In this document: positions 1 to 64,000 of the stretch, piece by piece
Position numbering within the stretch: position 1 is the stretch's first letter
Layout of the letters: every line of letters starts with the position of its first letter
Source of the DNA: an uncultured Verrucomicrobia subdivision 3 bacterium
GTDB taxonomy: Bacteria; Verrucomicrobiota; Verrucomicrobiia; Limisphaerales; UBA11358
Assembly: GCA_903917705.1 (NCBI GenBank)
Contig: CAIXBQ010000085.1
Span: 1 to 64,000, forward strand
Reading direction: 5' to 3'
Length of the DNA: 64,000 bases
Translations under genes and position numbers: made by a program
Notes under the pieces: model-generated
What the model saw: the letters and a program-made list of their open reading frames with translations, nothing else
What the model was told of the DNA's origin: nothing
Database searches by the model: none

Positions 1-698
1 CCCCCAAAAGTCAATTAGTGTTAACACGCCCTAGAGAAAATCAGCAATGTCAAAATCCGTTGCTAATATCAAATGGATTTAGTCGGAATCAGTTGTGATT
101 TTGAACCCCAAAAAACGTTTTCCGAATCTTGGGTGAGACAGAATGCTTTAACAAAGACATCTGCAGCGCTTTTGGCAGCACATTATAGTTTAAATTGTTT
201 GATACAGAAGGCAAATGGGTTGCCTCCGAGCACCACAATGACGAACTGGTTTACCGCGGAAAGTAAAATAACCATAACATGTTTATTATAAATAATTTAA
301 CAATTGTTTAGGCAAGAAGTCTACCTAAATAAACCCATACAATGGGAATGGAGCGCCAACCCTTTCAAATACCCCGCGGAAAACTGCAAGAAATCTGCCA
401 ACTGTCTAAAAATGAAGCACACGATGGTCTTTTGTAAGACACATCTGCCGAGCGTCTCGTCAGGTGATGATTACCAGACCGGCGGCCACGCGGATTCTGT
501 TTTGCCCGGCTTAACTCCAGAATGAAACCCGGTTTCATCCTGATATCCCACTGGAACCTCAATTTTAACCGCGTTCCACAGCTTCGTGAAGATTCCGGCG
601 GGAGAGAAGCCGATGGTTTCCGAGGGCAACCACGTCTTGTGTTCCATGACTGTTTGTTTGTAGGTCATAACGGTTTTACAGCAACTGCAATGCCAACT
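1..698. other. Gene-free AT-richer stretch
   Basis: No convincing gene is seen. Short open frames of about 65-75 codons exist on both strands, but they lack a ribosome-binding site, recognisable domains or the high-GC third-position bias of the neighbouring genes. The stretch is visibly richer in A and T than the rest of the window. No tRNA, rRNA or insertion sequence end was recognised. It lies downstream of the minus-strand secreted protein gene that ends at 699. Confidence 0.5.
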
Positions 699-1898
699 TT
701 ATTGAAGGGAATACGAGCGGTAGAAGCGTTTGGGGAAACTGGCAGTATTAGCTTCCACATAAGTAAAGGGGGCGGTGTTTGTCTGCACTGCCGTCCAATG
801 CACCAAGTCAGAAGAGGCTTGGACGACATATTGGGCACCGGTCGTGCCCGAAACCACGAAAGAAAAGCTTCCTTTGGCCTGCGTGACCGAAGTTTGCGCC
901 GGTGCCAACGCCGGCTTCGTTGCTGCCAGCGCTGCTGCCAGAGTGGGATACACCGAAAGCTTCGCCGCGCTATTGGTTGAGCCGTAGCTATTGTAAACGG
1001 CCACCGAATAGCTGCCTGCACGGCTGGCACTGACATTTTTCAAGGTCAGTGACGCGCCAGTCGCGGATGGCAAATTCGTTCCGTTAAACCGCCATTGATA
1101 TTTCAATGGTGCTTTGCTGGTGGCTGTCACCCTCAAAGTGGTGGACTGCCCGGCGGTTACCACCATGTTGGTCAACGGTTGGGTGATCTTCGGAAGGTTC
1201 GGATTGATAACAGTGACGGTAAAGTTCTGCGTGGTGATATTGTTGCTGGCTCCACCGTCATTCACGGTGACCGTGATGGTCGCCGTGCCGGAAGCATTGG
1301 CCACTGGTCTGAAGGTGATCGTGCCGGTGGTCTTGGGGCTGATGTAGCTGACGGCCAGTCTGGAGATAAGGGCGCTATTGCTGGTTGATGATGTGATTTT
1401 CAAACGCTGGCTTTCATTGGTGGAACCGGAAGTGATGCCTGACAAGCCGATGGTTTGCTGGCCGGCGTTTTGGTTGACGGTGACGCTCGCAATCGGGTTT
1501 AAGGTCGGCGGCTGGTTTACTACAGACGGCGGAGGGTTGGTTGGCGGCAGGTTGGTGGCTAGCGCCGCAACGTCATAAGACGTTTCGTTTGAAAGATCGC
1601 TTTCATTGCCTGACAAATCAAGGGTGGTTGCGCCGAAATAGTACGTCGTTCCCGCATTCAGTCCGGTGACGATGGTGTTTGTTACATTGCCAACCATGAT
1701 GGAATTCGTGTAGACATGGCTCGCCCCGCCGTAATAAATCCGATAGCCCACCGCATTTGTGTCCGTGCTCGGGTTCCAGGTCAGGGTAACGCTTTGATCC
1801 GCCAACGCCGTCAGACTCCCCGTCAACAGCAAGGCCGCCCAGCAAATATAATTCAGGGCGGCTTGCTTCGACCAAAGGTTGTTCGTCCGGCGCGACAT
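699..1898 (-). CDS. Secreted FN3/Ig-domain protein
   Basis: Probable exported adhesion or surface protein of 399 residues. A signal peptide covers about residues 1-34 (hydrophobic YICWAALLLTGSLTALA). A fibronectin type III domain follows at about 36-115 (VTLTWNPSTDTNAVGYRIYYG), then a proline-rich linker (PPTNPPPSVVNQPP), a cadherin/Big-like beta domain at about 125-220, and an Ig-like domain at about 225-305 (YQWRFNGTNL, RAGSYSVAVYN). The last 60 residues form a module ending FPKRFYRSYSL, a tail I associate with secreted proteins of Verrucomicrobiota; its use in sorting is not established. ATG at 1898 was chosen over GTG at 1901; GGAGG lies just upstream. It stands alone and no enzyme domain is visible. 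Confidence 0.8.
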   Translation of the reverse strand: MSRRTNNLWSKQAALNYICWAALLLTGSLTALADQSVTLTWNPSTDTNAVGYRIYYGGASHVYTNSIMVGNVTNTIVTGLNAGTTYYFGATTLDLSGNESDLSNETSYDVAALATNLPPTNPPPSVVNQPPTLNPIASVTVNQNAGQQTIGLSGITSGSTNESQRLKITSSTSNSALISRLAVSYISPKTTGTITFRPVANASGTATITVTVNDGGASNNITTQNFTVTVINPNLPKITQPLTNMVVTAGQSTTLRVTATSKAPLKYQWRFNGTNLPSATGASLTLKNVSASRAGSYSVAVYNSYGSTNSAAKLSVYPTLAAALAATKPALAPAQTSVTQAKGSFSFVVSGTTGAQYVVQASSDLVHWTAVQTNTAPFTYVEANTASFPKRFYRSYSLQ

Positions 1899-2220
1899 CA
1901 CCTCCGCTTACGCAAGAGGGTTGCCAACAAACTTTATCGGGGCACGTCAACCGCGATTTTTTTTAATCCGGTTCAAAAGCGCCGGCTGGTTCCCGAGAAA
2001 ACCCCTGAAATCATTGACGAATCATCGTGTCAGCCCGTTGGTTCGTGCCGGAGGAAATTTGCAAAAAGATTAAAAAACACCGGAGATGTTAGAGGTTTGC
2101 AGATGCGTGGTGGTTTTATCCAAGACAACACTGTATTTCACACTGTCTTGAAAAAGTGCACGGACAACGCCGCCGTCAGGCGAGCGGGAAGCCACCCAGA
2201 AAGTTATGCCCCCCGGAGGC
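1899..2220. other. Intergenic stretch with one hairpin
   Basis: This 322-base gap lies upstream of the secreted FN3/Ig gene and downstream of the aminotransferase gene, both on the minus strand. The only clear structure is an inverted repeat at 2121-2150, CAAGACA paired with TGTCTTG around a 16-base loop; read on the minus strand it lacks a clean T tract, so it is at best a weak terminator for the aminotransferase gene. No small gene is supported. Confidence 0.45.
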
Positions 2221-3330
2221 CTATTTGCCAAAAAAACCTTTAACCACTTCCACCACGCGCTGTATTTGCGCCTCGGTCAGCTCGGGGAAAATCGGCAGGC
2301 TCAAGCATTCGCGTGCCGCTTTTTCTGCCACCGGAAAATCGCCCGCATGGTAACCGAGGCCTGCGTAGCATTGTTGCAAATGCAGCGGCATCGGGTAATG
2401 TAGCGCGCAGCCGACCTGATGTTCCTCCAGATATTTCTTCAGCTCGTCTCGGCGGGGATGGCGCGCGACGTAGAGATGCCAGACGCTTTCCGCACCGGCG
2501 GCTTCGCGCGGCAGTTGCAGCGGCGTGTCCGCGAGCAGTTCCGAGTAGCGCCGCGCCACGCGCTGGCGTTCGCGCGTCCATTTTTCCAAGTGTTTCAATT
2601 TGACGCCCAGCACCGCGCCCTGGAAACCTTCCATGCGGTAGTTGTAGCCGACCTCGTCGTGGTAATAACGAACCGTCGAGCCGTGTTCTCGCAGTGACCT
2701 CGCGCGTTTGGCAAACTCCGCGTTGTTGGTCACCAGCGCACCGCCTTCGCCGAATGCGCCGAGGTTTTTTCCGGGATAGAAACTGAAGCAGGAAATCTCG
2801 CCGAACGTGCCAATGACCTTGCCTTTCCATTTTGCGCCGTGCGCCTGCGCCGAGTCCTCGACCATCGGCAGTTTGTGCCGCCTGCAGATTTCCTTCACCG
2901 CATCCACGTCGAACGGCTGGCCATAAAGATGTACGGGCATGATCGCCTTGGTGCGCGGGGTGATGGCTTTTTCGAGCAGCTTCGGATCCAGGTTGAACGT
3001 CGTGTCGTCCACGTCCACGAAAACCGGCTTGGCGCCGGCGTAGGAAATCGCCCAGCTGGTCGCGACGAACGTGAACGGCGTGGTGACGACTTCGTCGCCC
3101 GGGCCGACGCCGAGCAGCAGCATCGCGATGTGCAGTGCCGAGGTGCCGCTGTTGAAGGCCACGCAGTGTTCCGCGCCGCAGAACTTTGCGAAATCCTTTT
3201 CAAACTGCGCCACGTCCGGGCCGAGGCAAAACGAACAGTGGTCTATGGTGCGGGCGACGGCGGCGTCCAGTTCCGCGCGCAACGGCTGAATTTGCGCACG
3301 CAGATCGAGGTAGGGAATCGGTTCAGGCAT
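2221..3330 (-). CDS. DegT/DnrJ/EryC1/StrS aminotransferase
   Basis: PLP-dependent sugar aminotransferase of fold type I (369 residues). Members transfer an amino group to nucleotide-linked keto sugars for surface polysaccharide, or work in antibiotic sugar pathways. The PLP-binding lysine is K188 in FSFYPGKNLGAFGEGGA, and the cofactor-contacting aspartate lies in VEDSAQAHGA (D159). The N-terminal DLRAQ and the SGTSALHIAM turn are typical, and the length is normal for the family. ATG at 3330 (MPEPIPYLDL) is preferred to an upstream GTG at 3342. No sugar-nucleotide genes lie beside it, so the exact substrate cannot be named. It is followed on the same strand, across a gap, by the FN3/Ig protein gene. 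Confidence 0.9.
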   Translation of the reverse strand: MPEPIPYLDLRAQIQPLRAELDAAVARTIDHCSFCLGPDVAQFEKDFAKFCGAEHCVAFNSGTSALHIAMLLLGVGPGDEVVTTPFTFVATSWAISYAGAKPVFVDVDDTTFNLDPKLLEKAITPRTKAIMPVHLYGQPFDVDAVKEICRRHKLPMVEDSAQAHGAKWKGKVIGTFGEISCFSFYPGKNLGAFGEGGALVTNNAEFAKRARSLREHGSTVRYYHDEVGYNYRMEGFQGAVLGVKLKHLEKWTRERQRVARRYSELLADTPLQLPREAAGAESVWHLYVARHPRRDELKKYLEEHQVGCALHYPMPLHLQQCYAGLGYHAGDFPVAEKAARECLSLPIFPELTEAQIQRVVEVVKGFFGK

Positions 3331-3506
3331 AAAAATCCGCACGCAATTTATCCGTAACTGCCGGCTTTGGGAATATTATTAACATGAAAATTGACGGTGG
3401 CGTGGGCGATCTTTGCCGTTCATTCCGGTTACGGATCAGGTGATGAAAGCATTGTCCGATTGGTGGCGGAAACCGGCCATCCCCCAAAAAAGGGAGTCAA
3501 TTGCGC

Positions 3507-3534
3507 TTGAATGTCGCGCCGTTGCCGGTAGCTT
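3507..3534 (+). promoter_or_regulatory. Promoter of peptidase gene
   Basis: TTGAAT (3507-3512), a 16-base spacer and TAGCTT (3529-3534) resemble a housekeeping promoter. The start codon at 3544 lies 10 bases beyond the -10 box and no Shine-Dalgarno sequence is seen, so the transcript would be leaderless or nearly so, as for the VOC gene at 22078. Confidence 0.45.
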
Positions 3535-3543
3535 TCGCCGGAT

Positions 3544-5664
3544 ATGCGCTGGACAAATCTTTCCCTGATCACCCTGGCCCTGTCGCTGGCGGCCTGCACC
3601 TCCGTAAAAAGAAACCGCTGCTGCTGTTGCGCCGCCGATCCGCTGGCGGCGTTTCAGGCGCGTGCCGCGAAATTTCATTCCGTCATCACCGTCCCGACGT
3701 TTGAGACGACGCCGGAGCAGGTGGCCGCGTCGGTGGACAAAGCCATCGCCGACGGCAATGCCGCGTTGGACCGGATCGGGCAGATCACGCCCGCCGGAGC
3801 GACGTTCGCCAATACGTTCGTGGCGCTGGATGACCTGAATTTCCGCACCGGCGGGGTGGCGGAGCGGCTGGGGTTGATTGAGCAGACCAGCACCAATGCC
3901 GCCGTGCGCGATGCGGCCACCGATGCCAGCAAGAAACTATCTGCGTGGTCCGTGGGTCAGGACTACCGCGAGGATGTGTATCGGGTGCTGTCGGCTTTTG
4001 CGGCGACGAATCCCCGTCTGGCCGGCGAGGATAAAAAGCTGTTCGACGAAACCTTGCGCGATTATCGCCGCGCCGGCATGTCGCTGGCCAAGTCGCAGCG
4101 CGATGAGGTGGAGCAGCTCCGCAAGGAGCTGACGGTGATGGAGACGGATTATGATAACAACGTCACCAAGGCCGAGAAAGCGGTGAAGTTCACCCGGGCC
4201 GAGCTCGTCGGGGTGCCGGAGGATTTTCTCTCCCAGATCAAGACCGGCGACGATGAGTACACCGTCAAGGCCAACATCACCTGGCATTACCTGATGGTCA
4301 TGGACAACGCCAAGCGCGAAGACATCCGCAAACGCTTCCTGTTTGAGAACAACCAGCTCGCGCGCGAGACGAACATTCCGCTGCTGGAAAAGATTCTCAC
4401 CAAGCGCGACGCCCTGGCCCGCAAGCTCGGCTATGCCAGCTATGCCGACTTTGTGACCGAGCCCAAGATGGTGAAGAACAGCGCGACGGCTGTGAAGTTT
4501 CTGGAAGACTTGAAGACCGGCCTGCAGCCGAAGTACGCCGCCGAGCTGGAGCTGTTCCGGCAGATGAAAGTCAAGGAGACCGGCGATGCCAGCGCCGTCA
4601 TCAATCTTTGGGACAACCGTTACTATGCCAACGCGCTGCGGAAGGAGAAATACAACGTGGACGCCGAGCAGCTGCGCGTCTATTTCCCCTTCCAGCGGGT
4701 GCTGGACGGGATGTTTACCATTTATCAGCGCATCTTCGGGCTGAAGTTCGAGCGGATCGAGCCGCCCTATAAATGGATTGGCGACCTGCAGCTTTACGCC
4801 GTCAGCGATGCGAAGACCGGCGAGCCGATGGGGATGTTCTACCTCGACATGTTTCCGCGCGACGGCAAATACAACCATTTCGCCATGTTCCCGATCATCG
4901 AGGGCAAGCGGCTGGCCGACGGCACCTATCAGCGGCCGGTCATGTCCATGATCTGCAACTTCCCCGCGCCGACGAAAGATCATCCGTCGCTCATGTCGCA
5001 CGACGACGTGGAGACGATCTTCCACGAGTTCGGGCACGCCATGCACGGCGTGCTGACGCGGGCGACCTACGCGCGTTTCTCCGGCACCAGCGTGCCGCAG
5101 GATTTTGTCGAGGCGCCGTCGCAGATGCTGGAGAACTGGGCGTGGGACAAGTCCGTGCTGGACACCTTCGCCGCCGACTATCGCGATCCGTCCAAGAAGA
5201 TTCCGCAGGAGGTCCTGAGCCAGCTCAAGGCTTCGCGGCTGGCCACCTACGGGGTTTATTATCGCCGGCAGCTTTCCTTCGCCCTCATGGACCTGGCCCT
5301 GCACACGCAGATCAACGCCGCCAATGCCACGAATGCCCTCGCCCTGTCCAACGAGAAGCTCGGCGAAGTCTTCCTGCCGCAATTGCCCGACACGGCGTTC
5401 GTTGCCTACTTCGCTCACATCATCGGCTACGGCGGCGGCTACTATGGCTATGCCTGGGCCGATGCGATTGCGGCGGACATGGCGACGGTGTTTGAGAAGT
5501 CGCCGGGCGGCTATTTCGACCCGGCCGCCGGCATGAAGCTGCGCAAGGAAATCTACGAGGTCGGCGACTCGCGCGATGTGAATGTCTCCATCGAGAAATT
5601 CCTGGGCCGCCCGCGCTCCCTGGAACCGTTCCTCAAGCGCATTGGCGTGGAAAACGGCCAATAA
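3544..5664 (+). CDS. M3 family oligopeptidase lipoprotein
   Basis: Zinc metallopeptidase of the thimet oligopeptidase/Dcp family (706 residues), which cleaves short peptides. The zinc site is HEFGH at 494-498, with the third ligand glutamate about 25 residues on in FVEAPSQMLENW (about E523). The N-terminus is a lipoprotein signal (LITLALSLAAC, lipobox Cys18), so the enzyme should be anchored in the periplasm rather than being cytosolic like most M3 enzymes. Right after the anchor come four consecutive cysteines (RNRCCCCAAD, residues 24-33), which is odd. A peptide transporter gene follows 10 bases after the stop, so the pair probably forms an operon for peptide use. Confidence 0.93.
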   Translation: MRWTNLSLITLALSLAACTSVKRNRCCCCAADPLAAFQARAAKFHSVITVPTFETTPEQVAASVDKAIADGNAALDRIGQITPAGATFANTFVALDDLNFRTGGVAERLGLIEQTSTNAAVRDAATDASKKLSAWSVGQDYREDVYRVLSAFAATNPRLAGEDKKLFDETLRDYRRAGMSLAKSQRDEVEQLRKELTVMETDYDNNVTKAEKAVKFTRAELVGVPEDFLSQIKTGDDEYTVKANITWHYLMVMDNAKREDIRKRFLFENNQLARETNIPLLEKILTKRDALARKLGYASYADFVTEPKMVKNSATAVKFLEDLKTGLQPKYAAELELFRQMKVKETGDASAVINLWDNRYYANALRKEKYNVDAEQLRVYFPFQRVLDGMFTIYQRIFGLKFERIEPPYKWIGDLQLYAVSDAKTGEPMGMFYLDMFPRDGKYNHFAMFPIIEGKRLADGTYQRPVMSMICNFPAPTKDHPSLMSHDDVETIFHEFGHAMHGVLTRATYARFSGTSVPQDFVEAPSQMLENWAWDKSVLDTFAADYRDPSKKIPQEVLSQLKASRLATYGVYYRRQLSFALMDLALHTQINAANATNALALSNEKLGEVFLPQLPDTAFVAYFAHIIGYGGGYYGYAWADAIAADMATVFEKSPGGYFDPAAGMKLRKEIYEVGDSRDVNVSIEKFLGRPRSLEPFLKRIGVENGQ

Positions 5665-5674
5665 TCTCCTACCC

Positions 5675-7378
5675 ATGAATCCATCCACCGAGCCGTCCGC
5701 CAGCCGCTGGCCGCGCCAGATCAAATACATCATCGGCAATGAGGCCTGCGAGCGCCTGAGCTATTATGGCATCCGCAGCATCATGGCCGGGTACATCACC
5801 GGCCAGGTGGCCGCCGGCGGCCTCGGTCTGGAGAAGGACGACTCCACCGAAATCATCCACCTGTTCGTGTTCGCGAACTATTTCATGCCGCTGCTCGGCG
5901 CGTGGCTGTCCGACAAGGTCATCGGCCGCTACCACACCATTCTGTGGGTCTCGATGGTTTACTGTCTCGGCAACGGCGTGCTGGCCTGCAGCGGGTTTGC
6001 CGGCGACGTCCACGGCAAGATGATCTGTCTTTGCGCGGGGCTGGGGCTCATCGCGTTCGGCTCCGGCGGCATCAAGCCGTGCGTGTCGGCCTTCATGGGC
6101 GACCAGTTCAAGCCCGAGCAGTCGCACCTGTTGCAGAAGGCCTACGGCGCCTTCTACTGGTCCATCAACTTCGGATCGTTCTTCTCCTTCCTCGTCATCC
6201 CGTGGATCAAGGACAAGGCGGGCTACGCCGTGGCGTTTGGCGTGCCGGGCATCCTGATGGCGGCGGCCACCCTGATCTTCTGGTTCGGCACCCGCTATTA
6301 CACCCGCATCCCGACCAACCGCGAGCTGAAGCACGCCGGGTTCTTCACCGTGTTCTGGCATGCCTGGCAGGCCGCCGACCAGTTCCGGTTCGCCGCGCTG
6401 CTGAACATCCTGGCCACCATCGGCCTGCCGGTGCTGGCGATGGTGATGATGACCATCCTCGGCTTTTCCGGCAAAAGCGGCGCCGGCGCGCAATTCCTGG
6501 GCTGGACCTCCCTCGGCTGCATCGGCGTCTGGTATGCGCTCGTCATTGTCCTGAGCCTGCTGCGCAAAACCGAATTGCCGGACGCCTTCTGGAATCAGGC
6601 TGCCGCCCGGCACGACGCCAAGGAGATCGCCGGCGCGCGGACCTTCATGCCCATCATGTTCATCTTCGCCTTCGTGCCGATCTTCTGGACGCTGTTTGAC
6701 CAGACCAATTCCACCTGGGTGCTGCAGGGGCAGCAGATGCAGCCCAAGACGGTTCTCGGCCTGGAAATCGGCGCCGAACAGATGCAGTCCATGAACCCCG
6801 CCATCGTGATGGTGCTCGTGCCGCTGTTCACCCTGCTCCTGTATCCGCGCATCGGGCGCTTCGCCTCGCCCCTCAAGCGCATGTCTTACGGCATGTTTCT
6901 GGCCGCCTTTTCCTACGTCGTCGTGGCCATGATCCAGACGCATGTGGATGGCTACTGGCACTGGGCCGCCACCCAATACGCCGCCGCCACCGCGCAATTG
7001 CCCGCCGGCGGGGTGCTGGGGCCGCCGCATCTGCACCTCGCGCCGCCGCCCTGCGTTTTCTGGCAGACCATTCCGTATCTTGTCATCACCGCCGCTGAGG
7101 TGCTGTTCTCGACCACCGGCCTGGAGTTCGCCTTCCGCGAAGCCGCGCCGGAAATGAAGAGCACCATCATGAGCTTCTGGCTCCTGACCGTCTCGATGGG
7201 CGACTTGTTTGTGGTGACTGTGACCAAGCTGTTTGCCAGCGCCACCGATCAGGCGGCGTCCGTCAGCTCCGGCCGGTTTCTGCAATACGCCGGCATGACC
7301 GCCGTGGTGGGGGTGCTCTTCAGCCTCGTCGCGGCCTTCTACCGTTACCACGACCAAGCGGCGGCTCAGGGGAAATAA
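5675..7378 (+). CDS. POT/PTR family peptide transporter
   Basis: Proton-coupled di-/tripeptide symporter of the major facilitator superfamily (567 residues, about 12-14 membrane helices). The family signature is present near the N-terminus as GNEACERLSYYGIRSIM, equivalent to the ExxERFxYYG proton-coupling motif. GSGGIKPCVSAFMGDQF is the second PTR2 signature, and YWSINFGSF follows it. The start ATG at 5675 (MNPSTEPSASRWPRQIKY) lies 10 bases after the M3 peptidase stop; an earlier in-frame start would overlap the peptidase gene and gives no signature. Function is inferred from family: import of the short peptides that the M3 enzyme would release. Confidence 0.93.
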   Translation: MNPSTEPSASRWPRQIKYIIGNEACERLSYYGIRSIMAGYITGQVAAGGLGLEKDDSTEIIHLFVFANYFMPLLGAWLSDKVIGRYHTILWVSMVYCLGNGVLACSGFAGDVHGKMICLCAGLGLIAFGSGGIKPCVSAFMGDQFKPEQSHLLQKAYGAFYWSINFGSFFSFLVIPWIKDKAGYAVAFGVPGILMAAATLIFWFGTRYYTRIPTNRELKHAGFFTVFWHAWQAADQFRFAALLNILATIGLPVLAMVMMTILGFSGKSGAGAQFLGWTSLGCIGVWYALVIVLSLLRKTELPDAFWNQAAARHDAKEIAGARTFMPIMFIFAFVPIFWTLFDQTNSTWVLQGQQMQPKTVLGLEIGAEQMQSMNPAIVMVLVPLFTLLLYPRIGRFASPLKRMSYGMFLAAFSYVVVAMIQTHVDGYWHWAATQYAAATAQLPAGGVLGPPHLHLAPPPCVFWQTIPYLVITAAEVLFSTTGLEFAFREAAPEMKSTIMSFWLLTVSMGDLFVVTVTKLFASATDQAASVSSGRFLQYAGMTAVVGVLFSLVAAFYRYHDQAAAQGK

Positions 7379-7440
7379 TGGGGTTGTCCTTGAACGGGAC
7401 AGAAGCGGCGGTTTAGCCGCCGGTCGGGGTCATGAAAGGC

Positions 7441-7469
7441 TGAAAACGGCACTTTTAACGCCATTTTCA
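7441..7469 (+). other. Hairpin after the peptide-use operon
   Basis: TGAAAACGGC and GCCATTTTCA pair (9 of 10 positions) around a 9-base loop. A second hairpin, CGGCGG-TTTAG-CCGCCG, sits just before it at 7406-7422. Neither is followed by a good T run, so a terminator role for the POT gene is only possible. Confidence 0.35.
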
Positions 7470-7519
7470 GGGCTTTTAGTCGTAAACCTCCCTTTTACAA
7501 TCGCCGGTTGATGCCTCTC

Positions 7520-7770
7520 GGACGTGAATTGCACTCTGCAATTCACATGTCCAAGGCCTGGAGTTGCCAATTGCACTCTGCAATTCACAACTTTGTGACC
7601 GGACATGGCAATTGCACGGCGCATCTCTCATGTCCAAGCCCTGGAGTTGTCAATTGCACTCTGCAACTCACGCCCGAGGGCATCAAGGATGGCAATTGCA
7701 GAGTGCAATTCACGTCTGGGAGGCGTTGACATGGCAATTGCAGAGTGCAATTCAAGCCCCGAAGGCATCG
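7520..7770. repeat. 21-bp-phased palindrome array 1
   Basis: Six copies of AATTGCA-CTC-TGCAATT or its reverse-centre form AATTGCA-GAG-TGCAATT (starts 7527, 7569, 7610, 7652, 7694, 7736) recur every 42 bases (41 once). The third copy is decayed. Between them lie other short inverted repeats: CCA-AGGCC-TGG, CCA-AGCCC-TGG and CCCGA-AGGCA-TCGGG. Taken together the dyad centres fall at about 7535, 7556, 7577, 7618, 7639, 7660, 7680, 7702, 7744 and 7765, i.e. a 21-base grid with two weak positions (7598, 7723). It lies between the convergent POT and OPT transporter genes. Open frames across it are short and are judged a by-product of the period being a multiple of three. Confidence 0.85.
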
Positions 7771-7772
7771 GG

Positions 7773-7795
7773 ATGACCCTTTCCGGGTCATTTTG
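7773..7795 (+). terminator. Hairpin with T run
   Basis: ATGACCC (7773-7779), loop TTTCC, GGGTCAT (7785-7791) and a following TTT make a compact rho-independent terminator-like structure at the end of the phased array. It points along the plus strand, toward the end of the convergent OPT gene. It may end transcription of the peptidase/POT operon or simply be the last dyad of the array. Confidence 0.5.
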
Positions 7796-7860
7796 GCCCA
7801 GTCCATTCGTCCGCCGCCGGGCCGGACCTGGAAGCTCGGGGTGAGGCGGCAATGGCCGGC

Positions 7861-9945
7861 TTACTTCACCGCCAGAAAGCCGACGAGGGTGCAGGCAATG
7901 GCGATGAAGGCCGCCACCAGCGATTCCCCGGCGACCAAACCGGACGCGATGGGGATGGTGTAGGTGTCCGAGTTTTTCTGCGCGAGTTTCCGCCACCCGG
8001 CCACAATCACCGCCCCGATGATGAAAGAGAAGGCGTTTTGAAACGGCATCACCCACGCCAGGCCCAGCCCCATCGCCGACGGCATCCAGGGCTGCGCCTT
8101 GGGCCAGACTTTTTCAATCACCGGCAGCATCATGCCGATGAGCGCGCCAATGACGACGGCCCAGACCGCCGTCGCCGGCAGGGTGTGCGCGCCGTTGGTG
8201 AGCAGCTTGGCGACGGCATACCACATGTTCGTGGCGGGCGGGTTGTAGGCTTCGAGCGCCTCCTTGGTGGGCACCATGAGATACCACGCCGGCACCACGG
8301 CCACCACGCCGAAGAAGACGCCGTAAAATTGCGCGAGGAACTGCCGCCGCGGATTCGCGCCGAGCAGGTAGCCGCTTTTCAGATCGGTCAGCAGATCCGC
8401 CGCCGCGCCCGCCGCCGCCGCGGTGGTGCCGGCGGCCATCAGGTTGATCGTGGCCATTCCCTTGGCGCCGGGCAGCACGGAGTAAAGCAACTGCGTGACC
8501 TTGCCCATCGCGCCGATGGGGCCGGTGTCCGTCTCGCCCGTGGCGCGGCAGCAGACGAGGGACACGACGAACGAGAACGCCACGGAAATCAGGCCGAGCC
8601 ACACGGAGATGCCGAACGCATAGTATTGCACCACGAGCAGGCCAAGGGTGATGGGGATGAGGCCGATGATGAGCCAGGAGTTCGGCACTTCAATCGGGTC
8701 GACGGAATCGTGAATCGCGGCGCGCTCCTCTTTCTTGAACATCATGAACGCACGGACGACGGTGCGCCAGCCCAGCGCCACCTGCGTGAGGCTGGAGAAA
8801 ACCATGATGGCGGTGCCGCCCCAAAGCGCCCAGCGCTCCGGCTTGAATTCGCCGCCCTCTACATTGAACGACGGCACGAAGCCCGCCACGCCGGCGTTCA
8901 CCAAATCCTGATGCATTAGCCACGGCGTGATGACATAAGTCAGGAGCATCGCCCCGCCGAACATGGAAAGGGACACGCGCATCCCGGTGATCATGCCCGC
9001 GCCGATGAGCATGACACTCGGCTCGAAGCCGAGGCCGTTGATGTGGAGGCCGGTGGCGCGCACGGGATTCAGCCAGGCCGGGAAGTTCAGCAGGTCGGGC
9101 AGGTTCACCTTGTCCGCGGCTTTTTGAACCCAGCCGGAGACATGCTGGACACATTTCTCCAGCCAGCGGCAGCCCGCCGGACTGATCTTGCTCAGGAACG
9201 CCACCACCGGCGGCGAGAGATGCGACTTCTCCTTCAACAGATCAGCCAGCGTGCTGTAATTGTGCAGCACGCCGACGACCGCGCCGGCGCCGAGCGCGAT
9301 GAGCAGCGACCACGCCTGCTTGAGTGATTCGCCGCTCCGGGAATACAGGCTGCGCAGCGTCATCGCCGTGGCGATGCCGGACGGAAAGCGCAACTGCTCG
9401 TGGTTGATCATCTGCCGCTTCATCGGGATGGCGAGGAACACGCCCAGCACCGCCGTGAAAAAAACAAACGCCGTCACCGTCAACCATGGCTGGATGTCCA
9501 GCGTCCGGGTGCCGGGCAAGGCCATGAGCAGCAGCGCGCCGAGCGCGGTGCCCAGCGTCGCGCCGGTGGAGGAGCCGGCGGCGGTGGCGGTGGACTGCAT
9601 GCAGTTGTTTTCCAGAATGCTCATGCGCGTGACCTTGCCGCGGAAAATTTTGCAGATGGAATTCCAGACGATGAACGAGATGACGCACGCGGTGATGGAC
9701 ACGCCGAAGCTCCAGCCGATCTTCAGCGTGGTGTAGAGGTTGGAGACGGCGGTGAACATGCCCAGGATGCCGCCCATGAGGACGGCGCGCACGGTGAGCT
9801 GGCGCTGCGTGTCGCCGCGGTAACAGGTCTTGAGCCATTGCTGGTCCTTCTCCTCGGGCGTGCCGGTGAAGCCCGCCAGCGGGAGTTCAAACTCGGCGTC
9901 GGACTGGCCGGCTGGGCTGGTTTTGGGCGCGGAATCAGAATTCAC
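7861..9945 (-). CDS. OPT family oligopeptide transporter
   Basis: Large polytopic membrane protein (694 residues from GTG 9945) of the oligopeptide transporter family, which imports peptides or metal-chelate conjugates using a proton gradient. It has about 16 hydrophobic segments. Typical stretches are NLYTTLKIGWSFGVSI near the N-terminus, NNCMQSTATAAGSSTGATLGTALGALLLM, and the C-terminal GLVAGESLVAAFIAI. GTG 9945 is chosen because a TACGCT box ends 7 bases upstream; TTG 9963 is the alternative and adds six residues. It faces the POT gene across array 1 and belongs to the same physiological theme of peptide uptake. The substrate cannot be fixed from sequence. Confidence 0.92.
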   Translation of the reverse strand: MNSDSAPKTSPAGQSDAEFELPLAGFTGTPEEKDQQWLKTCYRGDTQRQLTVRAVLMGGILGMFTAVSNLYTTLKIGWSFGVSITACVISFIVWNSICKIFRGKVTRMSILENNCMQSTATAAGSSTGATLGTALGALLLMALPGTRTLDIQPWLTVTAFVFFTAVLGVFLAIPMKRQMINHEQLRFPSGIATAMTLRSLYSRSGESLKQAWSLLIALGAGAVVGVLHNYSTLADLLKEKSHLSPPVVAFLSKISPAGCRWLEKCVQHVSGWVQKAADKVNLPDLLNFPAWLNPVRATGLHINGLGFEPSVMLIGAGMITGMRVSLSMFGGAMLLTYVITPWLMHQDLVNAGVAGFVPSFNVEGGEFKPERWALWGGTAIMVFSSLTQVALGWRTVVRAFMMFKKEERAAIHDSVDPIEVPNSWLIIGLIPITLGLLVVQYYAFGISVWLGLISVAFSFVVSLVCCRATGETDTGPIGAMGKVTQLLYSVLPGAKGMATINLMAAGTTAAAAGAAADLLTDLKSGYLLGANPRRQFLAQFYGVFFGVVAVVPAWYLMVPTKEALEAYNPPATNMWYAVAKLLTNGAHTLPATAVWAVVIGALIGMMLPVIEKVWPKAQPWMPSAMGLGLAWVMPFQNAFSFIIGAVIVAGWRKLAQKNSDTYTIPIASGLVAGESLVAAFIAIACTLVGFLAVK

Positions 9946-10044
9946 GCGCCGGAGCGTAGGCAAGCGGGCTTGGGGGCGCGAGCCTTTTTGGCCGGAAATC
10001 GGCGCCGGCCCGCGCCGGGACGGCCGGATTTTCCAAGCCTGCGC

Positions 10045-10073
10045 TTGAGTCGCCCGACCGCGCCCCCTAAATT
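10045..10073 (+). promoter_or_regulatory. Promoter of the moxR-bat operon
   Basis: TTGAGT (10045-10050), an exact 17-base spacer and TAAATT (10068-10073) lie directly before the moxR start at 10082. The short distance (8 bases) implies a leaderless or near-leaderless transcript. No other good promoter was seen inside the operon, where genes overlap or abut. Confidence 0.6.
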
Positions 10074-10081
10074 AAACCGGC

Positions 10082-11062
10082 ATGAACGCCTCGTTGAAAG
10101 ACCAAGTCGCGCAGACCTCCGCCTGGATCGGCAAGCTGCGCGAGGAAATCGCCCACGTCATCGTCGGCCAGGAACAACTCGTGGACCGCCTCCTCGTCGG
10201 CCTGCTCGCCAACGGCCACGTCCTGCTCGAAGGCGTGCCCGGCCTCGCCAAGACGCTCTCGGTCCGCACGCTCGCGGCGGCGGTGCAGGCGAATTTCCAC
10301 CGCATCCAGTTTACGCCCGACCTGCTGCCGGCGGACATCGTCGGCACGCTGATTTACAATCCGCAGGATTCGAAATACCACGCCACGCGCGGCCCGATCT
10401 TTGCCAACTTCGTCCTCGCCGACGAAATCAACCGCGCGCCGGCCAAGGTCCAAAGCGCGCTGCTCGAAGCCATGCAGGAGCGGCAGGTCACGCTCGGCGG
10501 CGAGACGATGAAGCTGCCGTCGCCCTTCCTCGTGCTGGCGACGGAAAACCCAATCGACCAGGAAGGCACCTATCCGCTGCCCGAGGCGCAGGTGGACCGC
10601 TTCATGTTCAAGGTGATCCTGGATTACCCGAACGAGGCCGAGGAGCGGAAGATTCTGGATCGCATGGCGTTCACCAGCCCGGAGCAGCCGGTCAAGCCGG
10701 TCGTCTCGCTGGAAGAGATTCTCCAGACGCGCAAGCTCGTGGATCAGATTCACGTGGACGACAAGATCCGCGATTACATCGTGAAGATCGTGTTCGCCAC
10801 GCGCAAGCCGCAGGACTTCAAGCTGGATGTGAAGCATTTCATCCAGTTCGGCGCATCGCCGCGCGCAACCATCTTCCTGACGCTCGCCGCCAAGGCGTGG
10901 GCGCTGCTGCAGGGCCGCGACTATGTGATCCCCGAGGACGTGAAAAACATCGGCCCCGACGTGCTGCGCCACCGCATCATCCTGACCTACGAGGCCGAGG
11001 CGCAGGCGGTGACGACCGACGCGATCATCAAGAAGGTGTTCAACGCCGTGCCCGTGCCGTGA
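10082..11062 (+). CDS. moxR: MoxR-type AAA+ ATPase
   Basis: AAA+ ATPase of the MoxR branch (326 residues). These act as chaperone-like maturation factors for partner von Willebrand factor A proteins. Walker A is GVPGLAKT at 51-58, Walker B is VLADEINRAP at 111-120, and sensor 1 is in VLATENPIDQEGTYPLPEAQ, a hallmark of the family. It opens the Bat operon, upstream of DUF58, BatA and BatB proteins, which are its expected clients. The gene has its own promoter-like boxes just upstream. Family assignment is firm; the precise biochemical role is known only in outline for the family. Confidence 0.95.
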   Translation: MNASLKDQVAQTSAWIGKLREEIAHVIVGQEQLVDRLLVGLLANGHVLLEGVPGLAKTLSVRTLAAAVQANFHRIQFTPDLLPADIVGTLIYNPQDSKYHATRGPIFANFVLADEINRAPAKVQSALLEAMQERQVTLGGETMKLPSPFLVLATENPIDQEGTYPLPEAQVDRFMFKVILDYPNEAEERKILDRMAFTSPEQPVKPVVSLEEILQTRKLVDQIHVDDKIRDYIVKIVFATRKPQDFKLDVKHFIQFGASPRATIFLTLAAKAWALLQGRDYVIPEDVKNIGPDVLRHRIILTYEAEAQAVTTDAIIKKVFNAVPVP

Positions 11063-11070
11063 AAACTTAA

Positions 11071-11520
11071 ATGAATACTGGCATGAGCGTTGAAGCGCGG
11101 ATTCTCGAAGGTTCGCTATGGCTGATATTGGCTGCTGTCTTTGGCATTGCGGGTTTCTTTATCGCCCGGCGCTATTTCAAAATAAGGTCTTCAGGATGTG
11201 TGGCTGAAGGGGTCATTGTTGGCCAGGACCAGAGGCAGGCAGATTTCGCCCCCTGTTTCTTCCCGAAAGTTGAATATCAAACTTCTGACAATGAGAAGGT
11301 CATATTTACAGCCAGCGCCGGCAGCGGCAAACCCGCTCCCGTCGGCCGCAGGGTGAAAGTGATTTATTCGTCTTCAGATCCGGACGCAGCGGACATCAAA
11401 ACAACCTGCCGGATACCGTTCATGGCCATGGTCATGTTTTTATTCATGATTGGCTTTTTCGGAATGGCGCTGGTTTATTATGCTGGTCTTGCCGGTCCGA
11501 TGACAATTCAAAGCCAGTAA
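11071..11520 (+). CDS. DUF3592-like membrane protein
   Basis: Small protein (149 residues) with one membrane segment near each end (about 15-34, SLWLILAAVFGIAGFFIARR; about 112-138, PFMAMVMFLFMIGFFGMALVYY) and an extracytoplasmic beta-rich domain between them (VEYQTSDNEKVIFTASAGS, GRRVKVIYSSSDPDAADI), the layout of DUF3592. Its base composition is clearly less GC-rich than the flanking moxR and DUF58 genes, and this family is not a usual member of bat operons, so it looks like an insertion. Spacing to both neighbours is 6-8 bases, so it is transcribed with them. Function unknown. Confidence 0.75.
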   Translation: MNTGMSVEARILEGSLWLILAAVFGIAGFFIARRYFKIRSSGCVAEGVIVGQDQRQADFAPCFFPKVEYQTSDNEKVIFTASAGSGKPAPVGRRVKVIYSSSDPDAADIKTTCRIPFMAMVMFLFMIGFFGMALVYYAGLAGPMTIQSQ

Positions 11521-11526
11521 CGCCAA

Positions 11527-12480
11527 ATGACCGTCACCGAACTGCTCGAATCCGTCCGCCGGGTGGAGGTGCGCACCAACCGCCTCGTGAATGACACGAT
11601 GGTCGGCGCGTACTTGAGCCACTTCAAGGGGCGCGGCATGGACTTTGAGGAACTCCGCGAATACATCCCCGGCGACGACGTGCGCGACATCGATTGGAAT
11701 GTCACGCATCGCCTCGGCCGCGTGTTCGTGAAACGCTTTCGCGAGGAGCGCGAACTCACCGCCGTCCTGGCCGTGGATGTTTCCGCGTCGTCCAGCTTCG
11801 GTTCGGCCAGCCGCACCAAGCGCGAGTTCGCCTCCGAGATCGCCGCCACGCTCGCGATGTCCGCCGCCCGGAACGGCGACAAGGTTGCCCTGCTGCTCTT
11901 CACCGACCAGGTGGAGTTGTTTGTCCCGCCGCGCAAAGGCCGCCGCCACATCCTCCGGCTCGTTCGCGAGATGCTGATGTTCAAACCGGGCCGCCGCGGC
12001 ACGAACATTTCCAGCGCGCTCGGGTTTCTGAACCATGTCCTGCACCGCCGCGCCATCGTGTTCCTGCTGACGGACTTTTTGCACACCGATGCCGGTGGGG
12101 CGAGTGTCTCCGCGGCCCGGCCCGGCCCTGGCCCCGCCTCGCGAAACAGCACCGGGCGCGATGTGATTCAAGAGCTCGGCCTGACCAACACGCGGCACGA
12201 TGTCGTCTGCCTGCATTTGCACGACCCGCGCGAGAGCACGCTGCCGGACGCCGGCTTGCTCACGGTGGAAGATGCCGAGACCGGCGAACTGCTAGAACTG
12301 GATTCCACGCGCGCCGCCGTGCGCGAGCGTTTTGCCGGCGTCAATGCGGAGCGGTTGGCGGAACTGGACCGGGCGCTGATCCGCACCGGCGTGGACACGC
12401 TGCGGCTGAACACGACCGAGCCGTTTGCGCCCGTGCTGCAACGATTCTTTGAAATCCGCCGGGGCCGGCGGCGCGGATAA
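11527..12480 (+). CDS. DUF58 protein (Bat operon)
   Basis: Cytoplasmic DUF58 protein with a von Willebrand A-like fold (317 residues). The diagnostic block is REYIPGDDVRDIDWNVTHRLGRVFVKRFREERE (about residues 44-77 as a whole), and the MIDAS-like start is LAVDVSASSSFGS. Such proteins pair with MoxR ATPases. A stretch rich in P, A, G and S around residues 190-215 (about ARPGPGPASRNSTG) is a variable insertion within the A domain. It lies between the DUF3592 gene and the DUF4381 gene and is co-transcribed with them. Confidence 0.9.
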   Translation: MTVTELLESVRRVEVRTNRLVNDTMVGAYLSHFKGRGMDFEELREYIPGDDVRDIDWNVTHRLGRVFVKRFREERELTAVLAVDVSASSSFGSASRTKREFASEIAATLAMSAARNGDKVALLLFTDQVELFVPPRKGRRHILRLVREMLMFKPGRRGTNISSALGFLNHVLHRRAIVFLLTDFLHTDAGGASVSAARPGPGPASRNSTGRDVIQELGLTNTRHDVVCLHLHDPRESTLPDAGLLTVEDAETGELLELDSTRAAVRERFAGVNAERLAELDRALIRTGVDTLRLNTTEPFAPVLQRFFEIRRGRRRG

Positions 12481-12481
12481 A

Positions 12482-13123
12482 ATGGAAATGAACCTTCAGC
12501 CTTCAACCTGCAACGCCCAACGCCCCGGTAATCGGCGGATGCGTGGAGCCGTTGAGGGTTCGATGATTTTCCTTTTGTTGACGCTGCCGCCGGGTGCCCA
12601 AGCCGACACCAACGCTCTGCCTGATCTGGCGCCGGCCTACCCCGAACTGCCTGCGACGTTTTGGGAGCAGCATGAAGCCGCCGTCATCGTGGCGGGTTTG
12701 GCATTCCTTGCCGTTGTGATTCTGCTCTGGCGCGTGCTGTTTCGGCCGGGGGCGAAGGCGGTGCTGCCGCCGGAAGTTCTGGCGCGCGACGCCCTGGCCA
12801 AAGTGTTGCGCCAGCCCGAGGACGGAAACCAGTTGAGCGGGGTCTCGCAAGTTCTCCGTCGCTATCTGGTGTCCGCCTTTGCCTTGCCGCCCGGTGAGAT
12901 GACCACCGCGGAGTTTTGCGCCGTGCTCGCCGGCCATGAACCGCTCGGCGCGGAGTTGGCCCGGGGCATTGCCGGTTTTCTGCATGAATGTGATGAGCGG
13001 AAATTTTCTGCGTCGCCCGCCGCCGCCCCGCTCCAGGCCGCCGCCCGCGCGCTGGAGTTCGTTGCCCTTTCTGAAAAGCGTCGCGCCGGACTGCGCGCCC
13101 CGATTCCCGCAGCAGACCCATGA
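12482..13123 (+). CDS. DUF4381-like Bat operon membrane protein
   Basis: Protein of 213 residues beginning one base after the DUF58 stop. It has a signal-like N-terminus (MIFLLLTLPPGAQA), then a membrane segment (AAVIVAGLAFLAVVILLWRVLF) and a cytosolic helical part with DALAKVLRQPEDGNQLSGVSQVLRRYLVSAFALPPGEMTTAEF, a pattern of DUF4381 proteins that sit in bat operons. It probably takes part in the same envelope complex as BatA and BatB; this is inferred from position. The stop overlaps the batA start by 4 bases. A start further upstream would overlap DUF58 and is not favoured. Confidence 0.75.
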   Translation: MEMNLQPSTCNAQRPGNRRMRGAVEGSMIFLLLTLPPGAQADTNALPDLAPAYPELPATFWEQHEAAVIVAGLAFLAVVILLWRVLFRPGAKAVLPPEVLARDALAKVLRQPEDGNQLSGVSQVLRRYLVSAFALPPGEMTTAEFCAVLAGHEPLGAELARGIAGFLHECDERKFSASPAAAPLQAAARALEFVALSEKRRAGLRAPIPAADP

Positions 13124-14160
13124 ACGGCGAATTTGAATTTCAATATCCGTGGCTGCTGGCCCTGCTCGGCCTGCTGCCGGTTTATGCGCTGCTGCGCGGC
13201 AAGGCCGGCAAGCTGTCGGCGCTGACCTTTTCCAGCGCGGACATCGCGCGGGCGGCGGGCGTCAAGGCCCGCGCGGCGGCGGGCAGCTTCATGTTTTTTC
13301 TCCGGTTGCTCGCCGTGGCCTTCAGCATTGTCGCGCTGGCCGGGCCGCGGCTGGCGAATTATCACGTCGAGACCGAGACGCCGGGCATCGACATTATGCT
13401 GGTGCTGGATCTGTCGTGGTCCATGTCGGCGATTGACATGGGCAAGCCGGCGGAAAAATTATCCCGCTTCGCCATCGCCTCCGGCGTGCTGAAAGATTTC
13501 ATCCAGAAGCGCCCCAATGACCGCATCGGCCTGATCGCGTTTTCCGGCGTGCCGTACCTGGCCAGCCCGCTCACGCTGAACCACGACTGGCTCGTCGAAA
13601 ATCTCCAGCGGCTGCACGTCGGCATCATTTCCGACCTGGGCACCGCCATCGGCGATGCGGTGGCGGTCGCCGCCAAACGGCTCAAGGCCGTGCCGAACAG
13701 CAAGAGCCGCATCATGATTTTGCTGACCGATGGCGACAACAATCTGGGCAAGATCGATCCGCTGCCCGCCGCGCAGCTGGCGGCCGCGCTGGGCGCAAAA
13801 ATCTACGCCATCGGCATCGGCATCGAGGCGCCGTGCAACATGCCCGCGTTCGATGCGTCGACGGGCAAATTCCAGCTCGACGCGAACGGCAACGTCATCC
13901 CCACGCTGCTGCTGCAGCCGGCCAATTATACCGTGCTGGGCAAAATGGCCGCGCTGTCCGGCGGTCAGTTTTATCGCGCCACCAACCAGCGCGAGCTGCA
14001 AAGCATATACAACCAGATCGACCGCCTGGAAAAATCCGAGGTGAAGCTGCGGCGCTTCGCGACCTATGAGCCGCTGTTTGCATGGCCGCTGCTGGCCGCC
14101 CTCGGCTGGCTGGCGGTGGAATTGATCCTGGCGAACACGAGATATCGCCGCGTGCCGTGA
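13120..14160 (+). CDS. batA: BatA: membrane-anchored VWA protein
   Basis: Aerotolerance-type protein (346 residues) with two N-terminal membrane helices (about 9-26 and 57-76), a von Willebrand A domain at about 90-300 facing the periplasm, and a C-terminal membrane helix (PLFAWPLLAALGWLAVELILA). The metal site DxSxS is D97-S99-S101 (DLSWSMS), with the later TDGDN. The start overlaps the DUF4381 stop and the stop overlaps the batB start by one base, so translation is coupled. Bat proteins form an envelope complex linked in other bacteria to stress tolerance; the mechanism is not settled. Confidence 0.92.
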   Translation: MNGEFEFQYPWLLALLGLLPVYALLRGKAGKLSALTFSSADIARAAGVKARAAAGSFMFFLRLLAVAFSIVALAGPRLANYHVETETPGIDIMLVLDLSWSMSAIDMGKPAEKLSRFAIASGVLKDFIQKRPNDRIGLIAFSGVPYLASPLTLNHDWLVENLQRLHVGIISDLGTAIGDAVAVAAKRLKAVPNSKSRIMILLTDGDNNLGKIDPLPAAQLAAALGAKIYAIGIGIEAPCNMPAFDASTGKFQLDANGNVIPTLLLQPANYTVLGKMAALSGGQFYRATNQRELQSIYNQIDRLEKSEVKLRRFATYEPLFAWPLLAALGWLAVELILANTRYRRVP

Positions 14161-15188
14161 TGAACCTTGCCGATTTTCATTTTGCCGAACCGAGCTGGCT
14201 CTGGCTGGCGCTGGTTGCGCCGGTTTTGCTGGCGTGGCTGCACCGGCGGGCTGCGCAGGCCCGGCGCGAGCAACTCGCGCGGATGGCGTCGCCGCACTTC
14301 GTGAGGGAGCTGACCGCGTCGCACAGTCCGGCGCGGCGGAATTTCAAAAGCCTTTTGCTGCTCGCGGCGCTGGCCCTGGCCGGCCTGGCCCTGGCGCGCC
14401 CGCAATGGGGCCGCGTCGAGACGGGGAAGGCGTGGCTGGGCGAGGATGTCGTGTTTGTGCTGGATTGCTCGCTGAGCATGACCACCAGCGACGTTTTGCC
14501 GGACCGGATGCAGCGGGCGAAATTTGCGATGCTGGATTTCGTGCGGCGGCAGAGCCACGGCCGGGTCGGCCTCGTGGCGTTTGCCGGCAGCGCGTTCATT
14601 CAATGCCCGCTGACCTTTGATGCGGATGCCTTCGAGGAAACGCTTCTGTCCGTGGATGCCAAAACGATTCCGGTCGCCGGCACGGACATCGGCCGCGCGC
14701 TCAACGAAGCCTATCGCGCCATGGACAAGTCCAGCCGCCACAAGATGGTCGTGCTGGTGACGGATGGCGAAGACCTGGAAAAGTCCGGCATCGTGGTCGC
14801 CCGGAATCTGGCGACGAACGGCATGGTGATCTTCGCCATCGGCGTCGGCACGCCGGCGGGGAAAGAGATTCAAACGGTCAACGTCGCCGGCCAGCCGGAG
14901 CTCGTCCGCGATGCGAAGGGCGAAATCGTCCACAGCCGGCTTGACGAAACGACGCTCCGCCAGATCGCCGAGGTCACGGGCGGCAGTTACTATCCGCTGG
15001 GCGTTTTGGGCGACGGCCTGAACAAGGTGCGCTCGGCGATTCACGCGCTGGACAGCGTCAGCGGTCGGCGGTCGTCCGCCCGGAATGGCGTGGACCGCTT
15101 CCACTGGCTGATCGGCGCCATGCTGGTGCTGCTGGTCACCGAATCGCTCGTCGGCACCCGGCGAAGGAATATTCCACCTCCGGCATGA
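14160..15188 (+). CDS. batB: BatB: membrane-anchored VWA protein
   Basis: Paralogue of BatA (342 residues) with the same plan: N-terminal membrane helices (WLWLALVAPVLLAWL; SLLLLAALALAGLALA), von Willebrand A domain with MIDAS D102-S104-S106 (DCSLSMT) and TDGED, and a C-terminal membrane helix (FHWLIGAMLVLLVTESLV). The ATG at 14160 shares one base with the batA stop (TGATGA). The C-terminus overlaps the next gene by 4 bases. It likely forms a complex with BatA. A longer frame begins inside batA but has no signal and is rejected. Confidence 0.92.
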   Translation: MNLADFHFAEPSWLWLALVAPVLLAWLHRRAAQARREQLARMASPHFVRELTASHSPARRNFKSLLLLAALALAGLALARPQWGRVETGKAWLGEDVVFVLDCSLSMTTSDVLPDRMQRAKFAMLDFVRRQSHGRVGLVAFAGSAFIQCPLTFDADAFEETLLSVDAKTIPVAGTDIGRALNEAYRAMDKSSRHKMVVLVTDGEDLEKSGIVVARNLATNGMVIFAIGVGTPAGKEIQTVNVAGQPELVRDAKGEIVHSRLDETTLRQIAEVTGGSYYPLGVLGDGLNKVRSAIHALDSVSGRRSSARNGVDRFHWLIGAMLVLLVTESLVGTRRRNIPPPA

Positions 15189-16114
15189 AGTTCCCCACGA
15201 TCATCAAGCAATTCGTGCTGCCGCTCGCGCTGGCGCTGGGTGGTCGCGCCTTGGCGGCGGACGAGACGAACGCCGTGGCGCCGGCGACGGGTCGGGATTT
15301 TTACAATGCGGGGACGAAGCTGCTGGCCGGGAAAAAATATGCGGATGCGGAAAAGATGTTCCAGTCCGCGCTCGCCGCGCAGGACGAAAAGGTCCAGCCG
15401 TCGGCGCTGTACAATCTCGGTCATGCGCGGTTCGACGAGGGTGCCGGGCTGTTGAAAAAGGGGCCGGATGCGCAGAAGCTTAACGCGCAGGGAAACGCGG
15501 CGCTGGCGGCGGGCGAACACGCGATCCATGAGTCGGAAGCCGCGCTGCAGGACGCCCGGATCGACAAGCTGGTGTCCGCGTATCTCGAGGGCCGCGGAGC
15601 GCGGCACGATCTGCGTGATGCGGAAAAAGCCGTGCAGTCGGCGATGGAAACCTACGGGAAAACCCTGCTCGAGTGGCAGCGCGCGGCGGAGGATTTCAAG
15701 GGCGTGGCCGAATTGCATCCGGCCGACACGAACGCCGTCTGGAATGCGAAGATCGTGGATCGCAGCATTGCCAACCTTGTGGACAGCGTGCGCCGCATGC
15801 AGGAGATGTCGGGCCGGATGGGCCGGCAGCGGCAGGACCTGGGCAAGCTGCTGAGCAAGCTCAAGGGCCAGATCCCCGCGCCGGATGCGCCGCCCGGCGC
15901 CGCCGGCGATGAGGACGAGGACGATGTGCAGCCGGGGTCGCTGGCGGGCCAGAAGGAAAACGCCTCGCACGAGGGCGACCAGATGCAGATTCCGATTTCG
16001 CCGGAGGCGGCCGGCCAGATTCTCAACGGCCTTTCGCTCGACGGCAGCCGCCGCCTGCCGATGAGCGACAAGCAGGGCGCACCGGCAAAGGAAAAAACCG
16101 GACGCAACTGGTGA
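15185..16114 (+). CDS. BatC-like periplasmic TPR protein
   Basis: Exported protein (309 residues) with a signal peptide ending near ALAADE and tetratricopeptide-like helices at about 37-85 (FYNAGTKLLAGKKYADAEKMFQSAL; ALYNLGHARFDEGAGLL) and 160-185. The C-terminal third is acidic and low in complexity (GDEDEDDVQPGS), then carries ISPEAAGQILNGLSLDGSRRLP, resembling the tail of BatC/E proteins that is thought to bind partners. It is translationally coupled to batB. Assignment as BatC rests on position and TPR content. Confidence 0.75.
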   Translation: MKFPTIIKQFVLPLALALGGRALAADETNAVAPATGRDFYNAGTKLLAGKKYADAEKMFQSALAAQDEKVQPSALYNLGHARFDEGAGLLKKGPDAQKLNAQGNAALAAGEHAIHESEAALQDARIDKLVSAYLEGRGARHDLRDAEKAVQSAMETYGKTLLEWQRAAEDFKGVAELHPADTNAVWNAKIVDRSIANLVDSVRRMQEMSGRMGRQRQDLGKLLSKLKGQIPAPDAPPGAAGDEDEDDVQPGSLAGQKENASHEGDQMQIPISPEAAGQILNGLSLDGSRRLPMSDKQGAPAKEKTGRNW

Positions 16115-16120
16115 ACTAAA

Positions 16121-17977
16121 GTGAAAACCATCCCGCCTCCAACCTTCAACGCCGCCCGCCGGAAATTCATTCCGGCGACGGTGGCGGGGCCTTGGGCGTT
16201 GATGGTTCTGTTGTGGCTGCTCCTCGAGCCGGCCGGTCTGCGGGCGCAGGTTTCCTTCCAGATCGCGCCGGGGATGGCGGGCCAGTTTCAGGTGCCGCAG
16301 CCGCCGGTGGAAGTTATCCAGGCGGCGACCGCCGCCGTCTCGTTCGATCCGCCGGTCGTGCGCGCAGGTGAAACAGCGTTTTACCGCGTCACCATCGCGG
16401 CGGCGGAATCCGCCATCCAGTGGCCCGACCCGATCGACGCGCCGCCGGAATTGAAGCTTGGCGCGGCCGCGCATGGGCAGAGCGCGCAGGTCTTTGGCAC
16501 CCAGTACCGGCCGGCCACCACGTTCCTGCAGGAAATCCGCGCGACGGCGGCGGGCCATTACACCATTTCCAATTTCACGGTGAGCGTCAACCGGCAGCAG
16601 TTGCTGATCCCCGCCGCCAGCCTGGACGTGACGGATACCAATGCCGCCCCGCTCCCGGCCGCGCGGCGGCTGCACCTGGAGCTTTCGGCGACGAACATCT
16701 TTGTCGGCCAGCCGGTCCGCGTGCGCGTGCTGCTGCCAGCGGCGGAGGGAAAGACAGTCGACGGCGTGCGCGACGTGCAATTCAACGGTGCGGGCTTCAT
16801 GACGGACAAGACCGCGATGCGCATGTCCATCACGTCGGTCGAAGTCAATGACCAGATCCGGCCGGGCTTCATCTTCGAGTCGGCCGTCACGCCGATGGCC
16901 GCCGGGCCGCTGTCGCTTTCGGCGCAAGGCTTCACCGCGCCGCCGTTTTCGGTCGGGCCGATTTCCATCACCTCGGCCGGCGGGCCGATCACGTTGGGCG
17001 GCGCGGGGCAGGTGACGCCGGTGTTCCTCGTCTCGGATGCGGTGGCCTTGAATGTCCGGCCGGTGCCGCTGGAGAAATCCCCGGCCGGCTTCACCGGCAC
17101 CATCGGGAAGTTTTATTACGACCCGCCGCGGCTGTCCACGAACCGGATGCGCGTGGGCGAGCCGGTGTCGCTCAAGGTGGTGTTCCACGGCGACGGCGAA
17201 CTCACGCGGCTGGTGCCGCCCGCCACGCCCCGGGCGCGCGACTGGCAGATCATCGCCGACCCGCCGCCGGCCATCGGCTTCACGCTGATCCCGCAGAGCG
17301 ACGAGACCACGCACACGCCGGCGATCCCCTTCAGCTATTTCGATCCGGAGACGGCGAAGTTTGTCGACCTGACCATTCCGCCGCAGCGGGTGACGGTTGT
17401 GGGCGAAAGCCTGCCGCTGCAACTCGCCGCCGCCGATGACGAATTGAAAACCGCCGCGCCGTTGAAGCTCAGCAGTCTGGCTCCCGCGCCGGGCAAGGCC
17501 GTGACGAGTTTGAAACCGCTGCAGTTGCGCGGCTGGTTTATCGGCCTGCAACTGTTGCCGGTGCTGGGCTTTCTCGCGCTGTGGCGCTGGGACCGCCGCC
17601 GCCGGTTTCTGGAGGCGCATCCCGACCTGGTGCGTCGGCTGCAGGCCCGTCGGGCGTTGCGGCGCGTCAAGCGCCGGTGGCAACAGGCCGTGGTCGCTCG
17701 CGACGCGGCGTCGTTCGTGCGGCACGCCGCGGATGCGATGCGCATCGCCGTGTCGCCGCATCTGCCCGCCGACCCGCAGGCGCTCGTCTGCGCGGATGTG
17801 CTCGCGCAACTGGATGAGGCCGGGAGCGATCGGAACCGCCGGCTGGCCCAAACGGTGCGGATGATCTTTGCCGTGACCGATGCGCGGTTCGCCGTCACCC
17901 CGCAGGCGCAGGCGGATTTGCTGGTGCTCCGGGCCGAGGTGGCCGATGTGCTGCAACAACTGGAGGAGAAACTGTGA
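16121..17977 (+). CDS. batD: BatD-like oxygen-tolerance protein
   Basis: Large envelope protein (618 residues, GTG start) with a signal peptide (about 1-42, ending GLRAQ), tandem beta-sandwich domains (for example VVRAGETAFYRVTIAAAESAIQ; LELSATNIFVGQPVRVRVLL; RMRVGEPVSLKVVFHGDGELTRL) and one membrane helix near residue 470 (FIGLQLLPVLGFLALWRW) followed by a basic cytosolic helical tail. This is the BatD architecture. The stop overlaps the next start by 4 bases (GTGA). The cytosolic tail may meet the DUF58/MoxR proteins; that is inference. Confidence 0.88.
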   Translation: MKTIPPPTFNAARRKFIPATVAGPWALMVLLWLLLEPAGLRAQVSFQIAPGMAGQFQVPQPPVEVIQAATAAVSFDPPVVRAGETAFYRVTIAAAESAIQWPDPIDAPPELKLGAAAHGQSAQVFGTQYRPATTFLQEIRATAAGHYTISNFTVSVNRQQLLIPAASLDVTDTNAAPLPAARRLHLELSATNIFVGQPVRVRVLLPAAEGKTVDGVRDVQFNGAGFMTDKTAMRMSITSVEVNDQIRPGFIFESAVTPMAAGPLSLSAQGFTAPPFSVGPISITSAGGPITLGGAGQVTPVFLVSDAVALNVRPVPLEKSPAGFTGTIGKFYYDPPRLSTNRMRVGEPVSLKVVFHGDGELTRLVPPATPRARDWQIIADPPPAIGFTLIPQSDETTHTPAIPFSYFDPETAKFVDLTIPPQRVTVVGESLPLQLAAADDELKTAAPLKLSSLAPAPGKAVTSLKPLQLRGWFIGLQLLPVLGFLALWRWDRRRRFLEAHPDLVRRLQARRALRRVKRRWQQAVVARDAASFVRHAADAMRIAVSPHLPADPQALVCADVLAQLDEAGSDRNRRLAQTVRMIFAVTDARFAVTPQAQADLLVLRAEVADVLQQLEEKL

Positions 17978-18705
17978 AACCAAACCGTCTCATCCTCCTG
18001 GCCAGCCTCGTCGCCCTGGCCGGCCTCGGCCGCGCCGCCACCAATGATTATTTCGCGCAGGGCATCCGGTTCAGCTCGGCCGGGCAATTCCCCGAGGCCG
18101 CCGCCGCCTTTGGCCAGGCCGCGCAAGCCCGGCCGGCCGCCGGCACGCTCGTCAATCTGGGCATCGCCGAATGGCAGCGCGGCCGCGCCGGCGCGGCGAT
18201 CCTCGCGTGGGAACAGGCGCGGTGGATCAACCCCTTCGAGGCGCGCGCGCAGGCCAACCTGAAATTCGCGCGGCCCGTCGCGCAGGTGGACGAGCCCCCG
18301 TTGAAATGGTTTGAGACCGCCTCCACCTGGCTGCCCGGCGATGCGTGGGTGTGGCTGGCTGGCGCGAGCCTCTGGCTGGCCGTGGGGGCGCTCGTGTTGC
18401 CGGGCGTGTTCCGGCGCCGCCGGGCCGGCTGGGAATCCTCGCTCGCGTCGCTCGGGTTCGGGATTTTCCTCGTCGCCATGACCGCCAATGTCGGCGTCGT
18501 CACCCGGGCGGATCTCGGCGTGGTCCTCAAGAAAAACGCCCCGCTGCTCCTCACGCCCACGCGCGAAAGCGAAATCGTCTCCACCCTGGCCGCCGGCGAA
18601 TCCGCCCGCAAGCTGCGCGTGCGCGGCAATTATTATTTCATCCGCACCGCCCTCGCCTCCGGCTGGATCGCGCGCGACCAATTCGGCCTGGTGGACGCCC
18701 GCTAG
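17974..18705 (+). CDS. batE: BatE-like TPR/SH3 membrane protein
   Basis: Last gene of the Bat operon (243 residues, GTG start overlapping batD). It has a signal peptide (LILLASLVALAGLGRA), two TPR units (FAQGIRFSSAGQFPEAAAAFGQAAQ; LVNLGIAEWQRGRAGAAILAWEQARWINP), two membrane helices (VWLAGASLWLAVGALVLPGVF; LGFGIFLVAMTANVGVVT) and a C-terminal SH3-like domain (LLLTPTRESEIVSTLAAGESARKLRVRGNYYFIRT as a region). This order matches BatE. It ends 15 bases from a convergent gene, with no clear terminator between. Confidence 0.85.
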   Translation: MKPNRLILLASLVALAGLGRAATNDYFAQGIRFSSAGQFPEAAAAFGQAAQARPAAGTLVNLGIAEWQRGRAGAAILAWEQARWINPFEARAQANLKFARPVAQVDEPPLKWFETASTWLPGDAWVWLAGASLWLAVGALVLPGVFRRRRAGWESSLASLGFGIFLVAMTANVGVVTRADLGVVLKKNAPLLLTPTRESEIVSTLAAGESARKLRVRGNYYFIRTALASGWIARDQFGLVDAR

Positions 18706-18720
18706 CCCCGCCTGCGCGCC

Positions 18721-19254
18721 TCAGAACTGGTCTTCCTTTTCCTTGAACAGCACATTGAAGGTCGTCAGCGAGCCGTAGCAGCGCGTGATGTATTGCTGCA
18801 TCTCCACCTTCTCGCCGTCCGAAAGCTGCTCGTGCGCGTTGATCTTCTGCTCCAGCACGCGCAGGTTGTTGCGGACCATCACCACCTTGTGGAAGAACAC
18901 CTCCAGGGGCACCTCCTTCGCCTGCAAGGCCGCGTCCGCCGGATGCAGGACCAGCCGGCCGCCGTGCCAGCGCAACCCGAGCTGTTCCACCACTGCGTCC
19001 GGTTTTTCCAGGCCCAGGCGGGACACCGCCGCGGCGAGCGTCTCCTCCACGAATTGTTTCAGCGGCACCGCGAGGCCGCTGACCGACGCTTGCGGTTCCA
19101 TCGGTTCCAGACCGCTGGGTTCGGGGGCCACGGCGCGGTGGCTGCCGTCGTCAAACTGGATTTCCGGCACCGTCTCCGAGATGGCCTTGACCAGGCCGGA
19201 GCCGTATTGCGGGTGGCGCACTTTCATGCCGATGCGGAGGGATTCGATTTTCAT
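18721..19254 (-). CDS. Conserved hypothetical protein, tudor/CarD-like N-terminus
   Basis: Protein of 177 residues with no named family. The first 45 residues (KIESLRIGMKVRHPQYGSGLVKAI, PEIQFDDGSHRAVAPE) look like a small beta-barrel of the CarD/tudor or SH3 kind, where G-x-V-x-H-P-x-Y-G-x-G is typical. The rest is mostly helical, including a stretch with FHKVVMVRNNLRVLEQKINAH that could be a coiled coil. ATG 19254 is chosen because it fits the barrel start; an ATG 10 codons upstream is possible. It is convergent with batE. A nucleic-acid or RNA polymerase contact is possible but not shown. Confidence 0.75.
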   Translation of the reverse strand: MKIESLRIGMKVRHPQYGSGLVKAISETVPEIQFDDGSHRAVAPEPSGLEPMEPQASVSGLAVPLKQFVEETLAAAVSRLGLEKPDAVVEQLGLRWHGGRLVLHPADAALQAKEVPLEVFFHKVVMVRNNLRVLEQKINAHEQLSDGEKVEMQQYITRCYGSLTTFNVLFKEKEDQF

Positions 19255-19284
19255 AATTGGGATGGGTCGATGATGGGCCATCAA

Positions 19285-19938
19285 TCAGGGAATGGCAAAA
19301 TGATTGGTGGCGACGCCGGTTTGTGAGAGTCGGTCGGTGAGTTCGGAATTTTTTAATGAGTGAACACTGCCATCCACAAGGAGAATATGGCCAGTCAAAC
19401 CATGTCGCCCGGCAGTCCAACCAATCGGCGCATCTTTTGCAAATTCCAACCGGCCTGATTTCACCGCAACCCCGTTGATGGCAAAATTTGCGTCGCCTGA
19501 AAGAATCGTTTGCGGACGTAAGGCTTTGGCGTCCAGGCCGACGAAATAGCTGAGGTGATGTGCTAGCTGTGCCGAAAAACTTGTGGCTGGCGGCCAGTGG
19601 TCATAATCTCTAGGGCAAACCAATATCTTCGGGACGGAGAGTTCATTGCTCATCACCTGAAAATTAATCCAGGCATTATTTCCAAAGTTCAATTCCATGG
19701 TGCCTCCGTTGGTCACGGAAAGTTCAAAGGGATATTTATCACCGTTGTCACCAGCCCAAATCCTCATGGACAAGCCCATTATTTTGAGATTATGGGCGCA
19801 ATCCACCTTTCTGGCAGCGCGATGTGAGTTTTCCATCGGCAAAACCAGCACCACCAAGACTGTCAGCACGGCAATGACCACCACCACTTCCATCAATGTC
19901 ATCGCCTCAGTCGGGTGGGAAGCGACGCGCGGTTTCAT
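19285..19938 (-). CDS. Pseudopilin with H-X9-DG motif
   Basis: Type IV pilin-like/pseudopilin protein (217 residues). A class III signal is near the N-terminus: basic lead, then A-MTLMEVVVVIAVLTVLVVLVLP, with the conserved glutamate at position +5 of the mature part. The C-terminus has HGLTGHILLVDGSVHSL, the H-X9-DG motif common in the large pseudopilin families of Planctomycetota and Verrucomicrobiota. Base composition is lower in GC than the bat operon. No secretion genes adjoin it. It may be a stand-alone minor pseudopilin of unknown role. Confidence 0.85.
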   Translation of the reverse strand: MKPRVASHPTEAMTLMEVVVVIAVLTVLVVLVLPMENSHRAARKVDCAHNLKIMGLSMRIWAGDNGDKYPFELSVTNGGTMELNFGNNAWINFQVMSNELSVPKILVCPRDYDHWPPATSFSAQLAHHLSYFVGLDAKALRPQTILSGDANFAINGVAVKSGRLEFAKDAPIGWTAGRHGLTGHILLVDGSVHSLKNSELTDRLSQTGVATNHFAIP

Positions 19939-19984
19939 GGGGGGACTCTGCGCCTGTCCAAATCCTTTGTCCAGCCAAAGCCGA

Positions 19985-20599
19985 CTAGGTGCTCATGTGG
20001 GTCTTCCCGTCGGTCCAATCGCTCGCCCCCGTGCTCCCGCCCAGGGCGCGAATCCTGATCGTATACAGCGTTCCCGGCGTGAGATTCTCCAGAATCATCC
20101 GGCGCGTGTTCCGGAACAATTGGCCCAGCCGCCAGTTTCTGTCACCCATGTGATACCAAACCTCATACATCCGCGCATTCTTGACGGGCTTCACCTTGAG
20201 CTGCAGTTTACCGGCCCCCGCGTTCCGGATACTGTAGAATTCCGGGATGGGCAGGGGCGACTGTGTGGTGTTTCGCGACGCCGGGTCAAAGCCCGACGAA
20301 AGAATCTTGCTCAAATCATTCTTCGCGGCGAATTGCACATACGCCGCCAGCTCGCGTAACATTTCTACCACGGCGGCCCGTTTCACCCGCTGGGTTTCGA
20401 TGACCGCCCGGCCGCGATCCTTCGCCGCGTTGATGGCATGGGTCAGCTCTTCGCAGGCGGATAGGAGCTCCGCCAAATCAAATGGCGGCGACGGGAAATG
20501 GATGTTCCCCAGCAGCGCGGCATAAACGCGCAATCCAGATAGATAAACGCCCGTGGCCGAAGCCCGTCGGAACGCCAGCGATACACGAATGGCAGCCAT
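19985..20599 (-). CDS. FN3-domain protein next to phased array 2
   Basis: Protein of 204 residues without a signal peptide. Residues 1-110 are helical and unrecognised (AIRVSLAFRRASATGVYLSGL; LLSACEELTHAINAAKDRGRAV). The C-terminal 85 residues form a fibronectin type III domain (LKVKPVKNARMYEVWYHMGD; NLTPGTLYTIRIRALGGSTG). ATG 20599 is favoured because AGGAAAGG lies about 10 bases upstream; a longer frame would run into the repeat array. The gene starts about 40 bases from the edge of array 2, whose minus strand would be its upstream region. Function unknown. Confidence 0.75.
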   Translation of the reverse strand: MAAIRVSLAFRRASATGVYLSGLRVYAALLGNIHFPSPPFDLAELLSACEELTHAINAAKDRGRAVIETQRVKRAAVVEMLRELAAYVQFAAKNDLSKILSSGFDPASRNTTQSPLPIPEFYSIRNAGAGKLQLKVKPVKNARMYEVWYHMGDRNWRLGQLFRNTRRMILENLTPGTLYTIRIRALGGSTGASDWTDGKTHMST

Positions 20600-20639
20600 A
20601 TAGATAAAACCTTTCCTGAACGACTCAAGTGTGTGACCG

Positions 20640-21550
20640 ACGGAACCATGCCCCGGACTCACGGACCCAAGCCTTGGGCTTGCAGATCCACGCCTCTGAC
20701 TGGGCGAAGCAAGCCTCGGCCCGGGAGAATCATGTCACTGACTCACGGACCCATGGCTTTGCCTGACCGACTCAAGCCTCTGCCTGATGGAACAACGCCT
20801 CGGCTTCTCCGAGCCATGTCGTTGACTCAATCAAGCTCGCCTCTGTCCGATGGAGTCATGCCTCGGCCTCAAACACCAATGCCTTGGCCTGATTAAACAA
20901 TGTCTCTGCCTGACCGAACCACTTCTCTGACTCCGGGAAACACTCTTAAGTCTTTCGGAGATGACCTTAAGTCTGAATTTGCCGCTCGGCAAGCATAATC
21001 TGCCGCACGGCAAACAAAAGTAGCCGACAAGCAAACTAATGGTGCCGATAGTCACGCCAAGCTTGCCGTGGAGCAACTTTAGAAAGCTTATCGGCTCATA
21101 AATCATGCCTTGCGGCAGACATCACTTGCCGCTGGGCAAGTCATGTGTGCCGTCCGGCAAACTATCAATGCCGCGAAGCAAGCAGCGTGTGCCGCTTGGC
21201 AAAGACAGGCAGAGACAATGTTGTCTGACGGAAAAGCATCTGTTTCTTAAGGAGCAAAGTCTTTCTCGAAGGGAGAAAAGTCTCTCCGGAAGGGAAAAGA
21301 GTCATTACACGAGAGAGGCAAGCCTCTCCGTGAGAGAGAGAAGTTGGGCCGGGAGTGAGACAAGTCTGACTGCGAGGGAGGGAAGTTGTTCCAGAAGGGA
21401 GACGAGTCTCTCCGCGAGGGAGAAACGTTGGTCAACCAGCCCAGCATGTCACTCCGCGAGGGAAAGAAGTTTGGCCCGAAGTGAACCATATCTTTCCCCA
21501 AGCGAGAGACATCGTTCCGGTCCGGAGCCAAGTCAGTGCCCGAGGGAGCC
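20640..21550. repeat. 21-bp-phased palindrome array 2
   Basis: About 43 degenerate units of 21 bases. In the middle block eleven dyads are centred exactly 21 bases apart, at 20985.5, 21006.5 and so on to 21195.5: TTGCCG-CT-CGGCAA, TGCCG-CA-CGGCA, GTG-N8-CAC, TTGC-N6-GCAA, AGC-N6-GCT, TGCC-N4-GGCA, CTTGCC-N4-GGCAAG, TGCCG-TC-CGGCA and others. After a phase slip come AGACAA-TG-TTGTCT, TTTCTC-N5-GAGAAA, CTCTC-CGT-GAGAG, TGGT-CA-ACCA, TCCGG-T-CCGGA and CCC-GA-GGG, still near the 21-base grid. The first block (to about 20970) keeps the period (CCTCTG and CCTCGG starts) but has weaker dyads. Frames on both strands stay open as heptapeptide repeats because 21 is seven codons. Confidence 0.85.
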
Positions 21551-21552
21551 AT

Positions 21553-21659
21553 GCCTTTCAACGTCGGCGAGGAACCGTGGAGCTGGTGGGGCGAGTGTCC
21601 CCACGAGCCGTTGGGGTGCGCGGCTCGCGGGTACGCTCGCCCCACCGGGCTGTTGGCGT
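21553..21659. repeat. 107-bp direct repeat, copy 1
   Basis: Matches 21721-21827 with one difference (C for T at the 17th base). It begins GCCTTTCAACGTCGG and ends CTGTTGGCGT. Inside are nested inverted repeats: TGGGGCGAG with CTCGCCCCA, and CGAGCCG with CGGCTCG, so each copy can fold into a strong stem. It follows array 2 directly. It resembles a mobile or REP-like intergenic element. Confidence 0.9.
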
Positions 21660-21720
21660 AAGCAAGTCGCCGTCGCTTTTGTCTGATGAAATCAAAACCG
21701 CGTTGGGTGAGGGCAACGAA

Positions 21721-21827
21721 GCCTTTCAACGTCGGTGAGGAACCGTGGAGCTGGTGGGGCGAGTGTCCCCACGAGCCGTTGGGGTGCGCGGCTCGCGGGT
21801 ACGCTCGCCCCACCGGGCTGTTGGCGT
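21721..21827. repeat. 107-bp direct repeat, copy 2
   Basis: Second copy of the structured element, 168 bases downstream of the first. The 61 bases between the copies (21660-21720) show no gene. The near-perfect identity points to a recent duplication or recent insertion. Confidence 0.9.
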
Positions 21828-21858
21828 CACCAAGGCCAACTCCGTGTTCTCCCCGCCG

Positions 21859-21995
21859 GGTTCAACCCTGTCGGGGTTGGAACCGTTTGCCAATGGATTC
21901 AACCCTTTCAGGGTGGCTGGAGGATTTGGCGGTTCACCCAGGGTGGCTCGTGCCTCGCAACCCCGGGCGGATGGATTTGAATCCCTTCAGGATTC
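21859..21995. repeat. Three successive hairpins
   Basis: GGTTCAACCC-TGTC-GGGGTTGGAACC at 21859-21884, ACCC-TTTCA-GGGT inside 21897-21920, and GAATCC-CTTCA-GGATTC at 21979-21995 follow copy 2 of the 107-bp repeat. The repeated theme TTCAACCCT/TTCAGG suggests a family of small palindromic elements. No T run follows, so they are not typical terminators. Confidence 0.6.
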
Positions 21996-22040
21996 TTCGG
22001 CCGCCGCGGGCCGGGCCATGGCCGTGCGGCGAGATTCGTG

Positions 22041-22069
22041 GCGACACGGCCGGGCAAAGGCGGTAGGCT
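22041..22069 (+). promoter_or_regulatory. Promoter of VOC gene
   Basis: GCGACA (in TGGCGACA), a 17-base spacer and TAGGCT. The start codon at 22078 is 8 bases beyond the -10 box, so the message should begin at or next to the AUG. This is the first of four matching promoters in 1.7 kb. Confidence 0.7.
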
Positions 22070-22077
22070 CGCCGGGC

Positions 22078-22467
22078 ATGCGACTCGAACGCATCCATCA
22101 TGCCGCCATCATCGCGGGGGATTACGAACGCGCCAAGGCCTTCTACACGGAGACGCTCGGCTTGCGCGTGGTGGCCGAAACCTATCGCGCGGCGCGGCGC
22201 TCCCACAAACTCGACCTCGCATTGCCCGATGGCGGGCAGATTGAATTGTTTTCCTTTCCCGGCGCCCCGCCGCGGCCGTCCTGGCCCGAGGCTTGCGGGC
22301 TCCGGCACTTGTGTTTCGCCGTGGCGGACCTCGACGGCTGCCTCCGCGAACTGGCCGCGAAGGGCGTGAGCGTGGAGCCGGTGCGCGTGGACGAGCTGAC
22401 CGGCCGCCGCTACACCTTCTTCGCCGACCCCGACGGCCTGCCGCTGGAATTATACGAGTCGGCGTAG
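22078..22467 (+). CDS. VOC/glyoxalase-family protein
   Basis: Single-unit vicinal oxygen chelate protein (129 residues) made of two beta-alpha-beta-beta-beta modules. The four metal ligands expected for the fold are visible: His in RIHHAAII, Glu in QIELFSFP, His in LRHLCFAV and Glu in LPLELYES. It is close to the small glyoxalase I-like YaeR/GloA2 group, but the substrate cannot be named from sequence. The start at 22078 is fixed by the promoter, which leaves only 8 bases before the codon; longer upstream frames run through repeats. Expression is probably leaderless. Confidence 0.88.
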   Translation: MRLERIHHAAIIAGDYERAKAFYTETLGLRVVAETYRAARRSHKLDLALPDGGQIELFSFPGAPPRPSWPEACGLRHLCFAVADLDGCLRELAAKGVSVEPVRVDELTGRRYTFFADPDGLPLELYESA

Positions 22468-22479
22468 CGCGGATTCGTG

Positions 22480-22508
22480 GCGACAAGATTTTTGAATGGC
22501 GATAAACT
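22480..22508 (+). promoter_or_regulatory. Promoter of STN-like gene
   Basis: GCGACA at 22480-22485, exactly 17 bases, then TAAACT at 22503-22508. The upstream ATTCG is shared with the VOC promoter. A start of transcription near 22515 rules out the ATG at 22496 as start codon. Confidence 0.65.
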
Positions 22509-22519
22509 TCACCGAGAAT

Positions 22520-23179
22520 ATGAAAACGATGCGCGCGCGATTTATGGGCAAGACCGGTCTGGCGTTCGCCCTCGGCTGGCTGTCGGTGGGGGCGGCGCAA
22601 GGGCAGTATCATTTCAAGGATGTTCCGCTGACCACGGCGGTGAGCCTGCTGGCGCAGCAAGGGGGCATCAATTACCTGCTGGACCCGACGCTGTATCGTT
22701 CCGCCAAGGGGGACCCGAAGCCGGAGCCGAAGTTGACGCTGCAATGGGAGAATTGCCCGCCCGCCGAGGCGCTGGCGCGGGTGGCGCGGGAAAATCATCT
22801 GGTGCTGACCACGAATGACTACACCACGGTGGTGCGCATCGCGGGCACGAACCATTTTAGCCGCGCGGTGGATGTGAAGCTGTTCGGCGCGGACACGAAT
22901 GGCGCGGTGCCCCTGATTTATTTCGCGGACGTGCCGCTGCCCGAGGCGTTCAAGCAATTGGCCGGGCAGGCGCATCTTAAAATTGTCCTCGACCCGAAAG
23001 TGTCCGGCGAGGCGCCGCCGGAGCCGGGGAGCCCCGCGCCGATGCCGGTGCCGACGGTGTCCGTCCGCTGGCATGATTTGCGGGCGACGCAGGCCATCGC
23101 CGAGCTGTGCGAAGCCTACGGTCTGACGCTCGTCCCGGGCGCCGCGGCCGGCACCCTCGAGATCAAGCCGGGGAAATGA
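22520..23179 (+). CDS. Secreted protein with two STN/secretin-like domains
   Basis: Exported protein of 219 residues from ATG 22520 (an ATG three codons later is also possible). The N-terminus is a signal peptide (GLAFALGWLSVGAAQG). Two similar units follow, each starting with the short STN/secretin-N pattern: YHFKDVPLTTAVSLLAQQGG and IYFADVPLPEAFKQLAGQAH, each ending in a beta hairpin (INYLLDP; LKIVLDPKVSG). This resembles the small ring-forming domain of secretins and TonB-receptor N-termini, without a pore domain. It may bind a partner in the periplasm. The earlier ATG at 22496 lies within the promoter region and is rejected. Confidence 0.72.
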   Translation: MKTMRARFMGKTGLAFALGWLSVGAAQGQYHFKDVPLTTAVSLLAQQGGINYLLDPTLYRSAKGDPKPEPKLTLQWENCPPAEALARVARENHLVLTTNDYTTVVRIAGTNHFSRAVDVKLFGADTNGAVPLIYFADVPLPEAFKQLAGQAHLKIVLDPKVSGEAPPEPGSPAPMPVPTVSVRWHDLRATQAIAELCEAYGLTLVPGAAAGTLEIKPGK

Positions 23180-23225
23180 CCGGCCGGATTGGAGGCGGGC
23201 GCCAAGGCGGCGTTGAAGAAACGTG

Positions 23226-23254
23226 GCGACAATTTTTGGCCAAGTCGGTAGGCT
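23226..23254 (+). promoter_or_regulatory. Promoter of small membrane protein gene
   Basis: GCGACA at 23226-23231, 17 bases, TAGGCT at 23249-23254, preceded by GTG as in the VOC promoter and followed by the same CGC. The start codon at 23281 is 26 bases downstream. Confidence 0.65.
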
Positions 23255-23280
23255 CGCTAAAATTTAACAACTGAAATTTT

Positions 23281-23622
23281 ATGAATGAACCAGAAACATC
23301 CGCAGAGACCAAACCTTCGATAGAAACTGCAAAATTAAAACATTTTGTCGTTGCGCTCATTCGAATCCAAGGTCTGTGGTTATTTTTTAATGCCGCCATT
23401 AATTCAACCTTCCTGCCAACCTATATAAAAAACGCCAACCGTGCATCTCACGAAACCAGCGCTTATGCGGATGCAAAGCTTCAATTGATGATGGAATTGG
23501 TGCGCGTCTTGTTGAACATCGTATTTGGGATATTGATAATTCAATACGCTGCTCCATTTCTAAATTATCTCTTGAAAGATGCGGACGAAGAAGTGAAGGC
23601 GTCTGAAAAACTAAAGGAGTGA
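23281..23622 (+). CDS. Small membrane protein, unknown
   Basis: Hypothetical protein of 113 residues. A charged N-terminus is followed by two hydrophobic segments (about 27-45, ALIRIQGLWLFFNAAINSTF, and about 79-98, ELVRVLLNIVFGILIIQYAA) and a charged C-terminal tail (KDADEEVKASEKLKE). Base composition is lower in GC than its neighbours, which suggests more recent arrival. It has its own promoter of the GCGACA-N17-TAGGCT kind. No family recognised. Confidence 0.65.
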   Translation: MNEPETSAETKPSIETAKLKHFVVALIRIQGLWLFFNAAINSTFLPTYIKNANRASHETSAYADAKLQLMMELVRVLLNIVFGILIIQYAAPFLNYLLKDADEEVKASEKLKE

Positions 23623-23648
23623 CAATCGGTAGCGCCAAAATAATCCTG

Positions 23649-23677
23649 GCGACAGGCTTGGGTTAAATCAGTAGTCT
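23649..23677 (+). promoter_or_regulatory. Promoter of the gene pair ending in rnhB
   Basis: GCGACA at 23649-23654 (within CTGGCGACA), 17 bases, TAGTCT at 23672-23677. The start codon at 23690 is 12 bases on. Because the downstream gene overlaps rnhB, this promoter probably also drives RNase HII. Confidence 0.65.
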
Positions 23678-23689
23678 CCCGCTCAGACA

Positions 23690-24106
23690 ATGGCGGCTGA
23701 ACCACACAGTGATACGCGGCGGAACCGGTCCTGGATATGGGTCGTTTTGGCGGGCATCGGTCTGCTCGCCTTGTCGGTGTGGGCCTATCAGCCGCCGACG
23801 CCGGACGGGAAGTATTGGACCAGCCGGGGCTTGTGCGAGGAGGATTACGAGGTCGTCAAGGACGGGAAGTTATACAACCAGTTTCAGGCCGAGAAGCTTA
23901 GATGCTATGGTTCCTACAGCAAGACCGGCAACCGCTGGTCGGAGACGGACACCAATGGCGCGCACTGTTTTCTGGAGCCCTCGCTGTTTGGTCTCACGGA
24001 GATTTACGAGTTGAACGGGAACACGGAAACCTGCTTTTATCCCCGAAGCTGTTTCATGGGGGTGATTGGCTGGTGGGAAAGATTCGTCCTCACATTTACG
24101 CCATGA
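23690..24106 (+). CDS. Membrane-anchored hypothetical protein
   Basis: Protein of 138 residues with one N-terminal membrane anchor (about 15-32, WIWVVLAGIGLLALSVWAY) and an extracytoplasmic domain holding six cysteines (GLCEEDY, KLRCYGS, AHCFLEP, ETCFYPRSCF), perhaps in disulfides. GKYWTSRGLCEEDYEVVKDGKLYNQF reads like a small beta-rich module that appears once. No family recognised. Its stop overlaps the rnhB start (ATGA), so the two are translationally coupled, although no functional link is apparent. Confidence 0.7.
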   Translation: MAAEPHSDTRRNRSWIWVVLAGIGLLALSVWAYQPPTPDGKYWTSRGLCEEDYEVVKDGKLYNQFQAEKLRCYGSYSKTGNRWSETDTNGAHCFLEPSLFGLTEIYELNGNTETCFYPRSCFMGVIGWWERFVLTFTP

Positions 24107-24756
24107 CTGCCAAAGCCATCGACCGGTTTGAATTTGAGCGGGCGCTGTGGTCGCAAGCCGTGCTGCGCGTGGCCGGCGTGGATGAGGCGGGGCGCGGCCC
24201 GTTGGCGGGTCCGGTGGTTGCCGCGGCCGTCATCCTGCCGCCGTCTTGGGCGCAGTCCGGCTTGCCCGCCGGTCTCGCGGGCTTGAACGATTCCAAGCAG
24301 CTCACCGAAGCGCAGCGGGAAAAGTATTACGCCTGGCTCACGGCCTGCGCGGAGATTGAATACGGCATTGCGCTGGTGGACGCGGGGGTGATCGACGAGA
24401 TCAACATCCTGCAGGCGACGCATCGGGCCATGAACGAGGCGCTGGGGCGTTTGTCGCCGCTGCCGCCGCACGCTTTGGTGGACGGCCGGCCGGTGAAAAC
24501 CTTGCGCGTGCCCCAGACGGCCATCGTCAAGGGGGATGCGCGGAGCTATTCCATCGCCGCGGCGAGCGTGCTGGCCAAGGTGACGCGGGACCGGCTGATG
24601 CTGGCCTATGCCGCGCAGTTTCCGGAATACGGGTTTGCCGAGCACAAGGGCTACGGCACGGCGAAACATCTGGCGGCCATCGCCCGCCACGGTGCCTGCG
24701 CCATCCACCGGAAAACCTTCGCCCCGCTGAAGCCGGCGGAACCCAAGCTGTTTTAG
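24103..24756 (+). CDS. rnhB: Ribonuclease HII
   Basis: Endonuclease that cuts the RNA strand of RNA/DNA hybrids and removes single ribonucleotides from DNA (217 residues). Catalytic residues expected for the family are visible: D27 and E28 in GVDEAGRGPLAGP, D127 in HALVDGRP and D145 in VKGDARSYSIAAASVLAKVTRD. The YGFAEHKGYGTAKHLAAI motif near the C-terminus is also typical. ATG 24103 overlaps the stop of the upstream gene by 4 bases; a longer frame begins inside that gene and is not favoured. It converges with the GH78 gene, 9 bases apart. Confidence 0.96.
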   Translation: MTAKAIDRFEFERALWSQAVLRVAGVDEAGRGPLAGPVVAAAVILPPSWAQSGLPAGLAGLNDSKQLTEAQREKYYAWLTACAEIEYGIALVDAGVIDEINILQATHRAMNEALGRLSPLPPHALVDGRPVKTLRVPQTAIVKGDARSYSIAAASVLAKVTRDRLMLAYAAQFPEYGFAEHKGYGTAKHLAAIARHGACAIHRKTFAPLKPAEPKLF

Positions 24757-24765
24757 CCTAGATAA

Positions 24766-27537
24766 TCACTTGGCTGCGCTTGCGGCTTGGGGCAGGTGGT
24801 GCGAGCTGAATTCATACTGGCCGGAACCGATTTCGATGACGGCACGACCGTTTTCCAGACGCAGAAACTTCACGCCGGCGGCGCGGTCAATGGTTTTGCC
24901 GCTCTCCGTCACATTGGCCAGCGTCGTGGCCGGAACATAAACGGTGGCGGCGCAGTTGGCGGGGATGGTGACGTTCAGCCGGAACGTGTCGCCGTCCAGT
25001 CTCCATTGGCTGGCGATCCGGCCGTGGATGGATTGGTAAGCGGCTTTCACCCAGCTAAAGCCCCGGCCGCTGGCGACCTGGCCGAGTTCGGGGCGGATGA
25101 GGATATGGTTGAAGGCGGGGCCGTCGGTGTCGATGCCGGCGGACTGCGTGATGAGCCATTCGCTGACGCAGCCGAGCCAGTAGTGGTTGAAGGAGTTCAT
25201 GCCGGGATCCTGAAATCCTTTGTCCGGGGTCCAGCCATCCCAGCGTTCCCACATGGTGGTGGAACCCCAGACGACTTGTTGCAGCCAGGAGGGGAAGGTT
25301 TTGTTCAACACGAGCTGGTAGGCGAGTTCGGGATGGCCGGCCCTTTGCAGCGCAAAGAGGATGAACGGCGTGCCGAGGAAGCCGGTGGCGATGTGGTTGT
25401 CCCGCGATTGCAGGGCGGCGACGAATTGGCCGGCGACCCGGGTTTTCATCTCGTCGGGCACGAGGTCGAGGCCGAAGGCGAGGGCGTAGAACGTCTGGCC
25501 GGTTTCGTTTTTGTCATCGATGATCCGGCCGTCCGCCTGAAGGTAGTTTTTTATGAAGACGGCGCGGATGTCGTTCGCGAGCTGATGAAATTTGTCCGCG
25601 TCGGCGGTTTCGCCCAAGGCAGTGGCGATCTTCGCCATCACCTGCGCGGTGTAGGCATAATACGCGGTGCCGATGGTGTCGGATTGCTGGGGGCCGGCGA
25701 GCCGCAACCAGTCGCCATAAGCGCCGCAGCCGCGGACGAAGTTGTGACTGGTGCGGGCGAGATAATCCATGTGGCGGAGCAGCGCGGGGTAATGTTGCCG
25801 GAGGACGCGAGTGTCGCCATACATCTCGAACATGCGCCAGTTGCAGAGGGGGCCGGCATCAGACCAGCCGGTGTTGCCATAGCCGACATTGCTTAGATGC
25901 GGGGCGACATCGCCGAAGCCGCCGTCGGCCCGCTGCGAATCTTCGCAGAGATCGTCGAGCCACTTGGTGTAGAAGGCGGGCGCATTCATGTTCAGGCAGG
26001 CCGTCTTCATGAAGACTTGCGCGTCGCCGGTCCAGCCGGCGCGCTCGTTGCGCTGGGGGCAATCCGTGGGGACGTCGAGGAAATTGCCTTTCTGGCCCCA
26101 GAGCGAATTGAGGGCGAGCTTGTTGACGAGGGGCTCAGAACATTCAAACCAGCCGGTGCGCGGCAGGTCGGTATGCACCACGATGCCGGTGAGGTCGCCG
26201 GGCTTGGGCAGGTAATTCAAGCCGGTGACTTCGACATAGCGAAAGCCGTGAAAGGTGAAGGCCGGTTCGTAGGCGCGTTTGGATTTCCCGGCGAGATAAT
26301 AGGTGTCGGTGGCTTTCGCTTCGCGCAGGTTCGTGGTGTAGATCGTGCCGTCGGGATTGAGCATCTCCGCGTGGCGCACGATGAGCTTCTGGCCGGGGTC
26401 GCCCTTCGCGTTGAGCCGCGCCCAGCCGACGAGGTTCTGGCCAAGGTCGAAGACATACACGCCCGGCCTGGGCTCGGTGAGTTTGATGGCGGGGATTTCT
26501 TCGCAGCGGCGGATGGGTTCGCCGGGATGGGCGACGAGCGGGACTCGCACGTCGTTATCCACCTGCACCGGCTGCCAGCGGCGGTCGTCAAAACCGGATT
26601 TATCCCAGCCGGGCATTTCGGCGCGCGCATCGTAAACGCAGCCCATGAGCAGATCGGCTTCACGGACGGGGCCGGCGCTGGCTTCCCAAGAGTCGTCGCT
26701 GCCGATGATCGCCCGCGTGCCATCCTGATACTCGATCTGTAACTGGACGAGCAACCGGCAATCGCCGCCGTAGTAATGCCGCCTGCCGGTGAACGCCAGA
26801 TAGCTGGCATACCAGCCATCGCCGAGCACCGCGCCGAGCACATTTTCGCCGCGCTGCAGTTGCGCGGTGACGTCGTAGCCGAAGTAATGCACGCGCTGGC
26901 TGAAATCGGTCCAGCCCGGGGACAAGACATCGGTGTCCACCGGGTGGCCGTTCAGGTGCAGCTCATACGCGCCCAAAGCCGCGGCGAAAGCCGTGGCGCG
27001 CTTGACCGGTTTATCCACGGTGAAGGCTTTGCGGAAGAACGGCGGGGCTTGCAGGGGATAGCTGTCGTGCTTGGGCAGCGTGATGACAGAGTTGGTCGGC
27101 GTCGAAAACCCGATCCATTTCGCCCGCCAATCGGCGGCGTTCAACAGCCCCATCGTCCACCGGGCCGGCTCGCTCCAGTTGGAGACCTTGCCGGCTTGAT
27201 CCCAGACGCGCACTTTCCAGAAGCAGGTCTGGCCCGCCGCCGGAACTTTCCCGTCATAGACGATCTGGATGGATTGGTCCGATTTGACCTGGCCGCTGTC
27301 CCAGAGGTCGCCTTGATTTTGTTTCAGCAATTCAGCGCTGCCCGCGACGAGCACCTGATACGCCGTCTGCCGGCTGTCCCGCGCGTTTGCGTTGATGACC
27401 CAGCTCAAGCGGGGCTGAAGCGAGTCCACGCCGAGGGGGTTTAGCCGATACTCGCAGCGCGTGTCGGACAAAGAAACCGATGAAGCCAGCGCGTTTGTCG
27501 CCGCCAGCCAGACAACGAGGAAGGTTTGCTTAAGCAT
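24766..27537 (-). CDS. Alpha-L-rhamnosidase, GH78
   Basis: Secreted glycoside hydrolase of family 78 (923 residues) that removes terminal alpha-L-rhamnose from plant, pectic or bacterial glycans. A signal peptide covers about 1-18. An N-terminal beta domain follows (RCEYRLNPLGVDSLQPRLSW), then beta domains with GAYELHLNGHPVDTDVLSPGWTDF, and the (alpha/alpha)6 catalytic barrel. The catalytic-region signature TDCPQRNERAGWTGDAQVF is at about 485-505. The C-terminal beta domain ends near GQYEFSS. Length and domain order are normal. Upstream, an inverted repeat at 27569-27594 could be an operator. It begins the minus-strand side of a glycan cluster. Confidence 0.95.
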   Translation of the reverse strand: MLKQTFLVVWLAATNALASSVSLSDTRCEYRLNPLGVDSLQPRLSWVINANARDSRQTAYQVLVAGSAELLKQNQGDLWDSGQVKSDQSIQIVYDGKVPAAGQTCFWKVRVWDQAGKVSNWSEPARWTMGLLNAADWRAKWIGFSTPTNSVITLPKHDSYPLQAPPFFRKAFTVDKPVKRATAFAAALGAYELHLNGHPVDTDVLSPGWTDFSQRVHYFGYDVTAQLQRGENVLGAVLGDGWYASYLAFTGRRHYYGGDCRLLVQLQIEYQDGTRAIIGSDDSWEASAGPVREADLLMGCVYDARAEMPGWDKSGFDDRRWQPVQVDNDVRVPLVAHPGEPIRRCEEIPAIKLTEPRPGVYVFDLGQNLVGWARLNAKGDPGQKLIVRHAEMLNPDGTIYTTNLREAKATDTYYLAGKSKRAYEPAFTFHGFRYVEVTGLNYLPKPGDLTGIVVHTDLPRTGWFECSEPLVNKLALNSLWGQKGNFLDVPTDCPQRNERAGWTGDAQVFMKTACLNMNAPAFYTKWLDDLCEDSQRADGGFGDVAPHLSNVGYGNTGWSDAGPLCNWRMFEMYGDTRVLRQHYPALLRHMDYLARTSHNFVRGCGAYGDWLRLAGPQQSDTIGTAYYAYTAQVMAKIATALGETADADKFHQLANDIRAVFIKNYLQADGRIIDDKNETGQTFYALAFGLDLVPDEMKTRVAGQFVAALQSRDNHIATGFLGTPFILFALQRAGHPELAYQLVLNKTFPSWLQQVVWGSTTMWERWDGWTPDKGFQDPGMNSFNHYWLGCVSEWLITQSAGIDTDGPAFNHILIRPELGQVASGRGFSWVKAAYQSIHGRIASQWRLDGDTFRLNVTIPANCAATVYVPATTLANVTESGKTIDRAAGVKFLRLENGRAVIEIGSGQYEFSSHHLPQAASAAK

Positions 27538-27568
27538 AGGAAGACAGATTGTTGGCAGAGGCGATTTC

Positions 27569-27594
27569 GTCCGTCCAATGATTTATTCACGGAC
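27569..27594 (-). promoter_or_regulatory. Possible operator of GH78 gene
   Basis: GTCCGT and ACGGAC form a 6-bp inverted repeat separated by 14 bases, placed 32 bases upstream of the GH78 start. The half-site spacing (20 bases centre to centre) suits a dimeric regulator, but no regulator gene is adjacent. Confidence 0.3.
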
Positions 27595-27717
27595 CAAGCC
27601 ACGAGGGGAAGGAGCCGGGGTGTGCCAGCCGCTGAACAACCTACTGGGAAGATTTGTCTCCGGGCTCGGTTCCTGTTCAATCCGGCGCGTGAAGCTTTTG
27701 GAAATGCTAAGAGCTCG

Positions 27718-27780
27718 GTTCGCAGGCCTTGCGAAGCCGGAGCATCTGCGGCGCGGCGGATTGGGTGAGCGCGCACCGGA
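27718..27780 (+). pseudogene. yraN 5'-end remnant
   Basis: Bases 27721-27770 match 41771-41820 of the intact yraN gene in this window at about 41 of 50 positions, and the translation FAGLAKPEHLRRGGLGERA lines up with FAGPAKSEHLRRGELGELA of YraN. The match stops after this segment: the nuclease core (GEIDLI, EVKTR) is absent. It is therefore a fragment of a second yraN-like gene or of a shared leader module, stranded between the GH78 and UroD-like genes. Confidence 0.5.
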
Positions 27781-27806
27781 AAAGCATATGCCGGAGTCCC
27801 AATCTG

Positions 27807-27831
27807 AGTTTCATCTGTGTTCATCTGTGGC
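27807..27831. repeat. Short direct repeat TTCATCTGTG
   Basis: TTTCATCTGTG is followed immediately by TTCATCTGTGG. Tandem copies of this word are, from memory, frequent between genes of several environmental phyla; here it occurs once, between the yraN remnant and the end of the UroD-like gene. The rest of the 27538-27846 gap holds no gene. Confidence 0.5.
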
Positions 27832-27846
27832 AATGAATCATCCCGC

Positions 27847-28863
27847 TTACCGGACGGCTATGAGGGCGGCGAGGTTGGCGGCGGGAGTTTCCACGGCGAG
27901 GGTGCAGCCGGAGCTTAACACGAAGCGGGTATGGCCGGCGGCCCGGACGGTGGCGATGGCCTGACCGGCGGCGGCAGTGACGTCGGCCGGCGTGCCGCGG
28001 GCGAGGACGCGCACGGGGTCGAGGTTGCCCCAGATGCCCACGCCGGGGCCCACGGTGCGACAGGCCAGGGCGAGGTCCACGGCATGGTCGAGTTCCAGCA
28101 CGTCGGCGCCGGAGGCGGCCATGAACGGGAGGATGCGGGTGGTGTTGCCGCAAATGTGGAGGGAGACGGGTTTGTCGGTGGCGGCCTTGAGTCGGCGGAT
28201 GAGGCTGGCTTCGGCGGGCAGGGCAATCTGTTGATAGGGCTGCGGCCCGATGAGCACGGCGGGCGAGTCGCCGCCGCTCAAGAGGTCGGCGCCGGCCTGG
28301 CCGAGGGCGCGGCCATAGGCGAGCCCGTATTCTTCGCACCGCGCCGTGAGGGCGGCGACGAACGGCGGGTCGTCGATGAGCTTGAGCATGATTTCGTTGA
28401 TGCCCATGAGGGCGGCGGCGAGCGAGAAGGGATATTGGTCCAGGCAGGCAACGATGAAAACGTCTTTGCCCAACGCGCTGACGATGCGGGCGAGGGCGTC
28501 GAGCATCAGCTGGCAACGGCCTTGCCGGGTCACGTCCGGCGCAGGGATGCGGTCGATGTCGGCGGTGGTGCGGATGAGCGGTTCGCCGAGGCCGCCGAAG
28601 GGCTGATGGTCGTCGGTGGCGCCGACGCTGGCTCCCATGGCCTCAGCCGTGACCCAGGTGTCGGCCGAGAGCCAGATGGCGTCGGGCCGGAACCGTTCGT
28701 AGTAGGCGAGGACGGATTCGGCGAGCCGGCGCGGGTCGGTGGTGTATTGGCGGATGGTGTGGCCGGCGAGCCCGGCGCAATAGTGGACGGCCAGCGGCCC
28801 GATGGGGACGCGCGACACGGGCCGGCCGTTCAAGGCCGCGGTGACGAGGGCTTTGGAGTTCAT
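27847..28863 (-). CDS. Uroporphyrinogen decarboxylase-family protein (MtaA-like)
   Basis: TIM-barrel protein of the UroD superfamily (338 residues). It has the zinc-site pattern of the methyltransferase branch, HICGNTT at about 234-240 with a late cysteine in SSGCTL near 320, rather than the substrate-binding residues of true HemE, whose N-terminal RPPVWxMRQAGR is missing. MtaA/CmuA-type members move methyl groups between corrinoid proteins and thiols. It starts 15 bases after the GH89 stop and is co-transcribed with it, so a role in handling O-methylated sugars or released aglycones is conceivable. No corrinoid protein is encoded nearby. Substrate unknown. Confidence 0.85.
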   Translation of the reverse strand: MNSKALVTAALNGRPVSRVPIGPLAVHYCAGLAGHTIRQYTTDPRRLAESVLAYYERFRPDAIWLSADTWVTAEAMGASVGATDDHQPFGGLGEPLIRTTADIDRIPAPDVTRQGRCQLMLDALARIVSALGKDVFIVACLDQYPFSLAAALMGINEIMLKLIDDPPFVAALTARCEEYGLAYGRALGQAGADLLSGGDSPAVLIGPQPYQQIALPAEASLIRRLKAATDKPVSLHICGNTTRILPFMAASGADVLELDHAVDLALACRTVGPGVGIWGNLDPVRVLARGTPADVTAAAGQAIATVRAAGHTRFVLSSGCTLAVETPAANLAALIAVR

Positions 28864-28878
28864 GCGCAGTGGCGGAGG

Positions 28879-31092
28879 TCAGGGTTTGGCGTTCAGCAGG
28901 GGGGCATATTTTTTGTAGAGCGCCTGGCTGATGGCGTGGCAGTCGCCCTTGGGTTTGGCCGCGAATTTGCCGCCGGAGCCTTGCGCCCATTTCCATTCGA
29001 AATCCTTCAGTCGCCCGTCGATGGCCTTCATGTCGGCTTCCTTGCCGTCGGCCAGGGCGGCGCCAATGGCGTCGAGATAGAGCTGCCAGCGGCCGAGATA
29101 ATAGCCGGCAAGGAGGCCGTTCCAGTCGCGGCCGGCGTAGTCGTTGAGGCTGTGGCTGCGGCCCATCCAGGTGGTGACGATGGTGCGGGCATTCTGTTCG
29201 TAGTAGTCGGCCTCGGCGGCGTTCCGGCCCCAGGCGCGGGCGCCGTTCACCCAGATGCCGAAGAGATAATCGGGCCGGGTGCCGAGCAGGGCGTCGAGGT
29301 CGTGGCCCATGGCGAGAAACTTTGCGGCGAGCGGCTTGAAGGCGGCGGCGTCCTTTTGCTTGAAGGCGGCGAACATCTGGCGCCGAACTTCGGCGGCGGC
29401 GGCGCCCATGGCCATGCCCGTGATGTCGGCGAGGTCGTTGCGATAGGCGTCGCGGGTGCGGACGGCGGGGGCGGCGGCGAGCATTTCTTTCCACGCCTGG
29501 GCTAGCGGCGAGCTCTGGAAGACCGCGGCTTCGCCCAGATAGCCGCGCCCGGGATGGCTGAGCGAAGGGACGATCATGAAAACATCGCCGCGGCTGCTGT
29601 CAATCCGGTCGGCGAGCACTTGCAGCCAGAAAGTCTGGAAGGCGGCTTCAACGGCGGCGTCCGGCCCGCCCGCATGGCATTGCGCCTGTTCGCGGAGCCA
29701 AGCCGACGGGTCACATTGCGGGCCGGCCCAGGCGCGGGCGAAGAGGAATTCATACATGGACTGGTTGTTCAGGCCTTCGAGCGTGGAGCCGAGGCCGGCG
29801 CAGTTGGTCGGCGCGGCGTCGTTCATGAGCGCGGTGAGCCGCTGGTTGACCTTGTTGATGGGGCCGCAGATCGGCGTGTTGCCGCCGAAGTTGCCGAGAT
29901 AATCCCAGATGAACGGCGCGCCGAAAAACTGGTGCCGGCGCCAGAGTTCGGATTCCTCGCAGAAATAATCCAGCAGCAGCATCCGGCCTTTGGGGACGGC
30001 CTCGATCATCGCCTGAAGACTGGGGTTGCTCCAGCCGCCCCGGAAGGTCCAGGCCATCTGCACCCAGACGGCCGCAGGATCGGCGGCGGCCATGGCTTCG
30101 TAAATCGTCTTCGAGACGCCGGCGAGATAGTCCGGCGCCATGCTCGGCGGCGCCATCTCATTGAAGGGATCGGTGCCGTAATAATGGTCGCTGCCCAGCT
30201 CCTGTTCCTGCGCGCGCAGGAACTTGATCTGGAGTTCGCGGAACAGCGGCTCCTGCGGCGCGATGAAGGTCGTGTCATACGCCGCGCCCGCGGCCCAGTG
30301 CAGCTTGGTCAGCTTGACCTCCGGCCGCACCCGCTGGACCGCCGCGGGTACATGGCCGGCGAACGCGGGCAGCACGGGCTTCATGCCAAAGGCCCGCTCG
30401 CGGTCCACGATGCGTTTCGTCAGCGCGAGTTGCCCGTCAATGTACGACTGCGGCAGCGGTCCGTCCCACTTGTCGAGATTGCCCATGCGGTTCCACGGCA
30501 GATGCGCCGGCCCGGTGAAGAAGTCGCGCCGGATCTCCTCGTCGGTCAGGCCGTAATCGCGCCAGACCTTTTGCCAGACGGCCTCGGTGCCGCCCTGCGC
30601 GAGCGGCAGATTGATGCCGTTCAAGGCCATCCAGTCCACAAAGCGCTCCCATTCGCGCCATTGCCACCAGGGAAACGAATAGCCGAAGGTGCAGTAGTTC
30701 AGGAAGAATCGTTTCGACAGCTTCGTGGCCTGCCGGACGGTTTCCGTTGGCAAGGGCAGGTGTCGGGGCACGGTCACCGCGTCGTCCGCATACCACGACA
30801 CGGCCACGTGCGCGTCGTGCTTCAGGTACCAGTTGAACGCGACGGCTTGCGACAGCGGTTCGTCGCCGCGCAGGACGATCTTTCCATCGCGCACCCCGAC
30901 CTCGAAGACGTTTTCGCCATTCGTCGCCGTGATGGTCTCGAGGATGAAATCGTTCACATGGCCCGGGGCGATGCGTTGGATCAGTTCGCGGACCGGCGAG
31001 GCGGGGTTCGCTGCGTGGCCCGTCAGCGATGCGAGAGCCAGCAGCACAATGCCAAAGAGGGAAAGACGGCGGTGAGGAAGTGATATTCTCAT
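28879..31092 (-). CDS. Alpha-N-acetylglucosaminidase, GH89
   Basis: Secreted GH89 enzyme (737 residues), the family of human NAGLU, which removes terminal alpha-linked N-acetylglucosamine from heparan sulfate or mucin caps. A signal peptide ends near LTGHAANP. The N-terminal domain is followed by the (beta/alpha)8 barrel with LNYCTFGYSFPWWQWREWERFVDWMALNGIN as a region. The likely catalytic glutamates are in TDPFNEM (about residue 312) and GLGSTLEGLN (about 436), spaced as in the human enzyme. The C-terminal helical domain includes LNDYAGRDWNGLLAGYYLGRW. It is transcribed with the UroD-like gene and divergently from the GH29 gene. Confidence 0.95.
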   Translation of the reverse strand: MRISLPHRRLSLFGIVLLALASLTGHAANPASPVRELIQRIAPGHVNDFILETITATNGENVFEVGVRDGKIVLRGDEPLSQAVAFNWYLKHDAHVAVSWYADDAVTVPRHLPLPTETVRQATKLSKRFFLNYCTFGYSFPWWQWREWERFVDWMALNGINLPLAQGGTEAVWQKVWRDYGLTDEEIRRDFFTGPAHLPWNRMGNLDKWDGPLPQSYIDGQLALTKRIVDRERAFGMKPVLPAFAGHVPAAVQRVRPEVKLTKLHWAAGAAYDTTFIAPQEPLFRELQIKFLRAQEQELGSDHYYGTDPFNEMAPPSMAPDYLAGVSKTIYEAMAAADPAAVWVQMAWTFRGGWSNPSLQAMIEAVPKGRMLLLDYFCEESELWRRHQFFGAPFIWDYLGNFGGNTPICGPINKVNQRLTALMNDAAPTNCAGLGSTLEGLNNQSMYEFLFARAWAGPQCDPSAWLREQAQCHAGGPDAAVEAAFQTFWLQVLADRIDSSRGDVFMIVPSLSHPGRGYLGEAAVFQSSPLAQAWKEMLAAAPAVRTRDAYRNDLADITGMAMGAAAAEVRRQMFAAFKQKDAAAFKPLAAKFLAMGHDLDALLGTRPDYLFGIWVNGARAWGRNAAEADYYEQNARTIVTTWMGRSHSLNDYAGRDWNGLLAGYYLGRWQLYLDAIGAALADGKEADMKAIDGRLKDFEWKWAQGSGGKFAAKPKGDCHAISQALYKKYAPLLNAKP

Positions 31093-31356
31093 GGTTGTTT
31101 CATTTCAGTCATCCAGCCGGAACCACGCCGTGGGCATTACCTGGAATGTCACGGATCGGTTTGCGGCTCTGGTGTGGGCACGATTGTTCCCTGTCCGGCG
31201 CGGCAAGTCCATTACAAGATGGATTCGGCATCCGCCAATGAATCATGGCAGCCATTTGAATCGACCTTGCGGTTTTCTGCTTTCTTGACACATTGAACCA
31301 CTCAAGCCAGCCATCAACCGCGGCAAGAATTTTTGATCATCTCAAACATCAATCGT

Positions 31357-33180
31357 ATGACTCAACTTGGAGGCTGGTTTCCCCGTGGCGGATCGATGCT
31401 CGTTACCGTTCTGCTGCTTCTCACTGCGCTGCCGGCCTTGGCTGACGCGCCCGCCCCGTTGCCGCCCTGTCCGACCCCGGCGCAGCTGGCATGGCAGCGG
31501 ATGGGGCTCACGATGTTCGTGCATTTCGGCATGAACACGTTCACCGGCCGCGAGTGGGGCGAAGGCAGGGAAGACGAGAAGCTCTTCAATCCGTCGGAGC
31601 TCGACTGCCGCCAGTGGGTGCGCGCCGCGAAGGTCGGCGGTTTCAAGCTGATGATCCTCACCGTGAAGCACCATGACGGCTTCTGCCTCTGGCCCAGCAA
31701 ATACACGGAGCATTGCGTCAAAAACAGTCCCTGGAAAGACGGCCATGGCGACGTGGTTCGGGAATTTGTGGACGCCTGCCGCGCCGAGGGAATGAAGGTC
31801 GGGCTCTACCTTTCACCATGGGACCGCAACAATGCGGCTTACGGCAGCGATGCCTACAATGATTACTTCGTCAACCAGCTGACGGAGCTGCTGACCCGCT
31901 ACGGGCCGGTGGACGAGATGTGGTTTGACGGCGCGAACGGCGAGGGCCGCAACGGGAAGAAACAGGTTTACGACTGGCCGCGCTATTATGCCACGATCCG
32001 CCGGCTGTCGCCGTCGGCGCTGATCGCCGTCTCCGGTCCGGACATCCGCTGGGTCGGCAACGAGTCGGGCCTGGCGCGCGCGGGCGAGAGCAGCGTGCAA
32101 CCGGCGGCCAGGGGGGAAGCCGGATCATCCGCCACCAGGTGGTATCCCGCCGAGTGCGATGTTTCCATCCGGCCCGGCTGGTTTAACCACCCGGCCGAAG
32201 ACGCCAAGGTGAAGACGCTGGATCACCTGATGGATATTTATTTCAAATCGGTGGGCCGCAACAGCGTGTTGTTGCTCAACGTGCCGCCGGACAAGCGCGG
32301 ATTGTTTGCCGACGCCGACGTGGCCCGCCTGGGTGAGTTTGGCGCGGGCGTGCGGGGATTGAATGAAAACCCGGTCACCGCCGGGGCCGCCGCCACGGCG
32401 GGAGCCACGCGCGAGCCGGCGAAACAATTCGGTCCGCAGCGGGTGCTCGACGAGGATCCCGACACCTATTGGGCCGCCCCGGATGACGTTACGGCCACAT
32501 GGCTGGAGTTGAAATTGGAAACGCCGCGCGAAATCAATGCCATCAGCGTCGGCGAAGCGCTGGCGCTGGGCGAACGGGTGGGCAAATATCACATCGATAT
32601 CGAGTCGGCCGGCGACTGGCGGACGGTGGTGCGCGGCAGCACGATGGGCCAGCGCAATCTGTTTTCCATCCCGCGGACGACGGTCAGCCGGCTGCGGCTG
32701 GTGATTGAGGCGGCCCGCGCCTGTCCGGCCATCGCTTCGTTCGCCGCCTATCTGGCGCCGGTGACGCCGCCGGCGCAATTGCCGCTGCCCGAGTCGCTGG
32801 CGCTCGGCCGGCCGGTCAAGGTATCCAACGTGCACAGCGCCGGATTCACCGGCGAGAAGGCGGTGGACGGCAACCGCAACACGCGTTGGGCGACCTCCGA
32901 CGCCACCCGCGCCTGCTGGCTGGAGGTGGATTTGGGCCAGGGCCGGCATTTCGACCGCGTGACCATCAATGAACTCACGCCGCGCATCCAGCGGTTTGAA
33001 ATCCAATACCGGCTGAACGAGAATGATCCCTGGCAGACCGCGCTGTCCGCCACGACCGTTGGGCGGGACTACGACAAGCATTTTCCCGCCGTGATGGGCC
33101 GGTATGTCCGCCTCAATATTTTGGACGCCAGCTTTGCCCCGACCATTTCCGAGTTTGAAATTTACATGGCGGAAAAATAA
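31357..33180 (+). CDS. Alpha-L-fucosidase, GH29, with F5/8C domains
   Basis: Secreted family 29 fucosidase (607 residues). Signal peptide about 1-30. The catalytic barrel shows MFVHFGMNTFTGREWGEG, TVKHHDGFCLWPS and the nucleophile region VDEMWFDGANG with D191. Two discoidin (F5/8 type C) carbohydrate-binding domains follow, at about 335-460 (RVLDEDPDTYWAAPDDVTATW) and 470-605 (GEKAVDGNRNTRWATSDATRACW). It removes terminal fucose from complex glycans. ATG 31357 is chosen; an upstream TTG gives a less good signal peptide. TTGACA occurs at 31285 but without a clear -10 box. It is divergent from GH89. Confidence 0.95.
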   Translation: MTQLGGWFPRGGSMLVTVLLLLTALPALADAPAPLPPCPTPAQLAWQRMGLTMFVHFGMNTFTGREWGEGREDEKLFNPSELDCRQWVRAAKVGGFKLMILTVKHHDGFCLWPSKYTEHCVKNSPWKDGHGDVVREFVDACRAEGMKVGLYLSPWDRNNAAYGSDAYNDYFVNQLTELLTRYGPVDEMWFDGANGEGRNGKKQVYDWPRYYATIRRLSPSALIAVSGPDIRWVGNESGLARAGESSVQPAARGEAGSSATRWYPAECDVSIRPGWFNHPAEDAKVKTLDHLMDIYFKSVGRNSVLLLNVPPDKRGLFADADVARLGEFGAGVRGLNENPVTAGAAATAGATREPAKQFGPQRVLDEDPDTYWAAPDDVTATWLELKLETPREINAISVGEALALGERVGKYHIDIESAGDWRTVVRGSTMGQRNLFSIPRTTVSRLRLVIEAARACPAIASFAAYLAPVTPPAQLPLPESLALGRPVKVSNVHSAGFTGEKAVDGNRNTRWATSDATRACWLEVDLGQGRHFDRVTINELTPRIQRFEIQYRLNENDPWQTALSATTVGRDYDKHFPAVMGRYVRLNILDASFAPTISEFEIYMAEK

Positions 33181-33213
33181 CGCGCGTCGTTGGAATAGGG
33201 GAACGCTGATTTG

Positions 33214-33675
33214 TCACCACATCAAGAGCGGACTGGATTGCGGGTTTTGGGAATGCGGGAGGGGCTGGTTGGCATCCAGCGTAATCGTGGCCAATGGCTG
33301 CTCTCCCTCCAGCGTGAAAAAGAACAGTGTCCATTGCCCCGGAGTGGTGGCGGCAGGTCGCAGCTTGTAGCCATAGGGTTTCGAACCACCTTGAAAATCC
33401 ACCGTCAATTCATTCGTCCAGGCGGTGATGAATCGTGGGGCCAGCGAACGCAACGATTCGGGGACCCGCGAATCAGAAACCGCCACGAACGGAAAACCTT
33501 TGGTGGCGGATTGCGCGATTCCGGCACAGGCTCGGGCAATTTCGGGGTAGTCGGTGCGAGTCAGCAGGGCTTGACGCTGCCGTGCGCTAACGACGTCCTT
33601 ATAGGCGGCCGGACCGACCAGCAACGGCACCCCCGCGAGCAAAAGGCCGGTCGTAATAAATAGGAATTTGATCAT
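33214..33675 (-). CDS. Small membrane-anchored hypothetical protein
   Basis: Protein of 153 residues with an N-terminal hydrophobic segment (FLFITTGLLLAGVPLLVGPAA) that may be a signal or anchor, and a soluble domain containing PEIARACAGIAQSATKGFPFVAV and a C-terminal beta part (GQWTLFFFTLEGEQPLATITLD). No family recognised. It starts 9 bases after the stop of the GT2 gene on the same strand and probably belongs to that transcript. Confidence 0.7.
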   Translation of the reverse strand: MIKFLFITTGLLLAGVPLLVGPAAYKDVVSARQRQALLTRTDYPEIARACAGIAQSATKGFPFVAVSDSRVPESLRSLAPRFITAWTNELTVDFQGGSKPYGYKLRPAATTPGQWTLFFFTLEGEQPLATITLDANQPLPHSQNPQSSPLLMW

Positions 33676-33684
33676 TGGGGTGAA

Positions 33685-34575
33685 TCAGGCGGCGGATGGT
33701 TCAGCCGGCCGGGGGCGACTTTTATCAGGTGATGCCAAATGCAGGCGGTTCCACCAGATGGCGGTGGGATTAGGCACGTCAAACTTGACCCGGCGTTCGG
33801 GGCTTTGCCTGGTGTAGATCTCGTAGCCTGTTGGCTTGAGATTGTAGTGGCTCGCCCGCCACCGCCGCAGGTTGTGGCTGACAATCCATAGCCACTTGAG
33901 CGGCTGCAGCCACCCGGGAATCATCCGGTTGGTCTCCTGCTTTTCGCGGATGGCGTTCGGCTTGAAATTCATGTTCTCGCCGGTGTCGGCGAAGGTGGAG
34001 GTGAAAACATTGCAGGCAGCCATCGGCACCCGGTTATTCAACAGTGCCAGCACCCAATGGAAATCACCGAGGTCGCGCCAGCGCGGGTCAAAATACAGCC
34101 CGCGCTTGTGGATGACGCGGCGGCGGATGAAGACTGAGCTGGTCAAAAACGGGAAGCGATACCAGATATGGCGGGGGTTGGGCGGCATGAGCTGGCGATG
34201 GCAAAGGTAATGGCCGTTGCCGTCGACGATGATACTGCCGGCGAGCACGACTTCCACGTGCGGATGCTGTTCAAAAAAGTCGCGCACCGCCGCGAGCGCG
34301 CCGGGCAGGTATTGTTCGTCGCAGTTCAGATACGCGAGGATGTCGCCGGTGGCGCGGCGGTAGCCGCGATTCACGGCGTCATACATGCCGAGGTCCTTTT
34401 CGATGAATGCCTTCACGCGCGGATCGTGCGGCAGCCAGTCCTGCGTGCCGTCTTCGGAGCCAGCATCCTGCACGATATGTTCGACTTGGACGCCCTGCTG
34501 GTCGGCGACGGAAGCGATGCACAATTTCAGCCAGTCGGATTGGCGGAAACTTGGCGTGATGATGGAAAAAGTCAT
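33685..34575 (-). CDS. Family 2 glycosyltransferase
   Basis: GT-A fold glycosyltransferase (296 residues). N-terminal FSIITPSFRQSDWLKLCIASV and QDAGSEDGTQDWL are the nucleotide-sugar binding signature, and the metal-binding region is LAYLNCDEQYLPGAL at about 95-110. GLYFDPRWRDLGDFHWVLALL holds the ED-type acceptor region. It lacks membrane helices, so it is cytosolic or peripheral. A GGGAG element precedes the start. It follows the TPR membrane protein gene by 60 bases and may act with it in protein or polysaccharide glycosylation. Confidence 0.9.
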   Translation of the reverse strand: MTFSIITPSFRQSDWLKLCIASVADQQGVQVEHIVQDAGSEDGTQDWLPHDPRVKAFIEKDLGMYDAVNRGYRRATGDILAYLNCDEQYLPGALAAVRDFFEQHPHVEVVLAGSIIVDGNGHYLCHRQLMPPNPRHIWYRFPFLTSSVFIRRRVIHKRGLYFDPRWRDLGDFHWVLALLNNRVPMAACNVFTSTFADTGENMNFKPNAIREKQETNRMIPGWLQPLKWLWIVSHNLRRWRASHYNLKPTGYEIYTRQSPERRVKFDVPNPTAIWWNRLHLASPDKSRPRPAEPSAA

Positions 34576-34635
34576 GGGGAGGTTCTCCCTGTAACAAAGT
34601 CTTCGGTTAATGCACGTTTGGGGCCGGGTTCATTG

Positions 34636-36714
34636 CTAATTGGGGACGGCGACCGCCGGTCGTTCGTGGTAAGCAAGGCCGGAGCGATAAACGTTCAAGA
34701 GTTGCTTGTTCATGTCGGCCAGCCGCTGCTCGCCGTTGGCGGTTTGCAACCGGATCGCCATTTCGGCCGTGGCGACCGCCTCTGACTTTTGACCTGCTTC
34801 CGCATAAGCTGCCGCCAGTGTGCTGATCATGACCGTCTTTTTAAATGCGGTCAGGCGGCAGGCCCGTTCTGCGTGCCGGATCGCCTCCATCCCGTCACGC
34901 ACCGTATCGTCGGAACAGGTGGCGAGCAGCCAGGCCAGATTGTTCAGCGTTTCCGGCAGATCGGGATTGAAGGATAAAACCTTACGAAACTGATTCGCCG
35001 CATGAAGGGCCTCGCCGTTTTGATAGAACAACGTGCCCAAGTCCAGGCGGGCTTGGATATCCGGCTTGGCGCTCAGGCATAGCGCGGTCTGGAGTTGGCG
35101 GATTGCCTCCGGGAGCCTGCTCTGCCGGCTCAACGCGCTGGCATAGCGCTTGTGCGCCTGCGGATCTTCGGGTTTGAGTCGGATGGCCGCCAGAAAATGA
35201 GGTTCTGCTTCGGCGAATTTTCCGGTAAGGGCCAGCGCCTGGCCCAGGTTTGATTGCGCCCCGGCATTGGCCGGGTCGGTTTGCACCGCCGCTATAAAAT
35301 GCGTCGTGGCCCCGGTATAATCATGCCTTTTCGCGAGAATGACGGCGAGATCGTTGTGGGCGATCGAGGCGGCCGGATTCTTTGCCAGCGTGTCGAGGAA
35401 CAGGCTTTCATCCGTGGCGAACGCGCGCGCCCGTTGGAAAGTCAATACCGACAGGGCCAATACCAGGGCGAAGGCAACCCCTCTGAAGATTTTTGCATTG
35501 GTTAGGGAAGCCAGCATCGCCATGGACAGGGTCATCGGGGCAATCAGCGGCAGATATTGCAGATGGTCGGAAACCTGCCACCGGGTCTGGAATTGCGAAT
35601 CGAAGAAACCGAGCGCCGGGAATAACGTGACAATGAAGCATCCCAGCCCGAACAAGGCGTGCCGCCCCCATTGGTGGCGGAACCGCCAGCACAATGCAAA
35701 AGCGCCGCCCAAAAACAGGACCGGAAGAAATGAAGCGACTGCCGATGCATCAAGTTTCCAGCGCGCATAAACAATATTCAGGTCGATGGGTAAAAGCGCC
35801 TTGCCCAGATAAAACCAGACCACTTGTCCGGCCACGGCTAGCCGTTCCAGGATGCTTTCGGGCGGGGGCGTTTCGCCGGCACTGGCCAGGGCTTGATTTT
35901 TTTGGAACCAGATCGACATCAGTCCGAACGCCAGCGCCAGAATGAAGAAGGGGATGGTTTTCAGCCAGTCTTGTCGCGTGATACGCTTGCGCTGCCAGAC
36001 CGCCCAGCCGAGCAGCACCACGGGCAGCATGACGGTGGAGGTTTTGCCAAGCAGGGCCAGCAGGAAAGCAACCAATGATAGGCCATACCACAATGGGGCG
36101 CAGTCGCGCCAACGGTGGCTGGCGGGTTTAAAGGCAAGGCTTTCGTAATGGAGGAAGGACCAGAAGCTTAAAATAAAGAAAGGCAGGGAAAGCGTGTTCT
36201 TGATCTCGGCAATGCGGGCGACCGAGTTGACGGCGACGGGATGCACCGCAAAAATTGCCGCGCACAGCCAGCCGCCGGGAATTTTCAATTGCGACAGCAG
36301 GCGCCACAGCAACACGGCGCTTGACGCATGCAGCGCCAGGTTCACGGCGTGATAAAAACCGGGGTGTTCCCCCCACGCCAGCCATTGCAACCATAAGGCA
36401 AAAGTGGACAGCGTGAAGTCTGTTTGAAACCAGATGGTAAGGGGACCCAAAGTGCCGTTCACCAGCGGATTGTCTTCTTTGATCAACCGATGATCGTCCA
36501 TCAGGAAACTTCCCGGCAGGATCGGGCCATAGACCACGACCACGAGCGTGAAAATATGCAGGGCTCCCAAGCCGATCCGAAAACGGCTTCCCGCCCCCAT
36601 GGTAACGAGGGAGGCGAATTTCAAACGCAGGCCATCGAGTCGCGTGCCGGGCGTTGGTCGCAGTTCCGGAGGGGCGGTCGCCGTTGATGCGTTGATTGTT
36701 TTTCGGCTGATCAC
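34636..36714 (-). CDS. TMTC-like polytopic membrane protein with TPRs
   Basis: Protein of 692 residues (GTG start) with about 10-12 membrane helices in the first 440 residues and four to six TPR units after that (AIRLKPEDPQAHKRYASALSRQ; LGTLFYQNGEALHAANQFRKVL; LNNLAWLLATCSDD). The first loop holds MDDHRLIKEDN, an acidic pair like the catalytic motif of GT-C mannosyltransferases, and IFAVHPVAVNSVARIAEIKNTLS is typical of TMTC-type proteins. It could transfer a lipid-linked sugar to envelope proteins. The GT2 gene follows on the same strand. Confidence 0.82.
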   Translation of the reverse strand: MISRKTINASTATAPPELRPTPGTRLDGLRLKFASLVTMGAGSRFRIGLGALHIFTLVVVVYGPILPGSFLMDDHRLIKEDNPLVNGTLGPLTIWFQTDFTLSTFALWLQWLAWGEHPGFYHAVNLALHASSAVLLWRLLSQLKIPGGWLCAAIFAVHPVAVNSVARIAEIKNTLSLPFFILSFWSFLHYESLAFKPASHRWRDCAPLWYGLSLVAFLLALLGKTSTVMLPVVLLGWAVWQRKRITRQDWLKTIPFFILALAFGLMSIWFQKNQALASAGETPPPESILERLAVAGQVVWFYLGKALLPIDLNIVYARWKLDASAVASFLPVLFLGGAFALCWRFRHQWGRHALFGLGCFIVTLFPALGFFDSQFQTRWQVSDHLQYLPLIAPMTLSMAMLASLTNAKIFRGVAFALVLALSVLTFQRARAFATDESLFLDTLAKNPAASIAHNDLAVILAKRHDYTGATTHFIAAVQTDPANAGAQSNLGQALALTGKFAEAEPHFLAAIRLKPEDPQAHKRYASALSRQSRLPEAIRQLQTALCLSAKPDIQARLDLGTLFYQNGEALHAANQFRKVLSFNPDLPETLNNLAWLLATCSDDTVRDGMEAIRHAERACRLTAFKKTVMISTLAAAYAEAGQKSEAVATAEMAIRLQTANGEQRLADMNKQLLNVYRSGLAYHERPAVAVPN

Positions 36715-36827
36715 GGGAATACCGTGAATAGCCTAGCGTACGCGGAAGATCCCGGCACCTGCCCCTTGGGGAAGGTCGCTTTGGGAATGCAATCAGCAGG
36801 ATTTCTTCAAGCCGGCATCTGGGGTGA

Positions 36828-37466
36828 TCACAAATTCTGGTCTGGCTTGAATAAGCCGGTCTCGGCGACCAGGCGCGTCAGTTCGGCCACTGACTGGACT
36901 TGTAACCGGCGGGTCAGGTTGGTCCGGTGCAGCTTGACGGTGCGCAAATTAATGCCCAGTTCGACGGCGATTTGCTTGTTCAGCTTGCCGCGCACGACGT
37001 GCGCCAGCACCTCCAGTTCTCTTGGCGACAGTGCGGCAAATTTCTCACGCAAAACCCGCCCGCGTTCGCGTCCCGCCCGCTCCTGGGTGTTGCGTGCCAG
37101 CGCCCGCTTGATGGCCTCGAGCAATTTTTCTTTCGGGGTCAGCTTGGTCAGAAAATCTTCCGCGCCGTGCCGCATGGCTTGAACCGTCGTGGGGATGTCC
37201 CCTTGGGCGGAGAGAAAAACCACCGGCAGCGGGTTGGTCGATTTGGCCAGCGCCGCCTGCAATTCCAATCCATTCAAGCCTGGCATCTGCAGGTCCGCCA
37301 GCACGCAGCCGGACATCCCGGGGGCAATCTGTTCAAGAAATTTTTCCGCCGATTCAAACGCCTGCACGGGATAGCCCGCCGCCCGCAGGAATCGCGTCAC
37401 CGATTTCAGGAAGGATTCATCATCATCCACGACAAAAATCGTGTTGGATTCGGCTGGGGAATTCAT
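36828..37466 (-). CDS. FixJ/NarL-type response regulator
   Basis: Two-domain transcription factor (212 residues). Receiver domain 9-125 has acidic residues D14-D16, phospho-acceptor D58 (LADLQMPG), switch S86 and K108. The usual proline after the lysine is replaced by leucine (FLTKLTPKEK). The LuxR-type helix-turn-helix is at about 145-205 (LSPRELEVLAHVVRGKLNKQIAVELGINLRTVKLHR as a region). It starts 3 bases after the kinase stop and is surely its partner. Target genes are unknown; the sulfatase lies across the divergent region. Confidence 0.95.
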   Translation of the reverse strand: MNSPAESNTIFVVDDDESFLKSVTRFLRAAGYPVQAFESAEKFLEQIAPGMSGCVLADLQMPGLNGLELQAALAKSTNPLPVVFLSAQGDIPTTVQAMRHGAEDFLTKLTPKEKLLEAIKRALARNTQERAGRERGRVLREKFAALSPRELEVLAHVVRGKLNKQIAVELGINLRTVKLHRTNLTRRLQVQSVAELTRLVAETGLFKPDQNL

Positions 37467-37469
37467 GGC

Positions 37470-39386
37470 TCAGGGGTCAATCGCCGGCAGTGTGAATCTG
37501 AAAACCGCACCGTGCCCGGGGCTGTTTTCTCCCCGGATTTCACCGCCGTGCGCTTCGATGATCGTCTGCGAGATGGGCAGCCCCATGCCCATGCCGTTCG
37601 CCTTGGTCGTGAAGAATGGCTCAAACAGGTGCTTCATTTTGTCCGCTGGAATCCCGGTACCGCAATCGCTCACCGCGATTTCCACTTTCTTGTCCTTGGT
37701 CGTCTCTGCGCGCACGGTCAGCAGCCGCTCTTCTTCCGGACTGTCCGTCATCGCATCCATCCCGTTCAAAATGAGGTTCAAAAGCACCTGTTGCAGATGC
37801 ACGCGGTCGCCGCGCACAGCCGGCAACTGGGACGGGATCAGCAGGGTCAAGTTGACCCGCCGGGCGTTCGCATCTGATTGGGCCAGCGTGATGGTGTCTG
37901 CCAGCAATTCGCCGAGGTCTACGGATTTTGATTCCAGGCTGCGCCGTTTGAGCAGGGACCGCATCCGGTCAATTACGTTGCCAGCCCGCTGATCATCCTT
38001 CCGGATGTCCGCCAGTATGGCGCGAATCTCGTCTAGGTCCGGCTTTTCTTTCTGGAGAAATAGTTCCGCCGCTTCCGCATTTCTCAAGATGGCCCCCAGC
38101 GGCTGGTTCAGTTCATGGGCCAGCGCAGACGCCAGTTGTCCCATGGTGGATACCCGCGTGACATGCGCCAGTTCCATCCGCTGATTGAGAATTTCCGCCT
38201 CAGCCCGCCGGCGTTGTTGCCGCTGTGCGAGGAGTCCCGCAATCGTGATCGCCTGCGCCAGCAGGACTGACAGCGAAATCAGGATCAAGTCTTTATGCTG
38301 GTCCCACAAGGTCTCCGGCCGGTAACGGATGATGGCATCTGCTGGAACGCGGCTTCCTTTGATGCCCCAGCGCTGCAAAGCCCGCCAATCCACCATCGGC
38401 GTTCCTTTCGTTGCCACTTCAATGGGCGTCTTTCCCGGGCTTGCGCCGCCGAGAATGCGCAGGGCCAGTTGGGCGGTCCTTGCGCCCAGGTCTTCAGGGG
38501 CAATCACCGCTCCCCCCACCGCTCCGCTGCCGAGCACCCATCCGCCAAGCACATACACCGGTACACTGGCCGCCGGAGCCAGTGTTTGTGCCAATTGCGA
38601 TAAAAAAAAGCGCTGGCCGGTCACATCGCGCTGAACGGAGCTCATTAGGATAACGGTGCCGGTCGGCAACGTTTTCACCGCAGCGGGCAATTCCGATCCC
38701 GGGCGGTTGGTCCAGAAATCGAATTCGATTCCTTCCAGCGCCCGCGTTGCTTCCTCGATCCGCCCCAGCGCCGCCCGATCTGATTCCGAGGTGCCGCCGA
38801 TCACCACCACGCGGTGTGTGTCCGGTTGTAAATGCATGATCAGGCCCAGGGTGCCGCGTATGTCGTAACGCTGGACAATCCCGGTGACGCCGAATTTGCT
38901 GATTGCCAGCGGTACCTCCAACTCGTTGATCGCGACGAAGACGACCGGCACTTCCGGAAACAAAGCGTCCGGCAACGCGCCTGCGAGCAGATAGTCCCGC
39001 GATGGAAACGCCACGATCAGATCCAGGTGCTGGCCGGAGTATTTTTTGCCCAGATAATCCTCGAACACGCGAAGGTGTCCCTCATCTGAAAAATGACTGG
39101 CATCAAGATATTCAGTCAAAAATTCAATCCGGTTTGTGCTGGCCTTCTGCATTTCCGCCCGCACCGCCTGTTCCAGCATGATGTTTCCCGGCACGTCTTT
39201 TCCCTCGCTGAACAGCATTAAAACCCGCTTGGGCTGGGAACTGCTTGGCCCTGCCATGTTTTGCGCCGCGCCATCCCGCACCCCGAAAACGGTCGCAACC
39301 AGGGTCATGAGGAGAACCAGTCCGGATCTCCGGAAGGCCGTCGGAACAATATTTCGCGAACAATTCAACCGTGGCAGAGTATCCAT
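37470..39386 (-). CDS. Histidine kinase with ABC-type periplasmic sensor
   Basis: Hybrid-free sensor kinase (638 residues). An N-terminal signal/anchor (about 21-41) is followed by a periplasmic domain at about 53-330 that looks like an ABC substrate-binding protein of the sugar/purine type (KRVLMLFSEGKDVPGNIMLE; HLDLIVAFPSRDYLLAGALP), then a membrane helix at 367-388. The phosphorylated histidine is H424 in ALAHELNQPLGAILRN, and ATP-binding boxes are LNLILNGMDAM, DCGTGIP and GMGMGLPIS. The H-box type matches the FixL/TodS group. It precedes its regulator by 3 bases. The ligand may be a sugar or small organic molecule. Confidence 0.95.
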   Translation of the reverse strand: MDTLPRLNCSRNIVPTAFRRSGLVLLMTLVATVFGVRDGAAQNMAGPSSSQPKRVLMLFSEGKDVPGNIMLEQAVRAEMQKASTNRIEFLTEYLDASHFSDEGHLRVFEDYLGKKYSGQHLDLIVAFPSRDYLLAGALPDALFPEVPVVFVAINELEVPLAISKFGVTGIVQRYDIRGTLGLIMHLQPDTHRVVVIGGTSESDRAALGRIEEATRALEGIEFDFWTNRPGSELPAAVKTLPTGTVILMSSVQRDVTGQRFFLSQLAQTLAPAASVPVYVLGGWVLGSGAVGGAVIAPEDLGARTAQLALRILGGASPGKTPIEVATKGTPMVDWRALQRWGIKGSRVPADAIIRYRPETLWDQHKDLILISLSVLLAQAITIAGLLAQRQQRRRAEAEILNQRMELAHVTRVSTMGQLASALAHELNQPLGAILRNAEAAELFLQKEKPDLDEIRAILADIRKDDQRAGNVIDRMRSLLKRRSLESKSVDLGELLADTITLAQSDANARRVNLTLLIPSQLPAVRGDRVHLQQVLLNLILNGMDAMTDSPEEERLLTVRAETTKDKKVEIAVSDCGTGIPADKMKHLFEPFFTTKANGMGMGLPISQTIIEAHGGEIRGENSPGHGAVFRFTLPAIDP

Positions 39387-39663
39387 CCGACTTTCAGTTT
39401 CAAGCCAATCTCAACAACCATGCGGGCCGGAACTCCCGTGGTAAAATGGGCCGTTTTTGTTTTGGCTAACAGCCAACACGTTCCTGGGTGAAGATGAACA
39501 GTTGCCATTTTGGGTCAGTTATTGGTGGTGACAGAAGTTCTGGATGCTCGCGCCGTTTGCCGGTCGCTGAATCCGGTGAAGTTCTGGCGATAGTTGTCAA
39601 GGCTTGCAACGCATCCACCAGGTAATCCAGACTGCTGACAAAAGAATCAGGTTTGCCAACCTA

Positions 39664-41742
39664 ATGAAAAAATTGTTCCTCGGTTTTTGTCTAGGCTACG
39701 TCATGGTCGCCAATTCCTTAATGGCGGCTACCGAGGCTGCTTCGAAACCCAACATCATCTTTATTCTCACGGATGACATGGGTTGGGGTGATCTAGGAAT
39801 CTTTTACCAGAACGGCCGCGATTTCGCCGTCAACCGCAATCAGCCCGCTTTTGCCACGCCCAATCTGGACACGTTGGCCAGGCAGGGGGTTCAATTGCGC
39901 CGCCATTATACTGCCGCGCCCGTTTGTGCCCCGGCCCGCTCCTCACTGCTTTGCGGCGTTACGCAGGGACATTCCGGCGTGCGCGATAACCAGTTTGACT
40001 GGCCCCTTGAAAACAACCACACCCTCGCCACCGTCCTCAAGCAGGCGGGATACGCCACGGCGATCATTGGAAAATACGGACTGGATGGCAACGCGCTCGG
40101 TGCGCGATCCGCCGGCCCGTTGTTGCGGGGTTTTGATTACTTCTTTGGCTATCTCGACCACATGGCCGGCCATTATCACTACCCTAAGGAGGACAACGAG
40201 CATGGCAGCAAGAAAAAGTTCGGGCTTTACGACGGGACCAACGACATCATCGAACAGCTCGATAAATGCTACACCGCCGACCTGTGGACGGCCCGTGCGA
40301 AAAAATACATCGTTGATCAGCGGGCGGCCAATCCGGCGCAACCGTTTTTTCTCTTCCTCGCCTTCGATACGCCTCATGCGAAACTGGAGGTGCCCGCATG
40401 TGCTTATCCGGCCGGTGGCGGCATCCGCGGCGGCGTCCAGTGGATCGGTAAACCTCACGCGATGATTAACACGGCTATCGGCACCGTGGATACCTGGATT
40501 CACCCGGATTACACCAACGCCACCTGGGACGCGGATAATAACCCGGCCACGGCTGAGGTGGCTTGGCCGCTTGCTGAAAAACGCCACGCGACCATGATGC
40601 GCCGCCTCGACGATTGCGTGGGCGACTTGATGCAAACCCTCAAAGATCTCGGGTGCGACTCGAACACCATCGTAATCTTCACCTCTGACAACGGTCCGCA
40701 CAACGAAAGCGCTGGCGGCACCTACACCCAGAACCCGACCTTCTTCAATTCGTTTGGCCCGATGGACGGCATTAAGCGCGATTCCTGGGAAGGCGGCATG
40801 CGCGAACCGGCACTGGCGCGATGGCCGGGGCATTTCCCCGCCGGCACCACGAACCTGACGGCTTCGCAGTTTCAAGACTGGATGCCGACCCTTGCTGAAT
40901 TCGCCGGCTTGCCTGCCCCCGCCCGCAGTGATGGCGTATCCCTCGTTCCCACCCTGACCGGAACCGGCACGCAACGGCAGGGCGCAATCTACGTGGAATA
41001 CAATTTTAAGGGAAAAACCCCGGGCTACACGGAGTTTGACCCGTCGCACCGCAATGCTATTCGTAATCAGGAGCAAGTTGTCTATGTGGATGGCTACAAG
41101 GGTATCCGCTACGATATCACCTCAAATACCAACGATTTTATCATCTGCGACAGCCTTCACGATGCCCGCGAAACCACCAACCTGGCGGGAACCAGCGCTT
41201 ATTTCATCAGCCTCCAGCAGCGCATGAAAAATGCCGTTTTGCATATGCGCCGGCCTGATTCCACCGCGCCCAGGCCTTACGACGGGGACTTGATACCCGG
41301 CGTGTCCACGAACACCGTCACCGGCCTCACATGGCAGGCGTTTGAAGGCGGTTTCCCGTGGGTGCCCGATTTCACGCTGCTCTCGAACGTCGCTACCGGC
41401 CAGAGCACCAATGGCATTGATCTCTCTGTCCGCACCCGCAATGACAATATTGGTGTGCTCTACACCGGTTACATCAACGTCCCCGCCGATGGCACCTACA
41501 CGTTTTACCTGAACACCGACGGCCGCGCCTTTTTGCGCATCCATCAGGCGAGCGTATTGGATGCCGACTTCGGTTACGTCGGCGGCAGTGAGGTCAGCGC
41601 CACCATCAATCTTCAGGCCGGCCGTCATCCCGTCCGGCTTGGCTATGTGCGTGGTGCCGGCGGCGTGCCGTCGCTTACTCTGCAGTGGGCCAGTCGTACA
41701 ATTGTCAGACAAGTCGTGCCCGCCAGCGCATTTGGCCGGTGA
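39664..41742 (+). CDS. Secreted sulfatase with PA14 domain
   Basis: Type I sulfatase (692 residues). Signal peptide about 1-21. The metal-binding D37-D38 is in IIFILTDDMGWGDLG, and the cysteine to be turned into formylglycine is C88 in PVCAPARSSLL (C-x-P-x-R). The second metal site is IVIFTSDNGPHNES. A PA14 carbohydrate-binding domain occupies about 545-690 (GVLYTGYINVPADGTYTFYL). It would remove sulfate esters from polysaccharides or mucins. No anaerobic sulfatase-maturating enzyme sits next to it. The stop overlaps the yraN start, an unusual coupling. ATG 39664 gives the signal peptide. Confidence 0.95.
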   Translation: MKKLFLGFCLGYVMVANSLMAATEAASKPNIIFILTDDMGWGDLGIFYQNGRDFAVNRNQPAFATPNLDTLARQGVQLRRHYTAAPVCAPARSSLLCGVTQGHSGVRDNQFDWPLENNHTLATVLKQAGYATAIIGKYGLDGNALGARSAGPLLRGFDYFFGYLDHMAGHYHYPKEDNEHGSKKKFGLYDGTNDIIEQLDKCYTADLWTARAKKYIVDQRAANPAQPFFLFLAFDTPHAKLEVPACAYPAGGGIRGGVQWIGKPHAMINTAIGTVDTWIHPDYTNATWDADNNPATAEVAWPLAEKRHATMMRRLDDCVGDLMQTLKDLGCDSNTIVIFTSDNGPHNESAGGTYTQNPTFFNSFGPMDGIKRDSWEGGMREPALARWPGHFPAGTTNLTASQFQDWMPTLAEFAGLPAPARSDGVSLVPTLTGTGTQRQGAIYVEYNFKGKTPGYTEFDPSHRNAIRNQEQVVYVDGYKGIRYDITSNTNDFIICDSLHDARETTNLAGTSAYFISLQQRMKNAVLHMRRPDSTAPRPYDGDLIPGVSTNTVTGLTWQAFEGGFPWVPDFTLLSNVATGQSTNGIDLSVRTRNDNIGVLYTGYINVPADGTYTFYLNTDGRAFLRIHQASVLDADFGYVGGSEVSATINLQAGRHPVRLGYVRGAGGVPSLTLQWASRTIVRQVVPASAFGR

Positions 41743-42167
41743 ATCTCTTTGCAAAACTTAAAACGTGTTTCGCCGGCCCGGCGAAGTCGGAACATTTGCG
41801 GCGGGGCGAATTGGGCGAGCTCGCGGCAAAAAGGTTTTTGCGGCGAACCGGTCTGAAATTTCTGGCGGCCAATTTCCGTTCCCGGCACGGCGAGATTGAT
41901 TTGATCTTCCATGACGGTGACTGCCTCGTCTTCATCGAGGTGAAAACCCGTTCGTCGGAAGACTGGACCCGTCCGGCGGCGGCGGTGGACGCAAGGAAAC
42001 GCCGGTTGCTGTCGCAGACCGCGCTGGATTATCTGCGGCTGCTGAAAAATCCGCCGGTGAAGTTCCGGTTCGATATCGTGGAGGTGTTGCTGGCGGACGG
42101 TGAGGTGCGCGAGATCCGCCACCTGCCGAATTCGTTCTCTTTGAGCAAGCCGTATCGTTATGCGTGA
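41739..42167 (+). CDS. yraN: YraN/UPF0102 family nuclease-like protein
   Basis: Cytosolic protein of 142 residues of the YraN (UPF0102) family, which has the fold of restriction-type nucleases. Key motif GEIDLIFHDGDCLVFIEVKTR lies at about 56-77, where D and E-x-K are the expected metal residues. A 20-residue N-terminal extension contains FAGPAKSEHLRRGELGE, the segment that also appears as a remnant at 27718. The GTG start overlaps the sulfatase stop by 4 bases (GTGA). Family role is uncertain; a DNA-processing or repair function is suspected. Confidence 0.9.
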   Translation: MNLFAKLKTCFAGPAKSEHLRRGELGELAAKRFLRRTGLKFLAANFRSRHGEIDLIFHDGDCLVFIEVKTRSSEDWTRPAAAVDARKRRLLSQTALDYLRLLKNPPVKFRFDIVEVLLADGEVREIRHLPNSFSLSKPYRYA

Positions 42168-42185
42168 AAATTATCGCCTGACAGC

Positions 42186-42214
42186 GTGACATTCCGGCGG
42201 CGGCCCGGTCTAAT
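42186..42214 (+). promoter_or_regulatory. Promoter of sigma factor operon
   Basis: GTGACA (42186-42191), 17-base spacer, TCTAAT (42209-42214). Transcription would begin near 42221, so GTG at 42220 cannot be the start and ATG 42232 or 42235 is used with almost no leader. It could instead be an ECF-type autoregulated promoter. Confidence 0.55.
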
Positions 42215-42231
42215 CAGCAGTGAAAGCCATC

Positions 42232-42795
42232 ATGATGAACGAGCCGGTTGCAGATCAAGGTGTTCAGGCCGGGATGCCCGCTGGATGGGTGTCTTCGGAA
42301 CTGGCCGCCCTTTACGACGAGCACAGCCGTGCGATCTTCTATCTTGCCCTGCGCTTTCTGGGTGACCCGCAAAAGGCCGAAGATGCCACGCATGATGTCT
42401 TTCTGAAGGCGTTCCGGCGGCTGGAACAATTTCGCGGGGATGCGTCGGTGCGCACCTGGCTTTATCGCATTGCCATCAACCGTTGCCAGAATATCTGCCA
42501 GTCCTGGCACAGCCGCCATATCTACGCCGATTCCGGGGATGCCGTCTTGGAAAATACGGCGGCCCGGACCGATTCGCCGCTGCGGGTGCTGGAAACCAAG
42601 GAACTCGGCCAGCGCATCCAGCATACGCTGGATGCCTTGTCCGAAGAATACCGGCTGCTGCTGTTGCTCGTCGCGGATGAGGAGTTGAGCTACGAGGAGA
42701 TCGCCGCGCTCGTCGGCCAGTCGGCCGATGCCGTGCGTGGCAAACTGCATCGCGCCCGCAAGGCCTTTGCCGCTCATTTTGAAAAAACTGTTTAA
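42232..42795 (+). CDS. ECF-family RNA polymerase sigma factor
   Basis: Sigma-70 family, extracytoplasmic function type (187 residues). Region 2 is LAALYDEHSRAIFYLALRFLGDPQKAEDATHDVFLKAFRRLEQF as a region, where DATHDVFLKAF is the core-binding and -10 recognition helix. Region 4 is RIQHTLDALSEEYRLLLLLVADEELSYEEIAALVGQSADAVRGKLHRARKAF as a region. It heads a 12-gene operon. No classical anti-sigma zinc protein follows; instead a 71-residue protein does. The promoter boxes place ATG 42232 as the start. Confidence 0.93.
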   Translation: MMNEPVADQGVQAGMPAGWVSSELAALYDEHSRAIFYLALRFLGDPQKAEDATHDVFLKAFRRLEQFRGDASVRTWLYRIAINRCQNICQSWHSRHIYADSGDAVLENTAARTDSPLRVLETKELGQRIQHTLDALSEEYRLLLLLVADEELSYEEIAALVGQSADAVRGKLHRARKAFAAHFEKTV

Positions 42796-42807
42796 GGAGA
42801 CTGAAGC

Positions 42808-43023
42808 ATGAAACAGCAAACCAAACTTGCCCAGAAGCAGGAATCGGTCGCAGAACAGCAGACGCAGTCGGCAAAGGAGTTTCCCAACTCGGACGAATTG
42901 CTGCGGTTCGATGCTGCGCAGACCGCCGTGCCCCCGGAAATCGCCCGGCGGCTGCAAAAATCGGCAGTGCGTCTTCCTCCTCCGCCTTCGCGGACATGGT
43001 GGAAAAACCTAATTGGTGGTTGA
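42808..43023 (+). CDS. Small hydrophilic protein after sigma factor
   Basis: Protein of 71 residues, rich in glutamine at the N-terminus (KQQTKLAQKQESVAEQQTQSA) and with SDELLRFDAAQTAVPPEIARRLQKS, ending in a Pro-rich turn and tryptophans (PPPPSRTWWKNLIGG). A strong AAGGAG lies 8 bases before the ATG. Position directly after a sigma factor suggests a partner or regulator of it, but no anti-sigma fold can be recognised and there is no membrane helix. Confidence 0.7.
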   Translation: MKQQTKLAQKQESVAEQQTQSAKEFPNSDELLRFDAAQTAVPPEIARRLQKSAVRLPPPPSRTWWKNLIGG

Positions 43024-43026
43024 AAG

Positions 43027-43683
43027 ATGAATATCTTCTGGCAACGGTTTCTGGCAGCGCTCACTCCCGGTGTGCGGGTTTTGTTGGGCCTGTTGATGTT
43101 GGTCTATCTGGTGGCAGTCACCGGAATAGTGTGCCATGCCTTTGATCTGTATGCCTGGCTGGCACTCAGTGGATCAAAGTTTTGGAGCGGACAAATTTGG
43201 CGGCTAGTGACCTATGCGCTGTTGCCGTTCGGAATAATGGATTTTGTCATGAATGGCGTCGCGCTGGTCGTGCTGGGTGGCATGCTCGAACGCCACTGGT
43301 CGCGTGGTGATTTTTTGCTTTATTGCGTGGTGGCGGCGGCGGGTGCCGGTATTGCAAAAGTGATTCTTCAATCTGCCAGTCCGACGCCCTTGGTGGGTGC
43401 CGCACCGATGATGTTTGGCCTGCTGATTGGCTGGGGCTTTCTCTGCGGTCGTGAAAATATTACCATCGCCATCTTTGGTGAGACAACCGTGTGGAAGCTG
43501 ATTCTGGTTGCCGCTGCCGTCAGCCTCCTGATCATGCTTTTCACCGGCGGAATGGCTGCGGCAATCATCATGGCTGGTGGCGGGGGGGCAGGATTTTTTT
43601 ACCTCTGGCTTAAACACAAATGGCTGATGAGCCGCACCGGCAGCGTGATTCACTCGGAGCGCATTAACCGGCTTGAGCTATGA
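43027..43683 (+). CDS. Rhomboid-fold pseudoprotease
   Basis: Polytopic protein of 218 residues with about six membrane helices in the rhomboid layout. QIWRLVTYALLPFGIMDFVMNGVALVVLGGMLERHW matches the L1-TM2 region of rhomboids and keeps the asparagine, but the TM2 histidine is missing. The serine motif GxSG is LVGAAPMMFGLL, so the catalytic serine is alanine, and the histidine of the last helix is absent in IIMAGGGGAGFFYLWL. It should therefore bind or chaperone membrane proteins rather than cut them. It overlaps the radical SAM gene start (ATGA). Confidence 0.75.
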   Translation: MNIFWQRFLAALTPGVRVLLGLLMLVYLVAVTGIVCHAFDLYAWLALSGSKFWSGQIWRLVTYALLPFGIMDFVMNGVALVVLGGMLERHWSRGDFLLYCVVAAAGAGIAKVILQSASPTPLVGAAPMMFGLLIGWGFLCGRENITIAIFGETTVWKLILVAAAVSLLIMLFTGGMAAAIIMAGGGGAGFFYLWLKHKWLMSRTGSVIHSERINRLEL

Positions 43684-44549
43684 TATGTGCTGCGCCAGAA
43701 AAGATTCTCCGCGCGGCGCAAATGCGTCCGGCGCTCGCAGGCGAACGCGCCCATCGCGCACGGGCAATGCTGGCGGATTGCCGGCTGTGCGCCCACGACT
43801 GCGGCGTCAACCGGCTTGCCGGCGAAACGGGGTTGTGCCACGCCGGCGCCGGGACGCGGTTTTTTTCCGCGCAGGCGGAAGTCTCGGATGAGTTGGAATT
43901 GATTCCGACGTTCGCCGTGGCGTTTAGCGGTTGTGACCTGCGTTGTGATTTTTGCATCACCGGTGCGGAAAGCTGGAATTCGCGCGCCGGTCTCGGCTTC
44001 GATGCCGCTGCGATGGCCGCGCGGGCGAAGGTCGCCCTGGAAAACGGTGCGCGTACCATCATGGTGCTGGGCGGCGAGCCGACCATTCACCTGCCCGCCG
44101 CGTTGGAATTTGTTTCGCTGGTGCCGGCGACGGCCAGATTGATCTGGAAAACCAATGCCCATGGCACGGCGCCGGCTCGGGCGCTGCTTGACGGGATGTT
44201 CGATGTCTGGCTGGCGGATTTCAAATTTGGCAACGATGATTGTGCGCAGCGGTTGGCAAAAGTCCCCAATTACGTCTGCGTGGTTCGGGAAAATCTGCTT
44301 TGGGCCAGGGAACATAGCGAATTGATCGTCCGCCATCTGCTCATGCCCGGCCACGTCGAGTGTTGCTGGCGGCCGGTGGCGGAATGGTTGTCGGAATATT
44401 TGCCTGGTGTTAAGTTGAATTTGCGCGCCGGTTTCTGGCCGGCTTGGCAGGCGCGGCGGCATGGGGAATTACAGAAATCCCTGTCGGTCAAGGAAGTTGA
44501 TGCTGCTTTTGGGCTGGCGCATGAACTGGGTTTGGATTTAATTCCATGA
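43680..44549 (+). CDS. Radical SAM protein, PflX/COG1313-like
   Basis: Iron-sulfur enzyme (289 residues) related to pyruvate formate-lyase activating enzymes. The radical SAM cluster motif is C85-x3-C89-x2-C92 in FSGCDLRCDFCITG. A second cysteine set precedes it (C34, C37, C41, C53 in CRLCAHDCGVNR and GLCHAG), as in the COG1313 group. VLGGEPTIH is the SAM-binding GGE-like motif. The substrate of this group is unknown. Start overlaps the pseudo-rhomboid and the end overlaps a 68-residue protein gene, so the three are translated together. Confidence 0.88.
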   Translation: MICAAPEKILRAAQMRPALAGERAHRARAMLADCRLCAHDCGVNRLAGETGLCHAGAGTRFFSAQAEVSDELELIPTFAVAFSGCDLRCDFCITGAESWNSRAGLGFDAAAMAARAKVALENGARTIMVLGGEPTIHLPAALEFVSLVPATARLIWKTNAHGTAPARALLDGMFDVWLADFKFGNDDCAQRLAKVPNYVCVVRENLLWAREHSELIVRHLLMPGHVECCWRPVAEWLSEYLPGVKLNLRAGFWPAWQARRHGELQKSLSVKEVDAAFGLAHELGLDLIP

Positions 44550-44752
44550 AACCGCAGATGATAAAAGGGCTCGTAAACCCCTCCGCTGGAAAGTCGGTGA
44601 GCGAGATTTTGATATTAGCCGACGGTAAAATCTTGGCGCATAATCTTTCCCCGGCGATGGCTGGTGTGCTGGCGGCATTGGATCCGGCAGACGCGGCCAT
44701 GAGCCGGCGGGCGAAGCGGAAAAAAACTTTACATAATGAACTTCCAGACTGA
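44546..44752 (+). CDS. 68-residue protein coupled to radical SAM gene
   Basis: Small basic protein: IKGLVNPSAGKSVSEILILADGKILAHNLSPAMAGVLAALDP as its core, then a basic tail [15 protein letters not shown]. It has no membrane segment or signal. Start overlaps the radical SAM stop by 4 bases and its end overlaps the Ycf46 gene by 17 bases. The close coupling suggests function with one of them; being a substrate of the radical SAM enzyme is a possibility only. Confidence 0.7.
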   Translation: MKPQMIKGLVNPSAGKSVSEILILADGKILAHNLSPAMAGVLAALDPADAAMSRRAKRKKTLHNELPD

Positions 44753-46289
44753 AATTGAGACGCTCATCCGGGCGCGTTATCCCATCCTTTACGTTATTTC
44801 TAGTGAGGAAATGCGAGTGCAAAACGTGATCGTGGAGATCGCCAAAAAACGTCAGAAAAAAGTGTTTGAGTGGAGCTATAGCACCGGCATCGTGCCCGCC
44901 GGGACTTCTATCCAGTCGCACAAAAACCGCAATGCTGCCACCAAGGATCCGTTGATGGCGCTGGACCAGGTGATTGAGCAGGTCGAGCCGGCGATTTATG
45001 TGTTCAAGGATTTCCATCCGTTTCTGACCAAGAACAATTTTGCCATCGTTCGCAAGCTCAAGGAAATCGCGCTGCACCTGAAAAATAGTTTCAAGACGAT
45101 TGTGCTCATATCGCCGATGATGGAAATTCCTCCCGAGTTGGAGAAGGAAATCACCGTGCTGAACTATCCGCTCCCGTCGCGCGAGGATTTGAGCGAACTG
45201 CTGGATAAGATTATTGCGGATGTCGCGCAGTTCAAGCAGGTGAAAATCGAGCTCGACGATGCCGGGCGCGAACGCCTGTTGTCCGCCGCGCTCGGTTTGA
45301 CGTTGGGTGAGGCGGAAAATGTCTTTGCCAAGATCATCGTCAAGGATGAGCGCTTGAGTGGCGAAGATGTGAACGAGGTCTTTGCCGAGAAGCAGCAGAT
45401 CATCCGCAAAAGCGGCTTGCTGGAATATTACACCACGGAAGACAGTTTTTCGAACATCGGCGGCCTGGCCGTTTTGAAGGACTGGCTGGACAAGCGTGCG
45501 GCGGCGTTTACGAAGGAAGCCCGGGCGTTTGGCTTGCCCGCCCCGAAGGGGATTTTGATGCTCGGCGTGCAGGGCTGCGGGAAAAGTTTGTGCGCGAAGG
45601 CTGTTTCCAATCAATGGCAGTTACCGCTGCTGCGTTTCGACATGGGCCGGATGTTCGGCAGTCTGGTCGGTTCGTCGGAAGAAAATGTGCGCCGTGCCAT
45701 CGCCGTGGCGGAATCAGTTGCCCCGGCGATTCTCTGGGTGGATGAAATTGACAAGGCCTTTGCTGGTTCACAGGGTTCCGGCGCGACGGACGGTGGCACC
45801 ACGGCGCGTGTTTTCGGCACTTTTTTGACATGGCTATCGGAAAAAACTGCGCCGGTGTTTGTGGTGGCGACGGCCAATGATATATCCCAACTGCCGCCGG
45901 AACTGCTGCGCAAAGGTCGTCTTGACGAAATCTTTTTTGTGGATTTGCCAAGCCAGGACGAGCGTCGGGATATTTTCCGCATTCACATCAACCGGCGCGG
46001 CCGGGATGCGGAACAATTCGATATGGCTGCCTTGGCGGAGGCGAGCAAGGATTGCAGCGGCGCGGAAATTGAGGAGGCCATTAATAGTGCGCTTTACGAC
46101 GCGTTTTACTCAAGCCAGGAAATCACCACCGAATCCGTGCTGGCGACGTTGGCGCAGACCGTGCCGCTTGCCAAGACCATGGACGAGCAGATCAACCGCC
46201 TGCGCAACTGGGCGGAGGGGCGCGCGCGGAATGCCAGCGTGCCGCGGGACACGCATAAAGCCAGCACCGTGCGCCGGATGGAATTGTGA
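44736..46289 (+). CDS. Ycf46-type AAA+ ATPase
   Basis: AAA+ ATPase (517 residues) of the Ycf46 kind known from plastid and cyanobacterial genomes. The N-terminal 230 residues form the degenerate first domain ([38 protein letters not shown] as a region). The second domain is active: Walker A GVQGCGKS at 277-284, Walker B ILWVDEID with D336-E337, sensor VVATAND and arginine-finger region [13 protein letters not shown]. Proteins of this family remodel protein partners. Downstream lie DUF1257 and DUF2997 genes, the usual partners. Confidence 0.92.
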
Positions 46290-46301
46290 CCGGGTTAATC
46301 T

Positions 46302-46607
46302 ATGGACAACAGGTTCGACTATTTCAAAAACCGTCGGTTTGTGCCGATTTTCTTCATCACGCTGGTGGCGATTTTTGCCGGACCGTTGGTCATTGGCATT
46401 ATTCTCCAGGTAGCCGACAGTCGCGATTTGCTCAAGTATTGGCCGTTCGTTCTGATGGTAATTGGCTTGTGGCTGCTGGTGCTGATCGGGCGCAGTCTGC
46501 GGGAGATGCGGGTGCGGCGGTTGAATTGCTATAAAACTTCGCCATTATCGCGTGACGAAATGGCGAAAGCCCGGTCTAAACTTATATCCAGAACGGTTTT
46601 TAAATAA
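46302..46607 (+). CDS. Small two-helix membrane protein
   Basis: Protein of 101 residues with two membrane helices (about 13-35, FVPIFFITLVAIFAGPLVIGIIL, and 46-63, YWPFVLMVIGLWLLVLIG) and a basic cytosolic tail (RRLNCYKTSPLSRDEMAKARSK). No family recognised. It sits 12 bases after the ycf46-like gene and 3 before DUF1257, so it is part of the operon and may tether the ATPase system to the membrane; that is inference. Confidence 0.75.
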   Translation: MDNRFDYFKNRRFVPIFFITLVAIFAGPLVIGIILQVADSRDLLKYWPFVLMVIGLWLLVLIGRSLREMRVRRLNCYKTSPLSRDEMAKARSKLISRTVFK

Positions 46608-46610
46608 AAT

Positions 46611-47084
46611 ATGAGTGCGGTTTGCATTTTAACTCCGGTCGTCATCATGGCATGGCCGGCCTTCAGCGCGGCGGTGGTTGCGGCGGCCAGCTCGCTCGGT
46701 TATCAGGTCGCCGCCGAAGTGAACAGCCAGCGTCCTGGCGAGGCCGTTCGCAAGCAAACCGGCGGCGTTCAGTTGGAGATTGAGCGCAGCGAGGTGGTGA
46801 CAAATCAGCTTGGTCGGGACCAGCGGATTGCCGTGTCGCGTGAAGGCGTGACGGTGACTTTTTCTCGAGATGCCCGCGGCAAGGCTTCCCTGTGTGTGAT
46901 CGGCAACGGCCGGAGCGATGAGGCGTTGCGGGCGCTGGGCGAGGAATTGAGCCAGGCGGTCGTGCAGCAATATGTTTATCAAAAACTGATGGACGAAATG
47001 CGATCGCGCGGCTTTAACGTGGTCGAGGAAGAAGTGAGCCAGGATCGCTCCATTCGTCTGAAAGTCCGGCATTGGGAGAATTGA
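46611..47084 (+). CDS. DUF1257 (Ycf35-like) protein
   Basis: Cytosolic protein of 157 residues. The C-terminal half VVQQYVYQKLMDEMRSRGFNVVEEEVSQDRSIRLKVRHW (as a region) is the well-conserved end of DUF1257/Ycf35 proteins, and AAVVAAASSLGYQV is the N-terminal helix. The family accompanies Ycf46 in many genomes but its activity is unknown. Three bases separate it from the DUF2997 gene. The first 12 residues are unusually hydrophobic for the family; the start could be slightly further in. Confidence 0.82.
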   Translation: MSAVCILTPVVIMAWPAFSAAVVAAASSLGYQVAAEVNSQRPGEAVRKQTGGVQLEIERSEVVTNQLGRDQRIAVSREGVTVTFSRDARGKASLCVIGNGRSDEALRALGEELSQAVVQQYVYQKLMDEMRSRGFNVVEEEVSQDRSIRLKVRHWEN

Positions 47085-47086
47085 TT

Positions 47087-47287
47087 ATGCCCCAACGAGA
47101 ATTTGAAATAACCATCGGCAGGACCGGTGAGGTCGAGTTGCATGTCAAAGGCTTCAAGGGCAAGGGTTGTCTCGCCGCCGTGAAAATTTTTGAGGAAATT
47201 GTCGGCGAGATGAAGTCGCAGCAGCAGACCAGTGAGTTCTATGAGCCGGAAGAACAGGTGCAGTATCGCATTGACCAGCGGCATTGA
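47087..47287 (+). CDS. DUF2997 protein
   Basis: Protein of 66 residues: FEITIGRTGEVELHVKGFKGKGCLAAVKIFEEIVGEM covers the whole DUF2997 motif (ITI-x-x-x-G-x-V-x-x-x-V-x-G-x-x-G-x-x-C). The conserved cysteine C30 or so is present. In other bacteria this family is encoded with DUF1257 and Ycf46, as here. It is probably a small partner subunit. The start ATG follows the DUF1257 stop by 2 bases. Confidence 0.85.
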   Translation: MPQREFEITIGRTGEVELHVKGFKGKGCLAAVKIFEEIVGEMKSQQQTSEFYEPEEQVQYRIDQRH

Positions 47288-47320
47288 TGAAATGGCTGGA
47301 TAAAATCATAAACCGGAAGC

Positions 47321-48223
47321 ATGGCCCAATCTTTCATTCCTGAAGAAGATTCAGCGTATTATCCGCCGCGCGCGCGCTGGTATTCGGTGTTTTTTTATTT
47401 CGGCAATAATTTGCGCAGGCGACTGGCGCTTGACCGGTTGGCGCTGCCCCGCGAAATGAAAATCGGCGAACTGGTCGCCGGTTTTTTTGTGCCCGGATTG
47501 GCTGTCTGGTTCCGCGGGCCGAGGCTCTGGGGTCGGGCTGCCCTGACTGCCAGCGCGGTGCTGTTTTTGATTTTCATCGTCTGGCTGGGCTATCCGGCCG
47601 CCAACTTGGCGTTCGGTCTGCTGGTTTCACTTCATTGCACGGGGTTTGTCTATTATTGCAATCCGCTCATGGCCACCGAACCATTCCGGTCGCGGCTGGC
47701 GTTTACACTCTTATTATTGCTGGCGATTGGCTTGTTGTTGTATGTGCCGGCCCGCAGCTTCATTCAGGGCCATTGTCTGACGCCGTTGCAAATGAACGGG
47801 CAGGTGGTTGTCGTGCAGCGGATTTTTCAAGCTCGTCACCTTCAGCGCGGGGACTGGATCGCTTATGCATTGCATGACGAGGAACAGGGCGAGGCGCACA
47901 ACGGCGGTGCCGTGTGGGTTCGTGCTGGTATGGGCTTGGGGCCGGTGCTGGCGGTGGCGGGGGACCAGGTGGTTATTTCCTCAAATACGTTTTCGGTGAA
48001 TGGTATATCACACCCGAGCTTGCCGCACATGCCGGGGGCGGGTTCCTTGACCGTGCCGGAAAATCATTGGTTCATCTGGCCAAACCTTGATATAAGCGGA
48101 CACGGAAATGTGAGTGAAGCCAGCATCAGCAGCACCATGTTGGACATGGCCAGCGTGAATGCGACGCAGTTTTTTGGGAAGCCGCTGCACCGCTGGTTCT
48201 GGCGGAAACAAATTTTACCATGA
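47321..48223 (+). CDS. Degenerate signal peptidase I (S26)-like protein
   Basis: Membrane protein (300 residues) with about four N-terminal helices (RAALTASAVLFLIFIVWLGYP and others) and a C-terminal domain of S26 type. The SM-x-P box reads GHCLTPLQMNGQVVVVQRI: the serine nucleophile is cysteine and the methionine is leucine. Box RGDWIAY is kept. The KRVxGxPGD box is GPVLAVAGDQVVI, so the catalytic lysine is lost, and the last box is WFIWPNLDISGHG. It is likely inactive or mechanistically changed. Stop overlaps the TPR gene start. Confidence 0.78.
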   Translation: MAQSFIPEEDSAYYPPRARWYSVFFYFGNNLRRRLALDRLALPREMKIGELVAGFFVPGLAVWFRGPRLWGRAALTASAVLFLIFIVWLGYPAANLAFGLLVSLHCTGFVYYCNPLMATEPFRSRLAFTLLLLLAIGLLLYVPARSFIQGHCLTPLQMNGQVVVVQRIFQARHLQRGDWIAYALHDEEQGEAHNGGAVWVRAGMGLGPVLAVAGDQVVISSNTFSVNGISHPSLPHMPGAGSLTVPENHWFIWPNLDISGHGNVSEASISSTMLDMASVNATQFFGKPLHRWFWRKQILP

Positions 48224-48999
48224 GCCGTTTCATCAACCTGGAATTTGCCGACGGGTCCGACAACCAGCTTCAGCCGGAGCAAAAGGCGCTGGTCAAGGAT
48301 GAGGCCTATTACCTGGCCGAGGCGCGGACGGCCTTTGAAAATGGCAATTTCGAGCAGGGCTTGCGCTTTTATTCAAAAGTTCTCGAATACAATCCCAAGA
48401 ATGCCGCCGCGTGGACCGGCCAGGTGCGCATGCTGGTTGAATTGGGCGAGTTTCGCGAGGCCAAGCTGTGGGCGGACAAGGCGCTCGAACGATTCCCCAA
48501 TGAGCCGGAGTTGCTCGCCGCCAAGGCGGTCGCGCTCGGCCGCAGTGGCGATTTGCAGGGCGCGTTGGCGTTCTCCGACGCATCCATTGAGGAACGTGGT
48601 GATACGCCCTATGTCTGGCTGGCGCGCGGCGATGTTCTGCTGGCGCGGGCCGAGCCGCGGGCGGATTACTGTTTTGAAAAGGCGCTCCTGCTCGCTCCGC
48701 GCGACTGGTTCATCGCCTGGCTCGCGGCCCGCATCCGGTTTTATTACGAACAATTTGTCCTGTCCCTCAAGCTGATTCAGCAGGCCGTGGAATTGAACCC
48801 CGGAAACTTCCTGCTGTGGCTGGAGCAGGGGCATTGCCAGCAGGCGATCGGCCTGGTCGGAGCGGCGGAGATTTCCTTCACGCAGGCGCGGCAGTTGAAT
48901 CCGCGGAGCGAGGAGGCGGATCATGCGCTGTTCCGGATTTCCCAGGCGGGACTGCTGGCGCGGCTGCGGGGAAAATTGCGGGAATTATTCAAACGATGA
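48220..48999 (+). CDS. TPR protein
   Basis: Soluble protein of 259 residues made of about six tetratricopeptide repeats from residue 27 on (ARTAFENGNFEQGLRFYSKVLEYNP; AKLWADKALERFPNEPELLAAKAVALGRSGDLQGAL as a region; IQQAVELNPGNFLLWLEQGH). No signal peptide. Such proteins act as scaffolds. It overlaps both the degenerate peptidase and pilT genes by 4 bases, which ties the type IV pilus ATPase to the rest of the operon. Confidence 0.88.
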   Translation: MSRFINLEFADGSDNQLQPEQKALVKDEAYYLAEARTAFENGNFEQGLRFYSKVLEYNPKNAAAWTGQVRMLVELGEFREAKLWADKALERFPNEPELLAAKAVALGRSGDLQGALAFSDASIEERGDTPYVWLARGDVLLARAEPRADYCFEKALLLAPRDWFIAWLAARIRFYYEQFVLSLKLIQQAVELNPGNFLLWLEQGHCQQAIGLVGAAEISFTQARQLNPRSEEADHALFRISQAGLLARLRGKLRELFKR

Positions 49000-50057
49000 G
49001 CTCTGAAAACTTGAACCGGCTGCTGTCGGCGGTGAATGAATTTGATGCGTCGGATCTGCATCTGGTGGCCGGCGTGCCGCCGGCGTTTCGCGTGAACGGC
49101 GAGATCATCATCGCCGACGAGGACGCGCTGACCGAGGAGGAGATCACCGAGATGGCCAACGGCCTGATGAACGAGCCGCAGCGGAAAAAATTTGAGCAGG
49201 AATGGGAACTGTGTATTTCCATTCTGCACAGTGCCGCCGGCCGCGTTCGCGCCACTTTCTATCGGCGCAATAACCATCCGGAATTAAGCTTCCGCTTTTG
49301 CGGCGACAAAATCGCTGCGCGCCGGGAGCTGGGATTGCCCGACAAGATTGACGAGCTGGCGCGGAAGCCGAACGGCCTGGTTTTGATCACCGGCCCCACC
49401 GGCGCGGGCAAGACGACGACGCTGAACTATCTTGTGGACCTCATCAATAGTGAGCGCCGCTGCAAAATTGTCACGATTGAGGACCCGATCGAATTTGTCC
49501 ACGAAAACAAGCGTGCTATCGTGGTCCAGCAGGAGGTGCTGACCGATGTCCGCTCATTCAACCGCGCGCTGATCCATGTGCTGCGGCAGGATCCGGATGT
49601 GATTGTGGTCGGCGAAATGCGCGACCATGAGGCGATCGCCACCGCCATGACGGCGGCGGAAACCGGCCATCTGGTGCTGGCCACCATGCACTCGCCGAAT
49701 GTTTCCCATGCCCTGGAGCGGATCATCGGCGTCTTTGAAGGCAGCGCGCAGAAGCAGATTATTTTGCAGCTTTCCAACGCGCTGCAGGGGATCATTGCCC
49801 AGGACCTGTTGCCGTCGGCGGATCGCACGCGGCGCGTGCTCGCCTATGAATTGCTCGTGGCCACCGGCGCGGTGCGGAATCTGATCCGGGAAAACCAGCT
49901 GCACCACTTGGAAAATACGCTTCAGATGGGGCGCAAGGATGGCATGGTGCTCATGGATAATCACCTCTACGACTTGTATTGCAAATGCGCCATCACCTAC
50001 GACACGGCCATCAGCCGCGCCCGCCATCCCGACCGGATCACCCGGCAGAAAACCTGA
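48996..50057 (+). CDS. pilT: PilT-type retraction ATPase
   Basis: Type IV pilus twitching ATPase family (353 residues). N-terminal PAS-like domain with SDLHLVAGVPPAFRVNG, Walker A GPTGAGKT at 133-140, Asp box VTIEDPIEFVH, Walker B VIVVGEMRD and the PilT-type AETGHLVLATMHS. The AIRAGE motif typical of canonical PilT is not evident near the C-terminus, so it may be a PilU-like or variant ATPase. It ends the sigma factor operon; no pilin or other pil genes are nearby. ATG 48996 overlaps the TPR stop. Confidence 0.9.
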   Translation: MSSENLNRLLSAVNEFDASDLHLVAGVPPAFRVNGEIIIADEDALTEEEITEMANGLMNEPQRKKFEQEWELCISILHSAAGRVRATFYRRNNHPELSFRFCGDKIAARRELGLPDKIDELARKPNGLVLITGPTGAGKTTTLNYLVDLINSERRCKIVTIEDPIEFVHENKRAIVVQQEVLTDVRSFNRALIHVLRQDPDVIVVGEMRDHEAIATAMTAAETGHLVLATMHSPNVSHALERIIGVFEGSAQKQIILQLSNALQGIIAQDLLPSADRTRRVLAYELLVATGAVRNLIRENQLHHLENTLQMGRKDGMVLMDNHLYDLYCKCAITYDTAISRARHPDRITRQKT

Positions 50058-50105
50058 GTTTGGGTTGAACCGGATCGTGGTCCGGCCCGCTGCGTTGTTC
50101 CCGGG

Positions 50106-50136
50106 CAGAAAAAATGCCGGGCTTGAAGCCCGGCAT
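50106..50136 (-). terminator. Terminator of DUF3568-like gene
   Basis: Read on the minus strand, ATGCCGGGC-TTCAA-GCCCGGCAT is followed by a run of T (TTTTTT). The stem is perfect and GC-rich. It lies 31 bases past the stop of the lipoprotein gene and between it and the convergent pilT gene. Confidence 0.85.
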
Positions 50137-50167
50137 AGCTGGTCAAAAATTCGGTCTGAACCGGGGC

Positions 50168-50563
50168 TTACCGCGCCAGTTGCAGTGCGATTTCCTTTTC
50201 AATTTCGTGTACGAGGTCGAGGTCGCGCGTGCCCCATTTGGTGCGGGCCTGCACATCCACTTGCGTGGTCTTGGGGTCTACGCTCTCGACGCGCACCCAG
50301 ACCTTGCGGCCGTTGACGCGGGCGAGCAGTGAGCGGACGGCGTTGGTGCTGTCATGCGGGATGTATTCGTTGATCATCACGCCGTCGGTCTGGATGACGG
50401 CGACGGATGCCTGATAAACCTGATCCAGCGTGCGCTGGTAGCGGCCGGCCACGGAATCCTTGCCCCAGGTGGTTGCAAACGTGTGGGTGTCGCTCACGGT
50501 GCCCACGCAGCCTGCGGTGAGGAAGCTGGCGGCGGCCAGGGCGGCAAAAAGTGTCTTTTTCAT
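50168..50563 (-). CDS. DUF3568-like lipoprotein
   Basis: Exported lipoprotein of 131 residues. Signal MKKTLFAALAAASFLTAGC ends at a lipobox cysteine (Cys19). The mature part is one compact alpha/beta domain (RTLDQVYQASVAVIQTDG; GRKVWVRVESVDPKTTQVDVQAR; DLVHEIEKEIALQL) that matches the DUF3568 pattern. The start ATG 50563 gives the signal; longer upstream frames are not needed. Function unknown. It has a strong terminator. Confidence 0.8.
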   Translation of the reverse strand: MKKTLFAALAAASFLTAGCVGTVSDTHTFATTWGKDSVAGRYQRTLDQVYQASVAVIQTDGVMINEYIPHDSTNAVRSLLARVNGRKVWVRVESVDPKTTQVDVQARTKWGTRDLDLVHEIEKEIALQLAR

Positions 50564-50711
50564 ATCGCCTTCAGGACAATAAAAAAAGCCGCGCGCGTCA
50601 AGCACCATTCTCAGTCTTTCCCTGGGAGTCCAATGGGGGAATTACTAAAACCCCCGGCCGGAGGTGGTTTTTTCCGGGCGGTCACCCTTGGTTTGCCGCC
50701 GTGGTTTAGCT

Positions 50712-50740
50712 TTGACGCTGTGCGTTCTCTCGCGTAGCGT
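50712..50740 (+). promoter_or_regulatory. secA promoter
   Basis: TTGACG (50712-50717), 17-base spacer, TAGCGT (50735-50740), with about 30 bases of leader before the GTG at 50778. This is the best match to a consensus housekeeping promoter in the window. Confidence 0.65.
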
Positions 50741-50777
50741 ATCCGTTCATTTTAACCCTGGTTATTGAAAGATTAAT

Positions 50778-53700
50778 GTGAATTTTTTCAGAAAAATTTT
50801 CCCGTCGAAGAACGCCCGTGATGTCAAAAAGATTCGGCCGGTGGTCGCCCGCATCAATGAAATTGAGGCGGGGCTGCAGCCCTTGTCCGATGATGACCTG
50901 CGTGCCAAAACCGCCGCTTGGAAGGAGGAACTTTCCCAAATCGAGGATAAAGCGGAACTTGCCAGCCGGCTGGATGAGATTCTGCCCGAGGCGTTTGCCG
51001 TCGTGAAAAGCGCCTGCCGCCGCTTGTGCGGACAGGACGTCATCGTTCGCGAGCATCCCTTGCGCTGGGAAATGGTGCCGTTCGATGTCCAGCTCATCGG
51101 CGGCTACGCGCTGCACACCGGGAAAATCTCTGAAATGGCCACCGGCGAAGGCAAGACGCTTGTCGCCACGCTGCCGGTGTATCTTAACGCGCTCTCCGGT
51201 CGCGGCGTCCACGTCGTGACGGTCAACGATTATCTCGCCGCGCGCGACTCGGAATGGATGGGCGCGGTCTATAAATTCCTCGGCCTGACGGTCGGCGTTA
51301 TTTTGCATGACCAGCCGCCGAAAATCCGCCGCGAGCAGTATTACTGCGACATCACCTACGGCACCAACTCCGAATTCGGCTTTGATTATCTGCGCGACAA
51401 CGGCATGGCCCTTCGCAAGGAGGAACAGGTCCAGCGCGGGCATTATTTCGCCATCGTGGACGAGGTGGATTCCATTCTCATCGACGAGGCGCGCACGCCG
51501 CTCATCATCAGCGGCCCGGCGGTGCACACCTTCGACGAGCAATACGCGCAATGGAAACCGACCGTCGAATCGTTGGTGCGCGCGCAGCAGCAGCTTTGCA
51601 ACCGCTTCCTGAAGGAGGCCGGGGATTTGATCAAGAAACTGCATCCAGCCGACGGCTCCAACGTGACGGATGCTGACGCCTTGGAAAAACAGATCGGGTT
51701 GTTGCTGTTCCGTGTGAAAACCGGCCAGCCGAAATCCGAGGGTCTGATGAAGATTCTGGAGAACCCGGAGAACGCCGGCATGATGAACCGCGCGGAACTT
51801 GAGCTCCACAAGGACCAGAAAAAGGTGGACCTCTATCGCGAGAAGGAAGAGCTCATTTTTGCGATGGACGAAAAAAGCCAGGAGGCCGATCTCACTGAGA
51901 AGGGCCGGAATTTCATCAGCCCGCAGGACCCGGACGCGTTTGTGCTGCCGGATTTGACGACGATGCTGCATGACGTGGACGTTGGTCCGGAACCCGATGC
52001 CCGCAAGCGGCTGGAGGCGAAGGCGAAGTTGCAATCCGATTTCGAGGCGAAGGCGCAGAAGATCCACGCCATCTCGCAGTTGCTCAAGGCCTACAGCCTT
52101 TACCAGCTTGATGTGGAATACGTCGTGCAGGACAACAAGGTCATCATCGTGGACCAGCACACGGGCCGGCTTATGCCGGGCCGCCGCTGGAGCGATGGTT
52201 TGCACCAGGCTGTCGAGGCGAAGGAAGGCGTGGCCATCGAACGCGAGACGCAGACGCTCGCCACCATCACCATCCAGAATTATTTCCGCCTCTACACCAA
52301 GCTCGCCGGCATGACCGGCACGGCGGAAACCGAGGCGACGGAATTTTTCGACATTTATAAGCTCGGTGTGTTGACCATTCCGACGAACCAGCCGAACATT
52401 CGCAAGGACGCCGACGATTCCGTTTATAAAACGCGCCGCGAAAAATTCAACGCGGTGGTCAGCGAAATCGCGGCGTTGCACGCGCAGGGCCGGCCTGTGC
52501 TCGTCGGCACCATTTCCGTCGAGACCAGCGAAATGCTTTCCCGGATGCTCAAGAAGGAGGGGCTGATTCACTCCGTTCTCAACGCGAAGTATCACCAGCA
52601 GGAGGCCGAAATCGTCTCGCGCGCGGGCCAGCGCAGTGCCGTCACCATCGCCACGAACATGGCGGGCCGCGGCACCGACATCAAGCTGGGGCCGGGCGTG
52701 CGCTGGAATGTGGAATGTAATCCGAATCCCTCCGGCAAGGGGCAGCGCTATAAGCTGACGGATGTGGCCTCCGGCGAGGTTCGTGAGGTTGACTCTGACA
52801 GTCCGGCGGCGGCGGTGTTCAACCTGACGCCTCAGACCAAGGTGGTCGGCGGCCTGCATGTTCTCGGCACGGAACGCCACGAGTCGCGCCGCATTGACCG
52901 CCAGTTGCGCGGCCGTTGTTCGCGCCAGGGCGATCCGGGTTCGTCGCACTTTTTCATATCGCTTGAGGATGATTTGATGCGGCTGTTCGGTTCCGACCGG
53001 ATTGTTAAATTGATGGAGAAAATGGGCCTCGAGGAGGGCGAGGAGCTGAAGCACGGCTTGCTGAACCGGTCTATCCAGCAGGCGCAGAAGCGCGTCGAGG
53101 GCCACAACTTCCAGATCCGCAAACGCACGCTCGAATATGACGACGTGATGAATAAGCAGCGCGAGGTCATCTACGGCTTCCGCAACGAGATCATCAACAG
53201 CGACGATGTTCGCGACCGCCTGATGGACATCATCGAGGAGGTTGTGATTTTGAAGGTTGAGGAATGCACCGACACCGACACCGATCAGGGCGAATGGCGC
53301 ATCCGCTCGCTCGCCGATTGGGTGAATCTGAATTTCCCGCTCGGTATGCCCGAGGCCGAAATCGCCAAAGCCGCCGCCGCCGGTAAGGAAAAGCCTGTGC
53401 CCGGCTCCGTGTTCGACGGCTTGAACGAGGGGCAGTTTGCTGTCTGCACTTTCATCAGCGATGCCATCCGCAAGGCGTATGACTTGAAGATCAGCTTCGA
53501 GGAGCCGGAAAAACTCGCTACCGTCGAACGCTACACGATTTTGAGCGCGATTGACAAGCTGTGGCAGGAGCATCTGTACGAGATGGACAGCCTGCGCTAC
53601 AGCATCGGCCTGCGGAGTTACGGCCAGCGCGACCCGCTGCTGGAATACAAGGCCGAGGCGTTCAAGATTTTTGATGAGCTGATGGTCAACGTCAAAACCG

Positions 53701-53990
53701 AGATTTGCCACAACGTCTTCCGCAGCGCCTCAAGCCTGCTGGCGTTTGAGAGTTTCTTGCGCAACGCGCCCCAGCAAACCCTGCACCAGGACACCAGCGC
53801 TTTCGGTGGCACCAGCACCGGCACCGGGGGTGCCGGACAGCCCAAGGCCAGCGATGTGGTCAGCGAAGCCGCGAATGCCGCGGAAGCTCAGGCCAAGGTC
53901 AAACCCGTCCGTACCGGCCCCAAAGTCGGCCGCAACGACCCGTGTCCCTGTGGTAGTGGTAAGAAATACAAGCAGTGCTGCGGACGTTAG
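50778..53990 (+). CDS. secA: Preprotein translocase ATPase SecA
   Basis: Motor of the Sec export channel (1070 residues), moving unfolded preproteins through SecYEG. Walker A MATGEGKT at 120-127, helicase box VDEVDSILIDEARTP, and the second helicase domain with NMAGRGTDIKL and LRGRCSRQGDPGSS. The C-terminal SEC-C zinc motif CPCGSGKKYKQCCG is complete. Length is on the large side but normal for this phylum, with an extra segment around residues 270-400 (AQQQLCNRFLKEAGDLI and after). GTG start. The window's many exported enzymes depend on it. A 152-bp palindrome follows the stop. Confidence 0.98.
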   Translation: MNFFRKIFPSKNARDVKKIRPVVARINEIEAGLQPLSDDDLRAKTAAWKEELSQIEDKAELASRLDEILPEAFAVVKSACRRLCGQDVIVREHPLRWEMVPFDVQLIGGYALHTGKISEMATGEGKTLVATLPVYLNALSGRGVHVVTVNDYLAARDSEWMGAVYKFLGLTVGVILHDQPPKIRREQYYCDITYGTNSEFGFDYLRDNGMALRKEEQVQRGHYFAIVDEVDSILIDEARTPLIISGPAVHTFDEQYAQWKPTVESLVRAQQQLCNRFLKEAGDLIKKLHPADGSNVTDADALEKQIGLLLFRVKTGQPKSEGLMKILENPENAGMMNRAELELHKDQKKVDLYREKEELIFAMDEKSQEADLTEKGRNFISPQDPDAFVLPDLTTMLHDVDVGPEPDARKRLEAKAKLQSDFEAKAQKIHAISQLLKAYSLYQLDVEYVVQDNKVIIVDQHTGRLMPGRRWSDGLHQAVEAKEGVAIERETQTLATITIQNYFRLYTKLAGMTGTAETEATEFFDIYKLGVLTIPTNQPNIRKDADDSVYKTRREKFNAVVSEIAALHAQGRPVLVGTISVETSEMLSRMLKKEGLIHSVLNAKYHQQEAEIVSRAGQRSAVTIATNMAGRGTDIKLGPGVRWNVECNPNPSGKGQRYKLTDVASGEVREVDSDSPAAAVFNLTPQTKVVGGLHVLGTERHESRRIDRQLRGRCSRQGDPGSSHFFISLEDDLMRLFGSDRIVKLMEKMGLEEGEELKHGLLNRSIQQAQKRVEGHNFQIRKRTLEYDDVMNKQREVIYGFRNEIINSDDVRDRLMDIIEEVVILKVEECTDTDTDQGEWRIRSLADWVNLNFPLGMPEAEIAKAAAAGKEKPVPGSVFDGLNEGQFAVCTFISDAIRKAYDLKISFEEPEKLATVERYTILSAIDKLWQEHLYEMDSLRYSIGLRSYGQRDPLLEYKAEAFKIFDELMVNVKTEICHNVFRSASSLLAFESFLRNAPQQTLHQDTSAFGGTSTGTGGAGQPKASDVVSEAANAAEAQAKVKPVRTGPKVGRNDPCPCGSGKKYKQCCGR

Positions 53991-54002
53991 AGCGTTTGAA
54001 GA

Positions 54003-54154
54003 AATAGTGTAGCCGCTCGGAGCGAGGATTTTTGGGTTTTGGCGAGGCTTTGGCGAAGGAGCAGGTTCCCAGCAACCCTGTGACTGAGCCGAAACGAAGC
54101 CAAAACCAAAAAAGACCGCCCTCCTTTTGGCCCCAGCCGAACGGCTACAGTATT
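54003..54154. mobile_element. 152-bp palindromic MITE-like element
   Basis: The ends are 13-base imperfect inverted repeats, AATAGTGTAGCCG at 54003-54015 and the complement of AATACTGTAGCCG at 54142-54154. The arms stay self-complementary inward (GGTTTTGGC with GCCAAAACC) to a tip CAGGTT-CCCAGC-AACCCTG, so the whole can fold into one long hairpin. No open frame inside. It starts 13 bases after the secA stop and may serve as its terminator. It looks like a small non-autonomous element. Confidence 0.65.
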
Positions 54155-54397
54155 TATGAAAATGCGCTGGCGTTGAAATGGGGCGGTCCTGTTTGCCAAG
54201 CTTTGGAATAAGTTGAGTTTGCTGTTACGGGTGGGGTGGCTTGTAGAGCTTTCCCCCGGAAAACATTTTTCTTAATCGGTGAAGCCTTGGTTTTTAACTG
54301 AAGTGGGAAAGCTGGCTTGGCTCCGGGGCCTATGTCGGATATTGGTAAAGAGGTCCCTGACCTGGTTGCTCTGACGTTCGATGGTTCTGTGAATAAT
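54155..54397. other. Non-coding remainder after secA element
   Basis: No gene, repeat or promoter of confidence is seen between the palindromic element and the sialidase start. A frame in phase with the sialidase extends back to 54317 but adds no signal peptide and is not favoured. Confidence 0.5.
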
Positions 54398-55606
54398 ATG
54401 AAATCCACTATTTTCTTCTGCCTGGGGAGCGCCCCCGCGTTGGCATTAATCATCGCTCTTCCAGCTTTGGCCGGGACGGCACCGGCGCAATTGCCATTGG
54501 TACCCCTACCAGAAGGGGAGCGGCCAGCTGCTGAAATTCCGCTTGAGTCTACTCCGTTCGTCAGCGGCACCGGGGGTTACCACACTTTCCGGATCCCTGC
54601 CATCGTGGTGAATGGCGCCGGTCACTTGTTGGCTTTTTGTGAAGGCCGTAAGCACGGCGGCGGTGATGCTGGAGCTATTGACAGCGTTTGCAAGGAAAGC
54701 TCCGATGGTGGCAAAACTTGGGGCAGCCTTCGTTTGATCTGGGATGATGGCACCAACACCTGTGGCAACCCCTGCGTTGTTCGCGATGCCGGGACGGGTG
54801 TCTTCTGGCTGCTGCAGACTTGGAATCGCGGTGAGGACCAGGAGCGTCGGATCATTAATGAGACCAGTAAAGACACTCGCCGGGTGTATGTCCTCAGCTC
54901 CAGCGATGACGGTCATGCCTGGACCGGACCGCGCGAGATCACGGCGAACGTGAAACTCACCAACTGGACTTGGTATGCCACCGGGCCGGGGGCCGGCATC
55001 CAGTTGCAACGTGGCCCGAACAAGGGGCGGCTGATCATCCCGTGCGATCATATCGAGGCCGGAACCAAGCGGACATTTTCGCATGTCATCTATTCGGATG
55101 ATCATGGGCGGAACTGGAAATTGGGCGGCTCGACCCCATCCGATCGGGTCAATGAATGTGAGGTGGTTGAACTGGCGGACGGCCGACTCATGCTCAATCT
55201 GCGCAATTATCGCTCGGCCCCGCAACCCCGCCAGAGCGCCGTCAGCCGTGATGGCGGCCTGACTTGGGAAGATCAGAAAACCGTGCCTGAACAGGTTGAT
55301 CCCATCTGTCAGGCCAGCATCCGGCGGTTGACCTGGCCGGCGGGGGGGAAACCTGGGGTCCTGTTGTTTTCCAATCCCGCCAGCAACCGGCGCGAGCGCA
55401 TGACCGTTCGTGCCAGTTTCGATGAGGGCAGCACTTGGCCTGTGGCCCGGTTGTTGAGCCCGCTTCCCGCTGCCTATTCGTGCCTGGTGGCAATGCCAGA
55501 TGGCTCCATCGGCGTTCTTTACGAATCCGGGACCAAAAGCGCTTATCAATCCATCGTGTTCTCCTCATTTTCAATGGATTGGCTTAAATCAGCGGGCGTT
55601 AAATGA
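54398..55606 (+). CDS. Sialidase/BNR-repeat exo-alpha-sialidase (GH33-like)
   Basis: Secreted six-bladed beta-propeller (402 residues). A signal peptide covers about 1-26. The arginine signature is YHTFRIPAIVV, and four Asp boxes are visible: SSDGGKTWG, SSDDGHAWT, SDDHGRNWK and SRDGGLTWE. NECEVVELADGRLMLNLRNY contains the expected glutamate and arginine region. It would remove terminal sialic acid from glycans. The heparinase-like lyase and ROK kinase genes follow on the same strand across short gaps. ATG 54398 is chosen for the signal peptide. Confidence 0.92.
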   Translation: MKSTIFFCLGSAPALALIIALPALAGTAPAQLPLVPLPEGERPAAEIPLESTPFVSGTGGYHTFRIPAIVVNGAGHLLAFCEGRKHGGGDAGAIDSVCKESSDGGKTWGSLRLIWDDGTNTCGNPCVVRDAGTGVFWLLQTWNRGEDQERRIINETSKDTRRVYVLSSSDDGHAWTGPREITANVKLTNWTWYATGPGAGIQLQRGPNKGRLIIPCDHIEAGTKRTFSHVIYSDDHGRNWKLGGSTPSDRVNECEVVELADGRLMLNLRNYRSAPQPRQSAVSRDGGLTWEDQKTVPEQVDPICQASIRRLTWPAGGKPGVLLFSNPASNRRERMTVRASFDEGSTWPVARLLSPLPAAYSCLVAMPDGSIGVLYESGTKSAYQSIVFSSFSMDWLKSAGVK

Positions 55607-55740
55607 AAAGTTTGCGGAGTTCGGACCGGCGGAATCATTTCCTCCATCTGTTGTTATTGCGTTAGGAAGCACAAACCAAACCGCGGTTAGTAACCATTAA
55701 CATGGCGCTGGCGTCTGTTTTGGCGATCGGGTTTTCCTAA

Positions 55741-57636
55741 ATGAATATTCCTTTTCCATTCCTTGTGTGCCCCTTGCTGTGCGTTGTCGTTTGCGGTTTT
55801 ACCGCGTTCGCGGCGGAAACGCCCGACCCCGCCCGCATTCGCGAAATCGCCGCGCTGCTGCCGGCGCAGCCCGCCGGTTTCGGCCAGCCCATTACCAATC
55901 GCGCCGCATGGGTGGCATTCGCCGCCCGCCATCCGGAACTGGACGATGTGATTCCACACGCGGCTAGGCTGGCCGCCCAGCCGTTGCCCGCCCAGCCGGA
56001 CTCACTGTTTCTGGAGTATTCCCAAAATGGCAATCGCACCCGGTGGCAAAAGGTGTCCGGCGCCCGCCGCGAACGCATTCAAATCTTCACCCTTGCTGAG
56101 TGCCTCGAAAACCAAGGTCGGTTCCTTGCGCCGCTGGAGACTGCCATCGCTGCGCTTTGCGCCGAACGGACGTGGGTGCTGTCCGCGCACGACCCCGGCT
56201 TGAAAAATTTTCGCGGCGAAACCGTTGAAATCGACCTTGGCGCGGCGGGCTTGGGTGTGGAATTGGCCACGGCTGATTATCTGCTCGGCCATCGTCTGTC
56301 GCCAGCGACGCAGAAGCTGCTCCGCGATAATCTGGAGCGCCGGATCTTCGCGCCGTATCGCGCCGCCGTGACTGGCGCCCGCCCCGAATTCTGGTGGATG
56401 CACGGCCATAACAACTGGAATTCGGTATGTCTCGACGGGGTTACCGGGGCGGCTCTGGCAACCATCGGTCCGGCGGCGGAGCGTGCGTGGTTTATTGCCG
56501 TCGCGGAGAAAAACATCAATTCCTATCTCGTCGGCGGCTTTACGTCCGACGGTTATTGCGTCGAAGGGCTGGGCTATTGGAACTATGGCTTCGGTAATTT
56601 TTCTTGGCTGGCCGAAAACATCCGGCAGGCCACTGGCGGCAAAATCGATTTGCTGTCGGCGCCGATGGCTGCCGGGCCTGCGCTATTCGGTCTCCGTTCG
56701 GAAATCATCAACGGCGTTTATACGACCATTGCGGATTGCCATCCGGGCGAAAGACCATCGGGCATCCTGATGAATTATTTGGGTCTGCGGTTTGGCTTGG
56801 ATCGCGCGCCTTGGCGGGAGGCCGAATTGGCCGGCGGGCTATACGAGAAAATGGCAATGGGCTTCCTGCCGGCGGAGCTGCCGTCGATTCGCTCCGCCAA
56901 CGATTCCGCCGGAATGTCGCTGCGTACTTGGTTCCCCGATGGCGGTGTTTTGATCTGCCGCCCCGGTGTCACTGCGGGGATTCCGTTCGCCGCCGCCATC
57001 AAGGGGGGTAACAACGGTGTCAGCCACGGACACAACGATGTGGGCAGCTTCAGCGTCGTGGTCGGAAAAACGATGGTCGTCTGTGATCCTGGCGGCGAAG
57101 TTTACACCAAGCGCACCTTTAGCTCGCATCGCTATGACAGCAAGGTGCTCAACTCGTTCGGCCACGCCGTGCCGGTGGTCGCCGGACAATTGCAGCGCGC
57201 GGGGGTTGAGGCGCATGGCGTGGTGACCGCAAAAATTTTCACGGCGGAGGCTGACACGCTCACGCTGGATATGCGTTCAGCTTACGCGGTGGCGGACCTG
57301 CAGAAGCTCGAGCGCACGTTTGCGTTTCATCGGGGCCAGTCGCCATCGCTCGAAGTGCGCGACGTAGCAAAGTTCGCCGGGCCGGAGAACTTTGAAACCG
57401 CGCTGGTTACCTGGGGCGGCATCCGCCGGGTGGGCGAAAATGAATTGGAACTCACAGACGGTGAAGCGGCTGTCCGCGTCACCATTGACACGCAGGGTCG
57501 CGCGTTTCACCTCAAACAAGAAACGATTGACGAGGAGGTTTCCTCCAGGCGCCAGCCGGTGCGCCTGGGTATCGCGCTGGATGCGAAGGTTTCTGCGGCC
57601 GCCATCACCCTGAGGATTTCGCCGGTTGTGAAATAG
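55741..57636 (+). CDS. Heparinase II/III-family polysaccharide lyase
   Basis: Secreted protein of 631 residues. Signal peptide about 1-24. The N-terminal (alpha/alpha) toroid holds FWWMHGHNNWNSVCLDGVTG and GGFTSDGYCVEGLGYWNYGFGNF, and the beta-sandwich domain begins with NGVSHGHNDVGSFSVVVGKTMVVCDPGGEVYT as a region, the typical Heparinase II/III pattern with His and Asn. It should cleave uronic acid-containing polymers by beta-elimination. Substrate not fixed. It sits between a sialidase and a sugar kinase. Confidence 0.9.
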   Translation: MNIPFPFLVCPLLCVVVCGFTAFAAETPDPARIREIAALLPAQPAGFGQPITNRAAWVAFAARHPELDDVIPHAARLAAQPLPAQPDSLFLEYSQNGNRTRWQKVSGARRERIQIFTLAECLENQGRFLAPLETAIAALCAERTWVLSAHDPGLKNFRGETVEIDLGAAGLGVELATADYLLGHRLSPATQKLLRDNLERRIFAPYRAAVTGARPEFWWMHGHNNWNSVCLDGVTGAALATIGPAAERAWFIAVAEKNINSYLVGGFTSDGYCVEGLGYWNYGFGNFSWLAENIRQATGGKIDLLSAPMAAGPALFGLRSEIINGVYTTIADCHPGERPSGILMNYLGLRFGLDRAPWREAELAGGLYEKMAMGFLPAELPSIRSANDSAGMSLRTWFPDGGVLICRPGVTAGIPFAAAIKGGNNGVSHGHNDVGSFSVVVGKTMVVCDPGGEVYTKRTFSSHRYDSKVLNSFGHAVPVVAGQLQRAGVEAHGVVTAKIFTAEADTLTLDMRSAYAVADLQKLERTFAFHRGQSPSLEVRDVAKFAGPENFETALVTWGGIRRVGENELELTDGEAAVRVTIDTQGRAFHLKQETIDEEVSSRRQPVRLGIALDAKVSAAAITLRISPVVK

Positions 57637-57702
57637 CTTTGCCCGCATATCCATGCGCTTGTCTTTCGCTGGGCCGGACTTCATGCTTTGCCTGTTTCCA
57701 TT

Positions 57703-58584
57703 ATGTATCGCATCGGCATTGATTTGGGCGGCACGAAAATCGAGGGCGTGGTTCTCGACGCCGACGGCCAGGAAGTGGTCCGCAAGCGCATTCCCACGGA
57801 GCGCGAGCACGGCTACCAGCATATTCTCCGCCGCCTGAAATCCATGCACGACGAACTGGCCGCTGCCGTGAAAGGTCCGACGACCTTTGGCATCGGCACG
57901 CCCGGCGCGATTTCGCCGCGCACCGGCCTCCTCAAGAATTCCAACACCGTCTGCATGAACGGCCAGCCGGTGAAAGCCGACTTGGAGAAAATGCTCGGCC
58001 GCAAAATCGAAATCCAAAACGACGCCAACTGTTTTGCCATGGCCGAAGCTTTGCTGGGCGCGGGCCAAGGCAAGAAATTAGTTTTCGGTGTCATCATGGG
58101 CACCGGCTGCGGTGGCGGCATCGTTTACAAGGGCGAGGTATTCACCGGCGCGCAGGCCATTGCCGGCGAGTGGGGCCACATGTGCATTGATCCGCACGGC
58201 CCGCTTTGTTACTGCGGCCAGAAAGGCTGCATCGAGACCTTCATCAGCGGCGGCGGACTGGAGAAACGCTACGTCGAGAAATATGGCGTGAAGCGTCCGC
58301 TCAAGGAAGTCGAGGCGGCGTATTTTGCCGGCGAGCCGCAGGCTGTCGAATTCATGCAATGGTTCTTTGACCGCTTTGGCCGCGCCGTCGCCAACCTCAT
58401 TGACATCCTTGACCCCGACATCGTGGTCATCGGCGGCGGTGTCTCCAACTTCAAGGCCGTCTATATCGAAGGCGTTGCCGCAGTGCGGAAATATGTTTTC
58501 ACCGACGAACTTCAGACCCCCATCGTGAAGCACCAACTTGGCGATTCCGCCGGCGTGCTCGGCGCGGCGCTGGTGGGGATTTGA
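57703..58584 (+). CDS. ROK-family sugar kinase
   Basis: Cytosolic sugar kinase (293 residues) of the ROK family (glucokinase, fructokinase, ManNAc kinase types). Phosphate-binding GIDLGGTKIEG at 5-15; the catalytic Asp is in QNDANCFAMAE; the zinc-binding ROK signature is GEWGHMCIDPHGPLCYCGQKGCIE. Being two genes after a sialidase, N-acetylmannosamine or N-acetylglucosamine are plausible substrates, but glucose or fructose cannot be excluded. ATG 57703 is chosen over an upstream GTG. Confidence 0.94.
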   Translation: MYRIGIDLGGTKIEGVVLDADGQEVVRKRIPTEREHGYQHILRRLKSMHDELAAAVKGPTTFGIGTPGAISPRTGLLKNSNTVCMNGQPVKADLEKMLGRKIEIQNDANCFAMAEALLGAGQGKKLVFGVIMGTGCGGGIVYKGEVFTGAQAIAGEWGHMCIDPHGPLCYCGQKGCIETFISGGGLEKRYVEKYGVKRPLKEVEAAYFAGEPQAVEFMQWFFDRFGRAVANLIDILDPDIVVIGGGVSNFKAVYIEGVAAVRKYVFTDELQTPIVKHQLGDSAGVLGAALVGI

Positions 58585-58636
58585 GCGGGCAAGAAAGTTT
58601 CTTGATTCTGCCGCCGATGCGGTAAAATACCTCATC

Positions 58637-60070
58637 ATGTCGTCAGAAACTAATTCAAGCCAGACCGCCGCCGCGCGTCCGCCGCTGGACATCGCCGCGC
58701 TTTGCCAACAGCACGCCGGGGAAAATTACGAGCTGCAGGCCGCGCACATCAATCCCGCCAACGTCCGCACGCTCAAGACCATCGGCTTCGACCGCTGCTA
58801 CACTCGCGCCGAGGGGCCGTATCTCTGGGACATCAAGGGCGACAAATATCTCGATCTGCTCTCCGGCTACGGCGTGTTCGGCCTCGGGCGCAATCATCCC
58901 GAGATCCGCCGCATCCTCAAGGAATTTCTCGACCTCGAATATCCCAGCCTCGTGAAGATGGAAGCGCCGCTGCTTTCCGGTTTGCTCGCCGCCGAGCTGA
59001 AGAAGCGGATGCCGAACCAGCTCGACATGGTGTTTTTCACCAACTCCGGTGCGGAAGGCGTGGAGACGGCCATCAAATACGCCAAGTGCGCCACCGGCAA
59101 GCCCGCGCTCATCCATTGCAAAAAATCGTTTCACGGTTTGAGCTTTGGCGCTCTCTCGGTCAACGGCGACGACAGCTTCCGCGACGGCTTTGCGCCGTTC
59201 CTGCCGGATTGCCGCGCGATTCCGTTCAATGATCTGGATGCGCTGGAAAAGGAATTGAAGAAGGGCGACGTCGCCGCGTTCATCGTCGAACCGATTCAGG
59301 GCAAAGGCGTGAACCTGCCGCTGCCCGGCTATTTGCTCGCCGCGCAACAGCTCTGCCGCAAGCACGGCGCGCTGTTCATTGACGACGAAGTGCAGTCCGG
59401 CATGGGCCGCACGGGCAAGTTTTTGGCCATCGAACACGAAGGCGCGCTGGACCCCGACATCGTGATTCTTGCCAAGACGCTGTCCGCCGGTTTTGTGCCG
59501 GTGGGCGCGGTGCTGTGCAAGAAGTGGATTCACGAAAAAGTGTTTTCCTCCATGTCGCGCTCCGTGGTGCACAGCTCCACGTTCAGCCAGGGCAGCTTTG
59601 CGATGGCCGCCGGCCTCGCCGCGCTCGACGTGCTGGACCGCGAAAAGCTCATCGCCAACGCCGCGAAGATGGGCGATGTCATCGGGCAGGGGTTGACCGC
59701 GATGATTCCGCGTTTTGAATTCATGAAGGAAGTCCGGTGGCGCGGTTTGATGACCGGCATCGAGTTCGGCTCGCCCAAATCCATCTCGCTGAAGATCGCG
59801 TGGACGACGTGCCACACGCTGGACAAGAGTTTGTTCCCGCAGGCGGCAGTCATTCCGCTGCTGGACAAGCATCACATCATCACGCAGGTCGCCGGCCACG
59901 GCGTGGACGTGGTGAAATTGCTGCCGCCGCTCGTCACCACCGAGACGGACGCGAAATATTTCCTGACCGCGTTCGAGGACGTGATGGTGCAGATGCACAA
60001 GTTCCCCGGGCCGGCGTGGGATGTGTTGATGGGCATCGGCAAGATGGCCATGACGCAGCGCGCCCGCTGA
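58637..60070 (+). CDS. Class III aminotransferase
   Basis: PLP enzyme of subgroup III (477 residues). FFTNSGAEGVETAIKYA binds phosphate, FIDDEVQSGMGRTGKFLA holds the cofactor aspartate, and the lysine is K280 in ILAKTLSAGFVPVGA. The N-terminal GPYLWDIKGDKYLDLLSGYGVFGLGRNHP is standard. It could act on ornithine, putrescine, or another omega-amino compound. The start lies 52 bases after the ROK kinase stop, so the two may be co-transcribed; no amino-acid pathway genes are adjacent to fix the substrate. Confidence 0.93.
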   Translation: MSSETNSSQTAAARPPLDIAALCQQHAGENYELQAAHINPANVRTLKTIGFDRCYTRAEGPYLWDIKGDKYLDLLSGYGVFGLGRNHPEIRRILKEFLDLEYPSLVKMEAPLLSGLLAAELKKRMPNQLDMVFFTNSGAEGVETAIKYAKCATGKPALIHCKKSFHGLSFGALSVNGDDSFRDGFAPFLPDCRAIPFNDLDALEKELKKGDVAAFIVEPIQGKGVNLPLPGYLLAAQQLCRKHGALFIDDEVQSGMGRTGKFLAIEHEGALDPDIVILAKTLSAGFVPVGAVLCKKWIHEKVFSSMSRSVVHSSTFSQGSFAMAAGLAALDVLDREKLIANAAKMGDVIGQGLTAMIPRFEFMKEVRWRGLMTGIEFGSPKSISLKIAWTTCHTLDKSLFPQAAVIPLLDKHHIITQVAGHGVDVVKLLPPLVTTETDAKYFLTAFEDVMVQMHKFPGPAWDVLMGIGKMAMTQRAR

Positions 60071-60158
60071 CGGCCGGCCACCTTCAATAAAGGTCTGGCT
60101 TAACGCTTGTTTGCACCGGCGGTTCGGAGGATGATGCCGCCCGAACCCAAAGGTGATC

Positions 60159-60674
60159 ATGTCTGCAAAGCCTGAACCTGATGACAAGCTGGCCATTCGC
60201 CACGCGCTCGGCGAGGCCATGATGGATTTTGTTCAAACTATCGGCGAAAAATACTTCCGGGCGGGAGACGATGTGATGCGGCAGGTGGCGACGGAGAAAT
60301 ACCGGCAGGCTGTCTTGCACGCGGCCGGGCAGGGCATCGAAGTCTCGCTGGCGTGGTACACGCTCGGCAACTGGCTGGAGGAGGGCAAGGACCGCATCGG
60401 CGCCTTCTCTCGCGCCCTCGAATGTATCCGTGCGGAAATGGCCTCGCCCCTGCCCGGCCATCTCAATGATCCCTGGGTCAACCTCCACACCGAGGCGGAA
60501 TGTCTCTATGAGATCGGCCGCGTCCACTTCCATGAAGGGGCGCCCGATGCCGCGCGGCAATTTCTCGCCGAAGCCCTGCCGCTCGCGCAACAGGCGGAGA
60601 CCTTGCGCACCTCCGGCAAGCCGCCCGGGGACTGCCTGGAAGGCAAGATCGCCGCGCTGTTGATCCAGTTGTGA
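60159..60674 (+). CDS. Hypothetical helical (TPR-like) protein
   Basis: Cytosolic protein of 171 residues, mostly helical. AGQGIEVSLAWYTLGNWLEEGKDRIGAFSRALECIRAEM and ECLYEIGRVHFHEGAPDAARQFLAEALPLAQQ (as regions) look like two TPR-type units. No family can be named with confidence. ATG 60159 was preferred to a GTG two codons earlier. It is followed by a secreted hypothetical on the same strand. Confidence 0.7.
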   Translation: MSAKPEPDDKLAIRHALGEAMMDFVQTIGEKYFRAGDDVMRQVATEKYRQAVLHAAGQGIEVSLAWYTLGNWLEEGKDRIGAFSRALECIRAEMASPLPGHLNDPWVNLHTEAECLYEIGRVHFHEGAPDAARQFLAEALPLAQQAETLRTSGKPPGDCLEGKIAALLIQL

Positions 60675-60730
60675 CCTCTGCATTTATGATTGCCACGCCC
60701 GTGCGGGGGTCTAACTTGTACGGCACACAC

Positions 60731-61588
60731 ATGAAAACTTTTCTCGTGGCGGTTATCGCAGCGCTGGCTCTGGGCCGCGCCTCGGCGCAGGTGACGGTGG
60801 AAGTCACCCTGGATCAGGAGCAGTTTCTGCCCAGCGAATCAGTGCCGGTGGCGGTGAAGATCACCAACCGATCCGGCCAGTCGCTGCACCTCGGCACGGA
60901 GCTGGACTGGCTCACGTTCAGTGTTGAGTCCGCCGACAGTTCCGTGGTCATCAAGAATTCCGAGGTGCCGGTGCTGGGCGAGTTCGACTTGGAATCCTCG
61001 CAGCAGGCGATCAAGCGGGTGGACTTGCAGTCGCATTTTGCGATGAACAAGCAGGGGCGCTATAAAATAGTCGCCACCCTGCGCATCAAGGCTTGGGCGG
61101 CGTCGGTGGCCAGCCCGCCGAAGGCGTTTGACGTGATCAACGGCGCAAATTTATGGGCGCAGGATTTTGGCGTGCCGACGGGCACGAACACTGCGCCGGA
61201 GGTCCGCAAATACACCTTGGAGCAGGCCAACTATCTGCGCTCGCAGCTGCGGCTGTATTTGCAGGTGAGCGACGCCGCCCAGTCGCGTGTGTATCGGGTG
61301 GAGGCGCTGGGGCCCATGGTGTCGTTCAGCCAGCCGGAGGCGCAGGTTGACCGCGTTAGCCAGTTGCATGTGCTCTGGCAGGCCGGCGCGCAGATGTTCG
61401 CCTACTGTCTCATCAGCCCGAATGGCACGGTTTTGCAGCGGGAAAGTTACGACAATTTCACCTCCCGCCCGCGGCTGACTGTGAACGAGGGCGGCGATGT
61501 GCTGGTGGTCGGCGGCACGCGCCGGATGCATCCTGCGGAACTGCCGATGGTGAAATCGCCGATTGAACTGCCCGCGCCGCGGAGGTGA
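60731..61588 (+). CDS. Secreted hypothetical protein
   Basis: Protein of 285 residues with a clear signal peptide (MKTFLVAVIAALALGRASAQ). The mature part begins with an Ig/CARDB-like beta domain (VTLDQEQFLPSESVPVAVKITNRSGQSL) and continues with beta-rich segments (LRLYLQVSDAAQSRVYRVEALGP; RVSQLHVLWQAGAQMFAYCLIS). No enzyme motif. ATG 60731 is chosen because it gives the signal. It may belong to a cell-envelope operon running to adk. Function unknown. Confidence 0.75.
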   Translation: MKTFLVAVIAALALGRASAQVTVEVTLDQEQFLPSESVPVAVKITNRSGQSLHLGTELDWLTFSVESADSSVVIKNSEVPVLGEFDLESSQQAIKRVDLQSHFAMNKQGRYKIVATLRIKAWAASVASPPKAFDVINGANLWAQDFGVPTGTNTAPEVRKYTLEQANYLRSQLRLYLQVSDAAQSRVYRVEALGPMVSFSQPEAQVDRVSQLHVLWQAGAQMFAYCLISPNGTVLQRESYDNFTSRPRLTVNEGGDVLVVGGTRRMHPAELPMVKSPIELPAPRR

Positions 61589-61651
61589 TCCCGGCCCGCT
61601 CCCCGGCTGAATTTGCTTTCGCCGGCTGCGGGGGTTTGCTAGATAAACGGC

Positions 61652-62569
61652 GTGCGCAAAATCCTTTTTCTTCTCAGCCTGTGGCTTGGCTTCGTCGCGT
61701 GCGTGTCGGGTGCGGAAAATCTGACGCTGATCGATGGGGCGACGTTGTCGGGCGATATCATCAAATTTGATGACAATGGCCTCATGCTTCGGCTGCCCGG
61801 TGAGGTTTATTCCACGACCACTGTCGGTTGGTCGCGCCTGTCGCAGGACTCGCTCAAGCAACTCACCGCCAATCCCAAGATCCGGCCTCTGGTGGAGCCA
61901 TTCATCGAGCCCACCCAATCGCAGCGTCCACCCAAGCCGGAGATCCAGGTCAAGCCGGTCGATCGGCTCGAGCGCCCGGCCAAGTCGTCCATCCTTGGCG
62001 GCCTGGCGGGTTCGCCGGTGGGGCTGTTCATTTTCCTGCTGCTTTACGCGGCGAACATTTATGCGGGCTTCGAGGTGGCGGTCGTGCGCGGCCGGCCCTT
62101 TGCGCAGGTGATGGGGCTGGCGGCGGTGGCGCCGGTGATCAGCCAGATTGTTTTTCTCTCCCTGCCGGTGAAAGTCGAGCCCACGCCGGAGGATGAAGCC
62201 GCCGCTGCGGCCGCGGCCGCCGGGGCCGACGGTTCGGCGCCCAAGCCGCCCGAGGAAATCGAAATCGCCTCGTCTTCCTGGAAGGAGGCGGAGGAGAAGA
62301 AAATCGAGGCGCAGGTTTTCTCTCGCGGCAAATTCACCTTCAACCGTCGTTTCATTGAAACGAAGTTCGGTGCCTTCGTGGGCGCCGCCCAGGGCGAGGC
62401 CGCCCAGAAGTACACCATGGAAGTGAAAACGGCCAAGGATCATTTTGTCGTCGTGCGCATCACTCAGATTGCCCCCGAGGCCGTGGTGCTAGAAGCTGTG
62501 CAGCGCGGCTCCGTCACCGTGCAGCTCGCGGATATCACCGAAGTCAGACTCAACCCCCGCAAGGCTTGA
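61652..62569 (+). CDS. Membrane hypothetical protein, signal and two helices
   Basis: Protein of 305 residues (GTG start). Signal peptide about 1-20 (LFLLSLWLGFVACVSGA), a small SH3-like beta domain (LTLIDGATLSGDIIKFDDNGLMLRLPGEVYSTTTV), two membrane helices at about 118-135 and 148-170, an acidic Ala-rich linker (PEDEAAAAAAAAGADGS), and a C-terminal domain ending ITEVRLNPRKA. No family named. The stop overlaps the adk start by 4 bases, giving translational coupling. Confidence 0.75.
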   Translation: MRKILFLLSLWLGFVACVSGAENLTLIDGATLSGDIIKFDDNGLMLRLPGEVYSTTTVGWSRLSQDSLKQLTANPKIRPLVEPFIEPTQSQRPPKPEIQVKPVDRLERPAKSSILGGLAGSPVGLFIFLLLYAANIYAGFEVAVVRGRPFAQVMGLAAVAPVISQIVFLSLPVKVEPTPEDEAAAAAAAAGADGSAPKPPEEIEIASSSWKEAEEKKIEAQVFSRGKFTFNRRFIETKFGAFVGAAQGEAAQKYTMEVKTAKDHFVVVRITQIAPEAVVLEAVQRGSVTVQLADITEVRLNPRKA

Positions 62570-63153
62570 AATTTCGCACCATCCTCATGTTTGGCGCGCC
62601 CGGTTCCGGCAAGGGCACGCAAGGTAAGGCCCTCGGCGCCATCCCCAACTTCTTTCACTGCGCGTGCGGCGACGTTTTTCGCAACCTGCACGCCGATAGT
62701 CCGCTCGGAAAGATCTTCGTGGACTATTCCAGCCGCGGCCAGCTTGTCCCCGACGAGCAGACCATCGAGCTCTGGCAGCAGTTTATTGAAACCAGCGAAC
62801 AGGTCGGCCGTTTCAATCCTGACCAGGACGTGCTGGTGCTCGACGGCATTCCCCGCAACACCGCCCAGGCCACCATGCTGCGCGACACCCTCGACGTCAT
62901 CGCTATTTTTTATCTCACCTCCACCGATCAGGAGATCCTCGTCCGGCGCATGCAGCGCCGCGCCATCAAGGAAAACCGTCTCGACGATGCCCATCTCGAC
63001 GTCATCCGCGAGCGCCTCAAGCTTTACGAAAAGGAGACCAAGCCCGTCCTCAAGTTTTACGGCCGAAAGCTTGTCCACCGCATCAACACCGACGCCACCC
63101 CCGTCGCAACCCTCTCAAAAATCCTCCGGCAGGTCGTCAAGCTCTGCCCGTGA
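62566..63153 (+). CDS. adk: Adenylate kinase-like nucleoside monophosphate kinase
   Basis: Phosphotransferase (195 residues) of the adenylate kinase family. P-loop GAPGSGKGT at 10-18, NMP-binding HCACGDVFRN and YSSRGQLVPDEQTIELW, and the VLDGIPRNTAQATML signature, where the usual FPR is IPR. The LID is short, as in the short-type kinases (RRMQRRAIKENRLDDAHLDVIRERLKLY as a region). TTG start overlaps the upstream stop (TTGA). AMP is the likely substrate; another nucleotide is possible. Confidence 0.88.
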   Translation: MKFRTILMFGAPGSGKGTQGKALGAIPNFFHCACGDVFRNLHADSPLGKIFVDYSSRGQLVPDEQTIELWQQFIETSEQVGRFNPDQDVLVLDGIPRNTAQATMLRDTLDVIAIFYLTSTDQEILVRRMQRRAIKENRLDDAHLDVIRERLKLYEKETKPVLKFYGRKLVHRINTDATPVATLSKILRQVVKLCP

Positions 63154-63219
63154 CCCGGGCGCCGCGCGCGCGGGGCTGGCGGGCCGGTTCCCGAACGCAA
63201 ATCCATTCCGGCTGAATAC

Positions 63220-64000
63220 ATGACTCCGTTGCGAATCATCTTCATGGGCACCGCGGAACTTTCCTGTGCCAGCCTTGCCGCCCTCGCCCGCGATGAGAAG
63301 TTTTCTGTCGTCGCCGTCGTCACCCAGCCCGACAAGCCCAAGGGCCGCGACCTCCAGCTCACGCCCTCGCCCGTCAAGCGGCTCGCGGAACAGCTCAACC
63401 TCCCCGTCCTTCAGCCCCTCCGCGCGCGCGATGAATCGTTCCTCGGCCAGCTCCGTGAACTCCAGCCCGCCCTCATCGTCGTCGTCGCCTACGGCCAGAT
63501 TCTGCCGCCCGCTATTTTGGCGCTCCCGCCGCACGGCTGCCTGAACGTCCACACCTCGCTCCTCCCTAGGTATCGCGGCGCCGCCCCCATCCAATGGGCC
63601 ATCGCCAACGGCGACGCCGAAACCGGCGTCAGTATCATGCAGATGGATGTCGGCCTCGACACCGGGCCGGTCGTCGCCACCCGCTCCACGCCCGTCCTGC
63701 CCGCCGACGATTCGCAGACCCTGCACGACCGCCTCGCCCGGCTCGGCGCGGAGCTGCTCGTTGAAATCATTCCCGATTACCTCGCCGGAAAAAATTCGCC
63801 GCAGCCCCAGCCCGCTGAAGGCTTCACCTATGCCGCCAAGATCCGGAAGGAAGACGGTCGCATCGATTGGCAGCAGCCCGCCGCGCAGATCTGGAACCGT
63901 CTCCGCGCCTTCACCCCGTGGCCGGGCGCCTTCACTTTTCTCCCCGGCCAGCCCAAGCCGCAGCTCCTGAAAATCTGGAAAGCTGAAATCGTCGCCCAAG
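63220..64000 (+). CDS. fmt: Methionyl-tRNA formyltransferase, 5' part
   Basis: Formylates initiator Met-tRNA using 10-formyl-tetrahydrofolate. The window ends inside the gene, after 260 codons of a usual 310 or so. IIFMGTAELSCASLAAL opens the Rossmann-like domain. Catalytic residues are N109 and H111 in CLNVHTSLLPRYRGAAPIQWAI and D147 in MQMDVGLDTGP. The C-terminal tRNA-binding domain begins near residue 215 (AAQIWNRLRAFTPWPGAF). ATG 63220 is 67 bases after adk. No def gene is visible in this window. Confidence 0.96.
   Translation, partial: MTPLRIIFMGTAELSCASLAALARDEKFSVVAVVTQPDKPKGRDLQLTPSPVKRLAEQLNLPVLQPLRARDESFLGQLRELQPALIVVVAYGQILPPAILALPPHGCLNVHTSLLPRYRGAAPIQWAIANGDAETGVSIMQMDVGLDTGPVVATRSTPVLPADDSQTLHDRLARLGAELLVEIIPDYLAGKNSPQPQPAEGFTYAAKIRKEDGRIDWQQPAAQIWNRLRAFTPWPGAFTFLPGQPKPQLLKIWKAEIVAQ

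Follow-up and report, generated by a model that had tools for sequence, protein, structure and literature searches.

Iteron arrays of plasmid origins are composed of 17–22 bp repeats positioned 5' of a rep gene. The partition centromeres sopC and parC are helix-phased arrays of protein sites, and in type III toxin-antitoxin loci a small gene directly follows a repeat array. REP/BIME elements with RAYT transposases share their sequence and a GTAG/CGTC tag (PMC3733652), and eukaryotic centromeric satellites contain dyad symmetries (PMC9070824).

The array described here lies in a 64,000-nucleotide stretch (the window) of contig CAIXBQ010000085.1 from an uncultured Verrucomicrobia subdivision 3 bacterium. 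Together with arrays at related loci, it was compared to each of these systems. The arrays share with iterons a position upstream of a gene and a repeat spacing close to two helical turns, and the words of iterons also differ between replicons. Helically phased repeats within the 17–22 bp range were found, but the adjacent gene encodes a helical bundle plus an FN3 domain instead of a Rep initiator. Moreover, unlike iterons, the arrays occupy many chromosomal loci per genome, contain 10 to 43 units and include words in inverse orientation. They resemble REP/BIME elements as dispersed intergenic palindromic repeats whose density is tied to a gene family, but their words differ per locus and the GTAG/CGTC tag was not enriched (11 of 103 arrays, compared to 8 of 103 for reversed tags). 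No recurrent neighbor family that could supply a tyrosine transposase was found beside the array and the FN3-family gene.

Helical phasing is also common to sopC and parC, whereas here many arrays exist per genome and no conserved partner gene lies alongside except the FN3-family gene. Centromeric satellites similarly have tandem units with dyads and quick sequence turnover, but the present arrays are short, intergenic, bacterial and tied to a protein-coding gene. As in type III toxin-antitoxin loci, the array stands immediately 5' of a small gene; however, its units are degenerate, and neither an RNA signature nor an endoribonuclease match was detected. No description of such arrays was found in the openly accessible journal papers searched.

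The Compound Array in the Window

The array (20640–21552, no strand assigned) consists of approximately 43 units of exactly 21 bp, identified by autocorrelation and unit listing. All units stand in exact register without an indel, and the unit number and 21-bp spacing given in the preliminary description are thereby confirmed. The match fraction was 0.53 at lag 21 (z of about 19) and 0.46–0.53 at lags 42–126, compared to 0.25 expected, with z values of 14–19 across lags 21–126. One common grid carries three blocks of different words, one after another.

Block 1 (20640–20943) has the consensus GcCTCtGcCTga..GAacCA., and its dyads did not exceed those of column-permuted 21-bp repeats (P = 0.58). 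Block 2 (20965–21216) is of the TTGCCG-N-CGGCAA type and displayed significant dyads every 21 bp, centered at 20985.5, 21006.5 and so on to 21195.5. It was 78% complementary compared to 46 ± 6% in column-permuted copies, a level reached by 0 of 100 permutations, and it also showed a paired-change (covariation) signal of z = 3.2. Block 3 (21217–21552, extended to 21555 in the dyad test) has the consensus GTct.TCc..gAGgGAga.Aa and a weak dyad, again not above the permuted repeats (P = 0.17). Thus, the earlier claim that dyad centers lie exactly 21 bases apart was confirmed for the central stretch, while its extension to the whole array failed against permuted units in the two flanking blocks. 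None of the blocks is assigned to a strand.

In the folding, frame, period, dyad and word statistics across loci, the window array is represented by the part of it that the array model covered (L002). Beside the array, a stretch of about 106 bp is present twice, at 21553–21660 and 21721–21828, the copies being 168 bp apart with one mismatch. This stretch contains the inverted repeat GGTGGGGCGAG ... CTCGCCCCACC.

The Linked Gene and Its Protein Family

The 5' end of a minus-strand gene (19985–20599) faces the array, which is located directly upstream. The short gap between the array and the start codon (20600–20639) contains a ribosome-binding-site-like AGGAAAGG on the minus strand, as read from the sequence. 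The gene encodes a protein of 204 amino acids (P0001) with an N-terminal helical bundle and a C-terminal FN3 domain, predicted by AlphaFold with a mean pLDDT of 90.6. The C-terminal part matched Pfam fn3 with an E value of 2.7e-5, just below the Pfam cut-off, and its Foldseek matches were FN3 domains. Pfam and PHROGs matches were confined to this part, and NCBIfam gave no match for the window protein. For the N-terminal domain, Foldseek returned no significant match and VIA-align only generic helical bundles.

Structure comparison revealed no DNA-binding fold in the linked protein. The median pI of the family was 7.0 and its N-terminal domain is acidic, whereas the copy in the window has a pI of 10.2. 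Judging from these predicted properties, the linked protein does not look like an obvious DNA binder. It matched no endoribonuclease family and no PADLOC defense-system model. The window protein had no match in plasmids or phages and no relative among viral contigs. Phage, plasmid, viral and defense origins were rejected on these absent matches. No gene family recurred next to the array and the FN3-family gene, and no conserved operon partner was found.

Genomes of Limisphaerales and other Verrucomicrobiota carry the helical-bundle/FN3 family in multiple copies and with a patchy distribution, and it also occurs on contigs labeled Acidobacteria. The named loci come from Verrucomicrobiota MAGs, the cultured Luteolibacter marinus (L042, L071) and MAGs labeled Acidobacteria. 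A profile search yielded 10 matches in the genome of the window (G000) and 24 in a second genome (G019), the weakest of which may be other FN3 proteins; a single-protein search yielded 6 and 16, respectively.

Several family members carry additional features. In 27 of 105 members, a tryptophan-rich sequence of the type TWNGKDxQGKPLLWDTPGLTWDG extends the N-terminus ahead of the conserved start, and in-frame extensions upstream of the homology were observed, for example, in L034, L037, L050, L051, L054 and L065. Three copies (L113, L115 and L126) have in common, 3' of the gene, a terminator-like hairpin AAGGCCGGAACGGGCAACCGTTCCGGCC with a T run after it.

Array–Gene Linkage Across Loci

An array of period 21 or 42 (z > 8) was detected upstream in 105 of the 132 family loci with upstream DNA. 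Controls of equal length contained an array in 3 of 129 downstream stretches and 2 of 175 distant stretches. The loci were gathered via the protein, so the linkage is measured from the gene side; the genomes are mostly MAGs of one genus-level group with scattered others. Statistics on the 105 arrays are given regardless of kinship, the arrays being phylogenetically non-independent. All 6 loci in the window's genome and all 13 fetched loci of G019 had an array upstream of the family gene, while arrays occupied about 11% and 24% of other long gaps in these genomes, respectively.

Upstream, 82 loci had a best period of 21 and 21 loci one of 42; the values 20, 22, 41, 43 and 44 occurred at one locus each. 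The 20-bp and 22-bp arrays still bear dyads, which indicates that the constraint is approximately two helical turns and not codons. The median array size was 12 units, most arrays having 10–20, and the median distance from the array end to the start of homology was 265 bp. Three loci (L004, L021 and L026) also carry an octamer microsatellite, CAACCGCG, shortly 5' of the array.

Words, Dyads and Column Conservation

Array words differ from locus to locus, even within one genome, and the 13 analyzed G019 loci had 13 distinct words. Word pairs above the similarity threshold accounted for 12.8% within genomes and 10.2% between genomes. The idea of a single word read by one binder throughout the host was rejected because words are barely more alike within than between genomes. 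Word similarity climbed with protein identity only above about 50–60% (Mantel r 0.44); above that level, array and gene descend together. Two pairs nevertheless had unrelated words, L032/L038 with N-terminal domains 90% identical and L109/L110 at 83% identity. The former is hard to reconcile with a linked protein that reads the word. Words can thus be replaced while the gene stays.

Dyads exceeded column permutations at z > 2 in 60 of 105 array consensuses, and about 40% of the arrays had no significant dyad. The consensuses showed 13.1 of 21 self-complementary columns compared to 10.6 expected, with complementarity peaking in an inner core of about 11 bp. The earlier statement that symmetry is kept while sequence drifts therefore holds between arrays, each locus having its own word.

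Column conservation was overdispersed 2.1 times relative to the binomial, a value based on a star-like null and partly inflated by unit ancestry. It was mirror-correlated around the dyad center (0.218 ± 0.038 vs. −0.046 ± 0.014). Some arrays contain one word of about 10–12 bp in both orientations on one grid; L113 and L115, for example, carry a single word, TTCTTACCGTCT, in alternating orientation. Orientation flips were detected at z > 3 in 20 of 95 arrays.

Orphan Arrays, Duplication and Spread

A second array in the window (7527–7790, no strand assigned), detected by TRF and in the sequence, has a period of 42 (z 12.8) and AATTGCACTCTGCAATT dyads. This array is an orphan: the intergenic gap that contains it has no FN3-family gene in its vicinity. 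Sampling of G019 and G000 also revealed arrays in other intergenic gaps, several of them between convergent gene ends.

In about 2 Mb of sampled background DNA, 17 orphan arrays were found in 1248 kb of gene-carrying genomes and 3 in 713 kb of gene-free genomes. Of these last three, one proved to be a coiled-coil coding sequence and another a heptamer microsatellite; the sole real array was L240 in G021. Orphan arrays thus have about nine times the density in gene-carrying genomes that they have in gene-free ones but are not exclusive to the former, and two genomes account for much of the difference. The idea that arrays strictly require the FN3 gene, which 0 arrays in the first 487 kb of gene-free DNA had suggested, was rejected on account of L240.

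Arrays were also duplicated with or without the gene. L113 and L115 are homologous from a point 15 bp ahead of the array until shortly after the gene, and the homology between L004 and L026 covers array plus gene and stops at the stop codon. The orphan L169 lies at a GAPDH gene and is a diverged copy (320 bp, 79% identical) of the FN3-linked L110 array with its promoter-like tail, and thus some orphans may be relics of array–gene units. At the 5' homology boundary of L102 and L105, GTGTCCC-like words occur three times at 20–22 bp spacing, at the edge of the duplicated array–gene block. These words resemble transposon-end binding sites.

Interpretation of the Arrays

We propose, at about an even chance of being right, that the array is a set of helix-phased sites, next to the linked gene's promoter, for a dimeric or oligomerizing DNA-binding protein, and that its words turn over quickly. 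The preliminary description had likewise suggested a dimeric or polymerizing protein with dyads on one face of B-DNA, without mention of the linked gene family. Its interpretation is supported in part, as the best fit to the period, the mirror-symmetric conservation, the words in either orientation and the lack of an RNA signature. To these, the fixed grid, the gene linkage, the locus-specific words and the lack of a coding signature can be added as established observations. We infer protein occupancy, oligomerization and a role of the linked gene as target or partner.

In this model, the approximately 43 sites, placed every two helical turns, would all lie on one side of the double helix, and the array would belong to a class of intergenic arrays typical of genomes with the helical-bundle/FN3 family. 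A homodimeric or oligomerizing protein would fill the sites side by side, forming a nucleoprotein filament or platform. This structure would adjoin the promoter of the linked gene and may control or serve that gene. The recognized word of about 10–12 bp would be locus-specific and quickly replaced as units are amplified, without loss of the spacing or of the two-fold (or either-orientation) placement.

Besides the properties of the linked protein and the unrelated words of L032/L038, other points count against this model: with dozens of distinct words, either an equal number of specificities or a shape reader would be required; some 40% of the arrays show no significant dyad; and orphan arrays stand without the gene. 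A possible, tentatively held proposal is a "word-free" bacterial satellite system, in which machinery accompanying the helical-bundle/FN3 family would write or maintain the arrays in trans; only their two-turn spacing and two-fold placement would be conserved, and every array would have a word of its own that is rapidly replaced.

The main rival, which we consider rather unlikely, is a bacterial satellite or MITE-like selfish repeat. Here, an unknown enzyme or replication process would amplify DNA in two-turn steps with a preference for two-fold symmetric seeds; the FN3 gene would be a companion or passenger, and no later occupancy would be needed. The duplication of arrays with the gene (L113/L115, L004/L026) or without it (the GAPDH orphan), the wholesale word replacement and the ninefold orphan density in FN3-family genomes, as for REPs with their transposase, all agree with such a repeat. 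However, no recurrent neighbor gene was fit to be a transposase and no shared ends were seen. Neutral amplification also predicts equal column divergence, whereas conservation is uneven and mirror-symmetric, and in L110 the core ACCAGCTGGT recurs while the spacers are nearly free.

DNA cruciforms or single-stranded hairpins recognized by shape would explain changing words with a kept dyad, and the dyads without a common word and the paired changes of the central block point in this direction. This explanation is improbable in view of the whole set. Covariation between arms was absent over the 105 arrays (mean z 0.11 ± 0.15; above +2 in 14 arrays and below −2 in 7), block 2 of the window being an exception, so the paired changes noticed earlier are real in that block but are not a general rule. 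Cores such as that of L110 are also too tight for a loop, and about 40% of the arrays show no significant dyad.

A string of small RNA hairpins, the alternative raised in the preliminary description, would act in a transcript such as a 5' leader or a type III antitoxin-like RNA. The array does sit 5' of the gene, and folding energies were low (mean z −4.8 compared to shuffles). However, the strands were equal in folding energy, the gene-sense strand being lower in 29 of 58 arrays, words occur in both orientations, and no Rfam match was found. No bias of G·T over A·C mismatches appeared (897 observed and 897 expected for G·T; 779 and 788 for A·C). Independent variation of the arms, the lack of wobble bias and strand-equal folding argue against transcribed hairpins, which we regard as very improbable, and agree with a dimer whose two subunits each contact the DNA independently.

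An intact or decayed protein-coding repeat of heptads (7 codons, or 21 nt) would suit a period that is a multiple of three and the one open frame in 45 of 58 arrays (32 expected), but it was rejected as having a negligible chance, since each frame of the window array contains 6–13 stops, a three-base conservation rhythm appeared at p < 0.05 in 4 of 58 arrays, and arrays of 20, 22 and 44 bp exist, the 20- and 22-bp periods not being multiples of three.

Significance

With its fixed spacing and changing words, the array appears to represent a fast-evolving type of protein-binding array for which no earlier description was found. Regulatory DNA is normally recognized via conserved sequence, but motif searches would miss these arrays, in which conservation applies to spacing and symmetry and not to the sequence. 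The pattern extends from Verrucomicrobiota to contigs labeled Acidobacteria. The arrays are the first strong genetic partner for an unstudied multicopy protein family, and the cultured host Luteolibacter marinus makes the array system testable.

Follow-up and report, generated by a model that had tools for sequence, protein, structure and literature searches.

Twelve open reading frames, all on the + strand at 42232-50057 of the window (the whole stretch of DNA that was analysed, 64,000 nucleotides), are read here, with a probability of roughly 0.5, as a dedicated ECF sigma regulon encoding an AAA+ machine, membrane-associated and equipped with tail docking and a PilT motor, that remodels proteins (Table 1). 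The AAA protein would form a Cdc48-like double ring, the first ring being devoid of ATPase activity, and would thread or disassemble client proteins, while its tail and that of a membrane partner would serve for docking, much as the C-terminal motifs do in proteasomal ATPases; the adaptor binding these tails would most likely be DUF1257/DUF2997 or the radical SAM/g5 enzyme. The two protease-like membrane proteins may act as client binders or anchors and not as proteases, the PilT paralogue and the TPR protein may provide the machine's link to a dedicated motor that possibly acts on type IV pili, and g2 may hold back the sigma factor as long as no signal arrives. The earlier note on this DNA had suggested that a single regulator governs a membrane-associated system, so far undescribed, for remodelling or assembly, and this view is strengthened by the conserved gene order, the retained sigma factor and the promoters, the remodelling function being suggested by the Cdc48-like fold modelled for the AAA protein. 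The shared C-terminal tag, the split between g5 and the radical SAM gene, the conserved promoters and the wider distribution on plasmids and phages are additions to that note.

Table 1. Positions of the genes, promoter-like sites and C-terminal tags in the window, with the basis of each assignment
Feature	Position	Strand	Basis
P1, ECF-type promoter GTGAC-N17-GTCTAAT, 5' of the sigma gene	42183..42215	+	PWM 37.3
ECF sigma factor, 187 aa, probable dedicated regulator	42232..42795	+	domain match; orthologues elsewhere in genomes
g2, 71 aa, candidate soluble or membrane-peripheral anti-sigma	42808..43023	+	alignment, adjacency; putative role
Rhomboid-fold pseudoprotease, GxSG Ser replaced (GAAP)	43027..43683	+	Rhomboid E 2e-12
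Rhomboid protein C-terminal tag RINRLEL-COOH	43660..43680	+
Radical SAM enzyme, COG1313/PflX-like, CX3CX2C and N-terminal Cys cluster	43680..44549	+
g5, 68 aa, predicted split-off radical SAM C-terminal domain	44546..44752	+	fused in 5 loci
Ycf46-like tandem AAA ATPase, first AAA domain without Walker A	44736..46289	+	AF2, Foldseek
AAA protein C-terminal tag RRMEL-COOH	46272..46286	+
g7, membrane protein of 101 aa, restricted to near relatives	46302..46607	+
P2, second sigma-type promoter, 5' of DUF1257, within g7 3' end	46549..46581	+	PWM 24.0
DUF1257 (Ycf35-like) protein, extended N-terminus	46611..47084	+	E 6e-7
DUF2997 protein, TTG start 47081 or ATG 47087	47081..47287	+	E 5e-14
Signal-peptidase-I-like membrane pseudo-peptidase, without Ser or Lys	47321..48223	+	sub-threshold match
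TPR protein	48220..48999	+	domain match
PilT-family ATPase, dedicated paralogue	48996..50057	+	over TIGR01420 cut-off

Gene order, promoters and co-inheritance

The junctions between consecutive genes, from the first to the twelfth, measure +12, +3, -4, -4, -17, +12, +3, -4, +33, -4 and -4 bases, in agreement with the earlier count of 12 genes with no gap larger than 33 bases. Overlaps are present at 6/11 junctions, five of 4 bases and one of 17, and the statement that most genes overlap by 4 bases therefore stands for the overlaps and not for "most". The domains named previously (ECF sigma, Rhomboid, Radical_SAM/Fer4_12, AAA, DUF1257, DUF2997, TPR and PilT) are all recovered, S26 only below threshold. 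The order sigma-g2-(rhomboid)-radical SAM-g5-AAA-DUF1257-DUF2997-signal peptidase-TPR-PilT is found again in dozens of Verrucomicrobiota loci, a recurrence that far exceeds chance, and Planctomycetota loci hold the core of the set without sigma, so that gene order is kept well beyond the Ycf46-DUF1257-DUF2997 trio. Where the operon is split, the missing parts remain in the same genome; specifically, DUF1257, radical SAM and sigma genes absent from the locus are located elsewhere. The PilT orthologue (66-100%) is present in 17/17 genomes with the AAA gene, 6/6 genomes without the AAA gene hold only PilT paralogues at <=41%, and the signal-peptidase-like protein is likewise confined to AAA-gene genomes. 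On gene content, the 12-gene set is shown to be inherited as a unit across the phylum, and since most genomes are MAGs, the absences are partly assembly gaps. In reduced genomes, AAA, TPR and PilT persist without tag, radical SAM or signal-peptidase-like protein.

The sigma protein matches ECF regions 2 and 4 in the domain search, and a conserved promoter-like site, GTGAC-N17-GTCYAA with an exact 17-base spacer, precedes its gene in 60/72 upstream regions, which supports a putatively autoregulated ECF sigma factor. The whole window contains only two good sites, P1, which scores best, and P2, the third best reaching only 5.1. P2-type sites are found in 33/47 DUF1257 upstream regions and in 18/30 DUF1257 upstream regions without detectable g7, a gene whose most conserved motif, at the C-terminus, overlies P2; sigma-less deep loci lack P2 in 6/6 cases. 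Comparison of upstream regions shows one promoter type shared by the sigma gene and DUF1257, and, because P2 is internal, the set probably comprises two transcription units of one sigma factor: of the one-operon view, the single sigma is retained and the single transcript probably is not. Moreover, in 5/5 tested public loci without sigma beside the AAA gene, an orthologue (60-70%) is encoded elsewhere in the genome, G038 (82% complete) being the exception to sigma retention, and these observations together agree with the earlier notion of one regulator. A sigma-70 promoter scan performed no better than on shuffled sequences. The g2 gene follows the sigma gene in conserved adjacency and its product, without Pfam match, ends in an aligned EE(M/L)LR..D..T.VPP.IA.RL..S....WW; it is a candidate anti-sigma factor.

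The AAA ATPase, the two membrane pseudo-proteases and the PilT paralogue

The AF2 model of the AAA protein (pLDDT 86) contains two AAA domains in one chain and has a full-length Foldseek match to D1-D2 of p97/Cdc48 (E 3e-23); GVQGCGKS (Walker A) and WVDE are present in the second half only, the first having neither, and the modelled protein is a Cdc48-like double AAA whose first domain is dead. The structural match to Cdc48/p97 spans both AAA domains, whereas the operon's protein, bacterial and operon-encoded, lacks the first-domain Walker A and the N-terminal cofactor domain. The name Ycf46 rests on similarity, and relatives are found on cyanobacterial plasmids. Ycf46, Ycf35 (DUF1257) and DUF2997 are old and widespread families with no established function, plastid genes included, in the literature found; cyanobacteria are known to carry a DUF2997-ycf35-fed7 cluster (PMC4284462), and freshwater red algal plastids show depletion of both ycf35 and ycf46 (PMC5940233). 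The operon shares these families with cyanobacteria and red algal plastids but adds sigma, radical SAM, pseudo-proteases, TPR and PilT, carries a divergent and extended DUF1257, and bears the C-terminal tag. Both Pfam gathering scores are exceeded (DUF1257, 30.2 vs 22.2 bits; DUF2997, 52.3 vs 24.1 bits), and the fold of DUF1257 gave a low-confidence model with no structural match. The operon links the three families to partner proteins, to a regulator whose promoter is defined and to a mutable five-residue tag, and their function is therefore directly testable in bacteria.

The serine-less rhomboid fold described before is confirmed, as LVGAAP replaces the site of the catalytic Ser, and the TM6 His is lost as well; the deep relatives L107, L127 and L134 retain GASG and His. 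The protein shares the rhomboid fold (PF01694) with rhomboid proteases and rhombosortase, from which it differs by the loss of Ser and His, and does not reach the rhombosortase model (25 vs 84 bits). The signal-peptidase-like protein, with an S26 match of 17.1 against a threshold of 22.9, has HCLTPL and RAGMGLG at the dyad sites in place of the Ser-Lys dyad: not only Lys, as formerly noted, but also Ser is absent, and no homologue inspected has a catalytic Ser. The PilT protein passes the TIGR01420 cut-off (380.2 vs 319.1 bits) and keeps Walker A and the RNLIRE motif, as in PilT/PilU, but shares ~32-40% identity with the other PilT paralogues of the genome, always accompanies the AAA gene and does not lie beside pilus genes; by its family, it possibly acts on type IV pili.

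These features could also be explained, less plausibly, by a stress-induced type IV pilus accessory that joins an alternative retraction ATPase (the PilT paralogue with the TPR protein) to an AAA disassemblase, in which the AAA clients would be pilus or secretin subunits and the pseudo-proteases would hold prepilin-like clients. PilT, which accompanies the AAA gene more constantly than any other gene and stays in reduced operons, speaks for such a role, whereas PilT-family ATPases occur in all relatives, with the operon or not, and pilin, secretin and PilC genes are absent from the operon.

The C-terminal tag and its possible readers

A C-terminal tag, [RK][MLVI]E[LFM]-COOH, is common to the AAA and rhomboid proteins, occurring in 59/113 and 23/26 of them, respectively, vs 1/1307 other genes. 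In Verrucomicrobiota, tag and DUF1257 are both present in 55 cases and both absent in 27, with 3 and 0 discordant, and tag and radical SAM are distributed as 56/28/2/1; the independent pairs all have the same direction, only 6 of them on well-supported branches (p 0.03 for DUF1257). Among the 20 Planctomycetota loci, examined last, the tag occurs in 6/7 with DUF1257 vs 0/13 without. Across these loci, the tag is shown to be kept or lost together with the DUF1257/DUF2997/radical SAM module. An artefact of gene overlap at the DNA level was rejected: synonymous codons vary in the tag, and the constraint therefore acts on the protein. The HbYX motif of proteasomal ATPases and the C-terminal tail of p97 are likewise short C-terminal motifs on AAA+ ATPases, thought to dock a partner; unlike them, the tag has the residues [RK]-hydrophobic-E-L/F and is also present on a second, membrane protein. 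If true, a tag that a membrane pseudoprotease has in common with an AAA ATPase, and that was many times lost with the module, would represent a new docking or modification code of a protein-remodelling machine.

The radical SAM enzyme has its CX3CX2C motif at the invariant C85, C89 and C92, and g5, fused to its C-terminus in L107, L109, L127, L139 and L141, is by this criterion its split-off C-terminal domain. The idea, formed by eye, of g5 as a PqqD-like/RRE recognition element found no match with 37 members nor with PDB sequences, and hhalign of g5 or the radical SAM C-domain with DUF2997 gave 80% over 19 columns only. It is rather doubtful that the tag is a site of radical SAM modification, whereby the enzyme and g5 would recognise and covalently modify the AAA and membrane-partner tails. 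The modification would be post-translational and internal to the operon, comparable to the one made by radical SAM peptide maturases. Consistent with this reading are the joint distribution in Verrucomicrobiota, the presence of radical SAM together with tags on AAA protein and membrane partner alike in one viral-collection contig and three actinobacterial plasmids, and the nearest solved structure, PFL activase, which acts on a protein; conversely, L155 is untagged with radical SAM and g5 intact, three Planctomycetota loci are tagged with no radical SAM in the locus, tagged phage homologues lack a nearby radical SAM, 15/16 viral-collection loci with radical SAM are without the strict tag, and g5 matches no family.

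Rather improbably, the AAA protein itself would read the tag: it would use the partner's tail as a handle for unfolding, much as ClpX uses SsrA, and its own tail would be an autoinhibitory copy. The AAA protein is the sole component common to every tag-bearing system, and tag-like residues are likewise found at the end of a family of phage partner proteins of ~270 aa (16/29 vs 34/1555 neighbours), but the AAA tag persists in many Verrucomicrobiota loci that have no rhomboid, and loss of the tag goes with loss of DUF1257/radical SAM.

Relatives on plasmids and phages

Relatives of AAA, DUF1257, DUF2997 and radical SAM occur on phages and on plasmids from several phyla, and related tags are present among these phage and plasmid homologues. 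DUF1257 and DUF2997 accompany some untagged AAA proteins of cyanobacterial and other plasmids, and many phage homologues are tagged without DUF1257, DUF2997 or a nearby radical SAM; therefore, neither DUF1257 nor DUF2997 is a universal tag reader. A first viral tally of strict tag against radical SAM gave no association, and the tag as a universal radical SAM marker is contradicted in phages. Tentatively, and with the odds somewhat against it, a separate machine class could be formed by the Ycf46-type AAA ATPases that PVC bacteria, plasmids and phages encode. The ATPase and its partner, a membrane or accessory protein unrelated to it in fold, would bear one code in common, [RK]-x-hydrophobic-[DE]-[LF]-COOH, which a module of DUF1257, DUF2997 and radical SAM would either read or write by chemical modification; in Verrucomicrobiota, the machine would have been placed in a private ECF sigma regulon and coupled to a PilT motor.

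The mobile relatives and a distant similarity to IetA, restricted to the AAA domain, would suit a defence or mobile-element conflict system, an improbable reading given that the set is chromosomal, narrowly regulated and co-inherited and that the PADLOC matches are generic ATPase domains only. Specifically, the AAA protein scores 78.3 bits with the IetA model NF042959, far under the cut-off of 510, and although it resembles the IetAS anti-phage system in its AAA domain, it matches by the second AAA domain only and has no subtilisin partner in the operon. A chance neighbourhood of unrelated genes, for which it may be said that single modules can be lost or relocated, is contradicted by the co-inheritance of parts when the operon is split, by the recurrent gene order and by the promoter before the sigma gene, and is very hard to sustain.

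A neighbouring gene for a ~410-aa TM-TPR protein was rejected as a member of the set, since it occurs also in genomes without the AAA gene, and serves as the negative control for co-inheritance; in L045 and L054 it carries the ECF-type promoter. The host of the 12-gene set is a soil/freshwater bacterium.

Conservation of the operon and its promoter-like sites

The operon comes from a Verrucomicrobiota MAG. At 96% identity, the AAA gene matches loci labelled Limisphaerales/Verrucomicrobia subdivision 3. The operon encodes, in order, an ECF sigma factor, g2, a rhomboid, a radical SAM protein (rSAM), g5, a Ycf46-like AAA protein, g7, DUF1257, DUF2997, an SPase-like (S26) protein, a TPR protein and PilT. 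The tight run of twelve genes described in the earlier note was recovered, with junctions of at most +33 bases and six overlaps, and its domain calls were matched by Pfam and NCBIfam, apart from S26, which scored sub-threshold.

Operon, promoter-like sites and neighbouring genes in the window
Feature	Position	Strand	Remark
Operon, 12 ORFs	42232-50057	+	
Promoter-like site before sigma	42183		matrix score 37.3
Promoter-like site before DUF1257	46549		matrix score 24.0
UPF0102 (YraN) gene			upstream neighbour
DUF3568 gene	50168-50608		downstream neighbour, convergent, lipoprotein-like
secA			downstream neighbour, named by eye
Sulfatase, sialidase-like (BNR) and large secreted heparinase/alginate-lyase-like genes	39604-41742, 54317-55606, 55741-57636		by eye

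The DUF3568 gene often remains close to PilT in relatives, and the flanking sulfatase, sialidase-like and lyase-like genes probably serve glycan degradation unrelated to the operon.

The comparison of gene order drew on 30 near-genome loci and 80 public ones, in which genes were assigned by profiles derived from those of the window. Dozens of the collected loci show the full order sigma-g2-(rhomboid)-rSAM-g5-AAA-(g7)-DUF1257-DUF2997-SPase-TPR-PilT, so that conservation in Verrucomicrobiota and Planctomycetota, the check proposed in the earlier note, reaches beyond Ycf46-DUF1257-DUF2997. Reduced loci also exist (sigma-g2-AAA-TPR-PilT or just sigma-g2-AAA), while deep Verrucomicrobiota (loci L127, L134, L139, L141) and Planctomycetota (L107, L109, L373, L374, L376) carry rSAM-AAA-DUF1257-DUF2997-SPase-TPR-PilT, whole or in part, with sigma and g2 absent and the rhomboid present in L107, L127, L134, L139 and L376. 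In L032, L033 and L037, rSAM and g5 are separated by a ~325-aa protein of unknown family.

The motif GTGAC-N17-GTC.(A/T)A is found upstream of sigma in 60 of 72 distinct regions, with a spacer of 17 bases in every case (14 to 22 permitted). A weight matrix trained on these regions and run over the 64-kb window returned two good sites, before sigma and before DUF1257, the next scoring 5.1; this common motif supports the single regulator that had been suggested. The second site occurs in 33/47 DUF1257 upstream regions, including 18/30 without a detected g7, and in none of six sigma-less loci; the reduced loci L064, L072 and L155 have weaker sites before TPR. The conserved g7 end SRDELxKARSKL overlaps the site before DUF1257 and is at least partly promoter sequence. 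Moreover, the strict pattern occurs at most four times per genome, and since only the operon site is recurrent and the others are close to chance expectation, the sigma regulon looks narrow.

Co-inheritance of the operon genes

An orthologue of the operon PilT (66-100% identity) is present in 17/17 AAA-bearing genomes, in several on a different contig, and in 0/6 genomes without the AAA gene, which hold just paralogues at <=41% (Fisher p 1e-5). The SPase-like protein is restricted to AAA-bearing genomes, with the exception of one weak match in genome G057. Where DUF1257 is missing from the locus, it is present elsewhere in the genome; likewise, where sigma is missing, a 60-70% orthologue lies elsewhere in 5/5 public loci tested, with G038 (82% complete) as an exception. 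The test discriminates, because a control gene, coding for a ~410-aa TM-TPR protein often 3' of PilT, also occurs in genomes without the AAA gene. This membrane TPR gene adjoins the operon in many genomes (L045, L054, L061 and others), with a sigma-type promoter in L045 and L054.

Protein features and proposed working

By sequence comparison, g5 is the rSAM C-terminal domain split off as its own gene, because the two are fused in five loci, none of them in the sigma-bearing group. The rhomboid of the window lineage has lost both GxSG and the TM6 His, and it descends from a protease that was likely active, since both are retained in L107, L127 and L134. The Ser is missing from the SPase-like protein and from all its inspected homologues, which in deep lineages bear an N-terminal CxxC...CxxC ribbon. 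The AAA protein is predicted to have a Cdc48-like fold: its confident model (pLDDT 86) aligns over the whole length with p97/Cdc48 D1-D2. Walker A is missing from its first AAA half.

Co-inheritance, the promoter-like sites, the tag described below and the loss of catalytic residues are the steps of the proposed working that are grounded in sequence data, and the AAA fold is grounded in structure prediction. The AAA protein would form a hexamer and unfold clients, with the tag serving for docking, DUF1257/DUF2997 acting as adaptor and PilT as motor; g2, from its position and amphipathic WW(R/K) end a candidate anti-sigma, would act as such. A literature search found no description of the operon or the tag, with subscription journals thinly covered and absence thus unproven.

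The C-terminal tag and its distribution

In the window, the AAA protein ends in VRRMEL and the rhomboid in RINRLEL. This tag, [RK][MLVI]E[LFM]-COOH, terminates 59/113 AAA proteins and 23/26 rhomboids of the collected loci, as against 1/1307 other genes, and is found on none of the remaining operon proteins; its codons vary synonymously, so that selection acts at the protein level. Tag and DUF1257 coincide at the genome level (55 both, 27 neither, 3 tag only, 0 DUF1257 only), as do tag and rSAM (56, 28, 2 and 1 rSAM only). On the tree, the tag label requires 15 changes, at least 7 of them forced, and the independent differing pairs all point in one direction, just six lying on well-supported branches. 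A DRMEL remnant persists behind a stop in L162, where the DUF1257/DUF2997/rSAM module is lost, and a DUF1257 remnant persists in L087; in the clade of L058, L067, L069 and L071 the AAA protein is untagged and the rhomboid still tagged. Among 20 Planctomycetota loci, fetched only after the tag-DUF1257 rule had been framed, 6/7 with DUF1257 are tagged versus 0/13 without (p 2e-4).

Relatives of AAA, DUF1257, DUF2997 and a small radical SAM protein occur together on Bacillota plasmids; on Actinomycetota plasmids the AAA, DUF2997 and small radical SAM relatives do so, with a 141-aa gene at the DUF1257 position. The AAA relative is accompanied by rSAM in Spirochaetota; together with DUF1257 and DUF2997, it occurs in Cyanobacteriota and Nitrospirota, as well as on phages. 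A DUF2997-ycf35-fed7 cluster has been listed in cyanobacteria (PMC4284462), and both ycf35 and ycf46 show depletion in the plastids of freshwater red algae (PMC5940233).

Three actinobacterial plasmids with rSAM have AAA proteins ending in GRRIDF, GRTFEF and GRQIDF and adjoining membrane HHH proteins ending in GRTLDL, GRRLEF and SRRLDL; the Treponema AAA protein ends in VRKLEM, and contig L183 has tags on the AAA protein and two membrane proteins. The strict tag is borne by 28 AAA proteins in a dereplicated set of 133 viral-collection loci, mostly with neither rSAM nor DUF1257 nearby, and a viral ~270-aa partner family ends in hydrophobic-[DE]-[LFMIV] in 16/29 cases versus 34/1555 other neighbours. 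Given these occurrences, tagging is widespread in the Ycf46-like AAA family, and no single tag reader accounts for all cases.

A second, divergent Ycf46-like clade (L132, L133, L142, L128-L143) has canonical DUF1257 and DUF2997, in L142 also DUF3150, and is without sigma, PilT and pseudo-proteases; several of its proteins end in basic-IAA or KAA tails. On the proteobacterial plasmids L173, L175 and L176, where the tag is absent, a different AAA ATPase lies directly 5' of a small radical SAM protein and of giant proteins with PIN or AAA domains. Lastly, L303, L339 and related viral contigs carry phage Ycf46-like genes with a ~270-aa protein and a ~113-aa HSHDGG protein, an arrangement also present at gp91-gp95 of Mycobacterium phage Bora.
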